From contig CAJNOJ010000143.1 of assembly GCA_905250025.1 (NCBI GenBank), positions 62,001-126,000 of the forward strand: a stretch of DNA of 64,000 bases, written 5' to 3'. Source of the stretch: Adineta ricciae (lineage: Eukaryota; Rotifera; Eurotatoria; Adinetida; Adinetidae). The notes beneath the pieces were generated by a model. That model was given only the letters and a program-made list of their open reading frames with translations, was not told the DNA's origin and made no database searches. The translations under genes were made by a program, and so were the position numbers. This document shows positions 1-64,000 of the stretch, one piece after another; position 1 is the stretch's first letter, and each line of letters starts with the position of its first letter.

Positions 1-692
1 CATGGTGGATTATGCATGCAAGCAAGAATTACAAGCAAAAACCTACGATTGATTTACATAAACGATACTCGTACACCATTGGTCGAAAATGTGACAATCA
101 ATGTTGTTAAAACATAAATACTTCTTAACACACGAATTATATTCGAAATCTAGAAATTGGAAAGAAACTAATTTTTAATAAATACGCGATTGTACGAACT
201 TTAGTCTAACATAGTTTATTGATAAATAAAAATCAGTTGAATAGTTGCATCGATGTAAGCGAGTTTATTCTCAGTCATCTATTGTACTTTATAATCTAGA
301 TCAAACGATATGTCCCAGAGCAAGACGACATAGATAATACTGTTCGTATTATCAACGATAGGAAAAAGACACGTGGATCAAATCCGAAATAAAAAGCGTC
401 GGTGATTTTTTTCGTTCTGTCATTTAATATCAATAAACAGACATGATCTTATCGTGCGCTGTTTAAAAGTACAGTATAGAAATAGCTGTTTCCTTACAGC
501 TGTTGCATTCTAACTACTTCTCCATTTGTGACTGTCATCTATGTACGATGTTCTGTTTCTTTCATTCTTTTAAGTCGCATTCAAATTATTGGTTGATTCT
601 AAGCGTGTAATGACGTCTTCTGTTTTGTCATGTGATTATATATTGATCACGTATGTCAAATCTAAGTAGTATTTTGCATTTGACTGTGAATT
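1..692. other. Intergenic, no gene seen
   Basis: AT-rich sequence with frequent stops in all frames. I see no coding exon, RNA gene or repeat. The last part presumably holds the promoter and 5' leader of the gene starting at 693. Confidence 0.5.
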
Positions 693-1172
693 ATGAGTGC
701 CGAAAACGACTGGGTGTTTGTCGAGAACGAGGATGAGACGAATGGCGAACTCGGAGTAGTTGCAATCGAGGAAATTACAGATGGAAATGCCGAAGGGCAA
801 AGCAAGCCAAGTTATGCTGCTACTTTACTGAGAAATATCGAACCAAATCGGCAGCAACAACAACGACCGGTGTTATCATCGACCGGATCAAAAAGGATGA
901 AATCAATGAATAACAAGGATGACGAAGACAAGGGAATCATGTCGTATGTCGAAGCAAAGCCTGGCAGCCAATATCGAAATCCTCGTGACAAAGCTGGTAG
1001 AAATAAAGTTCATGATGCTCGAAAAAGATCGACTTCTCCGCCACGGAATATCGGCAATTCAACAAAAACTGGCTGTTCATTTTGTAATCCTAAATTGACA
1101 AATCGTATTGAACGTACTCGAAATGTACGCCAACAATGTTCGAAAGTAAATTGGAAAGATTACGATTATTAA
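693..1172 (+). CDS. Small hydrophilic hypothetical protein
   Basis: Single-exon reading frame of 159 residues. The protein is very hydrophilic, acidic at the N terminus (ENDWVFVENEDE) and basic from about residue 95 onward, with no signal peptide or membrane segment. A C-F-C pair (around residue 128) is the only cysteine cluster in the middle. It looks intrinsically disordered and I recognise no domain. A canonical AATAAA lies at 1288-1293, about 115 bases after the stop, which supports a real transcript on this strand. Codon use resembles its neighbours. Function unknown. Confidence 0.6.
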   Translation: MSAENDWVFVENEDETNGELGVVAIEEITDGNAEGQSKPSYAATLLRNIEPNRQQQQRPVLSSTGSKRMKSMNNKDDEDKGIMSYVEAKPGSQYRNPRDKAGRNKVHDARKRSTSPPRNIGNSTKTGCSFCNPKLTNRIERTRNVRQQCSKVNWKDYDY

Positions 1173-1369
1173 CTTGAATCAAGTCTTCATAAACATATTT
1201 CGTCTCGATTTGTATATGCTCATCTTTTTGTAAATAGATCAAATACTCACAAAAAGACTAATTCAATCACATGACTAACAGATTGTAAATAAAGAAGTGG
1301 AGATATTTTATTTTCATCATAGATTATATTTTTGAAAATTCAGAGTCACAAATAAACGAAGACACGTAT

Positions 1370-2673
1370 TTAAACTCGTGGTTTTAATACTGCTTGATAC
1401 AAAGTTCTCTGTGTGTGTTCAACTAATGACAAGGTCATTTGTGAACTGTTGACTTCAACCATGCTAAAACCGCCAAGGAGAAGTCCCGTACCCCAAAAAT
1501 ATTTGAGTGAACCGGCAGGAACAGCAGCAGCATGTTTCTGACTATTTTCGACGATATTTCCGGCACCAACAACGAAATAATCCATATGTGAACCATCGGA
1601 ATCTTCTGCCAAATGCTTTAAAGCAGAAAAAAATGTACATTTGATGAATTTTATAAAGTAAATGTTACTTGAAGATTATGATCATGACCACAGATATAGG
1701 TTGTTGCCTTATATTGATGAAGTAAAGGACGAAGACGATCAACAAGACATTTGGTTGGACCGTGTTCAGCAACGGAATAGACTGGAAAGTGGCCACTGAC
1801 GATTAAGTATGGAGCACTTGAAGAGAACTCTTTGAAATTATCCTTTTATTTTTAATGTATCGACTTACGTAGATTGACGGAGTTGGCCTTCAATCCATTG
1901 CCAATAGGCTTCGGCGACGCGATTGTTCTTTGGACCATCTACTTCTGTTTCTTCCCAATCGGTTAAGTTTCCTCCTCCACATAGTAAAACGGTATCAATT
2001 ATAACAAAATCGACCAACTTTTTCGTTTTGTCACTTTCCCATAAGCTGAATGTATAGAAATAATCTGGATAAACCCTGTAGAAGAAATAACACAACATGC
2101 TGATCGATTCGTTGTCTGATCATCAATAAACGGTTTACCATCGATGTGATATTTTGCTGTATTCGATCTGCGCTGAAACGTTACCCAAATGATCATGATT
2201 ACCGGCCAACACATACCAAGGGGTTTGTAAAGATTTGGCGGTGAACACATCTTCGAATGTATGCTAGAAAAGAGGTATTCAATAAAAACGAAAAAAGACC
2301 AATTCATGTTAATCGAACTTTAAAACGTGGATCTGTAACTGATTGAACACCATCATAATAGAAATTGTCACCTAATGCTAACTGAAAGCTAGTATTCAAT
2401 TTTTCACCGATATGACCCATAGCAGCTGCTACTGCTACTTCGGATGGTGTCTTATATGGCACAAATGGTAAACCACCCCAATCACCGACAATCAAAAATC
2501 GTGCATTACCATCATCAGTTGCTTTTGCTACGATATCATTTCGTCCTGCAAAAATTGTAATTCAGAAATGAAAAAGAAAAACGATGGTTGAGTACAAACT
2601 TACCGAAGTTCGATGGAAATCCGAATGAAAATTGATAGAAGATGGTAAGAGAGAAAATCGCGATGAGAAGCAT
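1370..2673 (-). CDS. ACP5: Tartrate-resistant acid phosphatase type 5-like
   Basis: Six exons: 2673-2604, 2545-2319, 2263-2139, 2075-1869, 1816-1669 and 1615-1370, all with GT-AG introns of 53-63 bp, giving 340 residues, close to the usual size of mammalian ACP5. A hydrophobic signal peptide ([15 protein letters not shown]) starts the chain. All metallophosphatase motifs are present in order: [26 protein letters not shown] and GHDHN, so the dinuclear metal site is complete. The family hydrolyses phosphomonoesters in lysosomes or outside the cell. The start at 2673 was chosen because it begins the signal peptide; an upstream in-frame Met at 2760 would bury it. Probably an ordinary functional metazoan gene. 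Confidence 0.9.
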
Positions 2674-2907
2674 GTTGCAGGTATCAAAAACACGCAAATA
2701 GACAAAATGGCGGTGTGAAGAGAAGCACCGGCAAAATATATACATGTCGATTTTTCTCACGATCGAATACGCAGAAGCATTCTATTCTAGAACAATTGAG
2801 TTTTTCGCGTTGTGATAAAAAAAAGGCGTCATAAGCATTACAGATAAGAAAGTTATGTACGTTGAAAAAATTGTCGTTCCATTTTTTTTCTTTTTTATTG
2901 AAAATAT

Positions 2908-3887
2908 CTAAAAGAAAAGTGGAGATTCTTTATTCAATATCTGTACATTGAAACCAATTACTTGTTTAAAATTTGTTAACATAGTTTTAAGTTCTTCGTT
3001 GGGAAGAACGTTCGACAAATTCTTGAAGTCGTTCGGCGTACGTTCAGCAACAACTTTAAGCATTTCTTCGGAACCGTAATGTCGAGTTGCCAAAATCATC
3101 CTACTCAAAGCTGAACGTCGGAGATCATCGTACGCCTGTAGACCTTGGGGAGTAGCATCATATCGATCGAAAGAAAGAATCAATCCGCGAGCAACAAGGA
3201 TACTTTGAGATGCAACATTACTTCCAATTGAATACATAGGATGTGCAGCGTCACCAAGTAATGTGACACGACCGGTCATCGGAAGTTCATTGATAATAAT
3301 CGGTGATTTCACAAGTTGATGAATATCAAGAAAATTCAATTTCATATTGGATGTCAACGGAGGAAGATCGTGCAATCTGACCGATGTTATTCCAGTCAGG
3401 TATTTTAGGAGATGATTGTACTATTACATCAGTGATTCGAGCAGCACAAGTCCTATTGATAAGATCTTTATTTATAGGATAAATGATAAGTTCAACGCCA
3501 TCGGGATTGTCCATGAGAATCATTGTTCGTCCATCCAAGTAAAGTTCATCGGTTGGTTTAATTCCACGATAATTATGAAGTCCTCTCCAGAGAGGACATC
3601 CGTCATCATGATATAAGATTTTGAGTACAGTCGAATTAATTTTTGATTGAGTCGAGCAGCTGTTTCACCGATTTCATCCATTACATGTTCGAGTCCAAGT
3701 TCGTGGAGCAATTCTACACAAAACGAATGAAGGTTAACACCAAGCCAATCGGTTCATGAATACGAGCGGAATATCCATCACTATGCAAACACAGCGTAGT
3801 AACTAGGCTACCTATTCCAGCACCAACAATAAGAACATCGGCAATGTTCGATTCGGTTGTCTCGCGTTCACCATTAATAGATGTCAT
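2908..3887 (-). pseudogene. Decayed FAD-dependent monooxygenase
   Basis: The 3887 end encodes a typical flavin N terminus with the dinucleotide motif VLIVGAGIGS, and the 2908-3375 part encodes the conserved C-terminal block GDAAHPMYSIGS of UbiH/salicylate-hydroxylase-like monooxygenases. Between them the frame changes at least three times: near 3765, near 3640 where about 100 family residues including the second FAD-contact region are missing, and near 3375. The pieces LWRG and DGRTMILMDNP in between fit the family, but no GT-AG intron of normal size repairs these breaks. I therefore call an inactivated gene. The closest known families are bacterial and fungal, so the ancestor was probably acquired horizontally. 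Sequencing indels could explain single shifts but not the internal deletion. Confidence 0.75.
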
Positions 3888-4580
3888 TGTGCTGTTAGAA
3901 ATGACCGACCTAATTCATCGATTCGTTCAATATGACAATAAAAGAAAGCATACGAAACGTGTCGTAGGAAGGAAGAAAACAATTATGTCACCTATAATCA
4001 AGTAGAGAAACGAAAAATAATACACATAATAGGATATATTGTGTCGTCATTTAAATCATCGATTAACACTTTGTTCAACTTATCAAATGAAATTTTTAGT
4101 ATCAAATATTGTACTATACGGTTTTCTATATTACGAACATTATCAATGACTATAATCCGAATAACACAATACGGTAGGCTATATCCATTCGACAAAACAA
4201 AGTAAAACTGACTTTGCTAGTGCGTTAATTGTTTTCACATTTTATAATATTCGGCATGCGCTTGATACAATGATTTATTCTATTGAATATTCTTCATCTG
4301 GTTTCTTTTCTTACGTTTATCTCTTTCGCATGAGCTCTTGGCAATGATTGTTGTGAAATGCATGTCGTCAAACTGTCAAGATATATAATAAATCAGTAAA
4401 TCTGTTCGATCGATACGTACTGTAAATAGGTTTTTCCTGATCTTATCCTTACCCTTTTGTAGTATGTCCGAAAATTATAAGGAAAACAAGACAGATATCA
4501 GCTACTATGATGATATTATATTTATCAAATAAATAATGAGTTCTATACAAAAAAATAATTTTCGACGAAATACTCGTCCG
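3888..4580. other. Intergenic, no gene seen
   Basis: About 690 bases between two minus-strand genes. It is AT-rich with only short random frames. It includes the 5' flank of the monooxygenase relic and the 3' flank of the VWA gene. Confidence 0.5.
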
Positions 4581-5876
4581 TTAAGAAAAAAAACCAAACC
4601 CCATATCATCATCATCGCATTCTTCTTTCAGATGAGCATGATGGTGGTAACCTTGTGAAATAATTTTTGAACTCATATTTTTGTCTTGGAATTTTTTCTG
4701 CATATGCTCGGCTAATCGAAGTAGCATGGATACCGATCCCTTTTCGTCATCAAATTGTTCAGCATCTTTAAGTAGTTGAATTTGTTTTTCGACAACTTCA
4801 ATCGCAGCCTGTCGTTGACCATCTGCCATCAATTGAGCAATTTGTTTATCCATTTCAGATGCTTGTTGAGAAGCATACATAATCTTCACGCGAGGATCAA
4901 CATCTACAACAAGTGCATCATCTTCAACAAATCGAATCGATAATGTATTTTTAATGGAGCATGGTTCACCAAGAAGATTATCTGGTTGATTATATCGTAA
5001 TTCGTAGGTGAGAACTTCCACATCAGTGTTCGCTGCGCCGGTAGTCGTAAACTCACATAGAATGGATCGAGAGTTATTGCTAAAGAGATCGCCAAGACTT
5101 GCCCCAGCAACGAGATCGTCATGTCCCCAAATTTTGGTGACAGTTGCTCCATTTTTACCACGCACAAGAAGGCGAACACGAGAAGCACATACACCAAAGA
5201 CACAAACAAGTGCTTTAGTAACAAGTAATTCGATCAAATCAGACGAAGCAAGAAAATAAAATCGTGCTCCACCAGAATCAGCAATACCTTTCATAATTTC
5301 GCTGTCGAAATCGGCACCAATGCCAAACGAGTCAGTTATAATACCTTTTGTATTGTATCCCGCAACGAGTTTCGTTAACGCTTCTCGCGTTCTCATTCCA
5401 ACATTGGCTTGGCCATCAGAAAAGAGGAACATTCGTCGTGCAAATCCTTCGTAAACATATTTTTCAAGAAGGCCTGCACCGATTTCGAGAGCACCGGATA
5501 TGTTTGTTGATCCAGCCGTTTCAATATCTTCGACCAAAGGATAAAGATATTGACGAGAAGATGCTCGTGCATTTTCAAAGATAACAGACACATCACTATC
5601 GTAAGCTACGAGATGAACAACATCGTCATCATGAAGAAGATTGAGAACGGACACAACAGCTTTCTTGGCAAATGTTAATTTGTCGTTCGATTCCATCGAA
5701 CCACTGCGATCAAGAACAAGGACAAGATTGAGTGGTGTGCGTTTGTTTTTTTCTTCTTTAGCTTTCGTTTCGATGTCGAACCGAACTTTTTTCGTATTTA
5801 AAACTCCACTAAGAGAATTTGGATTGTCTGGAATGCAACGAAGATGAATCGTAGCCAGTTCGTTTTCAGCAGTCAT
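4581..5876 (-). CDS. VWA-domain protein, intronless, 431 aa
   Basis: One uninterrupted 431-residue frame. A von Willebrand factor A domain spans about residues 47-220. The metal-ion-dependent adhesion site is complete: D56-x-S58-x-S60, a threonine at about 124 in the GSTN turn and D154 in FSDGQ. No signal peptide or membrane segment is visible, so a cytosolic protein is likely. The C-terminal half is a beta-rich then helical region ending in a His- and Asp-rich tail. Architecture and lack of introns resemble bacterial and protist stand-alone VWA proteins (YfbK-like) rather than animal matrix proteins. Metal-dependent protein binding is the expected role; the partner is unknown. Horizontal origin is an inference. 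Confidence 0.8.
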   Translation of the reverse strand: MTAENELATIHLRCIPDNPNSLSGVLNTKKVRFDIETKAKEEKNKRTPLNLVLVLDRSGSMESNDKLTFAKKAVVSVLNLLHDDDVVHLVAYDSDVSVIFENARASSRQYLYPLVEDIETAGSTNISGALEIGAGLLEKYVYEGFARRMFLFSDGQANVGMRTREALTKLVAGYNTKGIITDSFGIGADFDSEIMKGIADSGGARFYFLASSDLIELLVTKALVCVFGVCASRVRLLVRGKNGATVTKIWGHDDLVAGASLGDLFSNNSRSILCEFTTTGAANTDVEVLTYELRYNQPDNLLGEPCSIKNTLSIRFVEDDALVVDVDPRVKIMYASQQASEMDKQIAQLMADGQRQAAIEVVEKQIQLLKDAEQFDDEKGSVSMLLRLAEHMQKKFQDKNMSSKIISQGYHHHAHLKEECDDDDMGFGFFS

Positions 5877-6140
5877 GGTGAGTTAATATACACTGAAATT
5901 GCTCTTCGTTAAGAAAGAGTTAAAGTCACATATGTATTGTTCCTACCGTTCGAAAAAGAAAAATGCTGTGAAGATTTTACCTTGTCGCGTAATAAAACAT
6001 TGAATGAATACATATTCAAGGTGAGCTATTCCTTTTATATGTCGCACACTTGGAGGAGCTGTTGTGCAATACTGATTTGAGTCATGTTATTTCGTAAGTG
6101 TTATAAAAATACCAGATAAGTCAGCTATACCACGATTCCA

Positions 6141-6349
6141 ATGAAATTCATTCGTTTCAATCTCTTACTCATTTCAACATTCCTGTTACGTAAATTTTAT
6201 CTTTATGGTATCAAGTACTTGGTATTGTAGTCATGTCGTTTTCCAAAAGCATTCATTACTGGAGTGACAGACATAATTGGAAGAGCATTTTTAAACGGCA
6301 AAAACGAAGATATTTTTGTAAACGAGTATTGAGTACCGCTAAGTGTTAA
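6141..6349 (+). CDS. Candidate small secreted peptide precursor, 55 aa
   Basis: Two exons, 6141-6189 and 6231-6349, joined by a 41-bp intron (GTAAAT...TTGTAG), give 55 residues. The first exon is a good signal peptide (MKFIRFNLLLISTFLL). The mature part is short and strongly basic, with possible convertase sites K38-R39, K41-R42-R43 and K47-R48, and only two cysteines, C46 and C55, which could form a C-terminal loop. This layout is that of a neuropeptide or antimicrobial peptide precursor, but I recognise no family and there is no repeat or amidation glycine. Evidence is limited to signal peptide, splice signals and frame; it could be fortuitous. Confidence 0.35.
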
Positions 6350-7216
6350 TGCATGAGCAAATGCCACTAGGACAATTCGCTGACATGATAATATTATTAA
6401 TTAACAGCGTTACATATGTAACTCAATTAATATAAAAACTATACTATTACCAATAATGTCGTTAGTGACACTAAGTGGAATTGAATAATCTAATGGTATT
6501 GTGAACAAGAAATATAGACTATTTGAAAATTTAATATAAATTGCTTCAAACCTACCAAAATATATATAAAATACAGAACTTAAATATTTAAAAATACGAA
6601 ATCTTTTAACGGAGAACTTTACTGAGTTGATGGATTTCCCAATCTTCTGAACTAAGCAAAAGTTCGGGAAAATTTTGCCGGGAAAATGACTCCAAAATAG
6701 TGAGTAATTTTTATCATAGTTCATTTAGCAAATATTCGACCGATTTTACAACATATGTCTGTTCTTTTGTGAGTGAAAATCTGAAAGGTTTTTCGTCAGA
6801 TACAAATTAGTTGAAAACACTGATTGCTATATAGAATGAGCTTCACTTCCTAACAAAGATCCTAATTAGGATACGGTTTCAGTTAATGTAGCAGTGTTAC
6901 AGTATACAGAATAAACTATCAAGCCTCATAAATTTATAAGAGGATCCGTTTTTCATTAAAAACAACATTAGTATTTGATACTATTTTAATCAGAACTATG
7001 AAATATTTAGCTGTTTTTTTGTTGAATCTGTTTTCATTACATATCTTGAAATCTTGCGTTTTTACGAACTACATTTTTGGGTTGTACAAATGTGTCGACC
7101 CTTTTGCAACGTTTACGTCTCTCTCTCTCTCTATCTGTAAATTATGTTAATCTTGTCACAACTAATTAATTACACGAGTAATTACTTGTGCGACGAATTA
7201 TCCGTTCACCGTAGGC
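6350..7216. other. Intergenic with a short CT microsatellite
   Basis: AT-rich, stop-filled sequence. The only landmark is a short (CT)n tract around 7118-7135. The minus-strand frame at 6410-6724 is Phe/Ile/Lys-rich with no recognisable domain and is probably fortuitous. Confidence 0.45.
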
Positions 7217-7468
7217 ATGTTAAACAAGACAGTTATATCAGGATTATCCGTATCAAAATGGAAAGGTAGCATATTGAAACACGAAGCTTTTAAGTATCAT
7301 TTTGATGCATATCATCTTCGAATTACATTTCTTGGAGAAGACCGACTATTATTGGAATATCTGCCAGTATCATATGACACGATAGATGTTTTCTTTGCTG
7401 TCTATGTCCCAGCTGGTGGAGAACGAATCTCTGTTCAAGAGAACGTAAGAGAAGTGCAAAATAACTGA
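7217..7468 (+). CDS. Unrecognised short reading frame, possible exon
   Basis: 83-residue frame with protein-like alternation of hydrophobic and charged residues (for example LRITFLGEDRLLLEY) and codon use like real exons here. The ATG is preceded at once by a CACCGTAG acceptor-like sequence, so this may be the last exon of a longer gene rather than a complete one, but I find no convincing upstream exon. Predicted mostly beta. No family recognised; it may be a gene fragment. Confidence 0.3.
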   Translation: MLNKTVISGLSVSKWKGSILKHEAFKYHFDAYHLRITFLGEDRLLLEYLPVSYDTIDVFFAVYVPAGGERISVQENVREVQNN

Positions 7469-7650
7469 AGAAACTTTCCTCCTGGTACAAATTAAATTTT
7501 AAACAAAAAACAAACTGAATAGAAAATTAGAGGTCAAAAGAAATGATATCCATATGCATGTCTGACGAACGTCTTTTTATTATTTAAAAATATTTTATTT
7601 ATAATCATTTTCAGGATACTCCAAAAATTCATATTCTCATACTGAACTGA

Positions 7651-8753
7651 TCAGTCTTTCGCGTAAATCTGTTTATGTGTTCTAAATGATAACAAATTCT
7701 TCAAATGCTTTCGATTGTACATTTTCTTCATATGAGGCGCCAGGTATGGTATAAAAATTGAAGTGATAATCAGAGCAACAATAGTTAAAACCCATTCCAA
7801 CGGCACTAACCATGTTGGAAGTTTACCATAGATAAGATAAATAATAGGGAAAACAGCATGCGGTATAGCACTTGACGAAAGAACTGTTAGTAAACGAATT
7901 ATGCGTTTTNATGAGGCGCCAGGTATGGTATAAAAATTGAAGTGATAATCAGAGCAACAATAGTTAAAACCCATTCCAACGGCACTAACCATGTTGGAAG
8001 TTTACCATAGATAAGATAAATAATAGGGAAAACAGCATGCGGTATAGCACTTGACGAAAGAACTGTTAGTAAACGAATTATGCGTTTTAAAATAGTCAAA
8101 TCTCGACGAACGCGAACTCGTTGCTTGAAAGTAACAATAGTGGAACTATTCTTTCGAACATAACATATTGTATGGAAATAACAACAAGCCATAATAGTGA
8201 ATGGAAGGAGGAATCCAACTAGACAAACTGTTAACGATCCACGCATATTTGCCGGCGAGAACTGACAATAAAAGTTATATGGTAAATATTGAATATCACC
8301 TATCATCAAACTTGGAAACAATTCCACTGCAGACAGAATCCATTGACCTATTAAAATGATGACATACAAACTAAACGGTTGACGTGTCGTTTGTAACGGA
8401 TAAAGAATTCGACAGATACGATAGATCGCTTGGATTGAAAATGAATGGAAAAATGTATAACCGCAAATGTAAAGAACATAAGCTCTAAGACGACATGACC
8501 GAACATCGAATGACAGATGAGGGTACAAATATCCATAAAGATAATGAAGGGACATGTCAATGAAAAGACAACTGATAAAAAACACGGCAATATAAGTATT
8601 GGCAATAAGGAGGCAATGAATACATTTGCTTTTGATCGCTATTCGATGGAGAATCATAACAATGAAAATAAAAGCCACGATACATATCTGAACGCACGAT
8701 AAAATGAAAATAATGGAGTACAGAATAAGATTTACACATTCTTTGGACATCAT
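7651..8753 (-). CDS. Rhodopsin-like GPCR, split by assembly artefact
   Basis: The frame starts at 8753 (MMSKECVN) and shows successive hydrophobic membrane helices, a cysteine before helix 3 and a degenerate DRY region (YRICRILYP). It is interrupted at the N at 7910: bases 7732-7909 and 7911-8088 are identical 178-bp copies. Dropping one copy plus the N leaves a continuous frame of about 307 residues ending at 7651 with a basic cytoplasmic tail, the normal size for this family. The gene itself is therefore probably intact. Likely plasma-membrane receptor of the rotifer FMRFamide-receptor-like expansion; ligand unknown. Confidence 0.8.
7732..8088. repeat. 178-bp direct duplication around an N
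   Basis: Bases 7732-7909 and 7911-8088 are identical, separated by a single N at 7910. This is the signature of two overlapping contig ends joined without merging, not of a biological tandem duplication; it breaks a GPCR frame that is otherwise open. Confidence 0.9.
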
Positions 8754-9994
8754 GAACTACGACTTTACAATTTGTGCGTTACACTCAGATAAACAATGAG
8801 TTTAACTACCTTTAATTATCTAGAAAATGTTTAATAAATATTAAATAAATAAAAAGAAGAAACTGAAAATGACTTCTGTGCAATAGAATTTGTTAATGAA
8901 GAAGGAAACGCTCTCAACATATTATACTTACTGATGCAATAAAATAATGATGACGGTTGTCACCAAACGAAAAACATCGTAAACGGTTTGCGGTGTTAGT
9001 GATAGAAAGTACATAATCCCAAATAGGATGATGATTCACGAGAGAAAAAGCAGTCTTAGGAGAGCTTAAGCTTGTGATTTAGATTAAAAGTTCTTTATGG
9101 TTTCAAAAATTTCTCTCCAAATGTTCAAAAAACTACTGTTGTCTTCATCATTTTCTTTTTTGTTTTTTCTTTCTATTCGTTCAAACATTAGAATTGTCGA
9201 GAAGCAAATGAAGGATATATAGTCCACATATGATCAAAGTACAACAGTATATAGAGAAACGGAGAGGAACGAGATTAGTGATGTCATTGAGCACAGGAAG
9301 GATTCATAATACTTTGTAGTTACTTTTCAAACGATGAATCTAGAGTTTCTGATTACTATTTTGAAGAAAAGAGAAAAGCTCGTGTTTCCATTTGGTTTGA
9401 ATTACAGAAGTTGTTGTTCTGTTTTCTAAAGAAAAAGAGGAAATTGGAAGCAGCTTTACTCGAAACTCTATGAATTCAAAATACGGATTTTAAAACGTCC
9501 TTCGAATGGTTTGACATACATTTCAGACAAAACAATAAGATAAATACGTAGAAAATACCAAGCAGATAGGAGGAAAGTTGCATGCTCACTGTGTTTAAAA
9601 CCTCTTAGTAGTTCAAACTGTGGCTTATTCGGTGTTCTTTCTTCGTATATGGCGTTACTTAGCAAACTTCGGATTTGCTATCTAATTCTATGATTTTAAT
9701 CATTGATATTGATCTAATTTCCATTTCTTTTGTACTTCATCAATTTAATGCATTTGAAAACAAAGGAAAAAACTGAGGTCTTCTATTATATGAACCCCGC
9801 CTTCTGAAGAAAAGAAAAATATGAAACAAATCACTGGCAAAAGAAACAAAGATTACTATCTTATCATGTATTTACTTTCTAATAAAGATTCAAGGCACGT
9901 TATCTATGACACGATCAAAACACGATATTTGATTAGTCAAGAGCAACACTGGTATAATATTTTTGCTTGTTTCTCATCTGTTTTTCGATAGCAA
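8754..9994. other. Intergenic, no gene seen
   Basis: About 1.2 kb separating two genes that point away from each other, so it should hold both promoters. I see no conserved element and no convincing exon. The 65-codon minus-strand frame at 9468-9665 has no recognisable features. Confidence 0.5.
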
Positions 9995-12919
9995 ATGTAT
10001 TTGTTACCAACTGTTCTGTGTCTAGTTTTGCTAGGGATAAATAATGTTTCTAATGCACGGAAAACATCAGATAGTCAGTTTCTTCCGACGAAAATCCAGC
10101 CGTGTCATGTTCGTATACAACATATGGACGTCACTACACACTCGGATATTGTTATTGATACTCATACACCACACTTTTCATGGCAATTAGCTGACGAATA
10201 TTCTTTAAGTGGTGAACTAATTCGAAATATTCAACAAATAGGTTACCATATCCGAGTGTATAATACGATCACCGATCAGTTAGCTTGGGATAGTGGTTAT
10301 GTGTCATCTCCGCTATCATTGTATACTCAATATGCAGGTATTCCTTTTTCTTCTGATACACGTTACAATGTTTCCATTAAATACTATACAATCGAACGTG
10401 AAAGTCAATGGTATACAACACGATTTCGTACAACACTGTTTTCTCTAACAGATTGGACAGGTCAGTGGATCGGTAGTAATTATTTCAATATGAATCAATT
10501 ACGAACTGTTGTTGATCTTAAACCAATAAAAATTCAATCTGCTTCCGCTTTCATTAGTGGTGTTGGATTCTATCGGTTGTATATCGAAGGTCAATTGATT
10601 GATCCATCGCGTCGTTTAGATGTTGGTTGGACTACGTATCAGCAACGTACGCTCTATACTTCATACGATTTGACCAATATAATAAATACGACGAATGAAC
10701 GAATGGGCGTTGGCATCGTATTAGGACAAGGCTGGTACAATCAGCAACAATGGGCAATTTCACTCAATCCACATATTGCACTAGCTGAGCAGTATGGTCC
10801 ACCACGTGCATTGTTACAATTGAATATTCACTACGTTGATGGTACTAATCAATCAGTTGTTACCGATTCCTCATGGCTAGGTAGAGAAGGTGAACATCGG
10901 TTTGATTCAGTTTATATGGGTACAATGATGGATCTTCGAGCGACACTTGCGTGTTGGTCATGTGCTAATTTTAGTAATTTTTATGTAGCATGGTTGAATG
11001 CTTCTATACTATCGTCACCAGTCGATTTCACAGCTGGTGGTAAGTTTTCATTACAAATCATGGATCCGATTCGAATCGGTCCTGACGCACTTCATATTGC
11101 AACATCAGGCCAGTTTGGTCAACTGGATGGAGTTCAAGGTGCTAGTCTAACGGATGGCGGTGTTCTCAAACCTATTTCGCAGGACATGATCAATGGACAA
11201 GTTTTTGATCTTGGTCAAAATTTTGCTGGTTGGTGTAAAATATCGTCCTTGAATGCAAGTAAATCGACGATTATTCAAATGCGTTACGGTGAACTGCGAT
11301 ATTCACGTGGTATCAATGGTATTGATTTCGCAGGATTATATTATGAAAATTTGGATAGTATTGCCGTGATGGATACCGTTGTTCTGAATGGAACAGGGAA
11401 CGAAGCATTCGAGCCTCTGTTCACTTCTCATGGATTTCGTTATTTGTTAGTAAATGGCTACAATAAAATTACTAAAGATGACGTTGAATGTTACAATGCT
11501 CATAGCGAAACAACATTGATCGGCAATTTTAGTAGCAGCAGCATTGTTTTAAATCAAATTCAACATAACATTCTCTGGTCACAATTGAGCAATTCCATGT
11601 CTTTGCCTATGGGTTGTCCACAACGTAATGATCGAACAGGATGGTTAGGTGATGCAGGTCTCAGTGTTGATGCTGCCTTGTATAATTTTGATTATATCAA
11701 TTTTTATTTGAATTTTTTAACTATGATTGCTGATAATCAAACACCCGAAGGTGCTGTCAGTGATACCGTACCATTTATGACTGGTTTTCTTCCTGCTGAT
11801 CCTAATTGGGGTACGGCGTATGTAACTATTACGTGGTGCTTATATGAACACACAGGCGATATGAGTATATTGGATAGATATTACGTCGGTATTCAAAAAT
11901 GGATCGATTATTCAATCGGAGGATATAATAAAACTGGTTTAGCAAATATGTATTTTCATTTTGGAGATTGGGTACCGGTACAAAAAGTGAGTAACAATTC
12001 TTTGGTATCTTCATATGCTTTTCTGCGTGATGTATACACGTTTGTGAATATGAGCCAATTACTGAATCGTACGGAAAATATTGACAGATATTCGGCTTTT
12101 TATCAACAATTAACTGAAGAGTGGAACCGTGTTTTCTATAATGCAAGTGTAAATGGATATGTTGATGGCAGTCAAACAGCAAATATATTATCACTGGCTT
12201 CGCCTAGTGTTGTACCGAGTGCTCTTCGTGACACAGTTCTGAACTCTTTGATCACCAATCTGCAAAACACGGGCTATTTTACAGGTGGTATTATCAGCGT
12301 TGCGGCTTTGTACCCGCTGCTATCGAAAGAAGGATATCATGATTTAGCATTGAAACTTGCACTTTCGACCTCTTACCCATCGTATGGTTATATGTTTAAC
12401 AATCAGATACAAAATGCAACGACCACATGGGAGCAATGGAATAGTTTACCGAATGGTGCCAGGTCGTCTTTGAATCATCATATGTTCAATAGCATTGGAG
12501 GATGGTTCTATCGATATTTAGCAGGAATTGAATTGAATGCATTAAATACAATTACGATTCAGCCACGTATGACCTATGCAGCCGATCTTTTGAACTTTGT
12601 TGAAGCTGAAGTTGTTACAATAAGAGGATCCATTCAGGTGAAATGGAGGCGAACATCAAATGAGAGTATCCTTTTGACCGTCGTCATTCCAAACAACATG
12701 AATGCCGTTGTTCACTTGGACCCGTTGATTCGGAATGGACGTTGTATGAAATTAATGTGCGATGACAATGTTATTTGGATAGTTGAAAATCAAGTCAATC
12801 AACAAACTTGGTCAAAGAATGTACTTGGTGTTACTGATCTTATGGAAGATCCGGTAAAAGGTACTCTTTCAGTGAAAGTAGTATCTGGTGCGTATATGTT
12901 CATGGCAATTTGGAAATAA
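9995..12919 (+). CDS. Secreted alpha-L-rhamnosidase, GH78
   Basis: A single 974-residue exon. Residues 1-21 form a signal peptide (MYLLPTVLCLVLLGI), so the enzyme is secreted or lysosomal. The GH78 order is visible: N-terminal beta domain, the Bac_rhamnosid N domain around residues 180-310 (FISGVGFYRLYIEGQ, DVGWTTY), the catalytic (alpha/alpha)6 barrel around 490-850 with GCPQRNDRTGWLGDAG near residue 545 and WEQW followed by the SLNHHMF segment near 815, then a C-terminal beta domain. The motif usually read as D-E-R is N-D-R here, so the exact acid residue should be checked. The family removes terminal L-rhamnose from plant, algal or bacterial glycans. It is common in bacteria and fungi and rare in animals; the lack of introns over 2.9 kb supports horizontal acquisition. 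Confidence 0.92.
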   Translation: MYLLPTVLCLVLLGINNVSNARKTSDSQFLPTKIQPCHVRIQHMDVTTHSDIVIDTHTPHFSWQLADEYSLSGELIRNIQQIGYHIRVYNTITDQLAWDSGYVSSPLSLYTQYAGIPFSSDTRYNVSIKYYTIERESQWYTTRFRTTLFSLTDWTGQWIGSNYFNMNQLRTVVDLKPIKIQSASAFISGVGFYRLYIEGQLIDPSRRLDVGWTTYQQRTLYTSYDLTNIINTTNERMGVGIVLGQGWYNQQQWAISLNPHIALAEQYGPPRALLQLNIHYVDGTNQSVVTDSSWLGREGEHRFDSVYMGTMMDLRATLACWSCANFSNFYVAWLNASILSSPVDFTAGGKFSLQIMDPIRIGPDALHIATSGQFGQLDGVQGASLTDGGVLKPISQDMINGQVFDLGQNFAGWCKISSLNASKSTIIQMRYGELRYSRGINGIDFAGLYYENLDSIAVMDTVVLNGTGNEAFEPLFTSHGFRYLLVNGYNKITKDDVECYNAHSETTLIGNFSSSSIVLNQIQHNILWSQLSNSMSLPMGCPQRNDRTGWLGDAGLSVDAALYNFDYINFYLNFLTMIADNQTPEGAVSDTVPFMTGFLPADPNWGTAYVTITWCLYEHTGDMSILDRYYVGIQKWIDYSIGGYNKTGLANMYFHFGDWVPVQKVSNNSLVSSYAFLRDVYTFVNMSQLLNRTENIDRYSAFYQQLTEEWNRVFYNASVNGYVDGSQTANILSLASPSVVPSALRDTVLNSLITNLQNTGYFTGGIISVAALYPLLSKEGYHDLALKLALSTSYPSYGYMFNNQIQNATTTWEQWNSLPNGARSSLNHHMFNSIGGWFYRYLAGIELNALNTITIQPRMTYAADLLNFVEAEVVTIRGSIQVKWRRTSNESILLTVVIPNNMNAVVHLDPLIRNGRCMKLMCDDNVIWIVENQVNQQTWSKNVLGVTDLMEDPVKGTLSVKVVSGAYMFMAIWK

Positions 12920-13338
12920 AATTTGACGATAAGAACACTTTAAGAAAGAATACATTGTATGTCAGTGCTTTAGACACACTTTGTTGTTTCCTTTCGCATT
13001 TTCGACGATCAATAGACATTTTTAGCGTTATCAGAGACTTTCAATAGAAGAATTATCGTTTGATTATCGAATGTACTCAAAGTGTTGTAATAGTATTCAT
13101 AAAAAACTGTCTCGTTTTCAGTATTCACTGATCGACTAATTCATACCACAGAATTTTCAATTGCTCCAATACTTACACTTTTGTGTAACGAGCAAAAAAG
13201 GTATGGTCTTATAAGTTTAAACATCTTCAAGATTTGCTTATGCATTGTTCTGATAAGAACATTTTTACAATTAATTTATTAATACAAAATTAAGTGCTTT
13301 GAAGCACTACACGACGTGCCTCAAGTCACAAGGAAATG
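12920..13338. other. Intergenic between convergent genes
   Basis: AT-rich 3' flanks of the rhamnosidase and the next GPCR. Nothing recognisable. Confidence 0.5.
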
Positions 13339-14271
13339 TCATCTATATACAGGATATATACGATGTTGTTGTTGTCTGAATATTCTTGTGCGACATTCTT
13401 TAGTTGTAACAATATAGGCAAATGGTGTAGTCATATAAATAAAGTAAGGCATATAGTAGAGCCAAATATGTGAGATGTCGATGAGAAAATCCGGCACTAG
13501 GAATATTTGTACCAGACAGAGTATAGCTAAAGGGACTTGTGTAATAAGAAATACGATAGTGATACCAAGTAACTGGATAAGTAAGTTTGCTGTTTTACGC
13601 CATTGCAATCGTCGATTATTAAAACTTGATCGAAGCCAAAGTTTCTGCACAAAAATTCTTACTAGAAGAAGTAAGTTGACGATAATGAGGATCATTGCAG
13701 GCATGAGAACAATGAGAATCCAGTCCGCCATCGCTGTTACTGAATACATGTTAAAACATGGTCCCCCACATAGAAATCGCGTTCCATCGAACCAATTTTC
13801 AGTACACGGATGAGTAATCGTGATGATAACATACCAAAGAATAACGAAGCCATGGATGATTATGAGCGGTAAGTCACATCTGGTAAACGTACTTAATAAA
13901 CGATGACAGAATATTAGAAGATATCGATCAATAGACGCCCATGCCATCAACCAAGCTGAAATGCCCTGTAATGCATAGTTACCTGTGACCCAGTAAAAAC
14001 ACAATGATAAATTGTAGATATGGCCAGTTTTCAAGTAAGGCATGGTTATGGCTACGAGATCGTATGTAAGTTCAATAAAATCAACAATAATAATGGAGAT
14101 CATAACATGATTCGTACGATGACGTAGTTTATGCTTACATGCAATACATATCATGATATGAAGTGAACATAGAAGTGATGGTCCTAATGGAATTGCGAAG
14201 AGTATCAATTTAATAGTACGTGTGAGAGAAGTTTCGATACTATTTGTCGATGATGATGTTTCATTTGACAT
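13339..14271 (-). CDS. Rhodopsin-like GPCR, 310 aa
   Basis: Intronless 310-residue frame with a short Ser/Thr-rich extracellular N terminus carrying an N-E-T glycosylation site, then seven hydrophobic helices. Helix 3 ends in IDRYLL, an intact DRY-type G-protein contact, and helix 7 ends in TPFAYIVTTKEC before a short basic tail. The cysteine in LCFYW before helix 3 and cysteines in the second extracellular loop can form the conserved disulfide. It belongs to the rotifer expansion of peptide-type receptors. Ligand unknown. No break seen. Confidence 0.85.
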   Translation of the reverse strand: MSNETSSSTNSIETSLTRTIKLILFAIPLGPSLLCSLHIMICIACKHKLRHRTNHVMISIIIVDFIELTYDLVAITMPYLKTGHIYNLSLCFYWVTGNYALQGISAWLMAWASIDRYLLIFCHRLLSTFTRCDLPLIIIHGFVILWYVIITITHPCTENWFDGTRFLCGGPCFNMYSVTAMADWILIVLMPAMILIIVNLLLLVRIFVQKLWLRSSFNNRRLQWRKTANLLIQLLGITIVFLITQVPLAILCLVQIFLVPDFLIDISHIWLYYMPYFIYMTTPFAYIVTTKECRTRIFRQQQHRIYPVYR

Positions 14272-14759
14272 ACCTATTGCTGTCGAGTACGTTTTGTATT
14301 ATGATGGAAGTTTTCCAGAGAACACTCTGCTGTATAGACAATAAAATCTACTTTTTCTCTTCCATTAAATGTCAACTACTTAGTTCATTATAATTTTTTT
14401 ATGTCATATGACTAATTAATAGAATGTTCTACTTTAAAATAAAAAGTCCTTGTAATTGCATCTACTAATTTCGTCACTCAATATGGAAAATCTTTCGAAA
14501 TAAAAGATGCGATGAGGCATAAAATTTCACTTATCATCTCAATTAGCAGCCTATAGCTGACTAGTACTATTCCAAGTGCATTTTTCGCACATAAATCAAT
14601 AAAACTTATCTCTTTTATCCCAATAAACTCTATAGTACCTCGTTCTTGAGAAAAAAAAACAAAATCAACGTAGAAGTCATATGCAGTACATAAAACAAAC
14701 TGCTTATTTGTTTTTCTTATTTGAGTTCTACTTTTGCATGAAAGATTCCGTCCAATACA
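14272..14759. other. Intergenic, no gene seen
   Basis: AT-rich flank between two minus-strand genes. No exon or repeat recognised. Confidence 0.5.
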
Positions 14760-16205
14760 TTAAACTTGTTCGATACCCATCACCTTGATTGGTACCTTCT
14801 GAGGATACTCTCCTTCCAACCAAGAAAAGTATAACATCTCATCACCGATCAATATTGGACATTGAGGACTAATTGATTTTGTATCGGCAAGTTTCAAATC
14901 TATGCGCTTGATCACTTTACCCGTATCCATATTGAGAGCAGTAATAAAATAAAAATATTTTTGTTTTTGATAAAACGGTGAGCCTGATACGATGTAAATA
15001 ACACGACGTTTACGATTCATTGAGACACAAAATGATATTAAATTGTATGTTTTTATTTCACTCGCTGTTGCCAACGATGTCGTCCATAAAGTTTTCCCTT
15101 GTTTATCAATGGCGAATGCCAAAGGTATGCTGGCCATATAAACCGTGCCATTTTCATCCATAGTAGGCGCTGTTATCATATCATTGTTGAGGATAGATGA
15201 AGGTGCCTTCCATGTCCAACGCGTTTTAATCTCGTGCGTTGAAACATCACTCGATGAAACAAAGAGTTTCCATGGCAAACTCGAACCATCTTGCCAAGGT
15301 CGGACTATAATTTCTTCCTGTGAATCCAAAACAAAGTCTATGCCAGATAAACCCGGTTGTGTGTTGTTATTGAATATTTTATGTCCATTGTAATCGAACT
15401 TCAACAGACGATCATCCCCGCCTAACCATAATATATCTCCCGTTTTCAAGTCACATCGATATTGTCCTTCCATACCAGCTCCAAAAACATGTCTATCGAT
15501 CCAAATCATCTCTAGGGTGTTTTTATCTAGCACAAGCGGTATCGATTCAAAATCATTGTCGCTCACTGCAGTAATCAAATGATTGTGATTCTCTTGTAAA
15601 GTCAATGGTGCATTCACATACATAAATAGATCGTAATTTTCAACACACTCTTGTGTAGGATGCGATGTTTGAGCATGGGTAACTCGACAAATCTTGGCGG
15701 TATAGATCGTATCACCTGACCAAGAGATGGTATAGTAGAGAACGCCTTGTCGATCGGATACGATATTGGAAACACCAATAGGATCCATTTCTGGGACTGT
15801 TTCGACAAATAAAGTCCATCGAACGTTTCCGTTCGGAGTTAAGCAAATAATCCAATCAGCTAAAAATACCAGATTTTCATCTCACTGAATGAAGATTTCA
15901 CAATTAGAAACATTCATACCTGGATGACCTCTTATTTGACTCTGAAAGAAATACATATCACCATTAATTCCAGCAGCAAAACCAAATTGAGTGGTGTCTT
16001 GTGATGTTAAATTGAATTCATATGTCCATGGAAGTTTAGAATAATTCGTCGGTAGACACGGTACTATGCGAAAAGTATTTTGAGGATTACCTTTACCCAT
16101 AGACCACAGTCCGTCCAGTTCGTTATTGGTCACTCGCGTAGCAAGAATATCAAGGCACTGATAGCAAAAACTATAAACTAGCAACCACACGCAATAATAT
16201 TTCAT
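14760..16205 (-). CDS. Secreted PQQ-like beta-propeller protein
   Basis: Two exons, 16205-15920 and 15859-14760, with a 59-bp intron (GTATGA...TTTTAG), give 461 residues. A signal peptide (MKYYCVWLLVYSFCY) is present. The rest is beta-rich with repeated blade-like units ending in W-x-T or similar (GDILWLGGD, GKTLWTTS, GTVYMASIP), the pattern of PQQ/WD-type propellers of the quinoprotein class, although no PQQ-binding residues can be assigned. N-x-S/T sites fit a secreted protein. Catalytic function is unproven; a binding or structural extracellular role is equally possible. Confidence 0.75.
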
Positions 16206-16774
16206 CTCGTAGGTTTAAAAAAGAAAGAAATTCATTACGCACGAAGAAAAGCCTTCTACTTTTTATCCAGATATTGAAGTATAAACCATCTGCTGATTTT
16301 CACACTATTAGATAAGGGCATACTCGTTTAACGAGAAGTATATATACTAAAATAATCTCTACATTAAAACAGATCATAATGCTTTATCGGTGGTATACAC
16401 TCAAACAATAGCTAATATCGATACAACAGTAGAATTATTACTCAGCACTGTCGTCAAATTCCATACGTGTATTTAATTATTTCGAAAGCACGACAACACT
16501 CAGTACGTATCTGATACTGATCAACAGTCCACAACAAAATTACACAAACAAGGATATATAAAAACTGCTCATTGAACTTTTCAGAAAGATAATTTCACAT
16601 CGTGTGCTTGTTTTGATCTTAATCGATGTGAGATAGTGAGAAATTGACATTTCTATTCACCTTTTATTAACATGCTTATGGATTAGTAGACACAGATATT
16701 CTACCTGATAAGCTACTCGTAATGATAACGAAAATGGCTCTAGAATATCAGTTTCTTGTTTCAGAACACAATTG
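16206..16774. other. Divergent intergenic region
   Basis: Lies between 5' ends of two genes on opposite strands. A good acceptor-like TTGTTTCAG ends just before the THI20-like start, so a further upstream exon of that gene cannot be excluded. Confidence 0.4.
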
Positions 16775-18464
16775 ATGTCGTGCCATCCATCAGATTCTCT
16801 TCCAACGATTTTGACGATTGCGGACTCCTATAGTGATTGTAGTGATGGAATACAAATCGATCTTCAAACTTTTACAGCATTATCAACGTTTGGCATGTTT
16901 GGTGAGTTCAACAGCTTTCTGTAGTTTCGACTGAGTGTTCATTTATATTTAATATAGTAACTACTGCATTGATACCGATGGAAAATTCGAATACTGATGC
17001 GATACAATCGGTACCTATCGAATTCATTTCGTCTCAATATCGTGCACTCGTCAATAGAACGAAGTTCACAGCTTTAAAAATCGGTATCCACACTCATTTG
17101 CCAATATCGAAAAGGATTCGTTCTTAACACCTCAAGTTTTAGGTACATTACATTCGTCGTCTCTGATTAATTGTGTCATACCATTACTTGTTGATGTACA
17201 AATACCTATTCTTGTTTTTGATCCGGTGGTAGTTAGTAACAATCTATCATCAGATACTCTTGATATTCTACGAACTCAACTTTTGCCAAAAATCAGATTA
17301 ATAACACCTACAATTGAAGAAGCAGCTGCTCTACTCCAGTGTGAAATTCATTCATTTGAAGGGATGAAAGCAGCTGCCCAAAATCTACATCACTTAGGTG
17401 CAAAATATGTTTTGATTAGAAACAACAATTTCGCAGGTCGTCCATCACAATTCACTGAAGACGGTAATAACAGAAGCAACTTTATTATGGATGTACTTTT
17501 CGACGGTATGAATTTCACTCCTTTCAAAAGTTTTCATTTTTCCGGTACTAACCGTGGTAAATACACTGCAGCTATTACTGCATTCTTAGCTAATGGTAGC
17601 GATATAAAGCAAGCGATAGAAGATGCTATTGCGTACACTGGTAATGTTTCAAAATACGTACAATCGGAGAGCGTAGTTGATGACAATTCAGTGCAGGAAG
17701 AAAATCCATACGAAATTGGAACACCGCATGGATCCTTGTCAAAGTCGTCATTCATTCAACTATTGAAAACACAATGTGCACAAGAATGGGTAAATGAATG
17801 TTCCTTCGTTTTGATCATTACTCTTTTTTTCCTATTGTAGTTCGATTATACTCACCATCGGTTTGTACAAGAGCTGGGTCGTGGTACTCTACCACAAGCA
17901 AGTTTTCAACATTATCTAATTCAAGATTATATATTTTTAACTCATTTTGCTCGATGCTACAGCTTAATCGCATACAAGTCCGATACTATGGATGAGATTA
18001 TGCTTGCAGCCAAGAACGTCTGCTTTATCGGATACGAAAGTAAACTTCATACTGCATACTGCGCTGAATGGGGTATTGATACTACGAAGTTAAACACGAT
18101 GAAAGAAGCACGCGCTAATTTAGCTTATACACGCTATACTCTTGACGTAGGCATGACTGGTGATTTGCTGGATCTTTATATTGCCCTTGCTCCTTGTTTA
18201 TTGGGTTATGGCGATATTGCACTAAGATTATTTGAAGATCCAACGACTGATCATCAGTCACCGTATTGGAAATGGATATCAAACTATGCTGCGAATGATT
18301 ATCAACAGTCATGTCGCCGAGGTGAACAATTAATTGAACGTCTCGCAATTGAATATGGCGTCTGGCATGCTCCTTGTCGCATGAAGAAACTTATTGATAT
18401 ATTTAGAACTGGGACGCAACTCGAAATTGGCTTTTGGGATATGGGTTTACATATGGAATGGTAG
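16775..18464 (+). CDS. ThiD-TenA fusion (THI20-like), kinase part degenerate
   Basis: Four exons, 16775-16901, 16958-17083, 17143-17789 and 17841-18464, give about 507 residues. Residues 1-295 match the hydroxymethylpyrimidine (phosphate) kinase ThiD fold, and residues 300-507 are a complete TENA/THI-4 domain (thiaminase II type, aminopyrimidine salvage). This fusion is known from fungal THI20/21. The kinase part looks damaged: the substrate loop usually reading GSDSSGGAGIQ is DSYSDCSDGIQ, and the anion-hole GTGC near the end is GTNR, losing the catalytic cysteine. The TenA part keeps a C-terminal W-D-M motif with the family glutamate nearby (EIGFWDMG). Probably acquired from fungi or bacteria and now acting mainly through TenA; both points are inference. 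Confidence 0.85.
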
Positions 18465-18658
18465 ATTAATTATCAAATTCATAAGAGTAATTTAATCTTC
18501 TTTGCGATTGTATTTCTAAGATAGTTTCTCGATATCTTTTATTGGGTAACTTACAATAAAAGTCATATTTTCAACTGAATTTTATTTATTCGTTATGCGA
18601 CTACTCATCAATGATGAATCTAATGCAAAATCAAAATACGTCTAAAAAAAACTGAAAG

Positions 18659-19612
18659 TTATATTAACGTATTTTTCCTAAACGAAGTAACACGTGAAAT
18701 TTTTCGGCAAAAAACAAGCCGAAATAGTGGACTCGTTAACATATTGACAGGAAATGATTTAGCAAAATTCATATAATAAATAGTCAGTGAAAGTTTATTC
18801 AAAACCATTTCAATTGTACGTCTCCAACTATCTTTCACTAAATTATATGTCCACATCTCATACAATAGAAATCCGCAACGAAAAGCTGTTAATAATACTC
18901 CTAATCCCACTTGTACCAAGATGATCATGATTAAATGTCGATCTATATTACGATGTATTCGCGATTTCTGTTTATTATAAAATAATTCCAAACGGTATCT
19001 TATTGATCGAATTCGTTTGAGAGTAGTCATAGTACAGCTGAACATGATTGTATATACGATAAATGGACTACTAAAGAATATCAAAATAGAAAGAAATTTG
19101 ACATAGAGACCATGCTGAGGTATACAATGATACTCTTGATGGGACGCATTATATTTTGAGTTTAGTTCAAAGAAGAAAAGTACGTGAGAGTAAAATATTA
19201 ATGTAAACAATAATGTGAACATCGCTACAGGCCGAGCAATGTGTACTTGACTAAAACCACGCCATTTTCGTGAACTCGATGTTGACCAACACCGATCAAT
19301 AGATGCAAGCACAAGAAAGAGAGTTGATAAGGACGGCAAAACCATGACTAAATACATTCGACATTTACAAAACAAAATAGAGCGACTAGGTAGCAAATAT
19401 CTATAATGGTCATTTATTAAACGCGTTATACCGCCAAAAAGTAGATAAATAAGATCAAATATAGTCGAACATAAAAGATAAAATGAACATGAACTATATC
19501 GTAACTGTTTCGATGTTAGTACTAACAGATTACAAAGACTACCGATCGTACCGCAGAAAATAGTTAATATCGATGTGTAAAATGTTATCCAGATGATAAT
19601 TTCATGGAGCAT
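18659..19612 (-). CDS. Rhodopsin-like GPCR, 317 aa
   Basis: Intronless frame with seven membrane helices. The helix 3 end reads ASIDRCW (DRC instead of DRY). The first of three consecutive minus-strand GPCR genes (this one, 20039-21070 and 21302-22300) that form a small cluster. The long third intracellular loop is basic, and the tail after helix 7 is short. Peptide-receptor type by overall layout; ligand unknown. No frameshift. Confidence 0.85.
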   Translation of the reverse strand: MLHEIIIWITFYTSILTIFCGTIGSLCNLLVLTSKQLRYSSCSFYLLCSTIFDLIYLLFGGITRLINDHYRYLLPSRSILFCKCRMYLVMVLPSLSTLFLVLASIDRCWSTSSSRKWRGFSQVHIARPVAMFTLLFTLIFYSHVLFFFELNSKYNASHQEYHCIPQHGLYVKFLSILIFFSSPFIVYTIMFSCTMTTLKRIRSIRYRLELFYNKQKSRIHRNIDRHLIMIILVQVGLGVLLTAFRCGFLLYEMWTYNLVKDSWRRTIEMVLNKLSLTIYYMNFAKSFPVNMLTSPLFRLVFCRKISRVTSFRKNTLI

Positions 19613-20038
19613 TTTGCAAGTGTATTCTTGTGGAGTGCAAGATTAATGATTAAAGAGTAGAAATAATTCTCGAATAGAATATATTCATCAATCTTCCAAG
19701 TACGTCATAGAATACTTACAAAATTAGAGAACACCAACGCCTGAAGATTACTAATTATCTCACATTCCAATGCTCTCTTTAAAATTGTGCGCTATGTAAT
19801 TCTCTACGGATTATGAGCATAACGCATCACGAGTGAAATTTCACTTTGTTGTTCAGAAAGTATGAACATACTTTACTGTAATTGTCATATAAAATCCACA
19901 ACATTCGGATGTTTCGAGAAACAATCCGTACTCTGATTATGTTAATTATTCGCGTGTCAAGGTTATATACATGACTGAAAATTTCCTTGATTAATGCGGA
20001 AAAAGAAAAGTTAGAATTTTTCTTTCTATATTTATTAA
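19613..20038. other. Intergenic within GPCR cluster
   Basis: AT-rich spacer of about 430 bases between two minus-strand receptors; it must contain the promoter of the 19612 gene. Nothing specific seen. Confidence 0.45.
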
Positions 20039-21070
20039 TCAAGTAAGGGATACAATTTGCCGTTCTACACAACCTTTTTCAAAAACTTCTGCTCTATTCT
20101 CATCTTCACGTACGATCACGATCGTTTTTCCCAATATTTTGTAAACCATTCGTTTTACTTCATTGCGAAAAGCTTTCGATACGATAATAAATATAACAAA
20201 GCTACAGCAAAATGGTACATGATGCAAAAACAAAAGGAAGTTTTCAACAAAACTCTCTATTGTTGACCTCAATGACGTCCGTGTTTGAGATTTGGTTGCT
20301 GCATCGTAAACATAATAGACATTTATGAAAATACTAAAACTGATATAAACAAGATCATGAACGAATAAACATCGAAGTAATTGAAAATCTTTTTTGTTCA
20401 TTGTTCGAAGTTGTTTGCGTAATTGCTGAGTTGGTATCACACGAATGTGGCGAACATTCTTAAATGCGAACATTGACAATACAATCATTGCCAAACAAAC
20501 CGCTGCGTTAATAACCAGTGACGAATAAGAGACAAAATTAAGATAATTCGCGTCAAAATAACACAGGTAAAAGCCGGGATATAGTCGAATGATGTTTCCT
20601 TTGATAAGAACGTGGACGAAGAAAATTGACCAAAAACTTGCATTGAAACTAATAGAAAAATATGCTAAACGTCGAGAACTGTACAGACGTGTGCTGGTAT
20701 CTTGGGATGAAATTAATAAACGATCAATTGAAGCGAGAATGAGAATTGTAGGGAAAAGCGTGGAAAACGTAAATCCGACATAGATATATAATTTACATAA
20801 AAGTGCACTAGAATTTTGCGCATTGATACCAAAGCCAGTGATGAATACGGTTGAAATCATATTAGAGTTAATATAACATGTGTTGGTGAGCAAACAAACG
20901 AGGAAATAGAATACACAAACATTCTTTTTCCAAGACTTTTTAAGAAAGATTATAGCAGTTAGGACGTTCCCAATATTACCTACTATACAAAGTATAGGAA
21001 CAATGTAACGGTAGATAAAGGTAGTTGTATTCTTGAGACTTGTTATGTAGTATTTTTCCGATGCACTCAT
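20039..21070 (-). CDS. Rhodopsin-like GPCR, about 343 aa
   Basis: Intronless seven-helix protein with an ASIDRLL helix 3 end, two cysteines around helix 3 and the second extracellular loop, and a tail of about 40 residues rich in charged residues. I chose the Met at 21070 because the extra upstream residues up to 21115 contain a TTACAG acceptor-like sequence and are hydrophobic without purpose; the longer start remains possible. Member of the local GPCR cluster. Ligand unknown. Confidence 0.83.
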   Translation of the reverse strand: MSASEKYYITSLKNTTTFIYRYIVPILCIVGNIGNVLTAIIFLKKSWKKNVCVFYFLVCLLTNTCYINSNMISTVFITGFGINAQNSSALLCKLYIYVGFTFSTLFPTILILASIDRLLISSQDTSTRLYSSRRLAYFSISFNASFWSIFFVHVLIKGNIIRLYPGFYLCYFDANYLNFVSYSSLVINAAVCLAMIVLSMFAFKNVRHIRVIPTQQLRKQLRTMNKKDFQLLRCLFVHDLVYISFSIFINVYYVYDAATKSQTRTSLRSTIESFVENFLLFLHHVPFCCSFVIFIIVSKAFRNEVKRMVYKILGKTIVIVREDENRAEVFEKGCVERQIVSLT

Positions 21071-21301
21071 CTTGGAGAAAACAGAGCAAATGATGAAAAA
21101 ATCCTGTAAGAACATTTTAAACTTAATTTAAAAAAAAAGATTCATCGCACTTGTTGTACAGCTTTTGACAAAAACGTCGAATACAGAAAAGTATTTTTAT
21201 CTACTGTGCTCTTGACATTCAATTGTGGATTACATATCAATGAGAACTATGATAAGAAACTGAGTGGAAGAATTCGATATTATTTTCTCTCCGAATGGAC
21301 T

Positions 21302-22300
21302 TCAATATTGTCTCAAACGGACATAAACGATTGTACGTTGGTAAATTTTGCAGAGTTCTTCGGTGAATGTCGGCGATGGAAGGATGAAAAGAAAAAGAGA
21401 CGTTGGCAATGGTATCAAATAGATAAAATATGCAATTAAATAGATTGCGTTTTGCCAGGATTGTGTAATGCAATTCAGACGAAAGGTAACGATAAGATAA
21501 GGAATTGTTAAGATGGCAAGAACGTATGGAATGGTGATGTTGCCTTTATAAGTGTTCAAAACATCTTTGAGACTAGACCAAAATCTTCGATTTTGTTTCG
21601 AATCTAGTTTACCTTTAGTGAGAATTATGATCATAACGATAGGTGAAGTCAAATTGAGAATGAAAGGTAAGATGATATGTGTGGTATTGATGATCGTGAC
21701 AAACCTAGTGAGTGAATAATTCCGAAGATCAGAACTACACCAAGAACGAGTTGGTATGTACGGGTCACGAAGTAATTGATATTGAAACGGTATGTAAAGA
21801 TTGACAAGCAGATGATAGATAATCAATACAGGAATCACTAAATTGGCTGTATGTCGGCTGCTTTCTTTATCGAAATGTAAATGTTTATGTGCGACAACGG
21901 CTTGCTCGATAAATACACATGCTGTTAACGAATAATATAGAACTGGAAGGACTGATATGAGATATTCGAGAAGAAAACAATCAAGAATTCCGCTACTTTG
22001 TCTGCTGATGATAAGAAATAATCGAAGAGCAAATACGATTGTTCCACATTGTCCAACAATTGTCATCCATAGCCGATAGATCCGGTTTCCTCGTCCTTTC
22101 GATGCTTGACAAAATGTAGCAATCGATAAAATGTTACATATCGTTCCAAAAACAAGCATAACAGCGATACCGCCAAACGCAATCTCTTTAGATAGAAAAG
22201 GCATATCTAAGAAGGATTCCATCGAAATACTAGAATACAGCGTAGTAAACTGACAGATCGATCCATAGAAACACGACGGACACTGCGCTGTTGAATTCAT
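21302..22300 (-). CDS. Divergent seven-transmembrane receptor, 332 aa
   Basis: Intronless. A short extracellular N terminus with a C-P-S-C pair precedes seven hydrophobic helices. The DRY position is not conserved (IEQAVVAHKH after helix 3), which marks a subgroup different from the two neighbouring receptors. Extracellular loop 2 carries a conserved-looking WCSSDL segment, and the C terminus is short and basic. The layout fits an orphan rotifer 7TM; coupling and ligand are unknown. Confidence 0.78.
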   Translation of the reverse strand: MNSTAQCPSCFYGSICQFTTLYSSISMESFLDMPFLSKEIAFGGIAVMLVFGTICNILSIATFCQASKGRGNRIYRLWMTIVGQCGTIVFALRLFLIISRQSSGILDCFLLEYLISVLPVLYYSLTACVFIEQAVVAHKHLHFDKESSRHTANLVIPVLIIYHLLVNLYIPFQYQLLRDPYIPTRSWCSSDLRNYSLTRFVTIINTTHIILPFILNLTSPIVMIIILTKGKLDSKQNRRFWSSLKDVLNTYKGNITIPYVLAILTIPYLIVTFRLNCITQSWQNAIYLIAYFIYLIPLPTSLFLFILPSPTFTEELCKIYQRTIVYVRLRQY

Positions 22301-23054
22301 TCTGTACTAATTAATTATCTGTTAAATAAGAAAAAAACATTAGAATTAGTATGGTTTTAACCGAAAATGGATCCATCCGTTCGGTAGACTAGGATGTCAA
22401 AGGCGTTGCCATATGTGAAAAAAAAACATTCTTACAGTATTCAATTTCATCTATTTACTTTACTCTGATGGAAAGAAGAAAACGAAAACTTTCATGCATC
22501 AAATTATATACTTTTTTTTTATGGATGAAAACATTGATGTTTTTCTTTACTTGTTCTCCTGACTAATGTTTTAAAGCTTTTTCTCTCTTTCAAAATGATA
22601 CTTTCATTGCTCTACTGCGTATTTGTGCCCTGGAGGTAACACGTGCTCATCTCTGCACATCGAAATACACTGAGAAAGGTTATGTACTTTTCTGTGAAAG
22701 AGAGTTCGCAAATCGAGATGATTAGTATTATTTAAATTGATCAGTTAATCGTATGGATGTGGAAATTTCGTTTTCTTCGACTAGAAGCTAAATAAAGACA
22801 TTTTTTATGATGATCGTAAAGCGATCGTTCTGAAAAAAAAAAGAATTCGAGCGTGGGTGCGTGTGCATTTTTATAGATGCAATACAGTTACTCATTCTAC
22901 AAATATTGTATTCAGATAGTCAGGATTTGTATATTATCTGGCTGATATAGTTTGTGTGCGGAAAAGAGTATTATTTCATTCGGATGAGGATATGCGTTTA
23001 TTTTTCGTGTTAGACTGTCGTTTTATTTCTTGAAATAGATTTGATAATTATATT
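22301..23054. other. Intergenic, no gene seen
   Basis: About 750 bases of AT-rich sequence with poly-A and poly-T runs. No convincing exon or repeat. Confidence 0.5.
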
Positions 23055-23701
23055 TTAAGCATTTTTAAAACGAGAAAGAGGAAAGTTCGGTCCAGGACAT
23101 GTGCGACCAACATTGAATTGATCATGAGTGTAGATATTGATACCTCGATAACGACGCTTGATATCAGCAACTAATCGAACACCTGAAGCTATCTGAGCTT
23201 CTGGCATAATGTTGTTATTTTGTGTATTACGAACAAATTCAATTCCGATACACCACAAATTGGGATTTGGACGACCATAAAACACTGAGTTTGTTGTGAC
23301 AACACCTGTAAAGTGAAATAGAATTGTCTTCGTTTATATCTGAAAGCTCCACATTGAAAAACACAAAGAATACTAACCATTGTGCCATGCTGTATCATCT
23401 TCGCTAACCATCTGTACAACTGTTCCGTCTTGTTCTACGACGTAATGTGCAGAAACTTTACTTGATGGATTTTGAAACCATGAAACTGTACCACCACCAG
23501 CAGTACCGTGAAGCGTCAAACCTTCGAAAGCACATATGTAAGAAATACATACAGAAAAAACAATTATTTACATGTAATAGCCTGACCCGAGCGACCACGA
23601 TTAAAATGTGGAGATGACACTTGTTTGGCCGGTAGATAATCTATCGTCCATGAATGGATATAACCAACAGCGATGCATAAAAGTAATGCAATGTATTTCA
23701 T
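23055..23701 (-). CDS. Secreted N-acetylmuramoyl-L-alanine amidase (Amidase_2)
   Basis: Three exons, 23701-23572, 23521-23378 and 23305-23055, give 174 residues. A signal peptide (MKYIALLLCIAVGYIHS) is followed by an Amidase_2/PGRP-type domain: the first zinc ligand in LHGTAGG, the substrate-side SKVSAHYVV and AWHNG segments, IGIEFV, and the second half ligands in THDQF...GRTCPGPNF. All three zinc ligand positions (His, His, Cys) appear conserved, which argues for catalysis rather than a pure recognition protein. Expected to cleave the lactyl-peptide bond of peptidoglycan outside the cell, in digestion of bacteria or defence. It is smaller and more bacterial-like than metazoan PGRPs, so horizontal origin is plausible. 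Confidence 0.87.
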
Positions 23702-24493
23702 GATTGTGTTTTTTCTACAAAAAATTTTCATGAAGAAATAGATGTCGATGAATAGAGAATGAAAACATACCGTCTGTGATGGAAATATAACTGATCTACT
23801 TCTAATTTATAGTTCGATATTTTCAATCCGAATACTATGTAACTAGATACATTGATCTGCATTAATCAGTTAATACGTCGAAATGATTGCTTCGATTCAT
23901 ATCGTCAAATCGATCATTTATTTTTCAATTTTTTCAACTGTGTGATCACTAAAACAAAGTGACATCTTTCTTTGTTATTGTTGGTACTAGTTTTTTTTGC
24001 ATATACACATCTACGATTACACTTATTTTGCGCATATGTTTGTATATGAGTGTCAGTGTTACGAAGCACAATCATAAGCTCCAAGTTGTTTCTAATATTT
24101 ATGTGTGCGATGGAAAACTACAGGTCTTTCGTACAAAACGAACATTATTTCACCTCGTCTAACGTGTTACCCGTATAAATATCAAAAGAAAGAAAATGGA
24201 AGAATGAGATTTATATATAGGCGCAAAACTAAGATTTTATAGTGCTTTTTTCCTGGATGCGCAACGGAGAAAAATGAAAAACTACTCTTTAAATTGCCAA
24301 CGTATACGCTTCTTTCCGGATGTTTCTTCCAACTCAATCAATAAAGTGCATCACGCAACCTTTTCATTTTTACAATGTGCTGGTCTTTATAGTATGTCAT
24401 ATTTTCAATACGACCTCATCATCAATGACGCTTTTATTTAAAAACCATTTATTTCAATGCTTTGTTTTCTCGTGTATATATAATTAACTAATC
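23702..24493. other. Intergenic with possible THAP-like relic
   Basis: Mostly AT-rich noncoding sequence. Around 24243-24344 the plus strand translates to a short THAP-finger-like piece (CFFPGCATEKNEK then FKLP) that ends at a stop; see the separate entry. Confidence 0.4.
24243..24344 (+). pseudogene. Possible THAP zinc-finger fragment
   Basis: The frame reads CFFPGC, about ten residues, then LLFKLPTY before a stop. Spacing of the first C-x4-C pair and the following aromatic/proline block resemble the start of a THAP domain, which is shared by P-element transposases and host factors. No histidine or second cysteine pair follows. Only 34 codons long; may be chance. Confidence 0.25.
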
Positions 24494-25143
24494 ATGAGCT
24501 CCCGAAAATTTTACTCGATCTCGTTTGTCATTATTATAAATGCATTGTTAATTACTACTGGTTTTATCACTACTGCGAAGTATGTCGCAATACGAAATAG
24601 AAATCGTCAATATGCGAATAGTACATGCTATGTGATTAATCATACATGTATAGAGCAACAATGCAAATATTGTGTGTCGGCAAACGGTTGGAGAAGTAAA
24701 TCTTGCGAAATATATCGATGTTGGAATGAATATCTTACAATCTCATATCCGATTCGGAATGAAACTGAAATCCAAAGTACTCTTACTCATAATCACGTTC
24801 GTGAGTGCAGTTGGAATATGAAAGTACGAGATCTATCCTACATTGTCAATTTTCTCTATTGAAATACATTTGTCTACTTTAGATTGGTATCAGTTACCCA
24901 TGTTTCTATCAGCAACTACACGTCAATTTAATTGAATGGCATCTACCAGCTGAACAGATTTATTTCATTTTACTTTTTATATCTTTCTTCCTGTTTGGTA
25001 TTATACTCATATCATGTTTACTTTTCAAATGGAGAATCGTACGTAGAAAAACAAAATCCAACTTTTCCCATTTTATCCAACACGATTCTGCTGTATTCGA
25101 ACAAAATGACCAGTTGAACTCTGATCGAAGTTTAATGGATTGA
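24494..25143 (+). CDS. Small two-helix membrane protein, unrecognised
   Basis: Two exons, 24494-24823 and 24883-25143, joined in phase 0 by a 59-bp intron, give 196 residues. An N-terminal hydrophobic segment (about residues 8-26) and a second one at about residues 137-158 flank a cysteine-rich extracellular loop (eight or more cysteines, several N-x-S/T sites). The tail is basic then acidic and cytosolic. The layout resembles small ion-channel auxiliary or ligand-binding membrane proteins, but I recognise no family. The donor at 24824 was chosen because it keeps the second helix in frame; the stronger-looking GTGAGT at 24801 does not. Confidence 0.55.
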
Positions 25144-25434
25144 AGTTGTAGAATACTTTACAAACGGCGGCGATTTTTTCCGGACGCTAGCTATGATTTG
25201 ATCATAAATGGTTTTAAAAATCGATAACCGACCAGTTCGTTATAGTAAATCGTATTGATTCCCTGGTATTTGTACTATTTTCAAATAAACTTCTTCTCCT
25301 TTCGCGTTTATAGCAACAAATCGACTCATCATCACAAACATCATAGTCTAAATATGTGCTATTCCTAAAAAAAAGCAAAAACTCTAGATTCGTTTTCCAT
25401 CTAAAACTTCCACTTCGATGAGAATGTATGCAAA

Positions 25435-26469
25435 TCAACAGAAAACTCTCATTAAAGTCCATTCTACACACGATTTATCGCTTGGATTGATTTCATGGTG
25501 AAGAAATCGATAACCATTTTTCCATAATTGATTGAACATCTGTTGATGCAATGTTGCATGATAAATATCACGTAACCACCAATGAGATTCGAATGAAATC
25601 TGAAATGGTAAAGTAAATTCTCGTGCGGAATTGAACATGTCCGCAAACACGGCATATTCAGCTCCTTCAATATCCATTTTCAAGACATGAACATGTTGGT
25701 GATAATTTTCTTTCAAGATTTCGCTAAAACGTTTAAATACATAAGTTTGATTTTGACGATGTTGGTTTGTACCATTATTTGGATACATGTATTCCTGTAA
25801 ATTCGTCTTTTCACCCATACATACTTGGTGAAAGTGAACATTTCGAATCGGTTTTTTCGGAGGCAAGCTTGTACAATCGTAGGTATATACGTTACATGAT
25901 GTTCGTTTCGCGATTGATTCTTCGAATTCAAAATGATTATTCGAACCTAAGCTATATATAATACAATTGACCGATGGTGCAAGACTTGAAAGTCCACATA
26001 AAACTTTTCCTGTATCAATTGACTGCCCATAACGTTTCAATCCATATTTGTCCGAACATGGTAAATGTGTTGTGTCGGGATAGGCCATAAGTACAATATT
26101 TTCTTCGGTTGTATTAGGTGAACGAGCGACTTTCGTTAAAGCATCGTATACATTTTGTAGTTGCTTCTGTGACCACTCATACCAAATGTGTTCCAAATAG
26201 AAAACGGTTTTTCGATCGTAAGTGGACAGAAATGGGTTAGACGAACACCACTGAAGTCCTGGGGATAACGGTGAATGTGTAAAATCACTCATATTTTTTG
26301 ACATTTTCGAAGCTTGTTGGAAATGAAAGGAATCGTATCGCATCCAATGAGTTTTTTCGATTATCCATGGTGAAAAATATCTCATAATAACAAATGTATG
26401 TATAATCAGTAATAAAATAACCGATAAGATATGTATTTTCCTAGATAATATTTTTATTGGCAGTATCAT
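25435..26469 (-). CDS. METTL24-like methyltransferase, membrane anchored
   Basis: Intronless. One membrane segment (ILSVILLLIIHTFVIMRYF) follows a short basic N terminus, giving a type II Golgi/ER topology. The lumenal part carries the Methyltransf_22 signatures: CIIYSLGSNNHFEFEES as the SAM-binding loop with the acidic residue downstream, and VLKMDIEGAEYAVF followed by ISFESHWW. METTL24-type proteins are poorly characterised putative methyltransferases. I start at Met 26469; the frame is open to Met 26529, but a CCCCCACAG acceptor-like site lies in between. Total about 344 residues. Confidence 0.78.
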   Translation of the reverse strand: MILPIKILSRKIHILSVILLLIIHTFVIMRYFSPWIIEKTHWMRYDSFHFQQASKMSKNMSDFTHSPLSPGLQWCSSNPFLSTYDRKTVFYLEHIWYEWSQKQLQNVYDALTKVARSPNTTEENIVLMAYPDTTHLPCSDKYGLKRYGQSIDTGKVLCGLSSLAPSVNCIIYSLGSNNHFEFEESIAKRTSCNVYTYDCTSLPPKKPIRNVHFHQVCMGEKTNLQEYMYPNNGTNQHRQNQTYVFKRFSEILKENYHQHVHVLKMDIEGAEYAVFADMFNSAREFTLPFQISFESHWWLRDIYHATLHQQMFNQLWKNGYRFLHHEINPSDKSCVEWTLMRVFC

Positions 26470-26529
26470 GCATTCAACAATGACTAAGATATAGAAAGTG
26501 TAATATTTTCTGTGGGGGACAAAACACAT

Positions 26530-27658
26530 AGATTATACCTTTATTCATTGATCGAATGTGAAGCATGTGATCTCTCGCTTTCTTAGTCGACATGTGCAAC
26601 TTCTTTGAGTAGCCGATTTTCCGAAAATGAATTTCTGAACAACTACAATCGCCTGGACTGATGAAAGAAACTGTTGCGTTCTCTTGAAAGAATTATTGCT
26701 TTCTAATCAGTCTTGACTAGATTTTTTCCCTCTTTTCTGTTCGATTTAGAGATATTAAGAGAGGAAGACGAACTCGTTGTTGTCAAATAATCAGCGCGCT
26801 GAAGGCAAGGAAACAGAATTTTTTTCTTTCTTCTGTCGTTCGGGAAGATGACGAGATTCCTTTCGGTCCTCTCAATCAAAAAATCAGAATAATTCTTTCT
26901 TCTCTAGAGTATGTAACAACGATGAATAAGAAGTTTAAGATGTGTTTCTAGATGTACTTACGTAGATATGGAAAAATAAATGTGATTTAAAGAAAAGATG
27001 TCAAATTTGTAATATGAGTATTCTTTTAGTTTTTTAAAACTACGAGCAGCACAGCATACCAGTTGTAGTATAGACATTTGCTCGGTTACAGTTGATCGAA
27101 CAGATTGAATATTGCTCCAAAGAAGAAAATTGACTATTTTGGAATTTAATGTGTCACTAAACTTATCTCATTCACCAATACATCATAAAAACTGACTTCA
27201 CTACGATATAACTCGTTGTATGTGTACTTTGATGTGTTCTTGATAGAAATTCTTTTTCAGGTGGATATGCTACTATTTATAATTCATATAGATAATGTCC
27301 GTCGTTCTGTTGAAGCTATCGTCATTTCATACGTAAAAATAAATATCTATGCATTTGATATCTTATTTGAGTGAACCTTCTGTTGTTTGGATTCTTTATT
27401 TGAAGGCATTAATCTCGTTGTAGCGTACATGACTCATACAACGTACTGAGATGGTTGAGTAGAAGAACGAGAGACAGAGGCAAACAGAAAAAATATCATA
27501 TATGAGAACAGAAGAATTCGAAAAAAAAAGAAAGGTAAACGTGTCATACAGTGCGTCGATTACACAGTAAGCTGTTTTGTTCACGCAAACGCACATCAAT
27601 TTTTTACTTTCTTGCGTTAAGATTATCTTTTGCGGCGTTTTGCTTCTCGATCTCATAA
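26530..27658. other. Intergenic between divergent genes
   Basis: About 1.1 kb between two gene starts. AT-rich, no exon, no repeat recognised. Confidence 0.5.
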
Positions 27659-28262
27659 ATGGCTAACCAACACGACACAAATGCGTTTAAAGGAGCATGG
27701 GACTTTGTATGTAGTATATGCGTTAAGAATAAATAACTTTTTCAATATTTTGCTCAAGGTTGATGGTGATGACAGCGACGAGTATTTGAAAGAATTAGGA
27801 GTTGGTAAGATGGGACGAATGATGGCTAAAACAGTCAAACCAAGACTGGTGATTAGTGAAAACGGTGGTAAATGGTCACTTCGAACAGAAACGACTCTCA
27901 AAACAATGACGATCGAATTTACACCTAATGTTGAATACGAAGAAGTTACAGGAGATGGTCGTCACCTCACAGTAAAAGCTTCCTTTCACATAGAGATTAG
28001 TTTCACAAAGGTATCTTCTACTATTTTCATTGAACAAGGGGACTATTCGATTTGAAAATGGTAAATGGATTCAGAACATGGTCGATAAAAATGGAAAGCA
28101 ATCTTCGACAACACGATGGGTAGATGATAAAGATCAATTACAAACAGTAACACAAACGATTCAAATCGAATTTCATTTTCTTAATTAACCTTTTAATTTA
28201 TTTTTCAGATCGCAGAGTGTGGACACGCTAAAGTTCATAAATATTACAAACGAGTGAAATAG
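27659..28262 (+). CDS. Fatty-acid-binding protein (FABP/CRABP family)
   Basis: Four exons, 27659-27706, 27759-27971, 28039-28146 and 28209-28262, give 140 residues, the usual FABP length, and the four-exon structure is the classic metazoan FABP layout. Motifs: the first strand GAWDF, the helical lid region YLKELGVGKMGRMMA, KPRLVIS, and DGRHLT followed by ENGKWIQ. The C terminus GHAKVHKYYKR supplies the R-x-Y type carboxylate-binding residues in a shifted form (K-Y-Y-K-R). Cytosolic carrier of fatty acids or retinoids. The first intron follows residue 16, earlier than in most vertebrates but after the same first-strand motif. Confidence 0.88.
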
Positions 28263-28468
28263 ATGAACTCTATAAGATTTCTCAACCAACATACTCGTTA
28301 GTTTATTCCAGCAGTACAAAACAATATAGTATTATTCCTGTCGTTCGATAAAATGTATATTCAGAATGCTATGCTATAATTTTTTGTTGATATTTGAATA
28401 CAAAAAAAAACGTTTGGTAGTAGTTGAAGAATATTTTGATTAGTAAAGTATACCAGCTACTAGGAAGA

Positions 28469-29810
28469 CTAATAGATGTGACCATGATAATATCGTTGGG
28501 GTGCTGCAAATTGTGGAGGTCTTCTCATCAAAGGGTATGGATACGCAGGTTGATGTTGAGGAGGAACAACAAGTGCTGCATTTCCATATCGACCAATTCG
28601 TGCCATTTGTCTCATCATCATCATTCTTTGATTATCTTCATCGCGAGATAAAAAATAATTTACAACACCTCGCTGAATCGCTTCGATTCGACGTGCTCCC
28701 AACTCCAAATCAAATCGACGTTTGTTTGTCAAATAAATCACACCCGACTGCTCTTCTCTCGCCATGTCTTTTATCGGAGAAAACCCATAGTGTGATAAGA
28801 TTAACCTAGCAAACACACAAAAAATAACAATACACTCTAACAAATACTTCTACAAAGTCGTCCTTTCGTACCATCTTTCAAAATGACTTCGACTGTTTCG
28901 ACTTCCAGACCGTCGATGATAAACATTCATATCTACATAACCAACATTTGCACCATATCCAGCTATCGCACCAACTCGATCACCCCAGCTCTTCGCTAAC
29001 ATAGCATAATCTCGATGTATATTACTTGGATATGTCTCCCCGATTCGACCTAACAAAGCAAAGGCAAAATGTAAATCATCTGATCCAACAATACAGAAGT
29101 CCATGAGACCACCAATTGCACTAAAAGTACTTCGATGCATTGCCCAAGCTACACCTGGATGAACATGTCCATATGGATAATTTGCTTCAATCGCTTTACC
29201 ATGACGAATGGCATATCCGACTGAATACTTTCTTTTCAACACTTCACGTTTACCACCAGCGCCAGTCATGAAACCAACTTTGAACATTTGAACTATAGGA
29301 TATTGATCAAGAGCAGCCATTGTTAATTGCGGCCAATCAAGACGCTATACACAATAGAAGAAACAAAACAGTTGTCATCTGAAACAGTGGTGAGTGTGTG
29401 TATAACACATGATGATGTCTCACTTCGAACTCAACATCTGCATCGATCCATGCGATTCGATCAATGTGAGGTGGTAGTTGTTGAACAACAATATTGATGA
29501 GATTTTCTTTCATCCATATGATGGATGGAGCTATGACTTGAAAATGTTGTGGATTATTTGGCTGTGTAACTTCGAATCGTTGTGGTGGCAAACCGTATCG
29601 TGTTGCTGATTCGAAGATACATTCGATAGTAAAAAGATTGACACCTGAACGTGCCATATGATATGCGAATTGTCGATATCGTCGATAACGAGTTTGATAT
29701 CGAACAGGATTGAACATCACTGTGATGATGGCCAAACGTGAGAACTGATTCCGACGTAGATACGTTGCAACGTTACGTCGATACATAGCAAGCATTTCGT
29801 TTGAAAACAA
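28469..29810 (-). CDS. Glycosyltransferase-like protein with DxD motif
   Basis: Three exons, 29810-29424, 29344-28854 and 28805-28469, give 404 residues. The GT-A fold core is visible: LAIITVMFNP at the nucleotide-binding strand, WIDADVEF as the metal-binding DxD, then GVAWAMHRS, GGLMDFCIVGSDDLHFA, a pattern I associate with glycosyltransferase-like proteins of phages, giant viruses and bacteria rather than of animals. No signal peptide or membrane anchor is seen, so the protein may be cytosolic. The C-terminal 80 residues are low-complexity (Met/Arg then Pro/Tyr-rich). Horizontal origin is likely; donor and acceptor sugars are unknown. Confidence 0.72.
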
Positions 29811-31795
29811 ATCGAGAGTAAGTGAATGAGCATACTTTGATTATTTTCATTACCTTTTAAAGAATATGAAAAAATTTTTCATCCTGTTTTCACCTGATGA
29901 TGAGAATGACACGGTTGAGTGGAGCATGTGAACGTACAAAATGAAAGGCAGATGACAAGAAAATATGTGTTCTATGTAATTTCATTTGACTTATGCAATC
30001 ACTTCATACAGGGTTCTAAAAAGAACGGACTCTACTATAGATTCCTACATTTGATTTACTCATCCAAAACAAAATGCAAAAAGATTCTTCAATTCATTTT
30101 ATTCCATAGAATACAAACTATTTTCTTTCTCTGCAGTGTTACGTTAAGAACTGAAAAAGTATCGAACCAATAAATTCAATGATTTCTCTGTTCTGAAATT
30201 AAATCATAATCAAGCGTGTCTATTTGCGAAATCAAGTCAATAAAATTGGATGTTGGTAAACTGCTATTATTCGTAATCGTCTTTTAGAGAGATTCGGTGC
30301 ATTTGTGCAAATAATGATTTCATTATTCGCAGACTAAAATTAACTCATGCCTAGTACTTCTATCTCCAAAATTATAGACCACGATAGAATCACGTAAATC
30401 AGCACTGATTGTTTCATTGTTCTTGATCCACCGATATAACTTACAAAAAACCAACAGATAGACTAGATCAAAATAGCCATTCTATTATTTTTCAAAAGGT
30501 ATCATGCCATTACTTGACCATAAAAATCCACAGAAAATGGAAATTTCACACATTGGAATATTCCTTCGTTGGGATGGTTTAATCCAACTATGCACAAGTA
30601 ACTCATATATACGACACGATTTTTTTCTTTCTTTTCTCCGTACGTATTGTTTCTCCTCTTTCTCTTGATGGTATGCTGTGGAAGAAAACTATCACCTGTT
30701 TGTATAGAACCGAAGTATTCTTTTTGCGATTAGTAAATCTATCTCTCAATGGAAGCATGTTGTCATCGCAATAATACAACAGAGAAGTAACGTTTCTGCC
30801 TTCAAACAAATGCAATTCAAGTGGCGTTGTCTAAAAAGAATGATGAAACATGCCCCCACTTTGGAGATAAAACATAATTAAAATGGAAGAACTGAGAGTT
30901 CGCTTGTCAATTATGATTTTCGACAAGCAAAGAATATGGTTTTCAACGTCATCGAACAAAGAAAAAGTATTGTTTTTGATTATGAATTAACAGCAAAATA
31001 AGTTGGTGTAGAGTCTATTGAATTTTTACTATGAAATCATGGAAAAATTGTTGTCGCTATCGTCGGGTTCGGTAGAAAATGCTGAAAAGTAAATTATCAA
31101 GTAGACAAACGTCGAAAAAAAGCAGAAGAAAACTTTTATATAGGGTAATTTTCTTTTGCTTTTTTCGATGTTTTCCTGTTCGACAATTCACTTTTCGATA
31201 TTTTCCGTCAAACCCCTTTCATCTTGTGATCTGGTTGACATTGCTCTATGATTCATTGGGAAAAAACCATAAAAGGGAAAGAAAATCAAATACGTATGGT
31301 GTTTCGGTAGGCACTTCATCATACAGACAGTAGTGCGTTGCGCCACGTTGCATCATGTAGATATTAGGATGCGAAAGTAAAGTTATCGTGTTTTTCAAGC
31401 AGCTATGGCTATTCAGTGCATGTGTGCGTGCTCTTTTTTGTTCTCTTCCTTCTTTTCTCTATTCTGTAGACTGTAATCATGTGTCTTTTTTTGTAATTTC
31501 ATAAGAATTGCTTAATTTTTACTGTTCGTTTTTTTAAGTAACCACATTAAACCATTGAGTGTGAGTAAATAATATAATGAGGACTGATATCTGAAATTCA
31601 GATATTTTCCTCATTTTGACAGTTGGACTCAGTGTTGATTTTGTTTGTGTAAAAACCGAAAAAGTTACGCAAGACTGAATAAACCACCATGAAAACAATA
31701 TTTTTATTTTCGTTAAATGTGTTAACAATATTGGACTATTGCTACAATTGAGAATGTAGTTTTAGATTTAACACAGCGTCGTTAAAATTATTCTC
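29811..31795. other. 2-kb intergenic region, no gene seen
   Basis: AT-rich sequence with several short fortuitous frames and no recognisable domain, RNA gene or repeat. It separates divergently transcribed genes. Confidence 0.45.
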
Positions 31796-33569
31796 ATGGA
31801 TCAAACGCCAACAGACTCTCATGATGATGAGAAACCAGTCCAAGCACAAGTGGACCATCCCACCTATAGTATCTCTACTAATTTCCATGCCTTATGTGAT
31901 CACGAAGAAAATCGTTCGCCTGAACTACCGGATTCCGATATGACTGAAATCGATGAGGGAATCTGTTTAACACCTGCACCACGATCAATTTCGACAATCA
32001 CTTCGGACAAAAGTCGTGATGTGACAGAGAAAAGCTCGAAAGGATCATCAACGCTTCCTGTATCATTAACTGTCGCTCCACCATCCGAAAATCTACAAAC
32101 CAGCCGTGCATCAGAACAAGGTATATATCAAATCAATGATATTTTAAATAAATTTTTCTCTTATTCAGAACGTGTCGTCCAAAAGGATACGAAATGCCGT
32201 CGAAGTATGTTTGTTTTGCATATTCCAAGTTTTTTATAAACATAAATCAATTCGGCAACATCATTCGTGTTTAGAAAAACCATTATCATATGGGATACAT
32301 ATTGAACGTGAATCAAAATGTAACAATTTAACTGACTGCGTGTAAGAATTGAAAATGAAACAAATTACCGATTTTTTAAAATTCTTTTGCGTCTGTTAGG
32401 GCAAAACTACTAAACATCTCAATACAATCTGAGGGATACCATTCGATCATGTTGAAACATATCCACACCATCAGGAAGTACAACGAAGCTGACGATAGGG
32501 GACGCTTTGGTTCAGTCACATATTTTGTTTTATATGAACCTGCCGAAACTCTCATTGCCGTCAAAGTACGTATCGATTTTGAAACGATTTCAAATTAAAA
32601 TCAAGAGTATCTCTAGCGTGTTCCGTACAGTGAAAACAAAGACAAACTCTTGTCAATTCATGCGGAGCTGAGTGTATTAGAAGCAACTCGAACAGATAAA
32701 TCCGATTATATCGTTGGTTATTTTTGCACCTTGAGAGACTTCGTATGTATAATCTTTCGTATATGTTCTTCTTTATCAACGCATATTTTACTTCTTTTAA
32801 AGATGTTCAACGATCTTTATTTCTGCATGGAAAAAATGGATACATCGCTGAAGAAGTTTAACGAAACCATGCATTCAAAGGTTAAGTTTATGCCACAGCA
32901 GCTCGAACTTTTCGTACGGCGTTGTGCTTACAATGTGAGTCTCTTTGCATTGTCTAAAGTATGTCGTTACTTTTGTTTCGTAATAGATAATCATGGGACT
33001 TGCCTTTTTGGAATCGAAAGGTTTTGTCCATCGAGATATTAAACCAGACAACATTTTGATTAACAGACGCTGTGCGATCAAACTGGCAGATTTTGGTCTT
33101 AGTGGTCACTTAACCACTAATGAGTATGAATTCGACAGCGCTGTCGGTACTGAGCTGTATATGCCACCTGATGTTCAACAATGCTCTACTCAAAGTGACA
33201 TGTGGGCATTGGGTATAAGCCTGCTTGAGATTATTCTTGGAAAACATCCGATCACTACCCGACCACCTCCTCTAGCAGTTTTGGATGTAAACGAGTGGAA
33301 GCCCATAGTTCCAACAGCAATCTCAATTGGTTTGCAAGAATTTCTCCTACAATTGTAAGTATAAACCATACCTATTGATTTCAATCATAAACTAATCGTA
33401 ATTAAGGTTGAACAAGAAGGCTGCACTGCGACCTCCATCCTACGAGCACATCATTAGTACAACATTCATCGGTCAAATGTCCCCAGATCCGTCCGAGGAT
33501 GAAATTGCTTTCGTCCGTCGAGTAATAAAGACGAATAACCAACGTTCATCGCCTAAAAACCGAGGATGA
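31796..33569 (+). CDS. MAP2K-like protein kinase
   Basis: Eight exons (31796-32120, 32169-32204, 32275-32341, 32400-32565, 32617-32742, 32803-32934, 32987-33354, 33407-33569) give 460 residues. About 150 disordered N-terminal residues precede the kinase domain: a short Gly-loop GRFGSV, the lysine in IAVK, the ICMELMD-like hinge [21 protein letters not shown] with the catalytic Asp, DFGLSG, and an activation segment ending [12 protein letters not shown]. The hinge and the S-x-VGT segment place it with dual-specificity MAP kinase kinases, especially the MKK3/4/6/7 side. The APE motif is PPD, an unusual change, but all catalytic residues are present, so it may be active. The C-terminal tail is short and basic. 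Confidence 0.83.
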
Positions 33570-34802
33570 TACAGTTTATAAATGAACATTTCATTCTTGA
33601 ACTGTACTTTTGGTGACGGTAAACATATAACAGCCGTGCCATTATAATTAACTGCTGATAGCCGATCGCTTTATCAATCCAGATGACGAAAAAATCAATG
33701 TAAAAAAATCAACACGCGTTCGCACACGCATTGTGATATTAGAAAAAAAATATTCTATTTCTTTTTCCGATTCTCAAAAATGCACTAATATGTGATTATG
33801 TTTGGGCTAACGAATTTTTGTCCACTTCATGACCAAGGCACTAGTCACTTAAAAAATAAATCTAAAAGCTATATTAGATAGTAATTACATCATTTTTACT
33901 ACTTGATATACTTCATCGTCGCCATCTATCGCTTCCTAATAACGATAAAAAATCGTTTCTTTTCCATTCATCACATAATTAGATCTATTTACTATGAGTA
34001 GATTGAATGGTGGATGTGATTCTTTATTGCCGCTCTATTCTTCTTGATTACACAGTGAAATAATGGTAATATATTCTAATTGACATGCATAGATCAATCA
34101 TTCTGAATGACTTAAATTTCCTGTGAATTTATGACGACATAGATGATGATGTTCTGAAAAGTTTTCTGATTTTCAGGAGCTTCAAAGTGACAAATCCTAT
34201 AAATGTGAATATTATATGTCGACGTGAATTCCTTTCATTGGAGAAGATAGACGGACAAACAGTATGATTTTGAAAAAGAAATTGTCTAAAAATATCCTTC
34301 TGATTGTGGGGGAGAGAAGAAGTATGAACAAAATTCATTTCCTTTTCTCGTCTCTGACGTTAATAATATCTCGGATTACGTCTTATAGATAAGATCAAGT
34401 GATTTAGTATTTGTTTCGAATCTATTCTTAAACTAGAGAGTCCGATGAAACTAAAAGATAAGTTTTATCAATAGAATTTATGAATAGACACACATTATTC
34501 TGCTTTAAAACAGTAACTATCGCTCAAAGCATAGACGTCATTTGTTTTTCAAGTGTCCTTTATTCTCACATGTCGTACAATAGTATTATTAGAGAAATGA
34601 GAAAGAAAAAAAGAGAGGGTGAGCGCTCTTTATCACCACATAGCGAGAGAAGAGAAAAAAATACTATGAAAAGTTCTATGACAACACTATTACATGAGTT
34701 TGATAGTTTGAAGGAGAAAAGAACACTCTATTCTGTTGTCATATGCATCGATAGAAATAGACACGTTCTTACTTTTATTTATAAGCAAAGTCAAACTACA
34801 AA
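33570..34802. other. Intergenic, no gene seen
   Basis: About 1.2 kb, AT-rich. The plus-strand frame from 34480 overlaps the next gene in another frame and is not supported. Confidence 0.45.
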
Positions 34803-35861
34803 ATGTCACTTGACCAACAAATCCAACGCGAGAGTGAGCGTTTTCAAATACTATTCAATCGTTTATCGGAAACAAAATGGAGTGAAACAGCGATACCTGA
34901 AGCACAGTCTCGTTTACTGGCATCCCAAGAACAAGCTCGTCGTGTTCAAGATAAGATTAATGCATTTAATTCAGCAGCTGACAAAGAACATAAACGCTTG
35001 CTTGATATAAAAGGTCATGGTGTTCGACATGCTTGGTATAAAGTTCGTGGAACATTAGAACAACGTGTTGATGAACAGGAAAAAGTTTGGTTGAAGGAAT
35101 TTGAAAAATGCAAAGAAGAAGAAGAACATTTGACGATCTTGAAAGACGAAATACAATCTGCTCAAACATTTTTACATCAATGTCAAAGTGCTTATGATGA
35201 ATATGTCAAAAGTAAGCGAGCATTAGATGGGCTTTTAGAACATTTCTTTTCGGGAAAAACACCATCATATCCTGATGAAGATCGAATGGAGCAGAATTTA
35301 AGAAATCAAGAGAAACATTTGGTTAATTTGCAAAATCATCAACGTCTTCTAGCACACGTCGTTCAACTGTTACAACGCGCTCATCAGGCAGTTGCCATCT
35401 CTCGTCAAGCGCTGAATGAAGCACTGAATATGAATACGTTCGACATGTTTTCAAGTTCGTCGTTTGCAGATATGGCTGTAAGTTCCTGTCTAGCTAAAGC
35501 ACGAAATGCTGCTGCACAAGCACAACAGTTACTTAACGAAGCACGACGTTTATATCCAAATATTCCACATATCGGTGAATTATACATAAAACAGGATAAT
35601 CTCGTTTTTAATATCATGTTTGACAATATATTTACTGATCTACACATGAGACAAACAATTCAAGAGGCAATGCATCGAATTACACGCGCAGAAGGTATGC
35701 TAACCGGAATTTTAATGGCAATGAAAGAACAATTGGGAAGATGTGAAGCTGAATGTTTTCAAAAGAGTAATGAAGTAAAACGTCTGGCAACTGAACATTT
35801 TACTACAAGAGTCACGATTGTCAAAAATATTATCGAACCACCGCCTCCATATCAATCGTAA
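34803..35861 (+). CDS. Coiled-coil protein ending in PPPPY
   Basis: Intronless frame of 352 residues. Nearly all helical: long Glu/Gln/Arg-rich stretches at about residues 1-60, 75-200 and 205-250, and a last helix to about 335 form coiled coils. A short GHGVRHAWYKVRG segment near residue 75 breaks the helix. The last residues read EPPPPYQS, a PPxY motif that could bind WW domains of NEDD4-type ligases or act like a late domain. No signal peptide or membrane helix. The absence of introns and the architecture recall proteins from fungi or protists, but I do not recognise the family. Confidence 0.65.
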   Translation: MSLDQQIQRESERFQILFNRLSETKWSETAIPEAQSRLLASQEQARRVQDKINAFNSAADKEHKRLLDIKGHGVRHAWYKVRGTLEQRVDEQEKVWLKEFEKCKEEEEHLTILKDEIQSAQTFLHQCQSAYDEYVKSKRALDGLLEHFFSGKTPSYPDEDRMEQNLRNQEKHLVNLQNHQRLLAHVVQLLQRAHQAVAISRQALNEALNMNTFDMFSSSSFADMAVSSCLAKARNAAAQAQQLLNEARRLYPNIPHIGELYIKQDNLVFNIMFDNIFTDLHMRQTIQEAMHRITRAEGMLTGILMAMKEQLGRCEAECFQKSNEVKRLATEHFTTRVTIVKNIIEPPPPYQS

Positions 35862-36898
35862 TGGCATGAAATCCTCAAATAGCACGCCTTTAAAGTTTGC
35901 TTACGTTCGTTGTGATAGTTTTATGAATGTTCACTTATATTTTATTCCTTGTGAAAAAAATTCAAGTTTTCTGAGTCAGTCGTTCTTTTCTTATGTTATT
36001 GTAACAGAAATTTGTGCTGTAGTCCCACTTTAACGTTTCTGAATGTTTTATGGAACGCGATAAATTATCTGTACAAGATATTTCTACTTAAGTATGATGT
36101 AATTGAATCTTCGTCTGTATATTACAAAAATGCGTGTATCGCGAGAGTGTTTGGAATGAAACAAACATTTGTACAACTTGTTTGAATCATTTCGATAGAA
36201 AGACTGGAAAAAATCTCGCCTTGAAGATTTGTCTAAAACTAAACTAGTAGCAATGTAAAGCCGCAAGTCTTCAATGATTTTTCAGAGTCCATAACGCTTC
36301 TAGAGGACAGCTTAACCGTTAATACGTTTTCACTAGCAAATTAGATTACTAAATATTCTTGGGACTTATGACCTCAATAATTCCTGAGGTATTACGCTCG
36401 AAGCCATTTGTTATCGCTAATAACCAGCCAATGGGTCCATTCTTAAAGAATATTTCGTCGTATATTATGTCAAGTGATGACATGAGATGAAGCCAAGATT
36501 TGTTTTAATCTCATTTCATCTCGTTCATATTCCACGAGATACACGCTAAATAAGTTTTTCGTCCTATCGTGCAGTTTATTTATCAATCGAATAAACATGG
36601 GAAAGTCTCTTTCAGCGTCTTATTACGCGCAATGCAGGTCAAAATTCAATTATTTAGTCTTTGCTCGTTGATGAAAGAATACTAAATGAAAATGGCTCTG
36701 GACGTGATAATTAGGTCTATACAGTATCCATATCTTCGAGATATTCTTGCTCGTTATGTCAAAAATATAGTCAATATATATCTATACTGTCTGTATTATG
36801 GGAAAATATTTTTCACCACCTCTTTCTCGGTAGTTAATATAAGAGCAGCATCGATCGTGTCGTTGTCTACATTAAAGAACAGTTTTATCACAAAAGAA
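35862..36898. other. Intergenic, no gene seen
   Basis: About 1 kb, AT-rich. The frame is open from 36686 into the next gene, but those residues are probably untranslated because the signal peptide begins at 36899. Confidence 0.45.
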
Positions 36899-39872
36899 AT
36901 GTTCGTTCGATATTGCAACCATTTACAATTCTTATTTGTTATTTGTGGTATCGTTTCATCAGTAAGAATGGCCCGTCCCTCATCTTTTCATGAGGTCTCG
37001 ACTATCATATATACTGACCGTTCAAACATGAGTATCGCCATTCATCAACATATACAAATCGAATATGAAATGCGTTATATTCATATTTCGCCATTGGCTC
37101 TACTTGATACCGATCAAATACTGGTATTGGACTCAGAAGTAACTCACCCATCGATCATGATTCCATTGACTCTTTATACTGATGAACAGATCAAATTTGT
37201 TCTGGAAGCGAATGAACGACAATGTAAACATGTTCCAACAAGTTGCTTGTTCTATCAAATCTCCATAGATACTATGCGAATTATATACAAAGACACATGG
37301 GATCATTCTAATGTTTTGCATCCTTATCGTGGACATATTGATTTCATCCGACTTGAATTGTGTCCATTGTTAAAAAAGCGTCTAGTATTTGTTAATATTG
37401 GTTGTACATCACAAGAAATTTGTTGGAAATTACGTCAAGATTTGCGTCGATCCCGGAAATCGCTCGGCCTATATCTCGACTATTCTGTAAATAACAACGA
37501 GTTGCAAGAAATCATAATTAATGATAACCATTTAAGATCAGAAAATATTCATATGTCAAAATTTGTTCTTCTATCGGATGTTGAACAACTGTTACAGAAT
37601 CTTTTGAACGCTGCCAATTTGCACAGTAACGATACGCATGTTTTATCACAGATTGATTTGTCTTCATTGAAAGAAACGTTACGAGACAATTTATTTGGAA
37701 AAACTGTGATTTTAAACGATGACAATAGCGAACAACAATGGAACTCAGTCTATTGGCCCAATAGAACTATGCTGAGACCAGACCGTGTTTGGAAATCATT
37801 AAAGAAAAAACATTATTTCTATCTTTCCTGGAACAGAATTGTGATGAATGAAACGACTAGCGATACTTTAATGGATGAATATGTTCAAGAAATGTACGAT
37901 CAAGAAAGCTTTGATCTCTACACTAAATATCGTCATTTATTCGAACTATGTCAAAGGATCTATGGACACGAGATGGTAATAAAGCGGTCTATGTTGAAAC
38001 TAAAACCAATATTGGCGTATGAACTAAATCAAATAGCTGCATCAAAGTTTTGGATCCGTCAATCAGTGCACATGATCAAACGTGAACAAGTGTATTCGGT
38101 GCCTATTCGTCTTATTTTACCATCACCAGAAGAATCATCAGTAAGCAATACAGTTTCTGGTAAGCTATATTATAGAGTTAAATTCTTTCGTTATATTCTA
38201 TGTGTTTGCAGGTGCGATGACGGAAACTACCGAATATATAGACGAAACTACTCTTTCGCCAGAATACCAACCAATGGTTCCAGAAGACAAAGATAACGAT
38301 CCCTCTTTCGCTTTCACTCCAGTCAAAATACTAACAACGTCATTGGAAAATACTTACACAACTGTTGTTGATCAAGAAGCAACAACGTCATCTACAATGA
38401 CCACGCTGTTTGATGGTAGGACGATTGAGATCGCAAATATTTTCATAGATCAGTTGTATATTTCAAAATTATAAAAAGACGAAATATGTTGACGTCGGGT
38501 AGCTTCAATTTTTCTTTCACATCAACAACTGATAATGTTTCACTTGACAGAACGAGATAGATGTTTGGAAGTATTGATAACGAACTATTCTTCTATCATC
38601 TGAACTAAAGTAGGCACAACGGATCCGACGACAATGACAACAGAGACAACTGAATCATCGACAGAAACTTTACTACGCGGCAATGCAGGTAAGACTGAAT
38701 GAAGACAGCGTTTTTTAAGAAATTGACAGACACGATGGGTAATGAATTTTGTTGTTTATGACTCGAAAATAGTATGACAATTGATTGTTCAGATCAACTT
38801 GACGTTGCATGCTTTTACAAAATTTGATCGATACACAGTTTGTTGAAATAATCACGAAAAGATATCAGGACAATAACAAACCGTTGAGGATGAAAAAACA
38901 TATTCTCGATCAGATATCTATACGACGAAATAAATTTACTCTTATATATACGTTTCTGTTTGGTTAGTATTAAAAACAATCCCTGACAATACACGTATTG
39001 CTTTGTACTGTCTCGGAGCAAAATTTCGTGTTCTCTCCGCAATTTACCAATCCACCTCAAATGCTTCATTTTGCTCAGAAGACGTTACGAATACTGTTAG
39101 ACAACTATGTCCAAACGCATGGTACTGCTTAGTGGCTGCTGATAAGACGATCTCGAATGAAATCAAATGCACTTACGCTGAAAAACAACTTCATATCGTT
39201 TATACATGTGATGTCGACCGATGTAAGCTTTTCATTCATTCTTAGAAAACATAACATAACATACTTTTTATCATTTTAAGATGTGTTCGGGCCGGTGCTG
39301 ATCGATCAAGACTCTTCGGGTTACGATATTTACATAAGTAAGTTTCTAAAAGAAAAAAAAAGCTTAGCTTTGCGGAGACGAGCATTTCTCCATTATGAAA
39401 TCACGAAACTAATGTCAAATATACAAAGCATAGCGCTTAATTCGAACGTTTGCGCTAAGATAAAAACTTCGTTGATATACAAACGTCTGGAAAATACGAA
39501 ATGAAAACTGACCTTTGTTCATCAGACAGTTGAATAGTTTAAATTAAACCAAGAAAGGCAAACTCTGGCTATTCATAAAGTCTTTTCTACGAAATCAAAA
39601 TACTGTAATTTCTGAGTCATAAACTACTTTCCTTAATGATGTCATTTTTTGCTATAGATGGAAAGGATTATATTGACGACGTTGAATCAATTGAAGCCTG
39701 TGGTATGCGCTGTCTTGAAACAGATCGATGCGTTGGTGTCGTTTACGCCCCAAAGGGAAATCGATGTTGGTTAAAACATACAATAGTGTCGCGTATACAA
39801 GTGGGAAATAGAAATTCCATGTCGGTTTACCATCCTCAACGATATCCTGATGAAATAATCGACAATGAATAA
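36899..39872 (+). CDS. Secreted mosaic protein: SUEL lectin plus PAN domain
   Basis: Six exons, 36899-38159, 38212-38415, 38611-38688, 38968-39222, 39281-39337 and 39658-39872, keep one frame of 689 residues. A signal peptide (MFVRYCNHLQFLFVICGIV) is followed by a large unrecognised domain of about 400 residues, a Thr/Ser-rich mucin-like linker, a SUEL-type galactose/rhamnose-binding lectin domain (IALYCLGAKFRVLSAIY, CPNAWYC, LHIVYTCDV) and a C-terminal PAN/apple-like domain (IEACGMRCLETDRC, RCWLKH). No membrane anchor is seen, so probably secreted. Carbohydrate and protein binding at the cell surface is the likely role. Exon phases (1-1 around the linker exons) suit exon shuffling. Confidence 0.7.
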
Positions 39873-40135
39873 CAATAATGACATTTTAATTGATAATCTT
39901 TTCTCTTCTACGTTTTCAGAATTATGAGTTGAACTATGAAAAGCTTGTAGAGAATAGTTATTGTACAAAAGACATCTGTAAGATGTGTCGCGATTGCTTT
40001 TATCGATTATCATACAATGAACTAGTATCGAATAAAAATCATATATTACCAAAACTATTTCACGAAAGTTATGTATAATTTGCAACGGGTTAGATAGAAA
40101 TTAATTTAGCGAAAATAGTATGTAACGTCATTGAT

Positions 40136-42027
<1,892 letters not shown>

Positions 42028-42542
42028 CGTCAAACAGCAAACTAGTTCTCGATGTTTATTTGCGTCTATTTTATAATATACGATAATAACTAAGGTACGT
42101 TATTTATCACAATGGTTCGATAAGCAACCAGCATTCGTATGTTAGAATTTCACAACATGTTCTTTTCACTTGTGAAATTTAATGTGTCTTCTGTCTTCTC
42201 GTCATTCTAACCCAGTTTTTTGTGATAAATAAAGCACAACCTTTTTTATTCCAAAGTTTAAGATATGAAGGTATAGATATTGAAATATGTTGGGTGTGTC
42301 AGAGAGACAGCTACCGTTCTACTTACGTATTTATACTTTTTTATCAATAGGATGAAAAATAAATACGGAGCACGTGCTGATGTAGAAAAGAAACAGAACA
42401 GCTTCTTTCACCCTTACACGGTGGAGTTGCGTCAGTGCTGTATATGACAACTTAGTAGATTTTCTTGTAAAACCAATATAGAAAATAGAAGGTGAATCTT
42501 CTTGTAATTTTAATCGTTTTTCCTTGCATTTAGAAGATAGTC
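42028..42542. other. Divergent promoter region
   Basis: About 515 bases between the starts of the carboxylesterase and the ATP-grasp gene. AT-rich with no clear motif that I can defend. Confidence 0.4.
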
Positions 42543-43719
42543 ATGCTTGATTCTTCTACAAATTCAACAACGAATGATAAACAACCTGATGAAAAGTATG
42601 ATTTGCATGTATTTTGCGATGTATAGAGCAGTTGAGTGAGAATGGCTAAAACTTTTGTCCTAGGAAATCTTTCGATACAATTCAGCCCGCTATGTCTAAT
42701 ATGGAAACACCTACAATAGTTATTCTAACTCCAGCCGCCGATGAGCCAATGTTTGCAGACTTTTGGCAATTTAATTTCAATCAGTTAAGTTGCAAGTTTG
42801 CTGAATTTGATATACGTGTCATAGGAGCGCCATGGATGACAACACCCTTAGCATCTGATCGATCCCGTTCATTTATTTACATCGCTAATCTGGCATGGGG
42901 CTACCACTATCAACCCGACCGTTGGAATGCATGGCTTCGTGATTGGCCCAAAGATATTAGTTTGATCAATTCACCATCGTTACTTCTATGGAATACGCAA
43001 AAAACATATTTGCAACACTTACAAAAAGTTGGAGTTCGAACGATTCCTACATTATACGTTGAACATGTGAACGAAGAAGTATTAGTCGATGCAGCGAATC
43101 ATTTCAATGTATCTGATCTAATTGTTAAGCAACAGATATCCGCGTGTAGTTTCAATATTTTACGTGTACTAGTTGGTAGTGACGACTTTGCATCTGCACC
43201 GAGTAAAAGACTACATTTCTAAACGATATCCAATTACTGTCAAATATTCATTCGTTTTTCTCTGTCATAGGATCAATGTGTCCTGCAGAAGCTGTTGCTG
43301 AACTCACACGTTTAGACGCTATTCATTCTCCAATGATGATACAACCGTTTATGCCCAGCATTGTTCAGGAAGGTGAAATATCTATATTTATGTTCAATGG
43401 AAAAGTTAGTCATGGTGTCAGAAGTAACACACAGCCAGACGATTATCGGGTACAATTCGAACACGGTGGAGTGACAACTGCACAAAAAGAACTTTCAACT
43501 GAAATGCTGGAACTGGCTCTCGCTGCCATCAACGCTTGTCCCGAACTACCTGTCTATGCACGTATTGATATGATACGTGATGTTTCAACAGGACATTTCT
43601 GTATCATGGAAGTGGAACTCATCGAACCGAATCTCTTTTTAGAACATGCACCTGATGGCGGCACATCATTTGCACGCGCTATTTTACAAGCTAGTGGTTT
43701 ATTAAATTACAATGAATAA
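42543..43719 (+). CDS. ATP-grasp domain protein
   Basis: Three exons, 42543-42595, 42664-43202 and 43271-43719, give 346 residues. The order of segments fits ATP-grasp enzymes related to RimK/glutathione synthetase and to the DcsG-type group: IYIANLAWGYHYQ, LLLWNTQKTYLQHL, VRTIPTLYVE, LIVKQQISA (nucleotide lysine), MIQPFMPSIVQEGEISIF, then YARIDMIRD and MEVELIEPNLFLE, which carries the acidic and Asn metal ligands. ATP-dependent carboxylate-amine ligation is expected; the substrates are unknown. Homologues known to me are bacterial and fungal, so transfer followed by intron gain is plausible. Confidence 0.8.
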
Positions 43720-46027
43720 AATAAATAATCGCGAGAATCTGAAGTAAAGGCACATCAATATACGTGTTTGCAACCAATTGCATTCCAATACATGTCAAAA
43801 CAACATTTATACAATTGCAATTAGTCACTAATGCTGTTATTCAAGCTGAATGAACAGATGAATGTTACATTGCATAAATTCTCATTTGAGATAGAAAAGG
43901 ACATAGTTCCAGTATATGTAACACTCAATATGATTAATTTATTGACTGTTAGAGTTCAGGAAAAGACAAAAGAAAGATACTATAATCTATATCTATTGAA
44001 ATTGAGGTTTCATCAGATTTATTAAACCCGAGGAAGAAGAAACGAAACTGAAAGGTCGTGACAGACAGGTATTTCGCCCTCATATATAAGGATCAAGATA
44101 AATACAGAAAGAAAATTTATTATTAGGTTAGACTTCGTACAATGGATGAAGTAGAGAGATTATATTTTGTTCAGTTATTGTATCTTCTATCGTTTGACTT
44201 CGTTCGAGTGCTCTTATGGTTAGTTTAGTGACATAGGTTTGGATTTAAAGTATGTTTGTGATTCTATGAATGTATGCCGCCGAAGTCCAATGAGGAATAT
44301 GAAGAGCTGTTCTGAGTGATTTGTCTATTGTACAATCTGTAGTCTTTGCCAAATTTTACTTTTGATGTTCAAAAGAATCGAGCCATATGTCAGTATTAGT
44401 CGAATAAGTGGTGTATAAAGATCCAGTATATCGTTTCATTCCGATACTTCAACAATACTCAAGCGTTGCTGGAGTATCACTGTTTTCTCTTTTGATATTG
44501 ATTGTCATTATTTAAGAGCTTCAAAAAACATTCATACCCTTTTGTTTCTTCAGTGTTTAAAATAGAGCTGATTTCACAAATCGTCGAATCCACAGTCACA
44601 TATGTTGAGATAAGAATTTATAAGTTAATTCATCTAACTTTCTGCCGAATACGAGCAATTGCTGATTTTAATCTATTTTTTCCTTGATTCTCATCCTTTG
44701 GACCTTCTTCAAATGTAGAATTGTGTTGCCCTTGTCAATTAGAACATTTAGTTGATTGCTGCTTTTTATCACAAACGTTGAATCGATTGGGTTCAGCATA
44801 GTGAGAACAGATGTGAATTTCGTGCTTACAATATTTCATCATGCGGCTATAACGGTAATACAAATGACATTGTTGGTAATTCGTCTTTTTTTTTATTTTA
44901 CATTTTCTGCAGGAAAATACATAGGATCAATTTATAGACCAAATTTAGCAAATGTACCGCATTTTCTGGTATCATTAAAAGTAATTTTAATATTTGTTTC
45001 GACTCTGTTTTGTTCCTTTGTTTACTAACTGTTCTCTACTTGATTGACTTGATGTCTATTTCGAGCTAAAGCGTTTTGAATATCATCGAGAGCGATATTT
45101 TTTTTTGTGTATTTATTTTTTTAAATTTGTTGTGCTGGACGAGGAATAAAAATGTCTGCAGTATCGAATTATTTCTCCCTAGGTAATCCAGTGAATAACA
45201 CATTAAATGAGACTATAGTTGAAGAGTATATGGTAAAGTTTCGACTTTTGTCGTTGTATATCATGTTTTTGTATTTTAAATCAGGGTTTTGTTCACTAGA
45301 AAGATTAACTTCTTCTTAGATCAATGGTGGAATTTCATAATTTTACTTCGTGTTCAATGCTGGAGACTTTCTGTTTGAATTCGATTGTTGTTTATAGACG
45401 GTTGTCACTGATTATTTTGTAGAAATTGACACTTTTTAGTTCGTTATTTTTCGTGACTGTTCAAGTTGAATATTTTTTATTATCGTTTGATTATTCATAT
45501 TGATCAGACTACATTTAATCGAGTGGCAAACGTCACCTGCAAGCACACGCGATTTGTTAATATGCACGTGAAATAAAACGACGCAATTGAAAGATGAAAG
45601 AAGAAAGATAGGGAAACGCCTATGACGAATAGCTGTGTAGAGCAAAGAGTGATATTTATTGCTTAATATGGGGTATACGCATAGTTTCTTTTGCGTCGAT
45701 TAGTGAGAAAAGTATAATAGCATCAAATCTCAAAGCTTACAATTCTCATTCTATAGTTCGTTGATGCCTGAATTTAATTCTTCTCATCCAAAACTGAGTG
45801 GCACACATATACCTGACTATATCATAAGATTTTATACCAATTTCATCCGCAGTCTTTTTATTTTAATTATATTTCTACAAAAAAACCATGTTAGATATGA
45901 ACAGTTTTCACTATGGTATCACTAAGATCAGTATGAATACTCATGTATATTATCCATTATCGTCATGCAATGAACTATTTTCTAATGAGAAAAAAAGAAA
46001 AGTGAAAGAAGTTCAGATAAAAGATGA
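43720..46027. other. 2.3-kb gene-poor region with LINE relic
   Basis: Holds the decayed retrotransposon piece described at 44090-44480. The rest is AT-rich and stop-filled, with no other recognisable feature. Confidence 0.5.
44090..44480 (-). pseudogene. Non-LTR retrotransposon (LINE) RT C-terminal relic
   Basis: On the minus strand from about 44436 the sequence translates to LDLYTPLIRLILTYGS, then IWQRLQIVQ, and after a frame change SLRTALHIPHWTSAAYIH. These are the thumb and post-RT segments of LINE reverse transcriptases (the L-x-Y-x-x-LI-R-P-I-L-x-Y-G block, the LQ-x-x-Q block and the following WTS block). Stops and shifts interrupt it and no endonuclease part is seen nearby, so it is a dead 3' fragment. 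Further noncoding sequence up to about 44870 may belong to it. The clade cannot be assigned by eye. Confidence 0.68.
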
Positions 46028-47668
46028 TTATCTTTCTTCTTCTGTCGGAGGTTGATGATTCACGATATTTGCAATTTTCTCGATAGTATATATTAGTCCT
46101 GATTTCAATGCGTCTGTTGGCGTGGATGTCATGCCATGTTGTCGCTCGAATGCATCATTAATCATACGCGCATCAATAGCCAAACGAAACACCATTGTCG
46201 TGTCTAATGAGTCACTAAGTACAATAGGTACGGGTTGTCCAATAACGCATCTTATTGGATGAACATCTGTTGGACGTTGCAATTTGATGTACAAATCTTT
46301 GCTTGCTTCTTGATCGAGAAAGGTTTTATCTAATCGACGAACACGAAATGGAAAGATGGTCGGATGACGAAATTCCGCGTCATTTTCATCGAAAAAGGAA
46401 CTTCTTTCAATATTTTCAACCGGTTGAAGTAAATCTGGAAACGTAGCAAATACAGCTCGAATTTCAGCACCAGCTGCTACAATAAACTGTTCTCGCCATT
46501 CCAAAGGTATACTTAAATAACGACGTAGTTCAAAGACAGCTGCTGTCAATCTTAAGAAGTGACCAACGTTTGATTGCCATACTACCGATGAATATTTTGC
46601 CACGCATTCGCGAACATTTCTCCAAGATCGAGGCCAATCTGAAATAGCTGAATATGCGGCGAGTTCACTAGACATGTATCTATCAACGGGAGCATTTTGA
46701 ATTTGAGTACGAAAACGAGCAGGAACCAGAATGGCACCGCTGAACGGTGGACCAGTAAGAAATTTTGAACCAGTGAGAGTAATAAATCGATCACGAATGA
46801 TATGTTCACGTACACGCCATGGTGATATACGAAATTGGCATGCATCAATAAGGACAGTTAATAGATCCTTGGTGTATTTTTTTTCTATACGATCGATACA
46901 ATCATTGCTAGGCGTTCTGTTACCTAGTTTCGATGTGTCAATAGCGTGTAGAAAAATGTGTATATCTTCATTGCCATGTATAAGTTCATTGACACATTGC
47001 TCGATGAATGCTTCATCGCGACATTTTTCATAAGAAAGATCGACACATTGAATACTAGTATTCCCATTCGATCCATGTAGACACGCGATGGGCGTACCTT
47101 TATTGATATCTTCGCCGCGAATATTTTTCGTATTGAAATGACAACCAGAAGCAGCATTTATAACACGTCCTGCTGCTTCGTCAGCAGCAAGAACTAGATT
47201 CGTTAATATTGTTGTTGATCTTGGTAAACATAGTTTGGCAAGAAAAACCGACTGAAGTGTTGCATCAGTTCCCGATGGGACAAAAACAATATCAACATCA
47301 GCTGATGCCAATCCGAAATAGTCAAGTAACTCTTGCCGGAGTTCTTCCATTTTCGTATCCATAGTATTATCATCGTTGATCTTATTTAGATTGTTCATCA
47401 TCTCGGTAAGATGAATGAAAGCGCCGGTGGAAATAGGAGTCGCCGTCGATGATGACAAATAAATTGAACTCGTTGGATTTGTTGGACCTAACGGACAACC
47501 ATACATATTCAAACCAGTTGACGAGTCAATCAATAGACGTTCATCGCCTCCTGAACTTAACAATCGATGAAGTTCATTTGATGAAATGCTTTCCTTGGTT
47601 TTAATCAGTACATTTGCTTGTACGTCATGTGACGGTCTATTACTTATTATGTACTTACAGTCATCCAT
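46028..47668 (-). CDS. PLP-dependent aminotransferase class-V-like enzyme
   Basis: Intronless frame of 546 residues. Fold-type I signatures: the phosphate-binding turn VPSGTDAT at about residues 130-137, the aspartate contacting the pyridine nitrogen in LIDACQF (D275) and the Schiff-base lysine in TGSKFLTG (K302). The spacing fits the cysteine-desulfurase/kynureninase group. The N-terminal STGLNMYGCPLGP and the C-terminal 150 residues are unfamiliar, so the exact reaction is unknown. No targeting signal. The lack of introns over 1.6 kb and the bacterial style suggest horizontal acquisition. All cofactor residues are intact, so it is probably active. Confidence 0.8.
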   Translation of the reverse strand: MDDCKYIISNRPSHDVQANVLIKTKESISSNELHRLLSSGGDERLLIDSSTGLNMYGCPLGPTNPTSSIYLSSSTATPISTGAFIHLTEMMNNLNKINDDNTMDTKMEELRQELLDYFGLASADVDIVFVPSGTDATLQSVFLAKLCLPRSTTILTNLVLAADEAAGRVINAASGCHFNTKNIRGEDINKGTPIACLHGSNGNTSIQCVDLSYEKCRDEAFIEQCVNELIHGNEDIHIFLHAIDTSKLGNRTPSNDCIDRIEKKYTKDLLTVLIDACQFRISPWRVREHIIRDRFITLTGSKFLTGPPFSGAILVPARFRTQIQNAPVDRYMSSELAAYSAISDWPRSWRNVRECVAKYSSVVWQSNVGHFLRLTAAVFELRRYLSIPLEWREQFIVAAGAEIRAVFATFPDLLQPVENIERSSFFDENDAEFRHPTIFPFRVRRLDKTFLDQEASKDLYIKLQRPTDVHPIRCVIGQPVPIVLSDSLDTTMVFRLAIDARMINDAFERQHGMTSTPTDALKSGLIYTIEKIANIVNHQPPTEEER

Positions 47669-48093
47669 CGCGATACACTACTCAACTGAGAGAAAAAATT
47701 ATAAATGTATAATGAATACTGTATCTTATGAAAACAGCTTTATATATCTGTTTAATTTGATGACTCTAATTTTGCATGTTATTATGCGACAGGATGGTTA
47801 TGACGTTTAATTTTTTTCTCGTTTTTTTATCACTTGAAGGAGAACGTAAGGAAAAGGTTTTCTTGCTTGCGAATATTTTTAAGTACAAGGATATTTTTTT
47901 GTGAATCGATGCAATTATATCCGTAGCCAGACGTATTTTGCATTTGTCCTCAGTTTAGCATGTGATAGTACTTTTTATTTACTTGTCGTCGATAAAAATT
48001 TATTCGCGCAGTACATTTGTTTTTTTCAACGATTTCGATACTAGAACATAAACGAAAAGAAACTTAACAGCAAATTAAAAGAATAAAAAGAAC
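47669..48093. other. Intergenic, no gene seen
   Basis: About 425 bases of AT-rich sequence with poly-T tracts. Nothing recognised. Confidence 0.5.
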
Positions 48094-49174
48094 TCATTGA
48101 CGAACTGAAAGTAAATGTACAAGTTCACGCCGAAATAGTTGACTTGATAATGTGCATAAGTAAAAACTCATACATGGACTGAGTAAACCAATGAATGAGA
48201 GAACATTTCCTGTTAAACCTTGCACAGCTAATGACAATGGATCTTTACGTAAATTACTATCAATCACATTATACATGCCACCGATAGCACCGGCAGCTGA
48301 TGTTGTACCAAAAAGAATAGATTGAACGAGTGTGATTTGAACTAACTGTCTATCGACATGTTTGATACGTTTTTGTCGTCGGTTGATCATATCGTGATCG
48401 AATGCTCGTTGTGCTGACTTTTGAATATTACGAATGGTAAGAAGACCGAAGATAAGCATCGCTAACGATGGAATTAAACTCCAAATAATCAACAGAAATA
48501 TTCCATTGAGCTTTTGAAACGAATTTGGCTGACCGAGACATATCATAGGATCTTGATGAATCGTGTAGAAAATCAGGATTGGAATTTGTGTTATACCAAT
48601 GAATACAGTCACACAAAAGATCAAACACGATGAAACGGGTAAAGTACTCCAACGACGAAGTGTAACCGATGATGAACTGCACAAATATCTAGAACGAAAT
48701 GAGAAAGCAAACAGGTCATATCCATTCTTTATTCTAAGGATTTACCGATCGAGAGAAGCTAAAGCAATAAACCAGCAAGGTAATATTCTGTTGGAAAACA
48801 AACATTTTGTATTTGTTTGAGTCTATTGAATAAGTCACATACCTGAACCAAGAGAAGAGAAAAGTTAATGTTTTACATAAGATTTCCGATGGGATAAATA
48901 AACTCCAATTGTATCCGAATTGTAAAAGACGCACAGGAAGAATACCAAAAATGATGAAGTAACCAGCAACAGCCGATGCTAGAAGATATCTAACACATGG
49001 ATTGAATCGAAGTGAACGTCGAGTAAATACACAAATATTCAATGTATGTCCAATGAGACCAACAATAAACATGCCTATACACCAATAGCGAGTGAACAAG
49101 ATTGATCTCATTTTAACAGTTGCCAGCAGATAAGTGATATTATCCATAGTCATATTCATCGAAGTAGAAGACAT
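48094..49174 (-). CDS. Rhodopsin-like GPCR with two introns, 322 aa
   Basis: Three exons, 49174-48843, 48787-48746 and 48688-48094, the middle one only 42 bp. The tiny exon encodes the end of helix 3 (WFIALASLDR), so a model that skips it loses the DRY-like LASLDRY motif. Seven helices follow in order, with the N-M-T and N-I-T glycosylation sites at the N terminus, a conserved extracellular CLG in loop 2 and a short basic tail. The helix 5 end (LAMLIFGLLTIRNIQ) resembles the fragment at 56288. Ligand unknown. Confidence 0.83.
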
Positions 49175-50480
49175 CTGAAATCAGTAAAAGAGACAGTACG
49201 ATGTGTGAAAACTCTACGAATAAGATAAAATTTGTGCGTGTTTTTTTTCCGGTATGCCAATAAGCTACTGAGTATATCAAAGACTTTTTTGTTACCATAA
49301 TGAATGCTACAAGGGCATAGTGTGAAATAACTGATCCTTCCTGTAGTTCTTTTAAAAAGACAGATGAATATTAATTGTATAATTCAACGGAAACTAAAAG
49401 AAGAAAAGGGCAACATTGAGGTCTGTTACTTGCAACATTGCCAATTAAATTTTTCTTTCCTCGTGTAAGAGAGTCTGCGGTTTTTATACAACTAAAGAAC
49501 ACTTGAACACGAAATAAATCGTATGACTTTTTGCAAAAACAACCGTTCGATCATCCGTTATCTCGAATATAACAAATGAAAAACAAATGCGTGACGAAGG
49601 AAAATTTAAGTATAACATATGTATAGAGAGAAAAGGAGAATCGATGCGAGCCCTAGAAAGAATAATGCACATAATATGTACATATAAAACGAAAAAAACA
49701 TCACGCGCGAATAGAATAAGGAGATAAACGACCTGACCCAAATATACAATACATACGAAAAGTGAGCTAAGAAGAAAAACATATTTCACAAAAAAAATGA
49801 TTGTTTCAATAGATGACTGATACTTTTAGTATGACTCATCATTCGTCTCTATAATTGTTGTAGTATTTCGCTTCGATAGAAGAAGAAATTATTGATACTT
49901 GACAATATGTTGAGGGAAAATATTTTACAGTCAATCACGAAGTACAGAGAAGGATTAGATTCTTTTCAATCAAGAATGTCATATCTTTGAAGTAACAATA
50001 AGCTTTTATCATCACCTGTCGACAAGCAATACATTATGTAGTGTAGAATTTTGAAATTAATCGTTTTCATCGAAAGATGTTGGTGGTTTGTGATTATCTG
50101 CGATGAACAATCGAACAATATTTGTTGTTGGTATAGTTCTAATCGACACGATTTACTTCCATCTTATGAAGATTTTACGAGTGTGAACTTTGACAAAACA
50201 TAACGTGCCATACGTATAGTGAATGAGTACAAACATCTGTTGATGGTTTATATCAACTTTTTGGCATTGACACATTAGTCGCTCGGTAAATAACTCTCTA
50301 TTTTACGACAATTAAGTTTTTTCCGATTAGTCAAAAAGAATTTTTCACCACGGCATATGATAACTATGTTTCCATATGAAAGTGCGCGCTTTGACAAACT
50401 TACATGTCTGAGCTATTATAAACATAATAAATATCCAAGTGATACTCCTATAGTAGAAATTCGTTGATGTGAGGGAATAC
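49175..50480. other. Intergenic, no gene seen
   Basis: About 1.3 kb of AT-rich sequence before the repeat-rich block. No exon or repeat recognised. Confidence 0.45.
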
Positions 50481-50621
50481 ATCCTATTCCGTAATGTTGC
50501 ACATTTGGGAATCAGTTCCGCACACGGAATCAGTTCCTACGATTCCGGAATTAATCCGAAGCAATTCCGGAATTCCGTAGGCGAAACTGGTTCCCAAATG
50601 TTCAACATTGCGGAATAGGAT
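50481..50621. mobile_element. 141-bp foldback/MITE element, copy 1
   Basis: The two ends form a near-perfect inverted repeat of about 40 bp (36 of 40 match) beginning ATCCTATTCCG and ending CGGAATAGGAT. The centre is full of short ATTCCGGAATT palindromes. A second, internally deleted copy lies at 56408-56485, so it is a repeat family. No open frame, so non-autonomous. No convincing target-site duplication. Confidence 0.78.
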
Positions 50622-50649
50622 GACTGCTCGTAACAACTGAAGTAACGAG

Positions 50650-51626
50650 TCAATTTCAGTCTGCAACACCAAATTCTTAACACTGACTCTGATTCATCAA
50701 TTCCAGTAACGAGTGTTACTGATTCTGATTCCCAAGGTCTTTCCATGTGTAATGATAATGATACTATTGCTCAATGTCCTATAGAATCTGGTATATATTA
50801 CTATGTTAAGTATCATCTATTAATATTACTTCGATTTTGTAGATACTTCTATTATGAATAATGATGAAAATGTTCAAAATTTATCTTCTACTACGTCTAC
50901 TCCTAAACATAAAAAGTTCGAGATGAAGCGGAAGCCGATTATCTAAAATCTATTGCTAAACGACAAAAGCTATATGATAATACTATTAAAGAACAAAAAT
51001 ATGAGTTATGAGATCTTGTTGGTCTCCAAGTTGATCGTACTAATACAAAATCCAAGATTTTACCTTGCAAAGTGATCGCCATGGAGTCATCATCAAATGA
51101 TTGTATGCTGTACAAGCTGTGTACAATGAAAGGTGTTCTAGCAATTCGATATGGTGTTCAAGATCTTTTAGATCTGAGAAGATGTGATTTTGCGGATTTA
51201 CGTAGTATTGATTCAACAAATCTAGCAATAATGGCATTTACGCAAGCATGTAAAGATTAGATATCAACGGGAACAATTGAAGTTGCAAAAACATGTAACT
51301 GTAGCGGTAAATGTGCCACAAAATCATGTCCGTGCAAAGCAAAAGGTGTTAAATGTTGCACGAAGTCCCAGGTCGAAGAATCCAATACTCAGATCTCGTC
51401 GAATCCGAAACATGAATTTCCTGGATTTTATAAGGGTCATTATAGAACATAGCTAAAAAAATGGCTCATAAAATTTGCAACAACCGACGGGATTTTTCTA
51501 GTTGGATTCCAATGCAATTTCGTTTCCAGGAATCCGATAGGATTTTGTCGGATGGTCGGATCCAGCGTCGGATTTGTTGACCTGGGGTGTCATCCCAAAA
51601 AGAAGTGTCCATGTGCAAACGTTTAG
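50650..51626 (+). pseudogene. Integrase C-terminal relic (KRBA2-like), split by MITE
   Basis: After a Ser/Asp-rich part broken by an intron-like gap (about 50794-50843), the frame reads AEADYLKSIAKRQKLYD, then DLVGLQVDRTNTKSKILPC, MLYKLCTMKGVLAI and a cysteine-rich tail CNCSGKCATKSCPCK. This is the post-catalytic part of DDE integrases of the KRBA2/Ginger-like type carried by transposons. Two in-frame stops (YEL-stop and CKD-stop) and one frame change show decay. The tail is interrupted by a 220-bp element; removing it joins CCTK to CHPKKKCPCANV and a stop, which confirms both calls. The catalytic core is absent here. Confidence 0.7.
51367..51586. mobile_element. 220-bp MITE with 2-bp target duplication
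   Basis: Ends CCCAGGTC and GACCTGGG are exact inverted repeats; the match extends to 14 of 17 bases (CCCAGGTCGAAGAATCC against CCCAGGTCAACAAATCC). GT flanks both sides (51365-51366 and 51587-51588). Excising the element plus one GT restores the codons T-K-C-H-P of the host integrase relic, so borders and duplication are certain. No coding capacity; the superfamily is not obvious from a GT duplication. Confidence 0.88.
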
Positions 51627-52197
51627 TTATTTTTCTAAGTCATTTGTATTATTTCTTACTAGATTATAAAGTCTTGATACTATAGTTGTTAAAGATCAAA
51701 CAGGTTTTCAAGGTAATAAAACATGAAGAAATAGATTTAAAGATAAACTTGTTTCTGCTAGGGGAATTTAAAATTCCCCTATACGGGAAATCAAAATTTT
51801 AATTTCCCCTGTAACATATATAGAGATAGTAGATAAGCTCAAATTGGACCGGATAATTCAGCACACAAGTTCAGTTTTCCAGGCAATACAAACTGAAAAA
51901 AATAATTTTCTCTCTTCTGATTTTCGTATCTTTCGATGTTAAATGTTATCTATTAGTTGACTTCAAGTCAGAAATAGATAAGCAAATAGTTGAGAAAAAA
52001 AATACATTTACTTTTTCTGATAACGAAGCAAGTCATTCTATTTGTCTTCTATTTATGCAGTTTTCATTATCTACACAAATGCATTCTTATCTATTTGGAA
52101 GATCAAGAACATTAAACATTCGTCATAAATAAAAGGTACAAACTCATCACCTTCCCTTAGATTTCAAATTCTCTCGTACCAGACCGAAGCTTTTCAC
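51627..52197. other. Intergenic with paired palindromes
   Basis: Between the integrase relic and the GM2A-like gene. Contains two adjacent near-perfect palindromes at 51760-51780 and 51785-51808; otherwise AT-rich and noncoding. Confidence 0.45.
51760..51808. repeat. Two adjacent inverted repeats
   Basis: 51760-51780 reads AGGGGAATTT then AAAATTCCCCT, a 21-base palindrome apart from its centre. 51785-51808 is GGGAAATC..TTTCCC, 24 bases with one mismatched pair. Both share a GGGGAAATT-like arm, so they may be the remnant of a foldback element. Confidence 0.55.
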
Positions 52198-52909
52198 ATG
52201 CATTTACTTTTCATGACTGTTCTTTTAGCGCTTAATGGTGCTAACGCATTTGTTAACAAGCAAAAAGTAAACACAACGGAACTGGTGAATTCCTTAATAT
52301 GATGTGTTGTTGTCTTATTTTCGTAGGAACTCCGAGTTACAGCTTTTTCATGGCAAAACTGCGGACCAAGTAGCGATCCAATTCAAATTAAATCACTTTC
52401 AGTCAGTCCAGATCCAATTTTAGTACCTGGTACAAATACTTTATTGAGAAATATTGAAGTTTTTATATTTCTATTCTACAGGCAATCTGACTCTTAGTCT
52501 CACTGTTAATGTTGCATCGACAATTACAAACGATACTCATGTACGTAGAACTGAAATCTGAAAACAAAGTCTCCAGTTCATCCGTTCATTTCAGGCTGCA
52601 GTGGCCATGGAACGAAAAGTGGGCGGCGTCTTTGTTAAAGTTCCATGTGTTGATAACTTTGGCTCCTGCACTTATGAAGATCTCTGCAAAGATTGGGCCT
52701 CAGCTTGTCCGAAATACTTTGAAAAGTATGGTGTTCCCTGCAGCTGCCCAATTCCTCCTAAGACTTATACCATATCCGATGCTGTTATCGGCATCAACGG
52801 ACATTTACCATCTGTAGGCGGCGGTGAATATCGAATAACTGCCAATCTTCTTTCGAGTAAAGCTCATCTTGGCTGTATTAAACTTCAAGTTACTCTTAAA
52901 AAGGATTAA
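52198..52909 (+). CDS. GM2A: GM2 ganglioside activator-like protein (ML domain)
   Basis: Four exons, 52198-52266, 52327-52429, 52482-52540 and 52595-52909, give 181 residues, close to the size of human GM2A. Signal peptide MHLLFMTVLLALNGANA. Family motifs: FSWQNCG, SLSVSPDPILVPGNLTLS, KVPCVDNFGSCTYEDLC, YGVPCSCPIPPKTY and the last strand GCIKLQVTLKK. The eight cysteines of the family appear in the right places. In lysosomes such proteins lift glycolipids from membranes for hexosaminidase; invertebrate homologues may carry other lipids. It is the only intact gene in the repeat-rich block. Confidence 0.9.
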
Positions 52910-53424
52910 TACAAAGTGTAATTCTGTTCGAGAAAGTTTTTTTCATGTGTTTTTTTTTTTCGTTCTTATAAACAATAAAAAATGAATGATCCATTTTCAT
53001 AGATAAATCTTATCTGACGGATTGACTTTGTGTCCTCCTCGTAGATCTACATACTTCAAAGTTAGTTACATATTTCTCAGTATAAAATAATATTTTTGCT
53101 ATGCGCCTGCTATCTCCCATTTCTTCACTTCAATTTAACAGATATCAATATGCTTGTCTTCGAAGATACACATATCAAAGATTCCTATAATAAATTACTT
53201 TTCGCTCTCTCTTCGTTCTGTATTATGTACAATCAGACACGTAGTCATGCTCATCCGACACCCACATATGTGCCAACCTTCATGCAAATACCATTGTCGA
53301 ATCTGTATATTAGAAGCATTGTATTCTTCGTTTCATTTTCAAGCTCATCGCAAAGAAGAATAACAATATCAGACATTATTGATTCGCACAATGGTAAGTG
53401 TCTTTTGCTTATGCAATGACTTTT
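52910..53424. other. Intergenic, no gene seen
   Basis: About 500 bases between the GM2A-like gene and the hAT-type element. AT-rich; overlapping short frames with no domain. Confidence 0.45.
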
Positions 53425-53432
53425 GATTGTAT

Positions 53433-54246
53433 CAGACATGGGCAAGTCAAGTTAATTTTCGACTTGACTCAAGTCAAGTCAAGTCACAAGTCACTTGACT
53501 TGACCTGATCCGGAATATTTTTCAAGTGAGAGTGACTTGACTTGACTTGATTCGATTCAAGTCCAAAAATGACTTGACTTGACTTGGTTTTTAGTGCATG
53601 ATCAAGTCACAAATTAAGTTCAAAACTCTTCATGTACGTATATGCAAGTGTTTTATGTATTTCGGTTTTAATCTCGAGCATAATGTGTTAAAAATTTCAA
53701 ATTAAGAGTGACAGATACATTTAGAAAAAGGAATTCATATCAAAGATTCGCAAGTCAAACAATAGCGGAGCTAGGATTTGAGCTATAGGTGGGACTCTGT
53801 CTCACAACTGTTTCACTCGATCCTGGGAAATAATGATTTTAACCTACCAGAAGTGTCAGTTAGATATCAAAGCGTGGTGTCGCTACAGAGAACTTCTCTA
53901 AAAAGGCAAAAAGAAGATCAAAAAACCTTGTACTCCGCTCCTACGTTGGTGCCGATCCATAGAAAACCGGATTTGTCAAATTATTTATGTAAGCGTGCGT
54001 TCAACTAGCCTTCTGAGCTCCGCCATTGAATTCAAGTCCATTTTTTACTAGAATTGAGTCAAATCCAATGACTTGTGACTTGACTTGAATTATAACTTGG
54101 ACTTGAAGATTTTTAGATATGCTCTGACTTGACTTGACTTGCAGTTTTCAGATAACGACTATGACTCGACTTGACTTGACTTGAAGTCTTGAGATAATGT
54201 TTTTGACTTGACTTGGGTCAGAAAGCCGATGACTTGCCCATGTCTG
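53433..54246. mobile_element. Non-autonomous hAT-type element with CAAGT-rich arms
   Basis: Terminal inverted repeats CAGACATGGGCAAGTCA and TGACTTGCCCATGTCTG are exact over 17 bases. The 8-base sequence GATTGTAT lies directly on both sides (53425-53432 and 54247-54254), the 8-bp target duplication of the hAT superfamily. The arms are made of imperfect ACTTG/CAAGT repeats, mostly CAAGTCAAGTCAAGTC-like on one side and the reverse on the other, so the whole can fold back. There is no transposase. A second element is nested at about 53760-54028. Confidence 0.9.
53760..54028. mobile_element. 269-bp element nested inside the hAT MITE
   Basis: Sequence with no CAAGT repeats interrupts the two repetitive arms. 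Its ends are inverted copies of CAATRGCGGAGCT (CAATAGCGGAGCT and, reversed, CAATGGCGGAGCT). It holds a 76-codon plus-strand frame without a recognisable domain. No clear target duplication, so the borders are approximate to a few bases. Confidence 0.6.
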
Positions 54247-54762
54247 GATTGTATTTCGAAATAATTCAACAAACTATCGTTTAGTTTTACTTGACATTTG
54301 ATTTATTCTTCAGCACGACTCGATATCTTCTTGAGAACATAGAAACGCTCAACACTAGCATTCTAGTCACTCTTACATAACTACTATCGATGCTGAAAGA
54401 TAATAAAAAATCGTCTGTGATTTTCTTCTAATACTAGCTATTAACATGGATGTCACATTTTTCTTCATTAGCTATGCATACATCGATCGTCTATCATTGA
54501 AGAGTATTATTTTTGAATTTTTGCTGATTATGCATTAGTTAAAATTTTGAATGATTTGATCATGACGTATTTAACTACAAGTAATGCGGCCTAGTAGCCG
54601 CTAGACCCTCTACTGAAAGGATAATATTAGAGTTAGAGCGCTACTATTCGTCCAAAGAGAGAAAAAAGTTATTTCAGTTGAACGATCTGATCATTTGATA
54701 ATTTGTCAGAATGTTTTACTTAGACCAGTTTCGCTTCCTGAAATCTTCTGAAATTATAACGC

Positions 54763-55460
54763 CTAGTCGTTGGTCGGCTTCTCTCCGGTCGACCACTCAC
54801 GGCTAGCCGTTGGTGCCTAATAAGTGTTTAAAGATGTTTTCATATTAAAAAGCACTTCGTTCTTGTTGAGTCCGTCTCTATCAAAGTTGCCGAAATTCTT
54901 CACAACTTCGTGACCTACAGTATATCTTTTATGGCCATTTTTAGTTGAATAAGTTGGTGATCTACATAGTTTCTTCTCAAAGCTCAAAAAGACGTCGTAT
55001 ATATATATATGCCTTAGAAAAATGATGGACACTATGCGATAGTCTTTTAAATCTCACTTTTCAACTAATTTTCAAAAGAAGCATCTAGTCGTTCGTCGGC
55101 CTCCCTTCGGTCGGCTACTCACGGCTAGCTGTTCCCATGTGTACTCATTTTACTATCTTAACTTCACTCGGAGGAAGATGCCTTCCGAAAATGAGCTCAT
55201 TTCGGAAAATGAATTCATAATCAGAAACTTAGAAGCTTTACATAGGTATATGATTGTTCGGAAAACGTTTCAATCTTCTCTCCACCACGAGGAACCTTAA
55301 ATACGTGCCAGCTATGTTCGTGCAGAGCAACGATTAATTTCTGACCAAGAAATCTTAAAGCTCTATAAAAATTACAAAATGTGTCCTTGAAAATATTATT
55401 CTGCAAATCGACGACTAGTCGCTCGTTGGCCACTCGCGGCTAGCCGTTACGTGTACATTT
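54763..55460. repeat. Three GC-rich hairpin repeats at about 325-bp spacing
   Basis: Segments starting near 54763, 55085 and 55415 share CTAGTCG, a variable GTCGGC..CGGTCG stem and then CTCRCGGCTAGCYG. Spacing is 322 and 330 bases. CGGCTAGCCG is itself a palindrome. Sequence between copies is much less similar. They stand out against the AT-rich surroundings. Possibly degenerate long tandem units or a dispersed hairpin element; function unknown. Confidence 0.6.
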
Positions 55461-55852
55461 TCAGTCTTCCATTTAGTCTAGAGCCACTTTTGAAACTAAT
55501 CCGTTCATTCTTCTCTATTCCTTCTTTAAAAGTCACCCTCTTTGTGCTACTGTGACTCTCGAAGACAACATTTGACCAGCGAAACATTATTTTGAATGAC
55601 TAGCATCAGATGATATTCGTATAGTATAGCTATTTATAAAAGTGTGTGATCTCATTAATATGCTGATGACTATGGAGATCCAGCGATCGGATGTCAGTCA
55701 GCTATTACATTTTGTTCTACATATTGCCGCTTAAAGCACTATTGTCTAAAAAAATTGATCCTTTGTCGCAAAAAAGGCCAGAAAGTGTTCATGAAAAAAC
55801 TAACACCGGATTCGGATTCCTCGACCCCGATTACCCTCCAGTCAACCCTTAC

Positions 55853-56286
55853 TCGTGTGATCTACTTTAGCATTAAAAGTATAACAGACACCGTATACAG
55901 GAGATACGAATTGAATGAAATCATTTACAGAACAATTCATACCATTAAAGATACATTTGATCAACATTGATTCGAGTGGATAGTAGAAATCAGTGACAGA
56001 CTCATTTCGATTCAGTTTATAGATTAGAAAATCACGAATATAACGTGCTTGTTGGAAGGAAAATTCCGTGGTATCATTTGTATGTGTTAAATTCAATGAG
56101 TTAGTATAATTTAAAAATGATCCAATGAATGAATCGTACACAAATGGAGAATTATTGCAGATAGTCACTGCCGGAAAGTTTTGTGGCCATTCGTCATAGA
56201 AACTCACCGATGTTTGTGTAGGATAATTGAAATAGGCGATAATCGATTGAACAACAAAGTATAACATAATACCGGTGAAGATCAGA
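55853..56286 (-). pseudogene. ASC/DEG-ENaC channel N-terminal fragment
   Basis: The minus-strand frame next to the N at 56287 encodes the first membrane helix (LIFTGIMLYFVVQSIIAYF), then YPTQTSVSF, FPAVTICNNSPF and, near its end, YGVCYTFNA, the typical N-terminal and finger-domain order of amiloride-sensitive sodium channels. It is cut at the 5' side by the N and ends at a possible donor at 55853. I find no exon for the second helix or pore in the sequence down to 55440. Either a truncated gene or a gene broken by misassembly. Confidence 0.65.
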
Positions 56287-56287
56287 N

Positions 56288-56407
56288 TTAACAACTATGC
56301 GAATCGTTTTCTAGTGGGAAAATTTTTACCTATTTGTATAACGTGTATTTTCGGAGTTTTGGCACTTTATAATATAAAAAATATCGCACGTCGTGCACTA
56401 GAGAAAC
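56288..56407 (+). pseudogene. GPCR helix-5 fragment
   Basis: Directly after the N the plus strand encodes a hydrophobic helix and basic end (FLPICITCIFGVLALYNIK then NIARRALEK), the helix 5/third-loop region of rotifer GPCRs, similar to IFGLLTIRNIQ in the gene at 48094-49174. It is cut on the left by the N and on the right by a foldback element, so it is a fragment. Confidence 0.6.
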
Positions 56408-56485
56408 ATCCGCAATGTTGCACATTTGGGAATCGATTCCGTAGGCGGAACTGGTTCCCAAATGTTCAACATTGCGGAATAGGAT
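56408..56485. mobile_element. Foldback/MITE element, shortened copy 2
   Basis: Starts CCGCAATGTTGCACATTTGG and ends CGGAATAGGAT, the arms of the element at 50481-50621. The middle is reduced to GTAGGC, leaving about 78 bp, and the first bases of the left arm are missing. The right flank GATGACYGCTCG is also shared by both copies, so the true element may extend to about 56494. It interrupts a GPCR remnant. Confidence 0.75.
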
Positions 56486-56589
56486 GACCGCTCGTTTTGA
56501 AGTGAATGAGTGATATTTAAAATATTCTTTTTCTATATTTAATCAAGATTTTTTGAAAATTAATAAAATGAAACATGAAGAACTTCTGA

Positions 56590-57942
56590 TTATGGAATAA
56601 CTTTCATTTGTTTTAATCGATCGAAACATTGAATATAAGCATCGGCAGTGTCAACTGTCGTCGTCCATCCATACTTTCTCGCTTTGCTCAAATCGCCTTC
56701 AGTATTGTATGGAACATTAAGAAGAAAATCTGGAAAATAGACGATAGAACTTTACTAGCAAGTATTTTGGTTTTTAAACTTACTAGAGAACATCCATGTC
56801 GCATAATCAAACGATCCTTGATCAAGATTATGGCGTTGAACAACTCCATCCCAGATTGCTCTATTTTGTTTCATGTATTCAAACAAAACCAGTTGCGGCG
56901 CCATCTTATTCTCGGAAAACTTTTGTTCGTGATGCGCAAAGCCAAAATATCTAGAAGATAGTCTTCGATAAAGAATCATTGATGCATGACTTTTGCTCTA
57001 TACTTTTCGAATTTTGGCCACAGTATTCGAAATTGAACCTTATCACCATCGTGTATATTGAATATTTCATTTGCCGTATGATCATTAGTTGCTGCCCATA
57101 ATTGAAATCGTGCATTATTCAATGAACTCGAATGATCGAGAACAATATTCCAAGCAAGTTCATGTCCGGGAAAAATCAATGGTTCACCTTTTTCTTTTTG
57201 CACACTTGCATAGATTGCCAAACTCACAGCAAAATTCATAAAATTTCCTATGAAATATATAGTAGAACAAAGAATTCTTTGCAAAAAGTATATCCTTACC
57301 TTTCGACACTCCAATAATTAAATTCGGACGTGTAATAGTATAATTCCATTTGTTTTTCTGTGCATACTCTTTAATAAGATCTTCTTGAGTATAGTAAAAA
57401 TTCACCCCTTCATGACGAGGTGCGTCCTCAACAAACGGCTGTGCAGCCATATGTTGTGGTCCTTTATGTACGCCATAGTACTACGTTTAGGAAGAATACC
57501 AGTGAATTCAATCAAACTAGTCATTCATGTTTTTCCTTACTTTATATCCCGTTTGTAATGACACACATTTCACATTTTCACCAGCTATTTTTGCGGTTGC
57601 ATCAAGTGCTTTCTGTAAGAGTGCCTTATTAACACGATCCTGTTCGGTTTCATCCATTTTCGAAATATATGCATAATGAAACATATGCGTAATTGTACGT
57701 CCGTCGGCTTTAATCAACTCATCGACAATATCGTCAACACTAGCTTCCATAACATCAATTGAAATGAAATGAATACGATCATCTGTAAGATTGATTTGCA
57801 TTGGTCGTCGAGATATGCATATAATTTTACTGAATTCACTATAGGATTGTTCGATAAGCGTATCGATCATTCCTATACCAGATATCCCGTTGGCGCCCCA
57901 TACACAAGCGACATTGGTTGTCGATGATGCACTTACACTCAT
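56590..57942 (-). CDS. PRISE-type short-chain reductase
   Basis: Five exons, 57942-57541, 57480-57300, 57247-57004, 56950-56784 and 56729-56590, give 377 residues. A Rossmann nucleotide-binding motif GANGISG follows strand one, ISRRP and DVME fit NADP binding, and LQTGYKYYGVHKGP plus NFYYTQEDLI match the LQTG-x-K and catalytic Y-T-x-E segments of progesterone 5-beta-reductase/iridoid-synthase-like (PRISE) enzymes. Later segments FPGHELAWNIVLDHSSS and NIHDGDKVQFRILWP also fit. This family reduces enones and is known from plants, bacteria and fungi, not usually from animals. Horizontal acquisition with later gain of four short introns is likely. The substrate cannot be predicted. Confidence 0.85.
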
Positions 57943-58661
57943 TTGTTATCGGTGCGTTGTTCTTATGTCTTGTTTCGTCTTGTCGAAATAGAACGAAAAG
58001 AGCGAAAGATAAGATAAAAATAACTATACGAAATAAAACAGAAATGCCGCCTGTTAGAGTTATTTTTGAATAAAGAAAACGGAAAATGCCCGGGAGATTA
58101 ATACTTGCCAACGATCAAATCCTTTCACGATAAACACTACCATATACGTGTGATGGGACAACTAAAGAAAAGCAGTGATAGCACCGAACGTCTATCTACA
58201 AAAATCTGCTATGTGTGATAAGCTCATGTTAATGTGAATTGATATGATCAAAAGAATAAAGGCAGATAAGCACGAATTGATCACACATTCTACATACTGA
58301 AATTGTCAGTCAATAATGCAAGCGTTAAAGATATGTAGCAAACAAGAGAAATTAAGAACAAAAGACACCGTGATCACCGATATAAAGGCATCTATTGGGT
58401 ACAGTAGACTATTTTACTTTTTTGTCTTGCCTTGTTAAATTTCAAAACTAAGTTCGATTATTCCACCATTCAACTTTTCCAATACTTATTTAAATCCACG
58501 TTTTATTCTACTTTCAGTGCCCTTCTCGTTCATGATACGGATAAGCAACACACACATGTCAAGCCTAGCTGATGTAGGAAAAAAGTCCTTTTAACTAATT
58601 TATTATGCATAAAAAGATAAATTTTACATAGAGATTATGCCAGCATCAATCATAACATACA
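57943..58661. other. Intergenic, no gene seen
   Basis: About 720 bases between a gene start and the end of the next minus-strand gene. AT-rich, nothing recognised. Confidence 0.5.
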
Positions 58662-61600
58662 TTACACTTCGTCCGAACTCAATCGTTGTATAATTGAATC
58701 TAACTTCTGACGATCTTGATATGTAATTGTTGTGCATTGTGCATAGATAGTCGATGCTCGCTGGTAATATTCCAGCGCAATCCTATATTGTTTTAAGTAT
58801 TCGTAACAAGTTCCAATATTAAATAAACTTTTGCCTAAATCTTGATGATCAGACGGAAGATTTTCTTCACGTATAAAGAAACACTTTAATTCATAAACTA
58901 ATGCAAGTTTATACTCATTTCGTGCGCGTTGTACTTCACTCAAATATGAAAGTGTATCGAGTATTGCTGAATGGTTAGAACTGAAATTAACCTCCCTGAT
59001 CTGTAACGATTTTTCATAGTACTCGATTGCTTGTTCATAATTCAACTTAATAAAACAAATAAAACCAATCCATTGTAAATAACGTGCAATTNCATTTCGT
59101 GCGCGTTGTACTTCACTCAAATATGAAAGTGTATCGAGTATTGCTGAATGGTCGGAACTGAAATTAACTTCCCTGATCTGTAACGATTTTTCATAGTACT
59201 CGATTGCTTGTTCATAATTCAACTTAATAAAACAAATAAAACCAATCCATTGTAAATAACGTGCAATTTGATTATGATTATTTGGATAATGTTCTTCATA
59301 AATGCTCAATGCTAGTTTATACGAGTCAAACGATTCGTCATATTTACCTTGACGACTTAAACTACTTCCAATAAAACTAAGTATATTGGCAATGTTTGAA
59401 TGATGTGATGGATAGTACTTATCGTAAATATCTAACTGTTTACGATAATAATCGACAGCTTCGTCATATCTTCCTTGACTGTTACGAATATTCCCCATAT
59501 AGTGAAAACTATCAGCAATATTCATATACCCAAGGGGATAATGTTGTTGTCGAATATCTAACGCGCGTTGCTCATATTCAAATGCTTGATCGTATTTTTC
59601 TTGATGGTTCAAGCTCGTACCTATATTACTAAGAATTGTAGCGATGTCGGAGTATCGAAACGACGAATTTGTTTCATAGATATGCAATGCTTTTTTGTAG
59701 AAATCAATTGCTGCATTGTATTTGCCCTCGCTACTACGAATATTTCCCATATAGTTCAAACTCAATGCCATATGTGCATTGTCTGAATCGTAATATTTCT
59801 TCTGAATTTGCAGAGCTTTCTCGTGATGTTGAAAAGCTTCATCGCATTTACCGAGACGATATAATATTTTACCAATATCATTGAGACTCGTTGCGTAACT
59901 AATATGTTCCGACGAATGATAGGTTTCATAGATTTTCATAGCACGTCGATGATAATCAAGGGCTTCGTCGTTGTTCTTTTGATTACTCAAAATATTGCCA
60001 ATATTACTTAACGTATGTGCAATATTAACATTATCCGATGAATAATACGTCTTTTGCATGTCCAATGCTTGTCGATAGTAAATCAGCGCATCGGAAAACT
60101 TTCGCTGTTTATTCAAATTATCACCAATATAATTGAGATTAATGGCTAAATGTCCTGAATATGTGGGATAGTATATTTCTAACATTGTCAAAGCTCGTCG
60201 ATGATGATCAAGTGCTTCTTCGTATAAACGTTTTCCTCGAGAGAAGATATAACCAATATTATTCAAAATACAAACGTTATCTAAATGATCAGCTAACTGG
60301 TATTTTTCTTGCATGATCAATACTTGCTGATATAACTCTAAAGCTAAGTCATAGTTTCCTTGCCCATATGTTATATTTCCAATATTACTCAAACTTGTTG
60401 CTATATCGATGTGACCACGTGGATAAAATTTCTTTTGAATTAAAATTGCACGTTGAACTAATTCGAGTGCATCATCATGCTTTTTCTTCAAATAGAGAAT
60501 ATTTCCCATACTATTGTAAGTTAACGCTAGATAGATATGATCGAATGGATAATATTTTTCATAGATCGATTTTGCTTCGTGGTGATAATTCAAAGCTTCA
60601 TCGTATTTACCTTGATCAATCAGAACATACCCAATATTTCTTACATTCGTTGCAATATCAATATGAAACGAATGAAAATATTTTTGACGGATCACTAATG
60701 CTTGTCGAAGATAATTCAATGCTTCATTGTATTTCAATTGTTGATAATGAACAAGACCAAGATTTTCCAAACTGGTGGCAATGTGTGGATGATCGAGTGA
60801 CGAATGAATTTTCTTCCGTATAGACAATGCATTTTGATGATACTCATAGGCTTGTTCATATTTGCCTTGTAAATGTAATACTTCACCTATATCTGATAGG
60901 ACACATGCCGAATTATACGAAGAATCTGGTTGACTGCTCAGTACTTGGTCATAAAATTTTCTTGCCTGAATCCAATCTCCTTTCCATCGATGAACTTGGC
61001 CAAGGCAGTGTTGAATTGAAGATGAATCTTCCTCATGAAAGTCATTCAATAAATTTTCAAAATATGCTTGCGATTGATCCCATTGACACTGATCGCAAAT
61101 CAATCGTCCGAAAATAACTGGAGTTGATAGATTTTCGAATAAGGCACGTGTATCATAAAGATACTTTTTGATTAATTCTCGTCCATGCTTGACAACATCC
61201 ATTTCTATTATCCAAACATTATCCTCTTGAAAAATCTTTTCCAGGTGAAATGTTGTATTAAAATGAAACAGGATTTGCTTTTCTTTCGATAGGCAGATTT
61301 CAGCGAAAGTCGCGTAGTCTTTTGTTTCCTGTATATTACATTGAATTCGGAAAAGGACAGGAATGGAATCATCCAATCTGGAGAATTGTCGACTTATGAA
61401 TGGCCGTGAATAGGAGCATATGAGGAATTTTTTCATGGACATCAGTTGGCCTTGATTATTGATGAATTTATCGAAATCATTTTTCGTTAAATTCATTCGA
61501 TGATAAACAATTAGGACATCAGTATTCGATTGTACGTATTGCTGATGTCGAGTATCGAGACATTGGATTAAATCACCGAGAAAATATCTTATGGTGTAAA

Positions 61601-62252
61601 GTTCTTTGGTATTTTGTGTTTGTAGAGCGGTATCAATGAGTTTTCGGAGAAAAAAATTATTTAAATACCAATCTAAAGCGTCATCTGATTGATATTTTCT
61701 TTTGAACTCATTTATAAATGCCGATAGACGATACGCATGCAGAAGCTGTTGTTTTGCATATTCGTTTCGAGATAATTGTAAAATCACATCATGTAATAAT
61801 TGAATCCAAAGAAAAGCACTGGAAAATTTTGATAAATCTTTGGTGGAATATTCGTTGTGATCGAAAAAGGTCCAAACATGAGACAGTCGATGAATAAAAC
61901 TTAATTGATCGGCAATAGACGCATAAAGTGAATCGGAATCCGTATAAAATCCAATTATTTTCGGATATTGAAGAAACAAATATTCGGATTGATCTTTTTC
62001 GGAACAAAATATAAATATACAATGAATTTGTTCTAACGTATCAAGATAAGGTAGGATATGAAAGGCGTGCGAATTGGAAATAATTAGAAAGAACTTCTCG
62101 TCTTTATGCGATTGAATAAAACTCAAACATGTGTCTAACTTCGTTTGAAAAACAACATGATTCGTCAGATGATACAGACGTCTTTTCCATGCTTCAGTTT
62201 GATGATCAGAAGAAAAGGAAATAAGTGTAATCTTTGATAGTAATGTTGACAT
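58662..62252 (-). CDS. ADP-ribosyltransferase-like plus TPR-array protein
   Basis: Single exon. As assembled it is 1196 residues with one X; removing the duplicated 177 bases around the N at 59092 leaves about 1137. Residues 1-110 are an alpha/beta domain often seen at the start of bdelloid proteins of this type. Residues about 225-360 are an ART fold: VYHRM at the NAD arginine (R252), a serine pair in ICSYSRPF, and the loop SKEKQILF where active enzymes have E-x-E; here the second position is Gln (E324-K-Q326), so mono-ADP-ribosylation may be lost. From about 400 onward there are roughly 16 kinesin-light-chain-like TPRs of 42 residues (pattern LGLVHYQQLKYNEAL). A scaffold or sensor role is likely; possible defence function is speculative. 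Confidence 0.83.
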   Translation of the reverse strand: MSTLLSKITLISFSSDHQTEAWKRRLYHLTNHVVFQTKLDTCLSFIQSHKDEKFFLIISNSHAFHILPYLDTLEQIHCIFIFCSEKDQSEYLFLQYPKIIGFYTDSDSLYASIADQLSFIHRLSHVWTFFDHNEYSTKDLSKFSSAFLWIQLLHDVILQLSRNEYAKQQLLHAYRLSAFINEFKRKYQSDDALDWYLNNFFLRKLIDTALQTQNTKELYTIRYFLGDLIQCLDTRHQQYVQSNTDVLIVYHRMNLTKNDFDKFINNQGQLMSMKKFLICSYSRPFISRQFSRLDDSIPVLFRIQCNIQETKDYATFAEICLSKEKQILFHFNTTFHLEKIFQEDNVWIIEMDVVKHGRELIKKYLYDTRALFENLSTPVIFGRLICDQCQWDQSQAYFENLLNDFHEEDSSSIQHCLGQVHRWKGDWIQARKFYDQVLSSQPDSSYNSACVLSDIGEVLHLQGKYEQAYEYHQNALSIRKKIHSSLDHPHIATSLENLGLVHYQQLKYNEALNYLRQALVIRQKYFHSFHIDIATNVRNIGYVLIDQGKYDEALNYHHEAKSIYEKYYPFDHIYLALTYNSMGNILYLKKKHDDALELVQRAILIQKKFYPRGHIDIATSLSNIGNITYGQGNYDLALELYQQVLIMQEKYQLADHLDNVCILNNIGYIFSRGKRLYEEALDHHRRALTMLEIYYPTYSGHLAINLNYIGDNLNKQRKFSDALIYYRQALDMQKTYYSSDNVNIAHTLSNIGNILSNQKNNDEALDYHRRAMKIYETYHSSEHISYATSLNDIGKILYRLGKCDEAFQHHEKALQIQKKYYDSDNAHMALSLNYMGNIRSSEGKYNAAIDFYKKALHIYETNSSFRYSDIATILSNIGTSLNHQEKYDQAFEYEQRALDIRQQHYPLGYMNIADSFHYMGNIRNSQGRYDEAVDYYRKQLDIYDKYYPSHHSNIANILSFIGSSLSRQGKYDESFDSYKLALSIYEEHYPNNHNQIARYLQWIGFICFIKLNYEQAIEYYEKSLQIREVNFSSDHSAILDTLSYLSEVQRARNXIARYLQWIGFICFIKLNYEQAIEYYEKSLQIREVNFSSNHSAILDTLSYLSEVQRARNEYKLALVYELKCFFIREENLPSDHQDLGKSLFNIGTCYEYLKQYRIALEYYQRASTIYAQCTTITYQDRQKLDSIIQRLSSDEV
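58916..59268. repeat. 176-bp near-duplicate around an N
   Basis: 58916-59091 and 59093-59268 match except for three substitutions (in the GGTTAGAAC/GGTCGGAAC and CCTCCC/CTTCCC stretches), with N at 59092. Length plus N is 177, so the TPR frame stays open and the artefact is easily missed. The mismatches suggest the two copies come from different haplotypes. Confidence 0.85.
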
Positions 62253-62632
62253 ATTACCAAGAACAATTCATGTTAGAAACTAGAAAAAAAGAAATCAAGG
62301 ACGGGTTCGTTCTTATATTAATTGGATTGTTGATAATTGTTATTCGATCTAATGTTTTGGAAAATACAAGTCAATTTGAGAACGTCTGCTTTTCTAACTG
62401 TTGTTGATTTGTTATTTAAATAAATAAAAAATATCGAAGATAAAAAAAACAACTTACAAGCAAATTATTGAAGTTACAGATGAGAATATGTATATACTTG
62501 ATCATCATTTACCTATCTCACCTTGATATAATTGAAAATAAACGTGCTCGATTTTTTTTCTTCATTTCTAATCAACACGTTTAATAATATGCAGAAAGAG
62601 AAGCATCACCTTTACATGACAACAACAATATC
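62253..62632. other. Intergenic between divergent frames
   Basis: About 380 AT-rich bases upstream of the ART/TPR gene. Nothing recognised. Confidence 0.45.
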
Positions 62633-63004
62633 ATGCACATAAAAAGAAAACTACGCTTTTTTTTCATCGTTCTGCTTATTTTATCATCGGTTACTCTGCC
62701 GGATAGTCTGCTGATGAGTGAACAAATCATTCGACACGAAAGACAAATGATTTTGGTTGGAGATCTTTCTCAGGATGTAAATAGATCTTACCAATTGAGC
62801 CTAATGATATTAATCGTATGTTTGTCTGCAATACGAATTCAAATAAAGCCTTTATCTCATGTTCTTCATAATCTGAGTCATCTCCCGTCAGCTCGACGAC
62901 ACCGGCTGGCGTCGGGATCGAAACGCTATTTTGGTCGAGGAATTTATTATTTTGTTACTCGATTTATTACTTACGTATCTTATAATTATGAAAATAATAT
63001 ATAA
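62633..63004 (+). CDS. Possible secreted peptide precursor, 123 aa
   Basis: Single frame beginning with a basic-hydrophobic signal-like stretch (KRKLRFFFIVLLILSSV). Near residues 85-103 it contains SARRHRLASGSKRYFGRG, with dibasic sites and a glycine before arginine that recall neuropeptide processing and amidation, but the predicted product between KR and GR would be only two residues. A GTATGT..AAATAAAG segment inside could be an intron. No family recognised; may be fortuitous. Confidence 0.3.
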   Translation: MHIKRKLRFFFIVLLILSSVTLPDSLLMSEQIIRHERQMILVGDLSQDVNRSYQLSLMILIVCLSAIRIQIKPLSHVLHNLSHLPSARRHRLASGSKRYFGRGIYYFVTRFITYVSYNYENNI

Positions 63005-63705
63005 TACTCCAATACATAACAGTAATATAGTTTTCTTTTCACCACTCATGATATGAACTGTGCTTTCATCTCTACATTGAATTGTTTGGATACATCTTTT
63101 GACTTATCGTCACACTGAAAAATAAGGAGTCTAGTTATAATGTGGCATAGCGGATTAAGACAAAATTGAAATGTGACGACTTTTTAGTTGACTATTTTCA
63201 CAGTATTGAAAGAGAAAAATGAATCCATCGTTTTCTTTTCTCGTTCGTTCGAAAGAAAGAAGTGTGACTTTGTTTTTATAAAGCAACTCGATTTAAGACT
63301 ATTTTGCATGTTAATCCTCTCTTTTCAACATCTAAGCTTCAAGGAGCAAGTAGATTGGTACCATCCGATTTCCTTCGAAGAACTGTATGCTTCATTAAAA
63401 AAACGATTTTCCTCTCCAATGTAATACATCGTTCTCTTTGAAATCTATCGGATATCGGACGTTTGTTGACAATCAACGTGTTCAGATACGTAATGATCAT
63501 GATCAACTCCATGTTTATGTTGTTTCTCAGTTAAAAGTATCCTAGTTTCTTCATTTTATAAACGAAATCCTAATTTCAATCATGTTCACGGTTGACAAAC
63601 CTTCATCCGTTTTCGAAAACAAGTTTTTCATCAAAGTAAAACTCAGTGCATGAAGTGGTTCACAAACACACGCCACTTACAGACATATATAAAAGCGCAC
63701 ATCCA
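63005..63705. other. Intergenic, unassigned frame
   Basis: About 700 bases. The frame ending at 63424 (…DWYHPISFEELYASLKK) has protein-like composition at its end but no recognisable domain; it may be a lone exon or chance. Nothing else seen. Confidence 0.35.
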
Positions 63706-64000
63706 TCAGTTTATCATTGCTTTTGTTCGGAGTGTTTCCCACTGATATTGCGCACGTCGCCAAATTCGCTTCACACCTTGCTTCAGCTGCTTTCGATACA
63801 GTGGAGATGGGGTCACAAATATGATAACAATACTTGCTGCTGGAAGGAATGATACGAAATAGCCAACCAGAAAAAAACCAAAGCAAATCAGACGATCGTC
63901 TGCATTCTAATTTTAGCGAAATGATCAAGTGAGGCAATGTCAACAACGTTATGATCATTTGACTAATCATCAGCCGTCTGTATTTGACAATTTTCCATCT
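63706..64000 (-). CDS. GPCR C-terminal part, frameshifted, runs off window
   Basis: Reading leftward from the window end: YRRLMISQMIITLLTLPHL (helix 6), then DLLWFF. After a run of seven T (plus-strand A7 at 63871-63877) the frame changes, and the sequence continues LVGYFVSFLPAASIVIIFV (helix 7), then TPSPLYRKQLKQ, ending at the stop at 63706-63708. Both parts are clearly one receptor of the rotifer GPCR type. T6 or T9 would keep the frame, so either a homopolymer error or a real frameshift. The 5' part lies outside the window. Confidence 0.65.

Follow-up and report, generated by a model that had tools for sequence, protein, structure and literature searches.

A non-autonomous hAT transposon with subterminal CAAGT/ACTTG arrays in the rotifer Adineta ricciae

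Known hAT ends and the Adineta element

Most hAT transposons carry subterminal repeats, according to a 2023 study of Hermes (PMC10368747). The study gives AAGT as the minimal site for binding by the BED domain of Hermes, a site that works well with an AT-rich stretch after it, and reports that each end requires about 200 bp to function in cells. AAG(T/C) motifs lie towards the Hermes tips, with five in the first 55 bp of both ends, and in the LE11-27 complex two sites, apparently A15-T18 and G20-T23, are 5 bp apart centre to centre (PMC10368747). Transposition was not dramatically lowered when the putative inner sites of the left end were mutated, and the authors regard help from additional transposase bound at inner sites as unlikely; the study leaves open the role of repeats well inside hAT ends (PMC10368747). 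It also describes Tol2, where AAGT motifs are likewise present and mutation of the subterminal repeats lowered excision, and Ac, whose subterminal repeats are recognised cooperatively by the N-terminus of the transposase (PMC10368747).

We analysed a window of 64,000 nucleotides from A. ricciae (contig CAJNOJ010000143.1, positions 62,001 to 126,000), in which an element of 814 bp occupies positions 53433-54246, with no strand assigned. Evidence for the element comes from its terminal inverted repeats, target site duplication, subterminal arrays and a survey of end pairs. It resembles Hermes in its 8-bp duplication and in the AAGT motifs towards its tips. Unlike those of Hermes, the motifs form a tandem pentamer array, longer and denser (35 in 814 bp) and regularly spaced, and AAGT is often followed by CA, whereas the Hermes site is favoured by an AT-rich stretch after it (PMC10368747). 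The transposase frames found between ends of this type have 769 and 790 codons, compared with 612 residues in the longest listed Hermes chain. Like hAT MITEs, the element is non-coding, shorter than 1 kb, perfectly flanked by an 8-bp duplication and bounded by ends common to coding relatives; unlike them, its body exists in few copies, and the 26 end pairs surveyed span 66 to 7234 bp. The pentamer is unlike the AAACGG motif of Ac.

Borders, insertion and copies of the element

The left terminal inverted repeat, CAGACATGGGCAAGTCA (53433..53449, plus strand), is 100% complementary over 17 nt to the right one (54230..54246, minus strand; 17/17). CAG...TGG is the consensus of hAT-type terminal inverted repeats, and the short, identical termini of the element are of the hAT type. 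On the plus strand, the octamer GATTGTAT directly adjoins both arms on the outside, at 53425..53432 on the left and at 54247..54254 on the right (8/8). Exact 17-bp terminal repeats and a perfect flanking duplication had both been proposed in a first-pass annotation of the window, and both are confirmed.

The left subterminal array (53443..53649, element positions 11-217) holds CAAGT/ACTTG motifs in both orientations, while in the right array (54033..54236) 14/15 motifs share one orientation, ACTTG on the plus strand; neither array is assigned a strand. They enclose a middle part (53650..54032, likewise without a strand) that contains one motif only and is common to copies on contigs C816 and C410 and partly to one on C101. 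No open reading frame of at least 80 aa lies inside the 814 bp among those listed for the window. The middle part also contains the imperfect inverted pair GCGGAGCTAGG / AGCTCCGCC. This pair hints at a possible nested second transposon, a reading that is doubtful, as no matching 8-bp duplication was seen by eye. At three mismatches or fewer, the left terminus of the pair occurs in this copy, C816 and C101 only, that of C410 lying beyond the limit.

Folded as a single strand, the element reaches -116.3 kcal/mol, against -81.2 ± 5.8 kcal/mol for 20 shuffles (z = -6.0), in line with the strong foldback structure noticed in the first reading. This potential arises because the motifs stand in both orientations at inverted ends. 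The same folding score, together with arms rich in short repeats, might instead indicate a fold-back element, moved or regulated through hairpin-forming arms. Foldback (FB-like) elements have long inverted repeats made of tandem units and no short exact hAT termini. Here, exact 17-bp termini and an 8-bp duplication are present, and the left array mixes both orientations rather than forming a clean long inverted repeat. Mobility is accounted for by the exact short termini, the 8-bp duplications and the hAT transposases encoded between such ends, and we consider a fold-back element very improbable.

To examine the insertion itself, a script spliced the two flanks together and set them against two paralogous loci. 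One of these, L081, lies on the same contig near 4.75 kb in reverse orientation (contig C143) and is 96.9% identical to the joined flanks over 1178 bp; the other, L082, lies near 22.5 kb on C52 and is 95.6% identical over 1336 bp. Both run through the junction without the element and carry GATTGTAT once. The segment thus exists in three copies, and there is direct evidence that one of them received an insertion that duplicated 8 bp. The element was thus either gained after the split of these segments or lost from both others. The proposal of a recent insertion holds in so far as two such similar segments lack the element, but its nearest copy is already 10% diverged.

The segment to the left of the insertion (window 50630-53432) recurs at 94-97% identity at C143:4753-7339, in reverse orientation on the same contig about 110 kb away, and partly at C52:20908-22510. 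At 51364-51588 lies a repeat of about 220 bp that is dispersed in the genome and whose inverted ends, CCCAGGTC...GACCTGGG, are imperfect; with 40 of 362 candidates scored, at least 37 other places match it at 83-93%, and the paralogous segment lacks it at C143:6592-6594. This repeat is a better candidate for a true MITE than the 814-bp element. Elsewhere in the window, two-copy tandem duplications with 97-98% matches are found at 7731-8089 (179 bp, overlapping the end of an open frame) and at 58915-59268 (177 bp, inside an open frame). An X, an unreadable codon, is present in both frames, and each duplication may be either an assembly error or a recent event. In the genome, runs of five TGTGGG units gave 28 overlapping hits on six contigs, a count of no discriminating value, as the reversed control is this repeat in another phase.

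Copies of the element were sought in the assembly, which may be incomplete; all copy counts are lower bounds. A full-length match on C816 (90%, 810 bp) is flanked by a perfect duplication, GTATGTGA. The match on C410 is partial (84%), with one degenerate end and without a duplication, and C101 holds a fragment of the middle part and right end (78%). With the middle part alone as query, these three and the present copy were the four places found. Weaker matches at C729, C72 and C12 (71-75%) extend past the left array.

The ends are far more widespread. At two mismatches or fewer, the terminal 17-mer is found at 101 places in the genome, against nine for the reversed pattern, indicating that ends of this type are common to many elements. 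We examined 26 distinct end pairs with at most two mismatches per end. Their flanking octamers agree at 8/8 in 13 and at 7/8 or better in 15, while a cross-pair control gave 8/8 in 8/650 comparisons; these eight matches occur because octamers recur among the 13. Of the 13 perfect duplications, four consist of CCATAAGA or its complement and two of ATCGAAAA, which reduces them to nine distinct sites; the recurring octamers probably reflect one insertion carried along inside a larger repeat. Short elements flanked by CCATAAGA or its complement are located on C93, C467, C744 and C792 (L039, L092, L076 and L095). A member of the same group on C292 (L091) shows two differences between its two sides, and the five together suggest insertions carried inside another repeat. 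Five additional pairs with a 3-mismatch end (L053, L055, L060, L064 and L084) were left out of the counts, and none of them reaches a 7/8 flanking match.

A perfect duplication is absent in 13/26 pairs, including that of the coding element L070. The first-pass annotation had made its reading depend on flanking octamers not being unlike at most copies; with 13/26 pairs at 8/8 this point was not reached, but it was close. It had also called the element a MITE. The size of 814 bp and the lack of an open reading frame of at least 80 aa agree with that name, but the high-copy, homogeneous family that it implies was not found, as there is one nearly full copy at 90% and a few partial ones. The label fits loosely; the element is a hAT transposon of an ordinary, non-autonomous kind, with few copies.

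Coding relatives and subterminal arrays

A coding relative with the shared type of end was sought, and long open frames were found in two elements. In L071 (contig C699), 3288 bp between such ends, with GTTAAAAC on both sides as a perfect duplication, contain an open frame of 790 codons whose first ATG is codon 10. In L070 (C283), 3224 bp between such ends contain a frame of 769 codons starting from ATG. The encoded proteins share 49% identity across an alignment of 746 positions. These intact frames sit between CAGAGATGGG ends, not CAGACATGGG. The exact CAGACATGGGCAAGTCA end is found in L073 (C347), beside the remnant of a transposase that is truncated. At the DNA level, positions 1-118 of the element are 80% identical to the left end of the L070 coding element, and its right array is 75% identical to the right end of L070 over 171 bp and 80% identical to that of L073 over 178 bp.

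The dimerisation domain Dimer_Tnp_hAT (Pfam PF05699) was detected in three of four scanned frames (L071, 9e-10; L070, 5e-11; L074, 4e-11), while the Pfam scan of the L072 frame gave no match. Among PDB structures, Hermes matches the L070 transposase best, with a whole-sequence E-value of 1.7e-9. In this alignment, only the C-terminal stretch with a Glu is significant by itself (1.9e-5); for the CxxH/RW stretch the value is 0.1, and the VTD stretch lacks significance. We take this Glu to be catalytic and presume two Asp to be the other DDE residues, which are placed in the coding relatives by motif and weak alignment. The motifs LDxWTD, VTDN, PCFAH, TRWN and ERxFS are present in both L070 and L071. 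A CCHH finger pattern spans residues 66-93 of L070 and 96-121 of L071. Pfam zf-BED stays below the cut-off in L070 (E = 0.084) and gives nothing in L071, and the finger region, compared with the PDB, matched ZBED2 at E = 0.74, with unrelated chains about equal. Comparison of the L070 transposase with contigs of viruses (viral_contigs; 3 pattern stretches) and of bacteria and archaea (genome_contigs; 12 pattern stretches), collections that say little on animals, confirmed none of the stretches.

Some of the P, Merlin and Mutator-like superfamilies make 8- to 9-bp duplications, and the 8-bp duplication by itself would be compatible with an origin in one of them. The frames between such ends, however, have a hAT dimerisation domain and similarity to Hermes, leaving another superfamily an extremely remote prospect. 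The original hAT assignment is upheld by the 8-bp duplications, by the empty sites and by the hAT transposase frames that such ends enclose, and the element is very probably a non-coding, non-autonomous hAT transposon.

Two further observations concern these loci. On C604 (L069, positions 1-8500), a 7.2-kb pair of such ends encloses a second, distant hAT of about 27% protein identity, on the reverse strand (frames 1748-3085 and 3215-3919), with CAAGT arrays of its own in 33-bp units. In L073 (C347), an open frame at 1640-2530 adjoins the remnant hAT transposase and, going by a motif impression, presumably resembles a Tc1/mariner-type transposase.

CAAGT and ACTTG together occur 35 times in the 814 bp; 1000 dinucleotide-preserving shuffles gave 2.9 on average and never more than 10. 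Fourteen doubled motifs are present in the element and none in the remaining window. All but one of the 35 motifs (34/35) start at element positions 11-213 or 601-800, the last one at 319, and the element thus has subterminal repeats near both ends, as expected of a hAT transposon. The description of arms built from 5-mers is therefore correct as to the 35 motifs, but not as to their place in the interior, since 34/35 lie within the terminal ~215 bp.

The motifs are also clustered at both ends of L070 and L071. Across the genome, we counted motifs at 52 distinct ends, those of the 101 places with 300 bp on both sides. With the first 17 bases excluded inward, the mean per 300 bp is 7.9 inward and 0.54 outward, where the inward stretch of elements shorter than 300 bp passes through the opposite end. 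At least six motifs are present inward in 34/52 ends and outward in 0/52. Thirty other hAT-transposase loci of the genome have 0.65 motifs per 300 bp, a weak control, as these loci were trimmed to the surroundings of the transposase domain and their ends may be lacking, and the rest of the window has 0.62.

These arrays are putative subterminal repeats to which the N-terminal zinc finger of a transposase would probably bind, in many copies at once. This reading rests on the restriction of the arrays to ends, on their presence in coding relatives and on the AAGT core known from Hermes. That core and the arrays of the coding relatives also make the 5-mers less unusual than they had seemed at first reading. 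We know of no named family with such 5-mer arrays, and a new family is likely. In open-licence PMC articles, no paper was found on pentamer subterminal repeats in hAT MITEs, and searches with CAAGTCAAGT or ACTTGACTTG returned nothing on hAT by title; the accessible portion of the main text of PMC7943196 contains neither hAT nor MITE as a whole word.

Spacing of the motifs and its possible origin

Distances between same-orientation motifs show peaks at 21, 26-27, 31-32, 36-37, 41-42, 47, 52-53, 63, 68, 73-74 and 78-79 bp. A periodogram of distances from 11 to 100 bp at 33 ends, the number left when near-duplicates are removed from 56, peaks at 0.50 for a period of 5.25 bp and gives -0.19 at 5.0 bp. 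The value of 5.25 bp is half the usual helical repeat of 10.5 bp. A full turn of 10.5 bp as the period is not favoured.

We reduced the effect of shared descent by keeping only linkers more than 45% apart in edit distance, with strands collapsed, and 27 remained. Their spacings are 12, 12, 15, 18, 18, 21 (six times), 22 (twice), 27 (four times), 31, 31, 32, 33, 37, 37, 42, 44, 63 and 69 bp. For this set, R is 0.62 at 5.25 bp and 0.51 at 5.0 bp; none of 20000 jittered sets was as high, and one of 4000 was when all periods from 4.5 to 6.0 were allowed. For the 22 linkers with spacings of at least 19 bp, R rises to 0.77 at 5.25 bp and 0.56 at 5.0 bp, with 0/20000 jittered sets and 0/4000 across all periods from 4.5 to 6.0. 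In opposite-orientation linkers, the phase is not significant (10 and 7 linkers, p ~0.4 and ~0.6).

Fifteen ends of selected elements were also taken singly, and 14 had enough pairs. In thirteen of these the power at 5.25 bp exceeds that at 5.0 bp, and in one the two are tied; within the range 4.5-6.0, each of the 14 has its peak at 5.25-5.35, although single ends are not independent (the element and C816, for example, are 90% alike). For three ends, at most 5/2000 jittered sets reached the observed value; for ten the number lay between 10 and 184, and for one it was 502. Taken alone, both arms of the 814-bp element are only weakly phased (68/2000 and 117/2000). One end of L072, with eight pairs, peaks at 5.65 bp and gives -0.28 at 5.25 bp. 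When ends were grouped by shared linkers, 46/56 fell in one of 11 components; for the two components with enough pairs, L070 agrees with 5.25 bp and L072 disagrees. The arrays of the hAT-like insertion on C604, built from the same pentamer in a 33-bp unit, give -0.08 and -0.05 at 5.25 bp, their own best periods being 5.45 (0.37) and 5.50 (0.19).

Same-orientation repeats thus tend to stand at multiples of about 5.25 bp, also across sequence-distinct linkers. This is a new observation; a search of open-licence PMC for helical phasing of hAT subterminal repeats returned, by title, only other kinds of transposon. At such multiples, each site shares a helix face with the one before it or lies across from it. 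Both a putative binding constraint and descent from an old duplicated unit are possible causes of the spacing.

Descent would be the whole explanation if the arrays were inert and had arisen by slippage from a short tandem repeat or from an old duplicated unit of 37/42 bp, with the spacing inherited from that unit. Runs of pentamers are a common mark of slippage. Within 54095-54215, Tandem Repeats Finder detects units of 37 and 42 bp, and with near-duplicate ends removed these are the commonest same-orientation distances after those of 10 bp or less. That inner sites at the left end of Hermes could be mutated without dramatic loss (PMC10368747) fits such a history as well. Against it, no linker spacing above 18 bp among the 27 is a multiple of 5, the arrays lie inward of 34/52 ends and outward of none, and they are carried by both ends of coding elements whose proteins are 49% identical. 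We regard inert arrays as unlikely, while giving the idea some weight.

In the reading that we favour, a hAT transposase from a related element elsewhere in the genome would recognise the ends of the 814-bp element in trans, its N-terminal zinc finger probably contacting the CAAGT/ACTTG arrays. It would cut at the terminal repeats in a cut-and-paste reaction, and insertion into an 8-bp staggered target would leave the duplication; of these steps, insertion, duplication and empty sites are seen at this locus. Sites arranged in this way on the helix would fit a transposase that acts as an oligomer and so brings together many DNA-binding domains. Tentatively, and with considerable doubt, we propose that such an oligomer grips half-turn AAGT arrays from both helix faces as one rigid, phase-locked unit, so that selection on binding, and not descent, would keep 5.25 bp while the linkers change freely.

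The element itself is ordinary, and what is useful is the natural record of hAT end architecture that it belongs to. A single genome holds 56 motif-bearing ends with varying numbers of motifs, a spacing rule and long open transposase frames. Together, such ends and frames permit a direct test of how hAT transposases use the repeats that lie well inside their ends.
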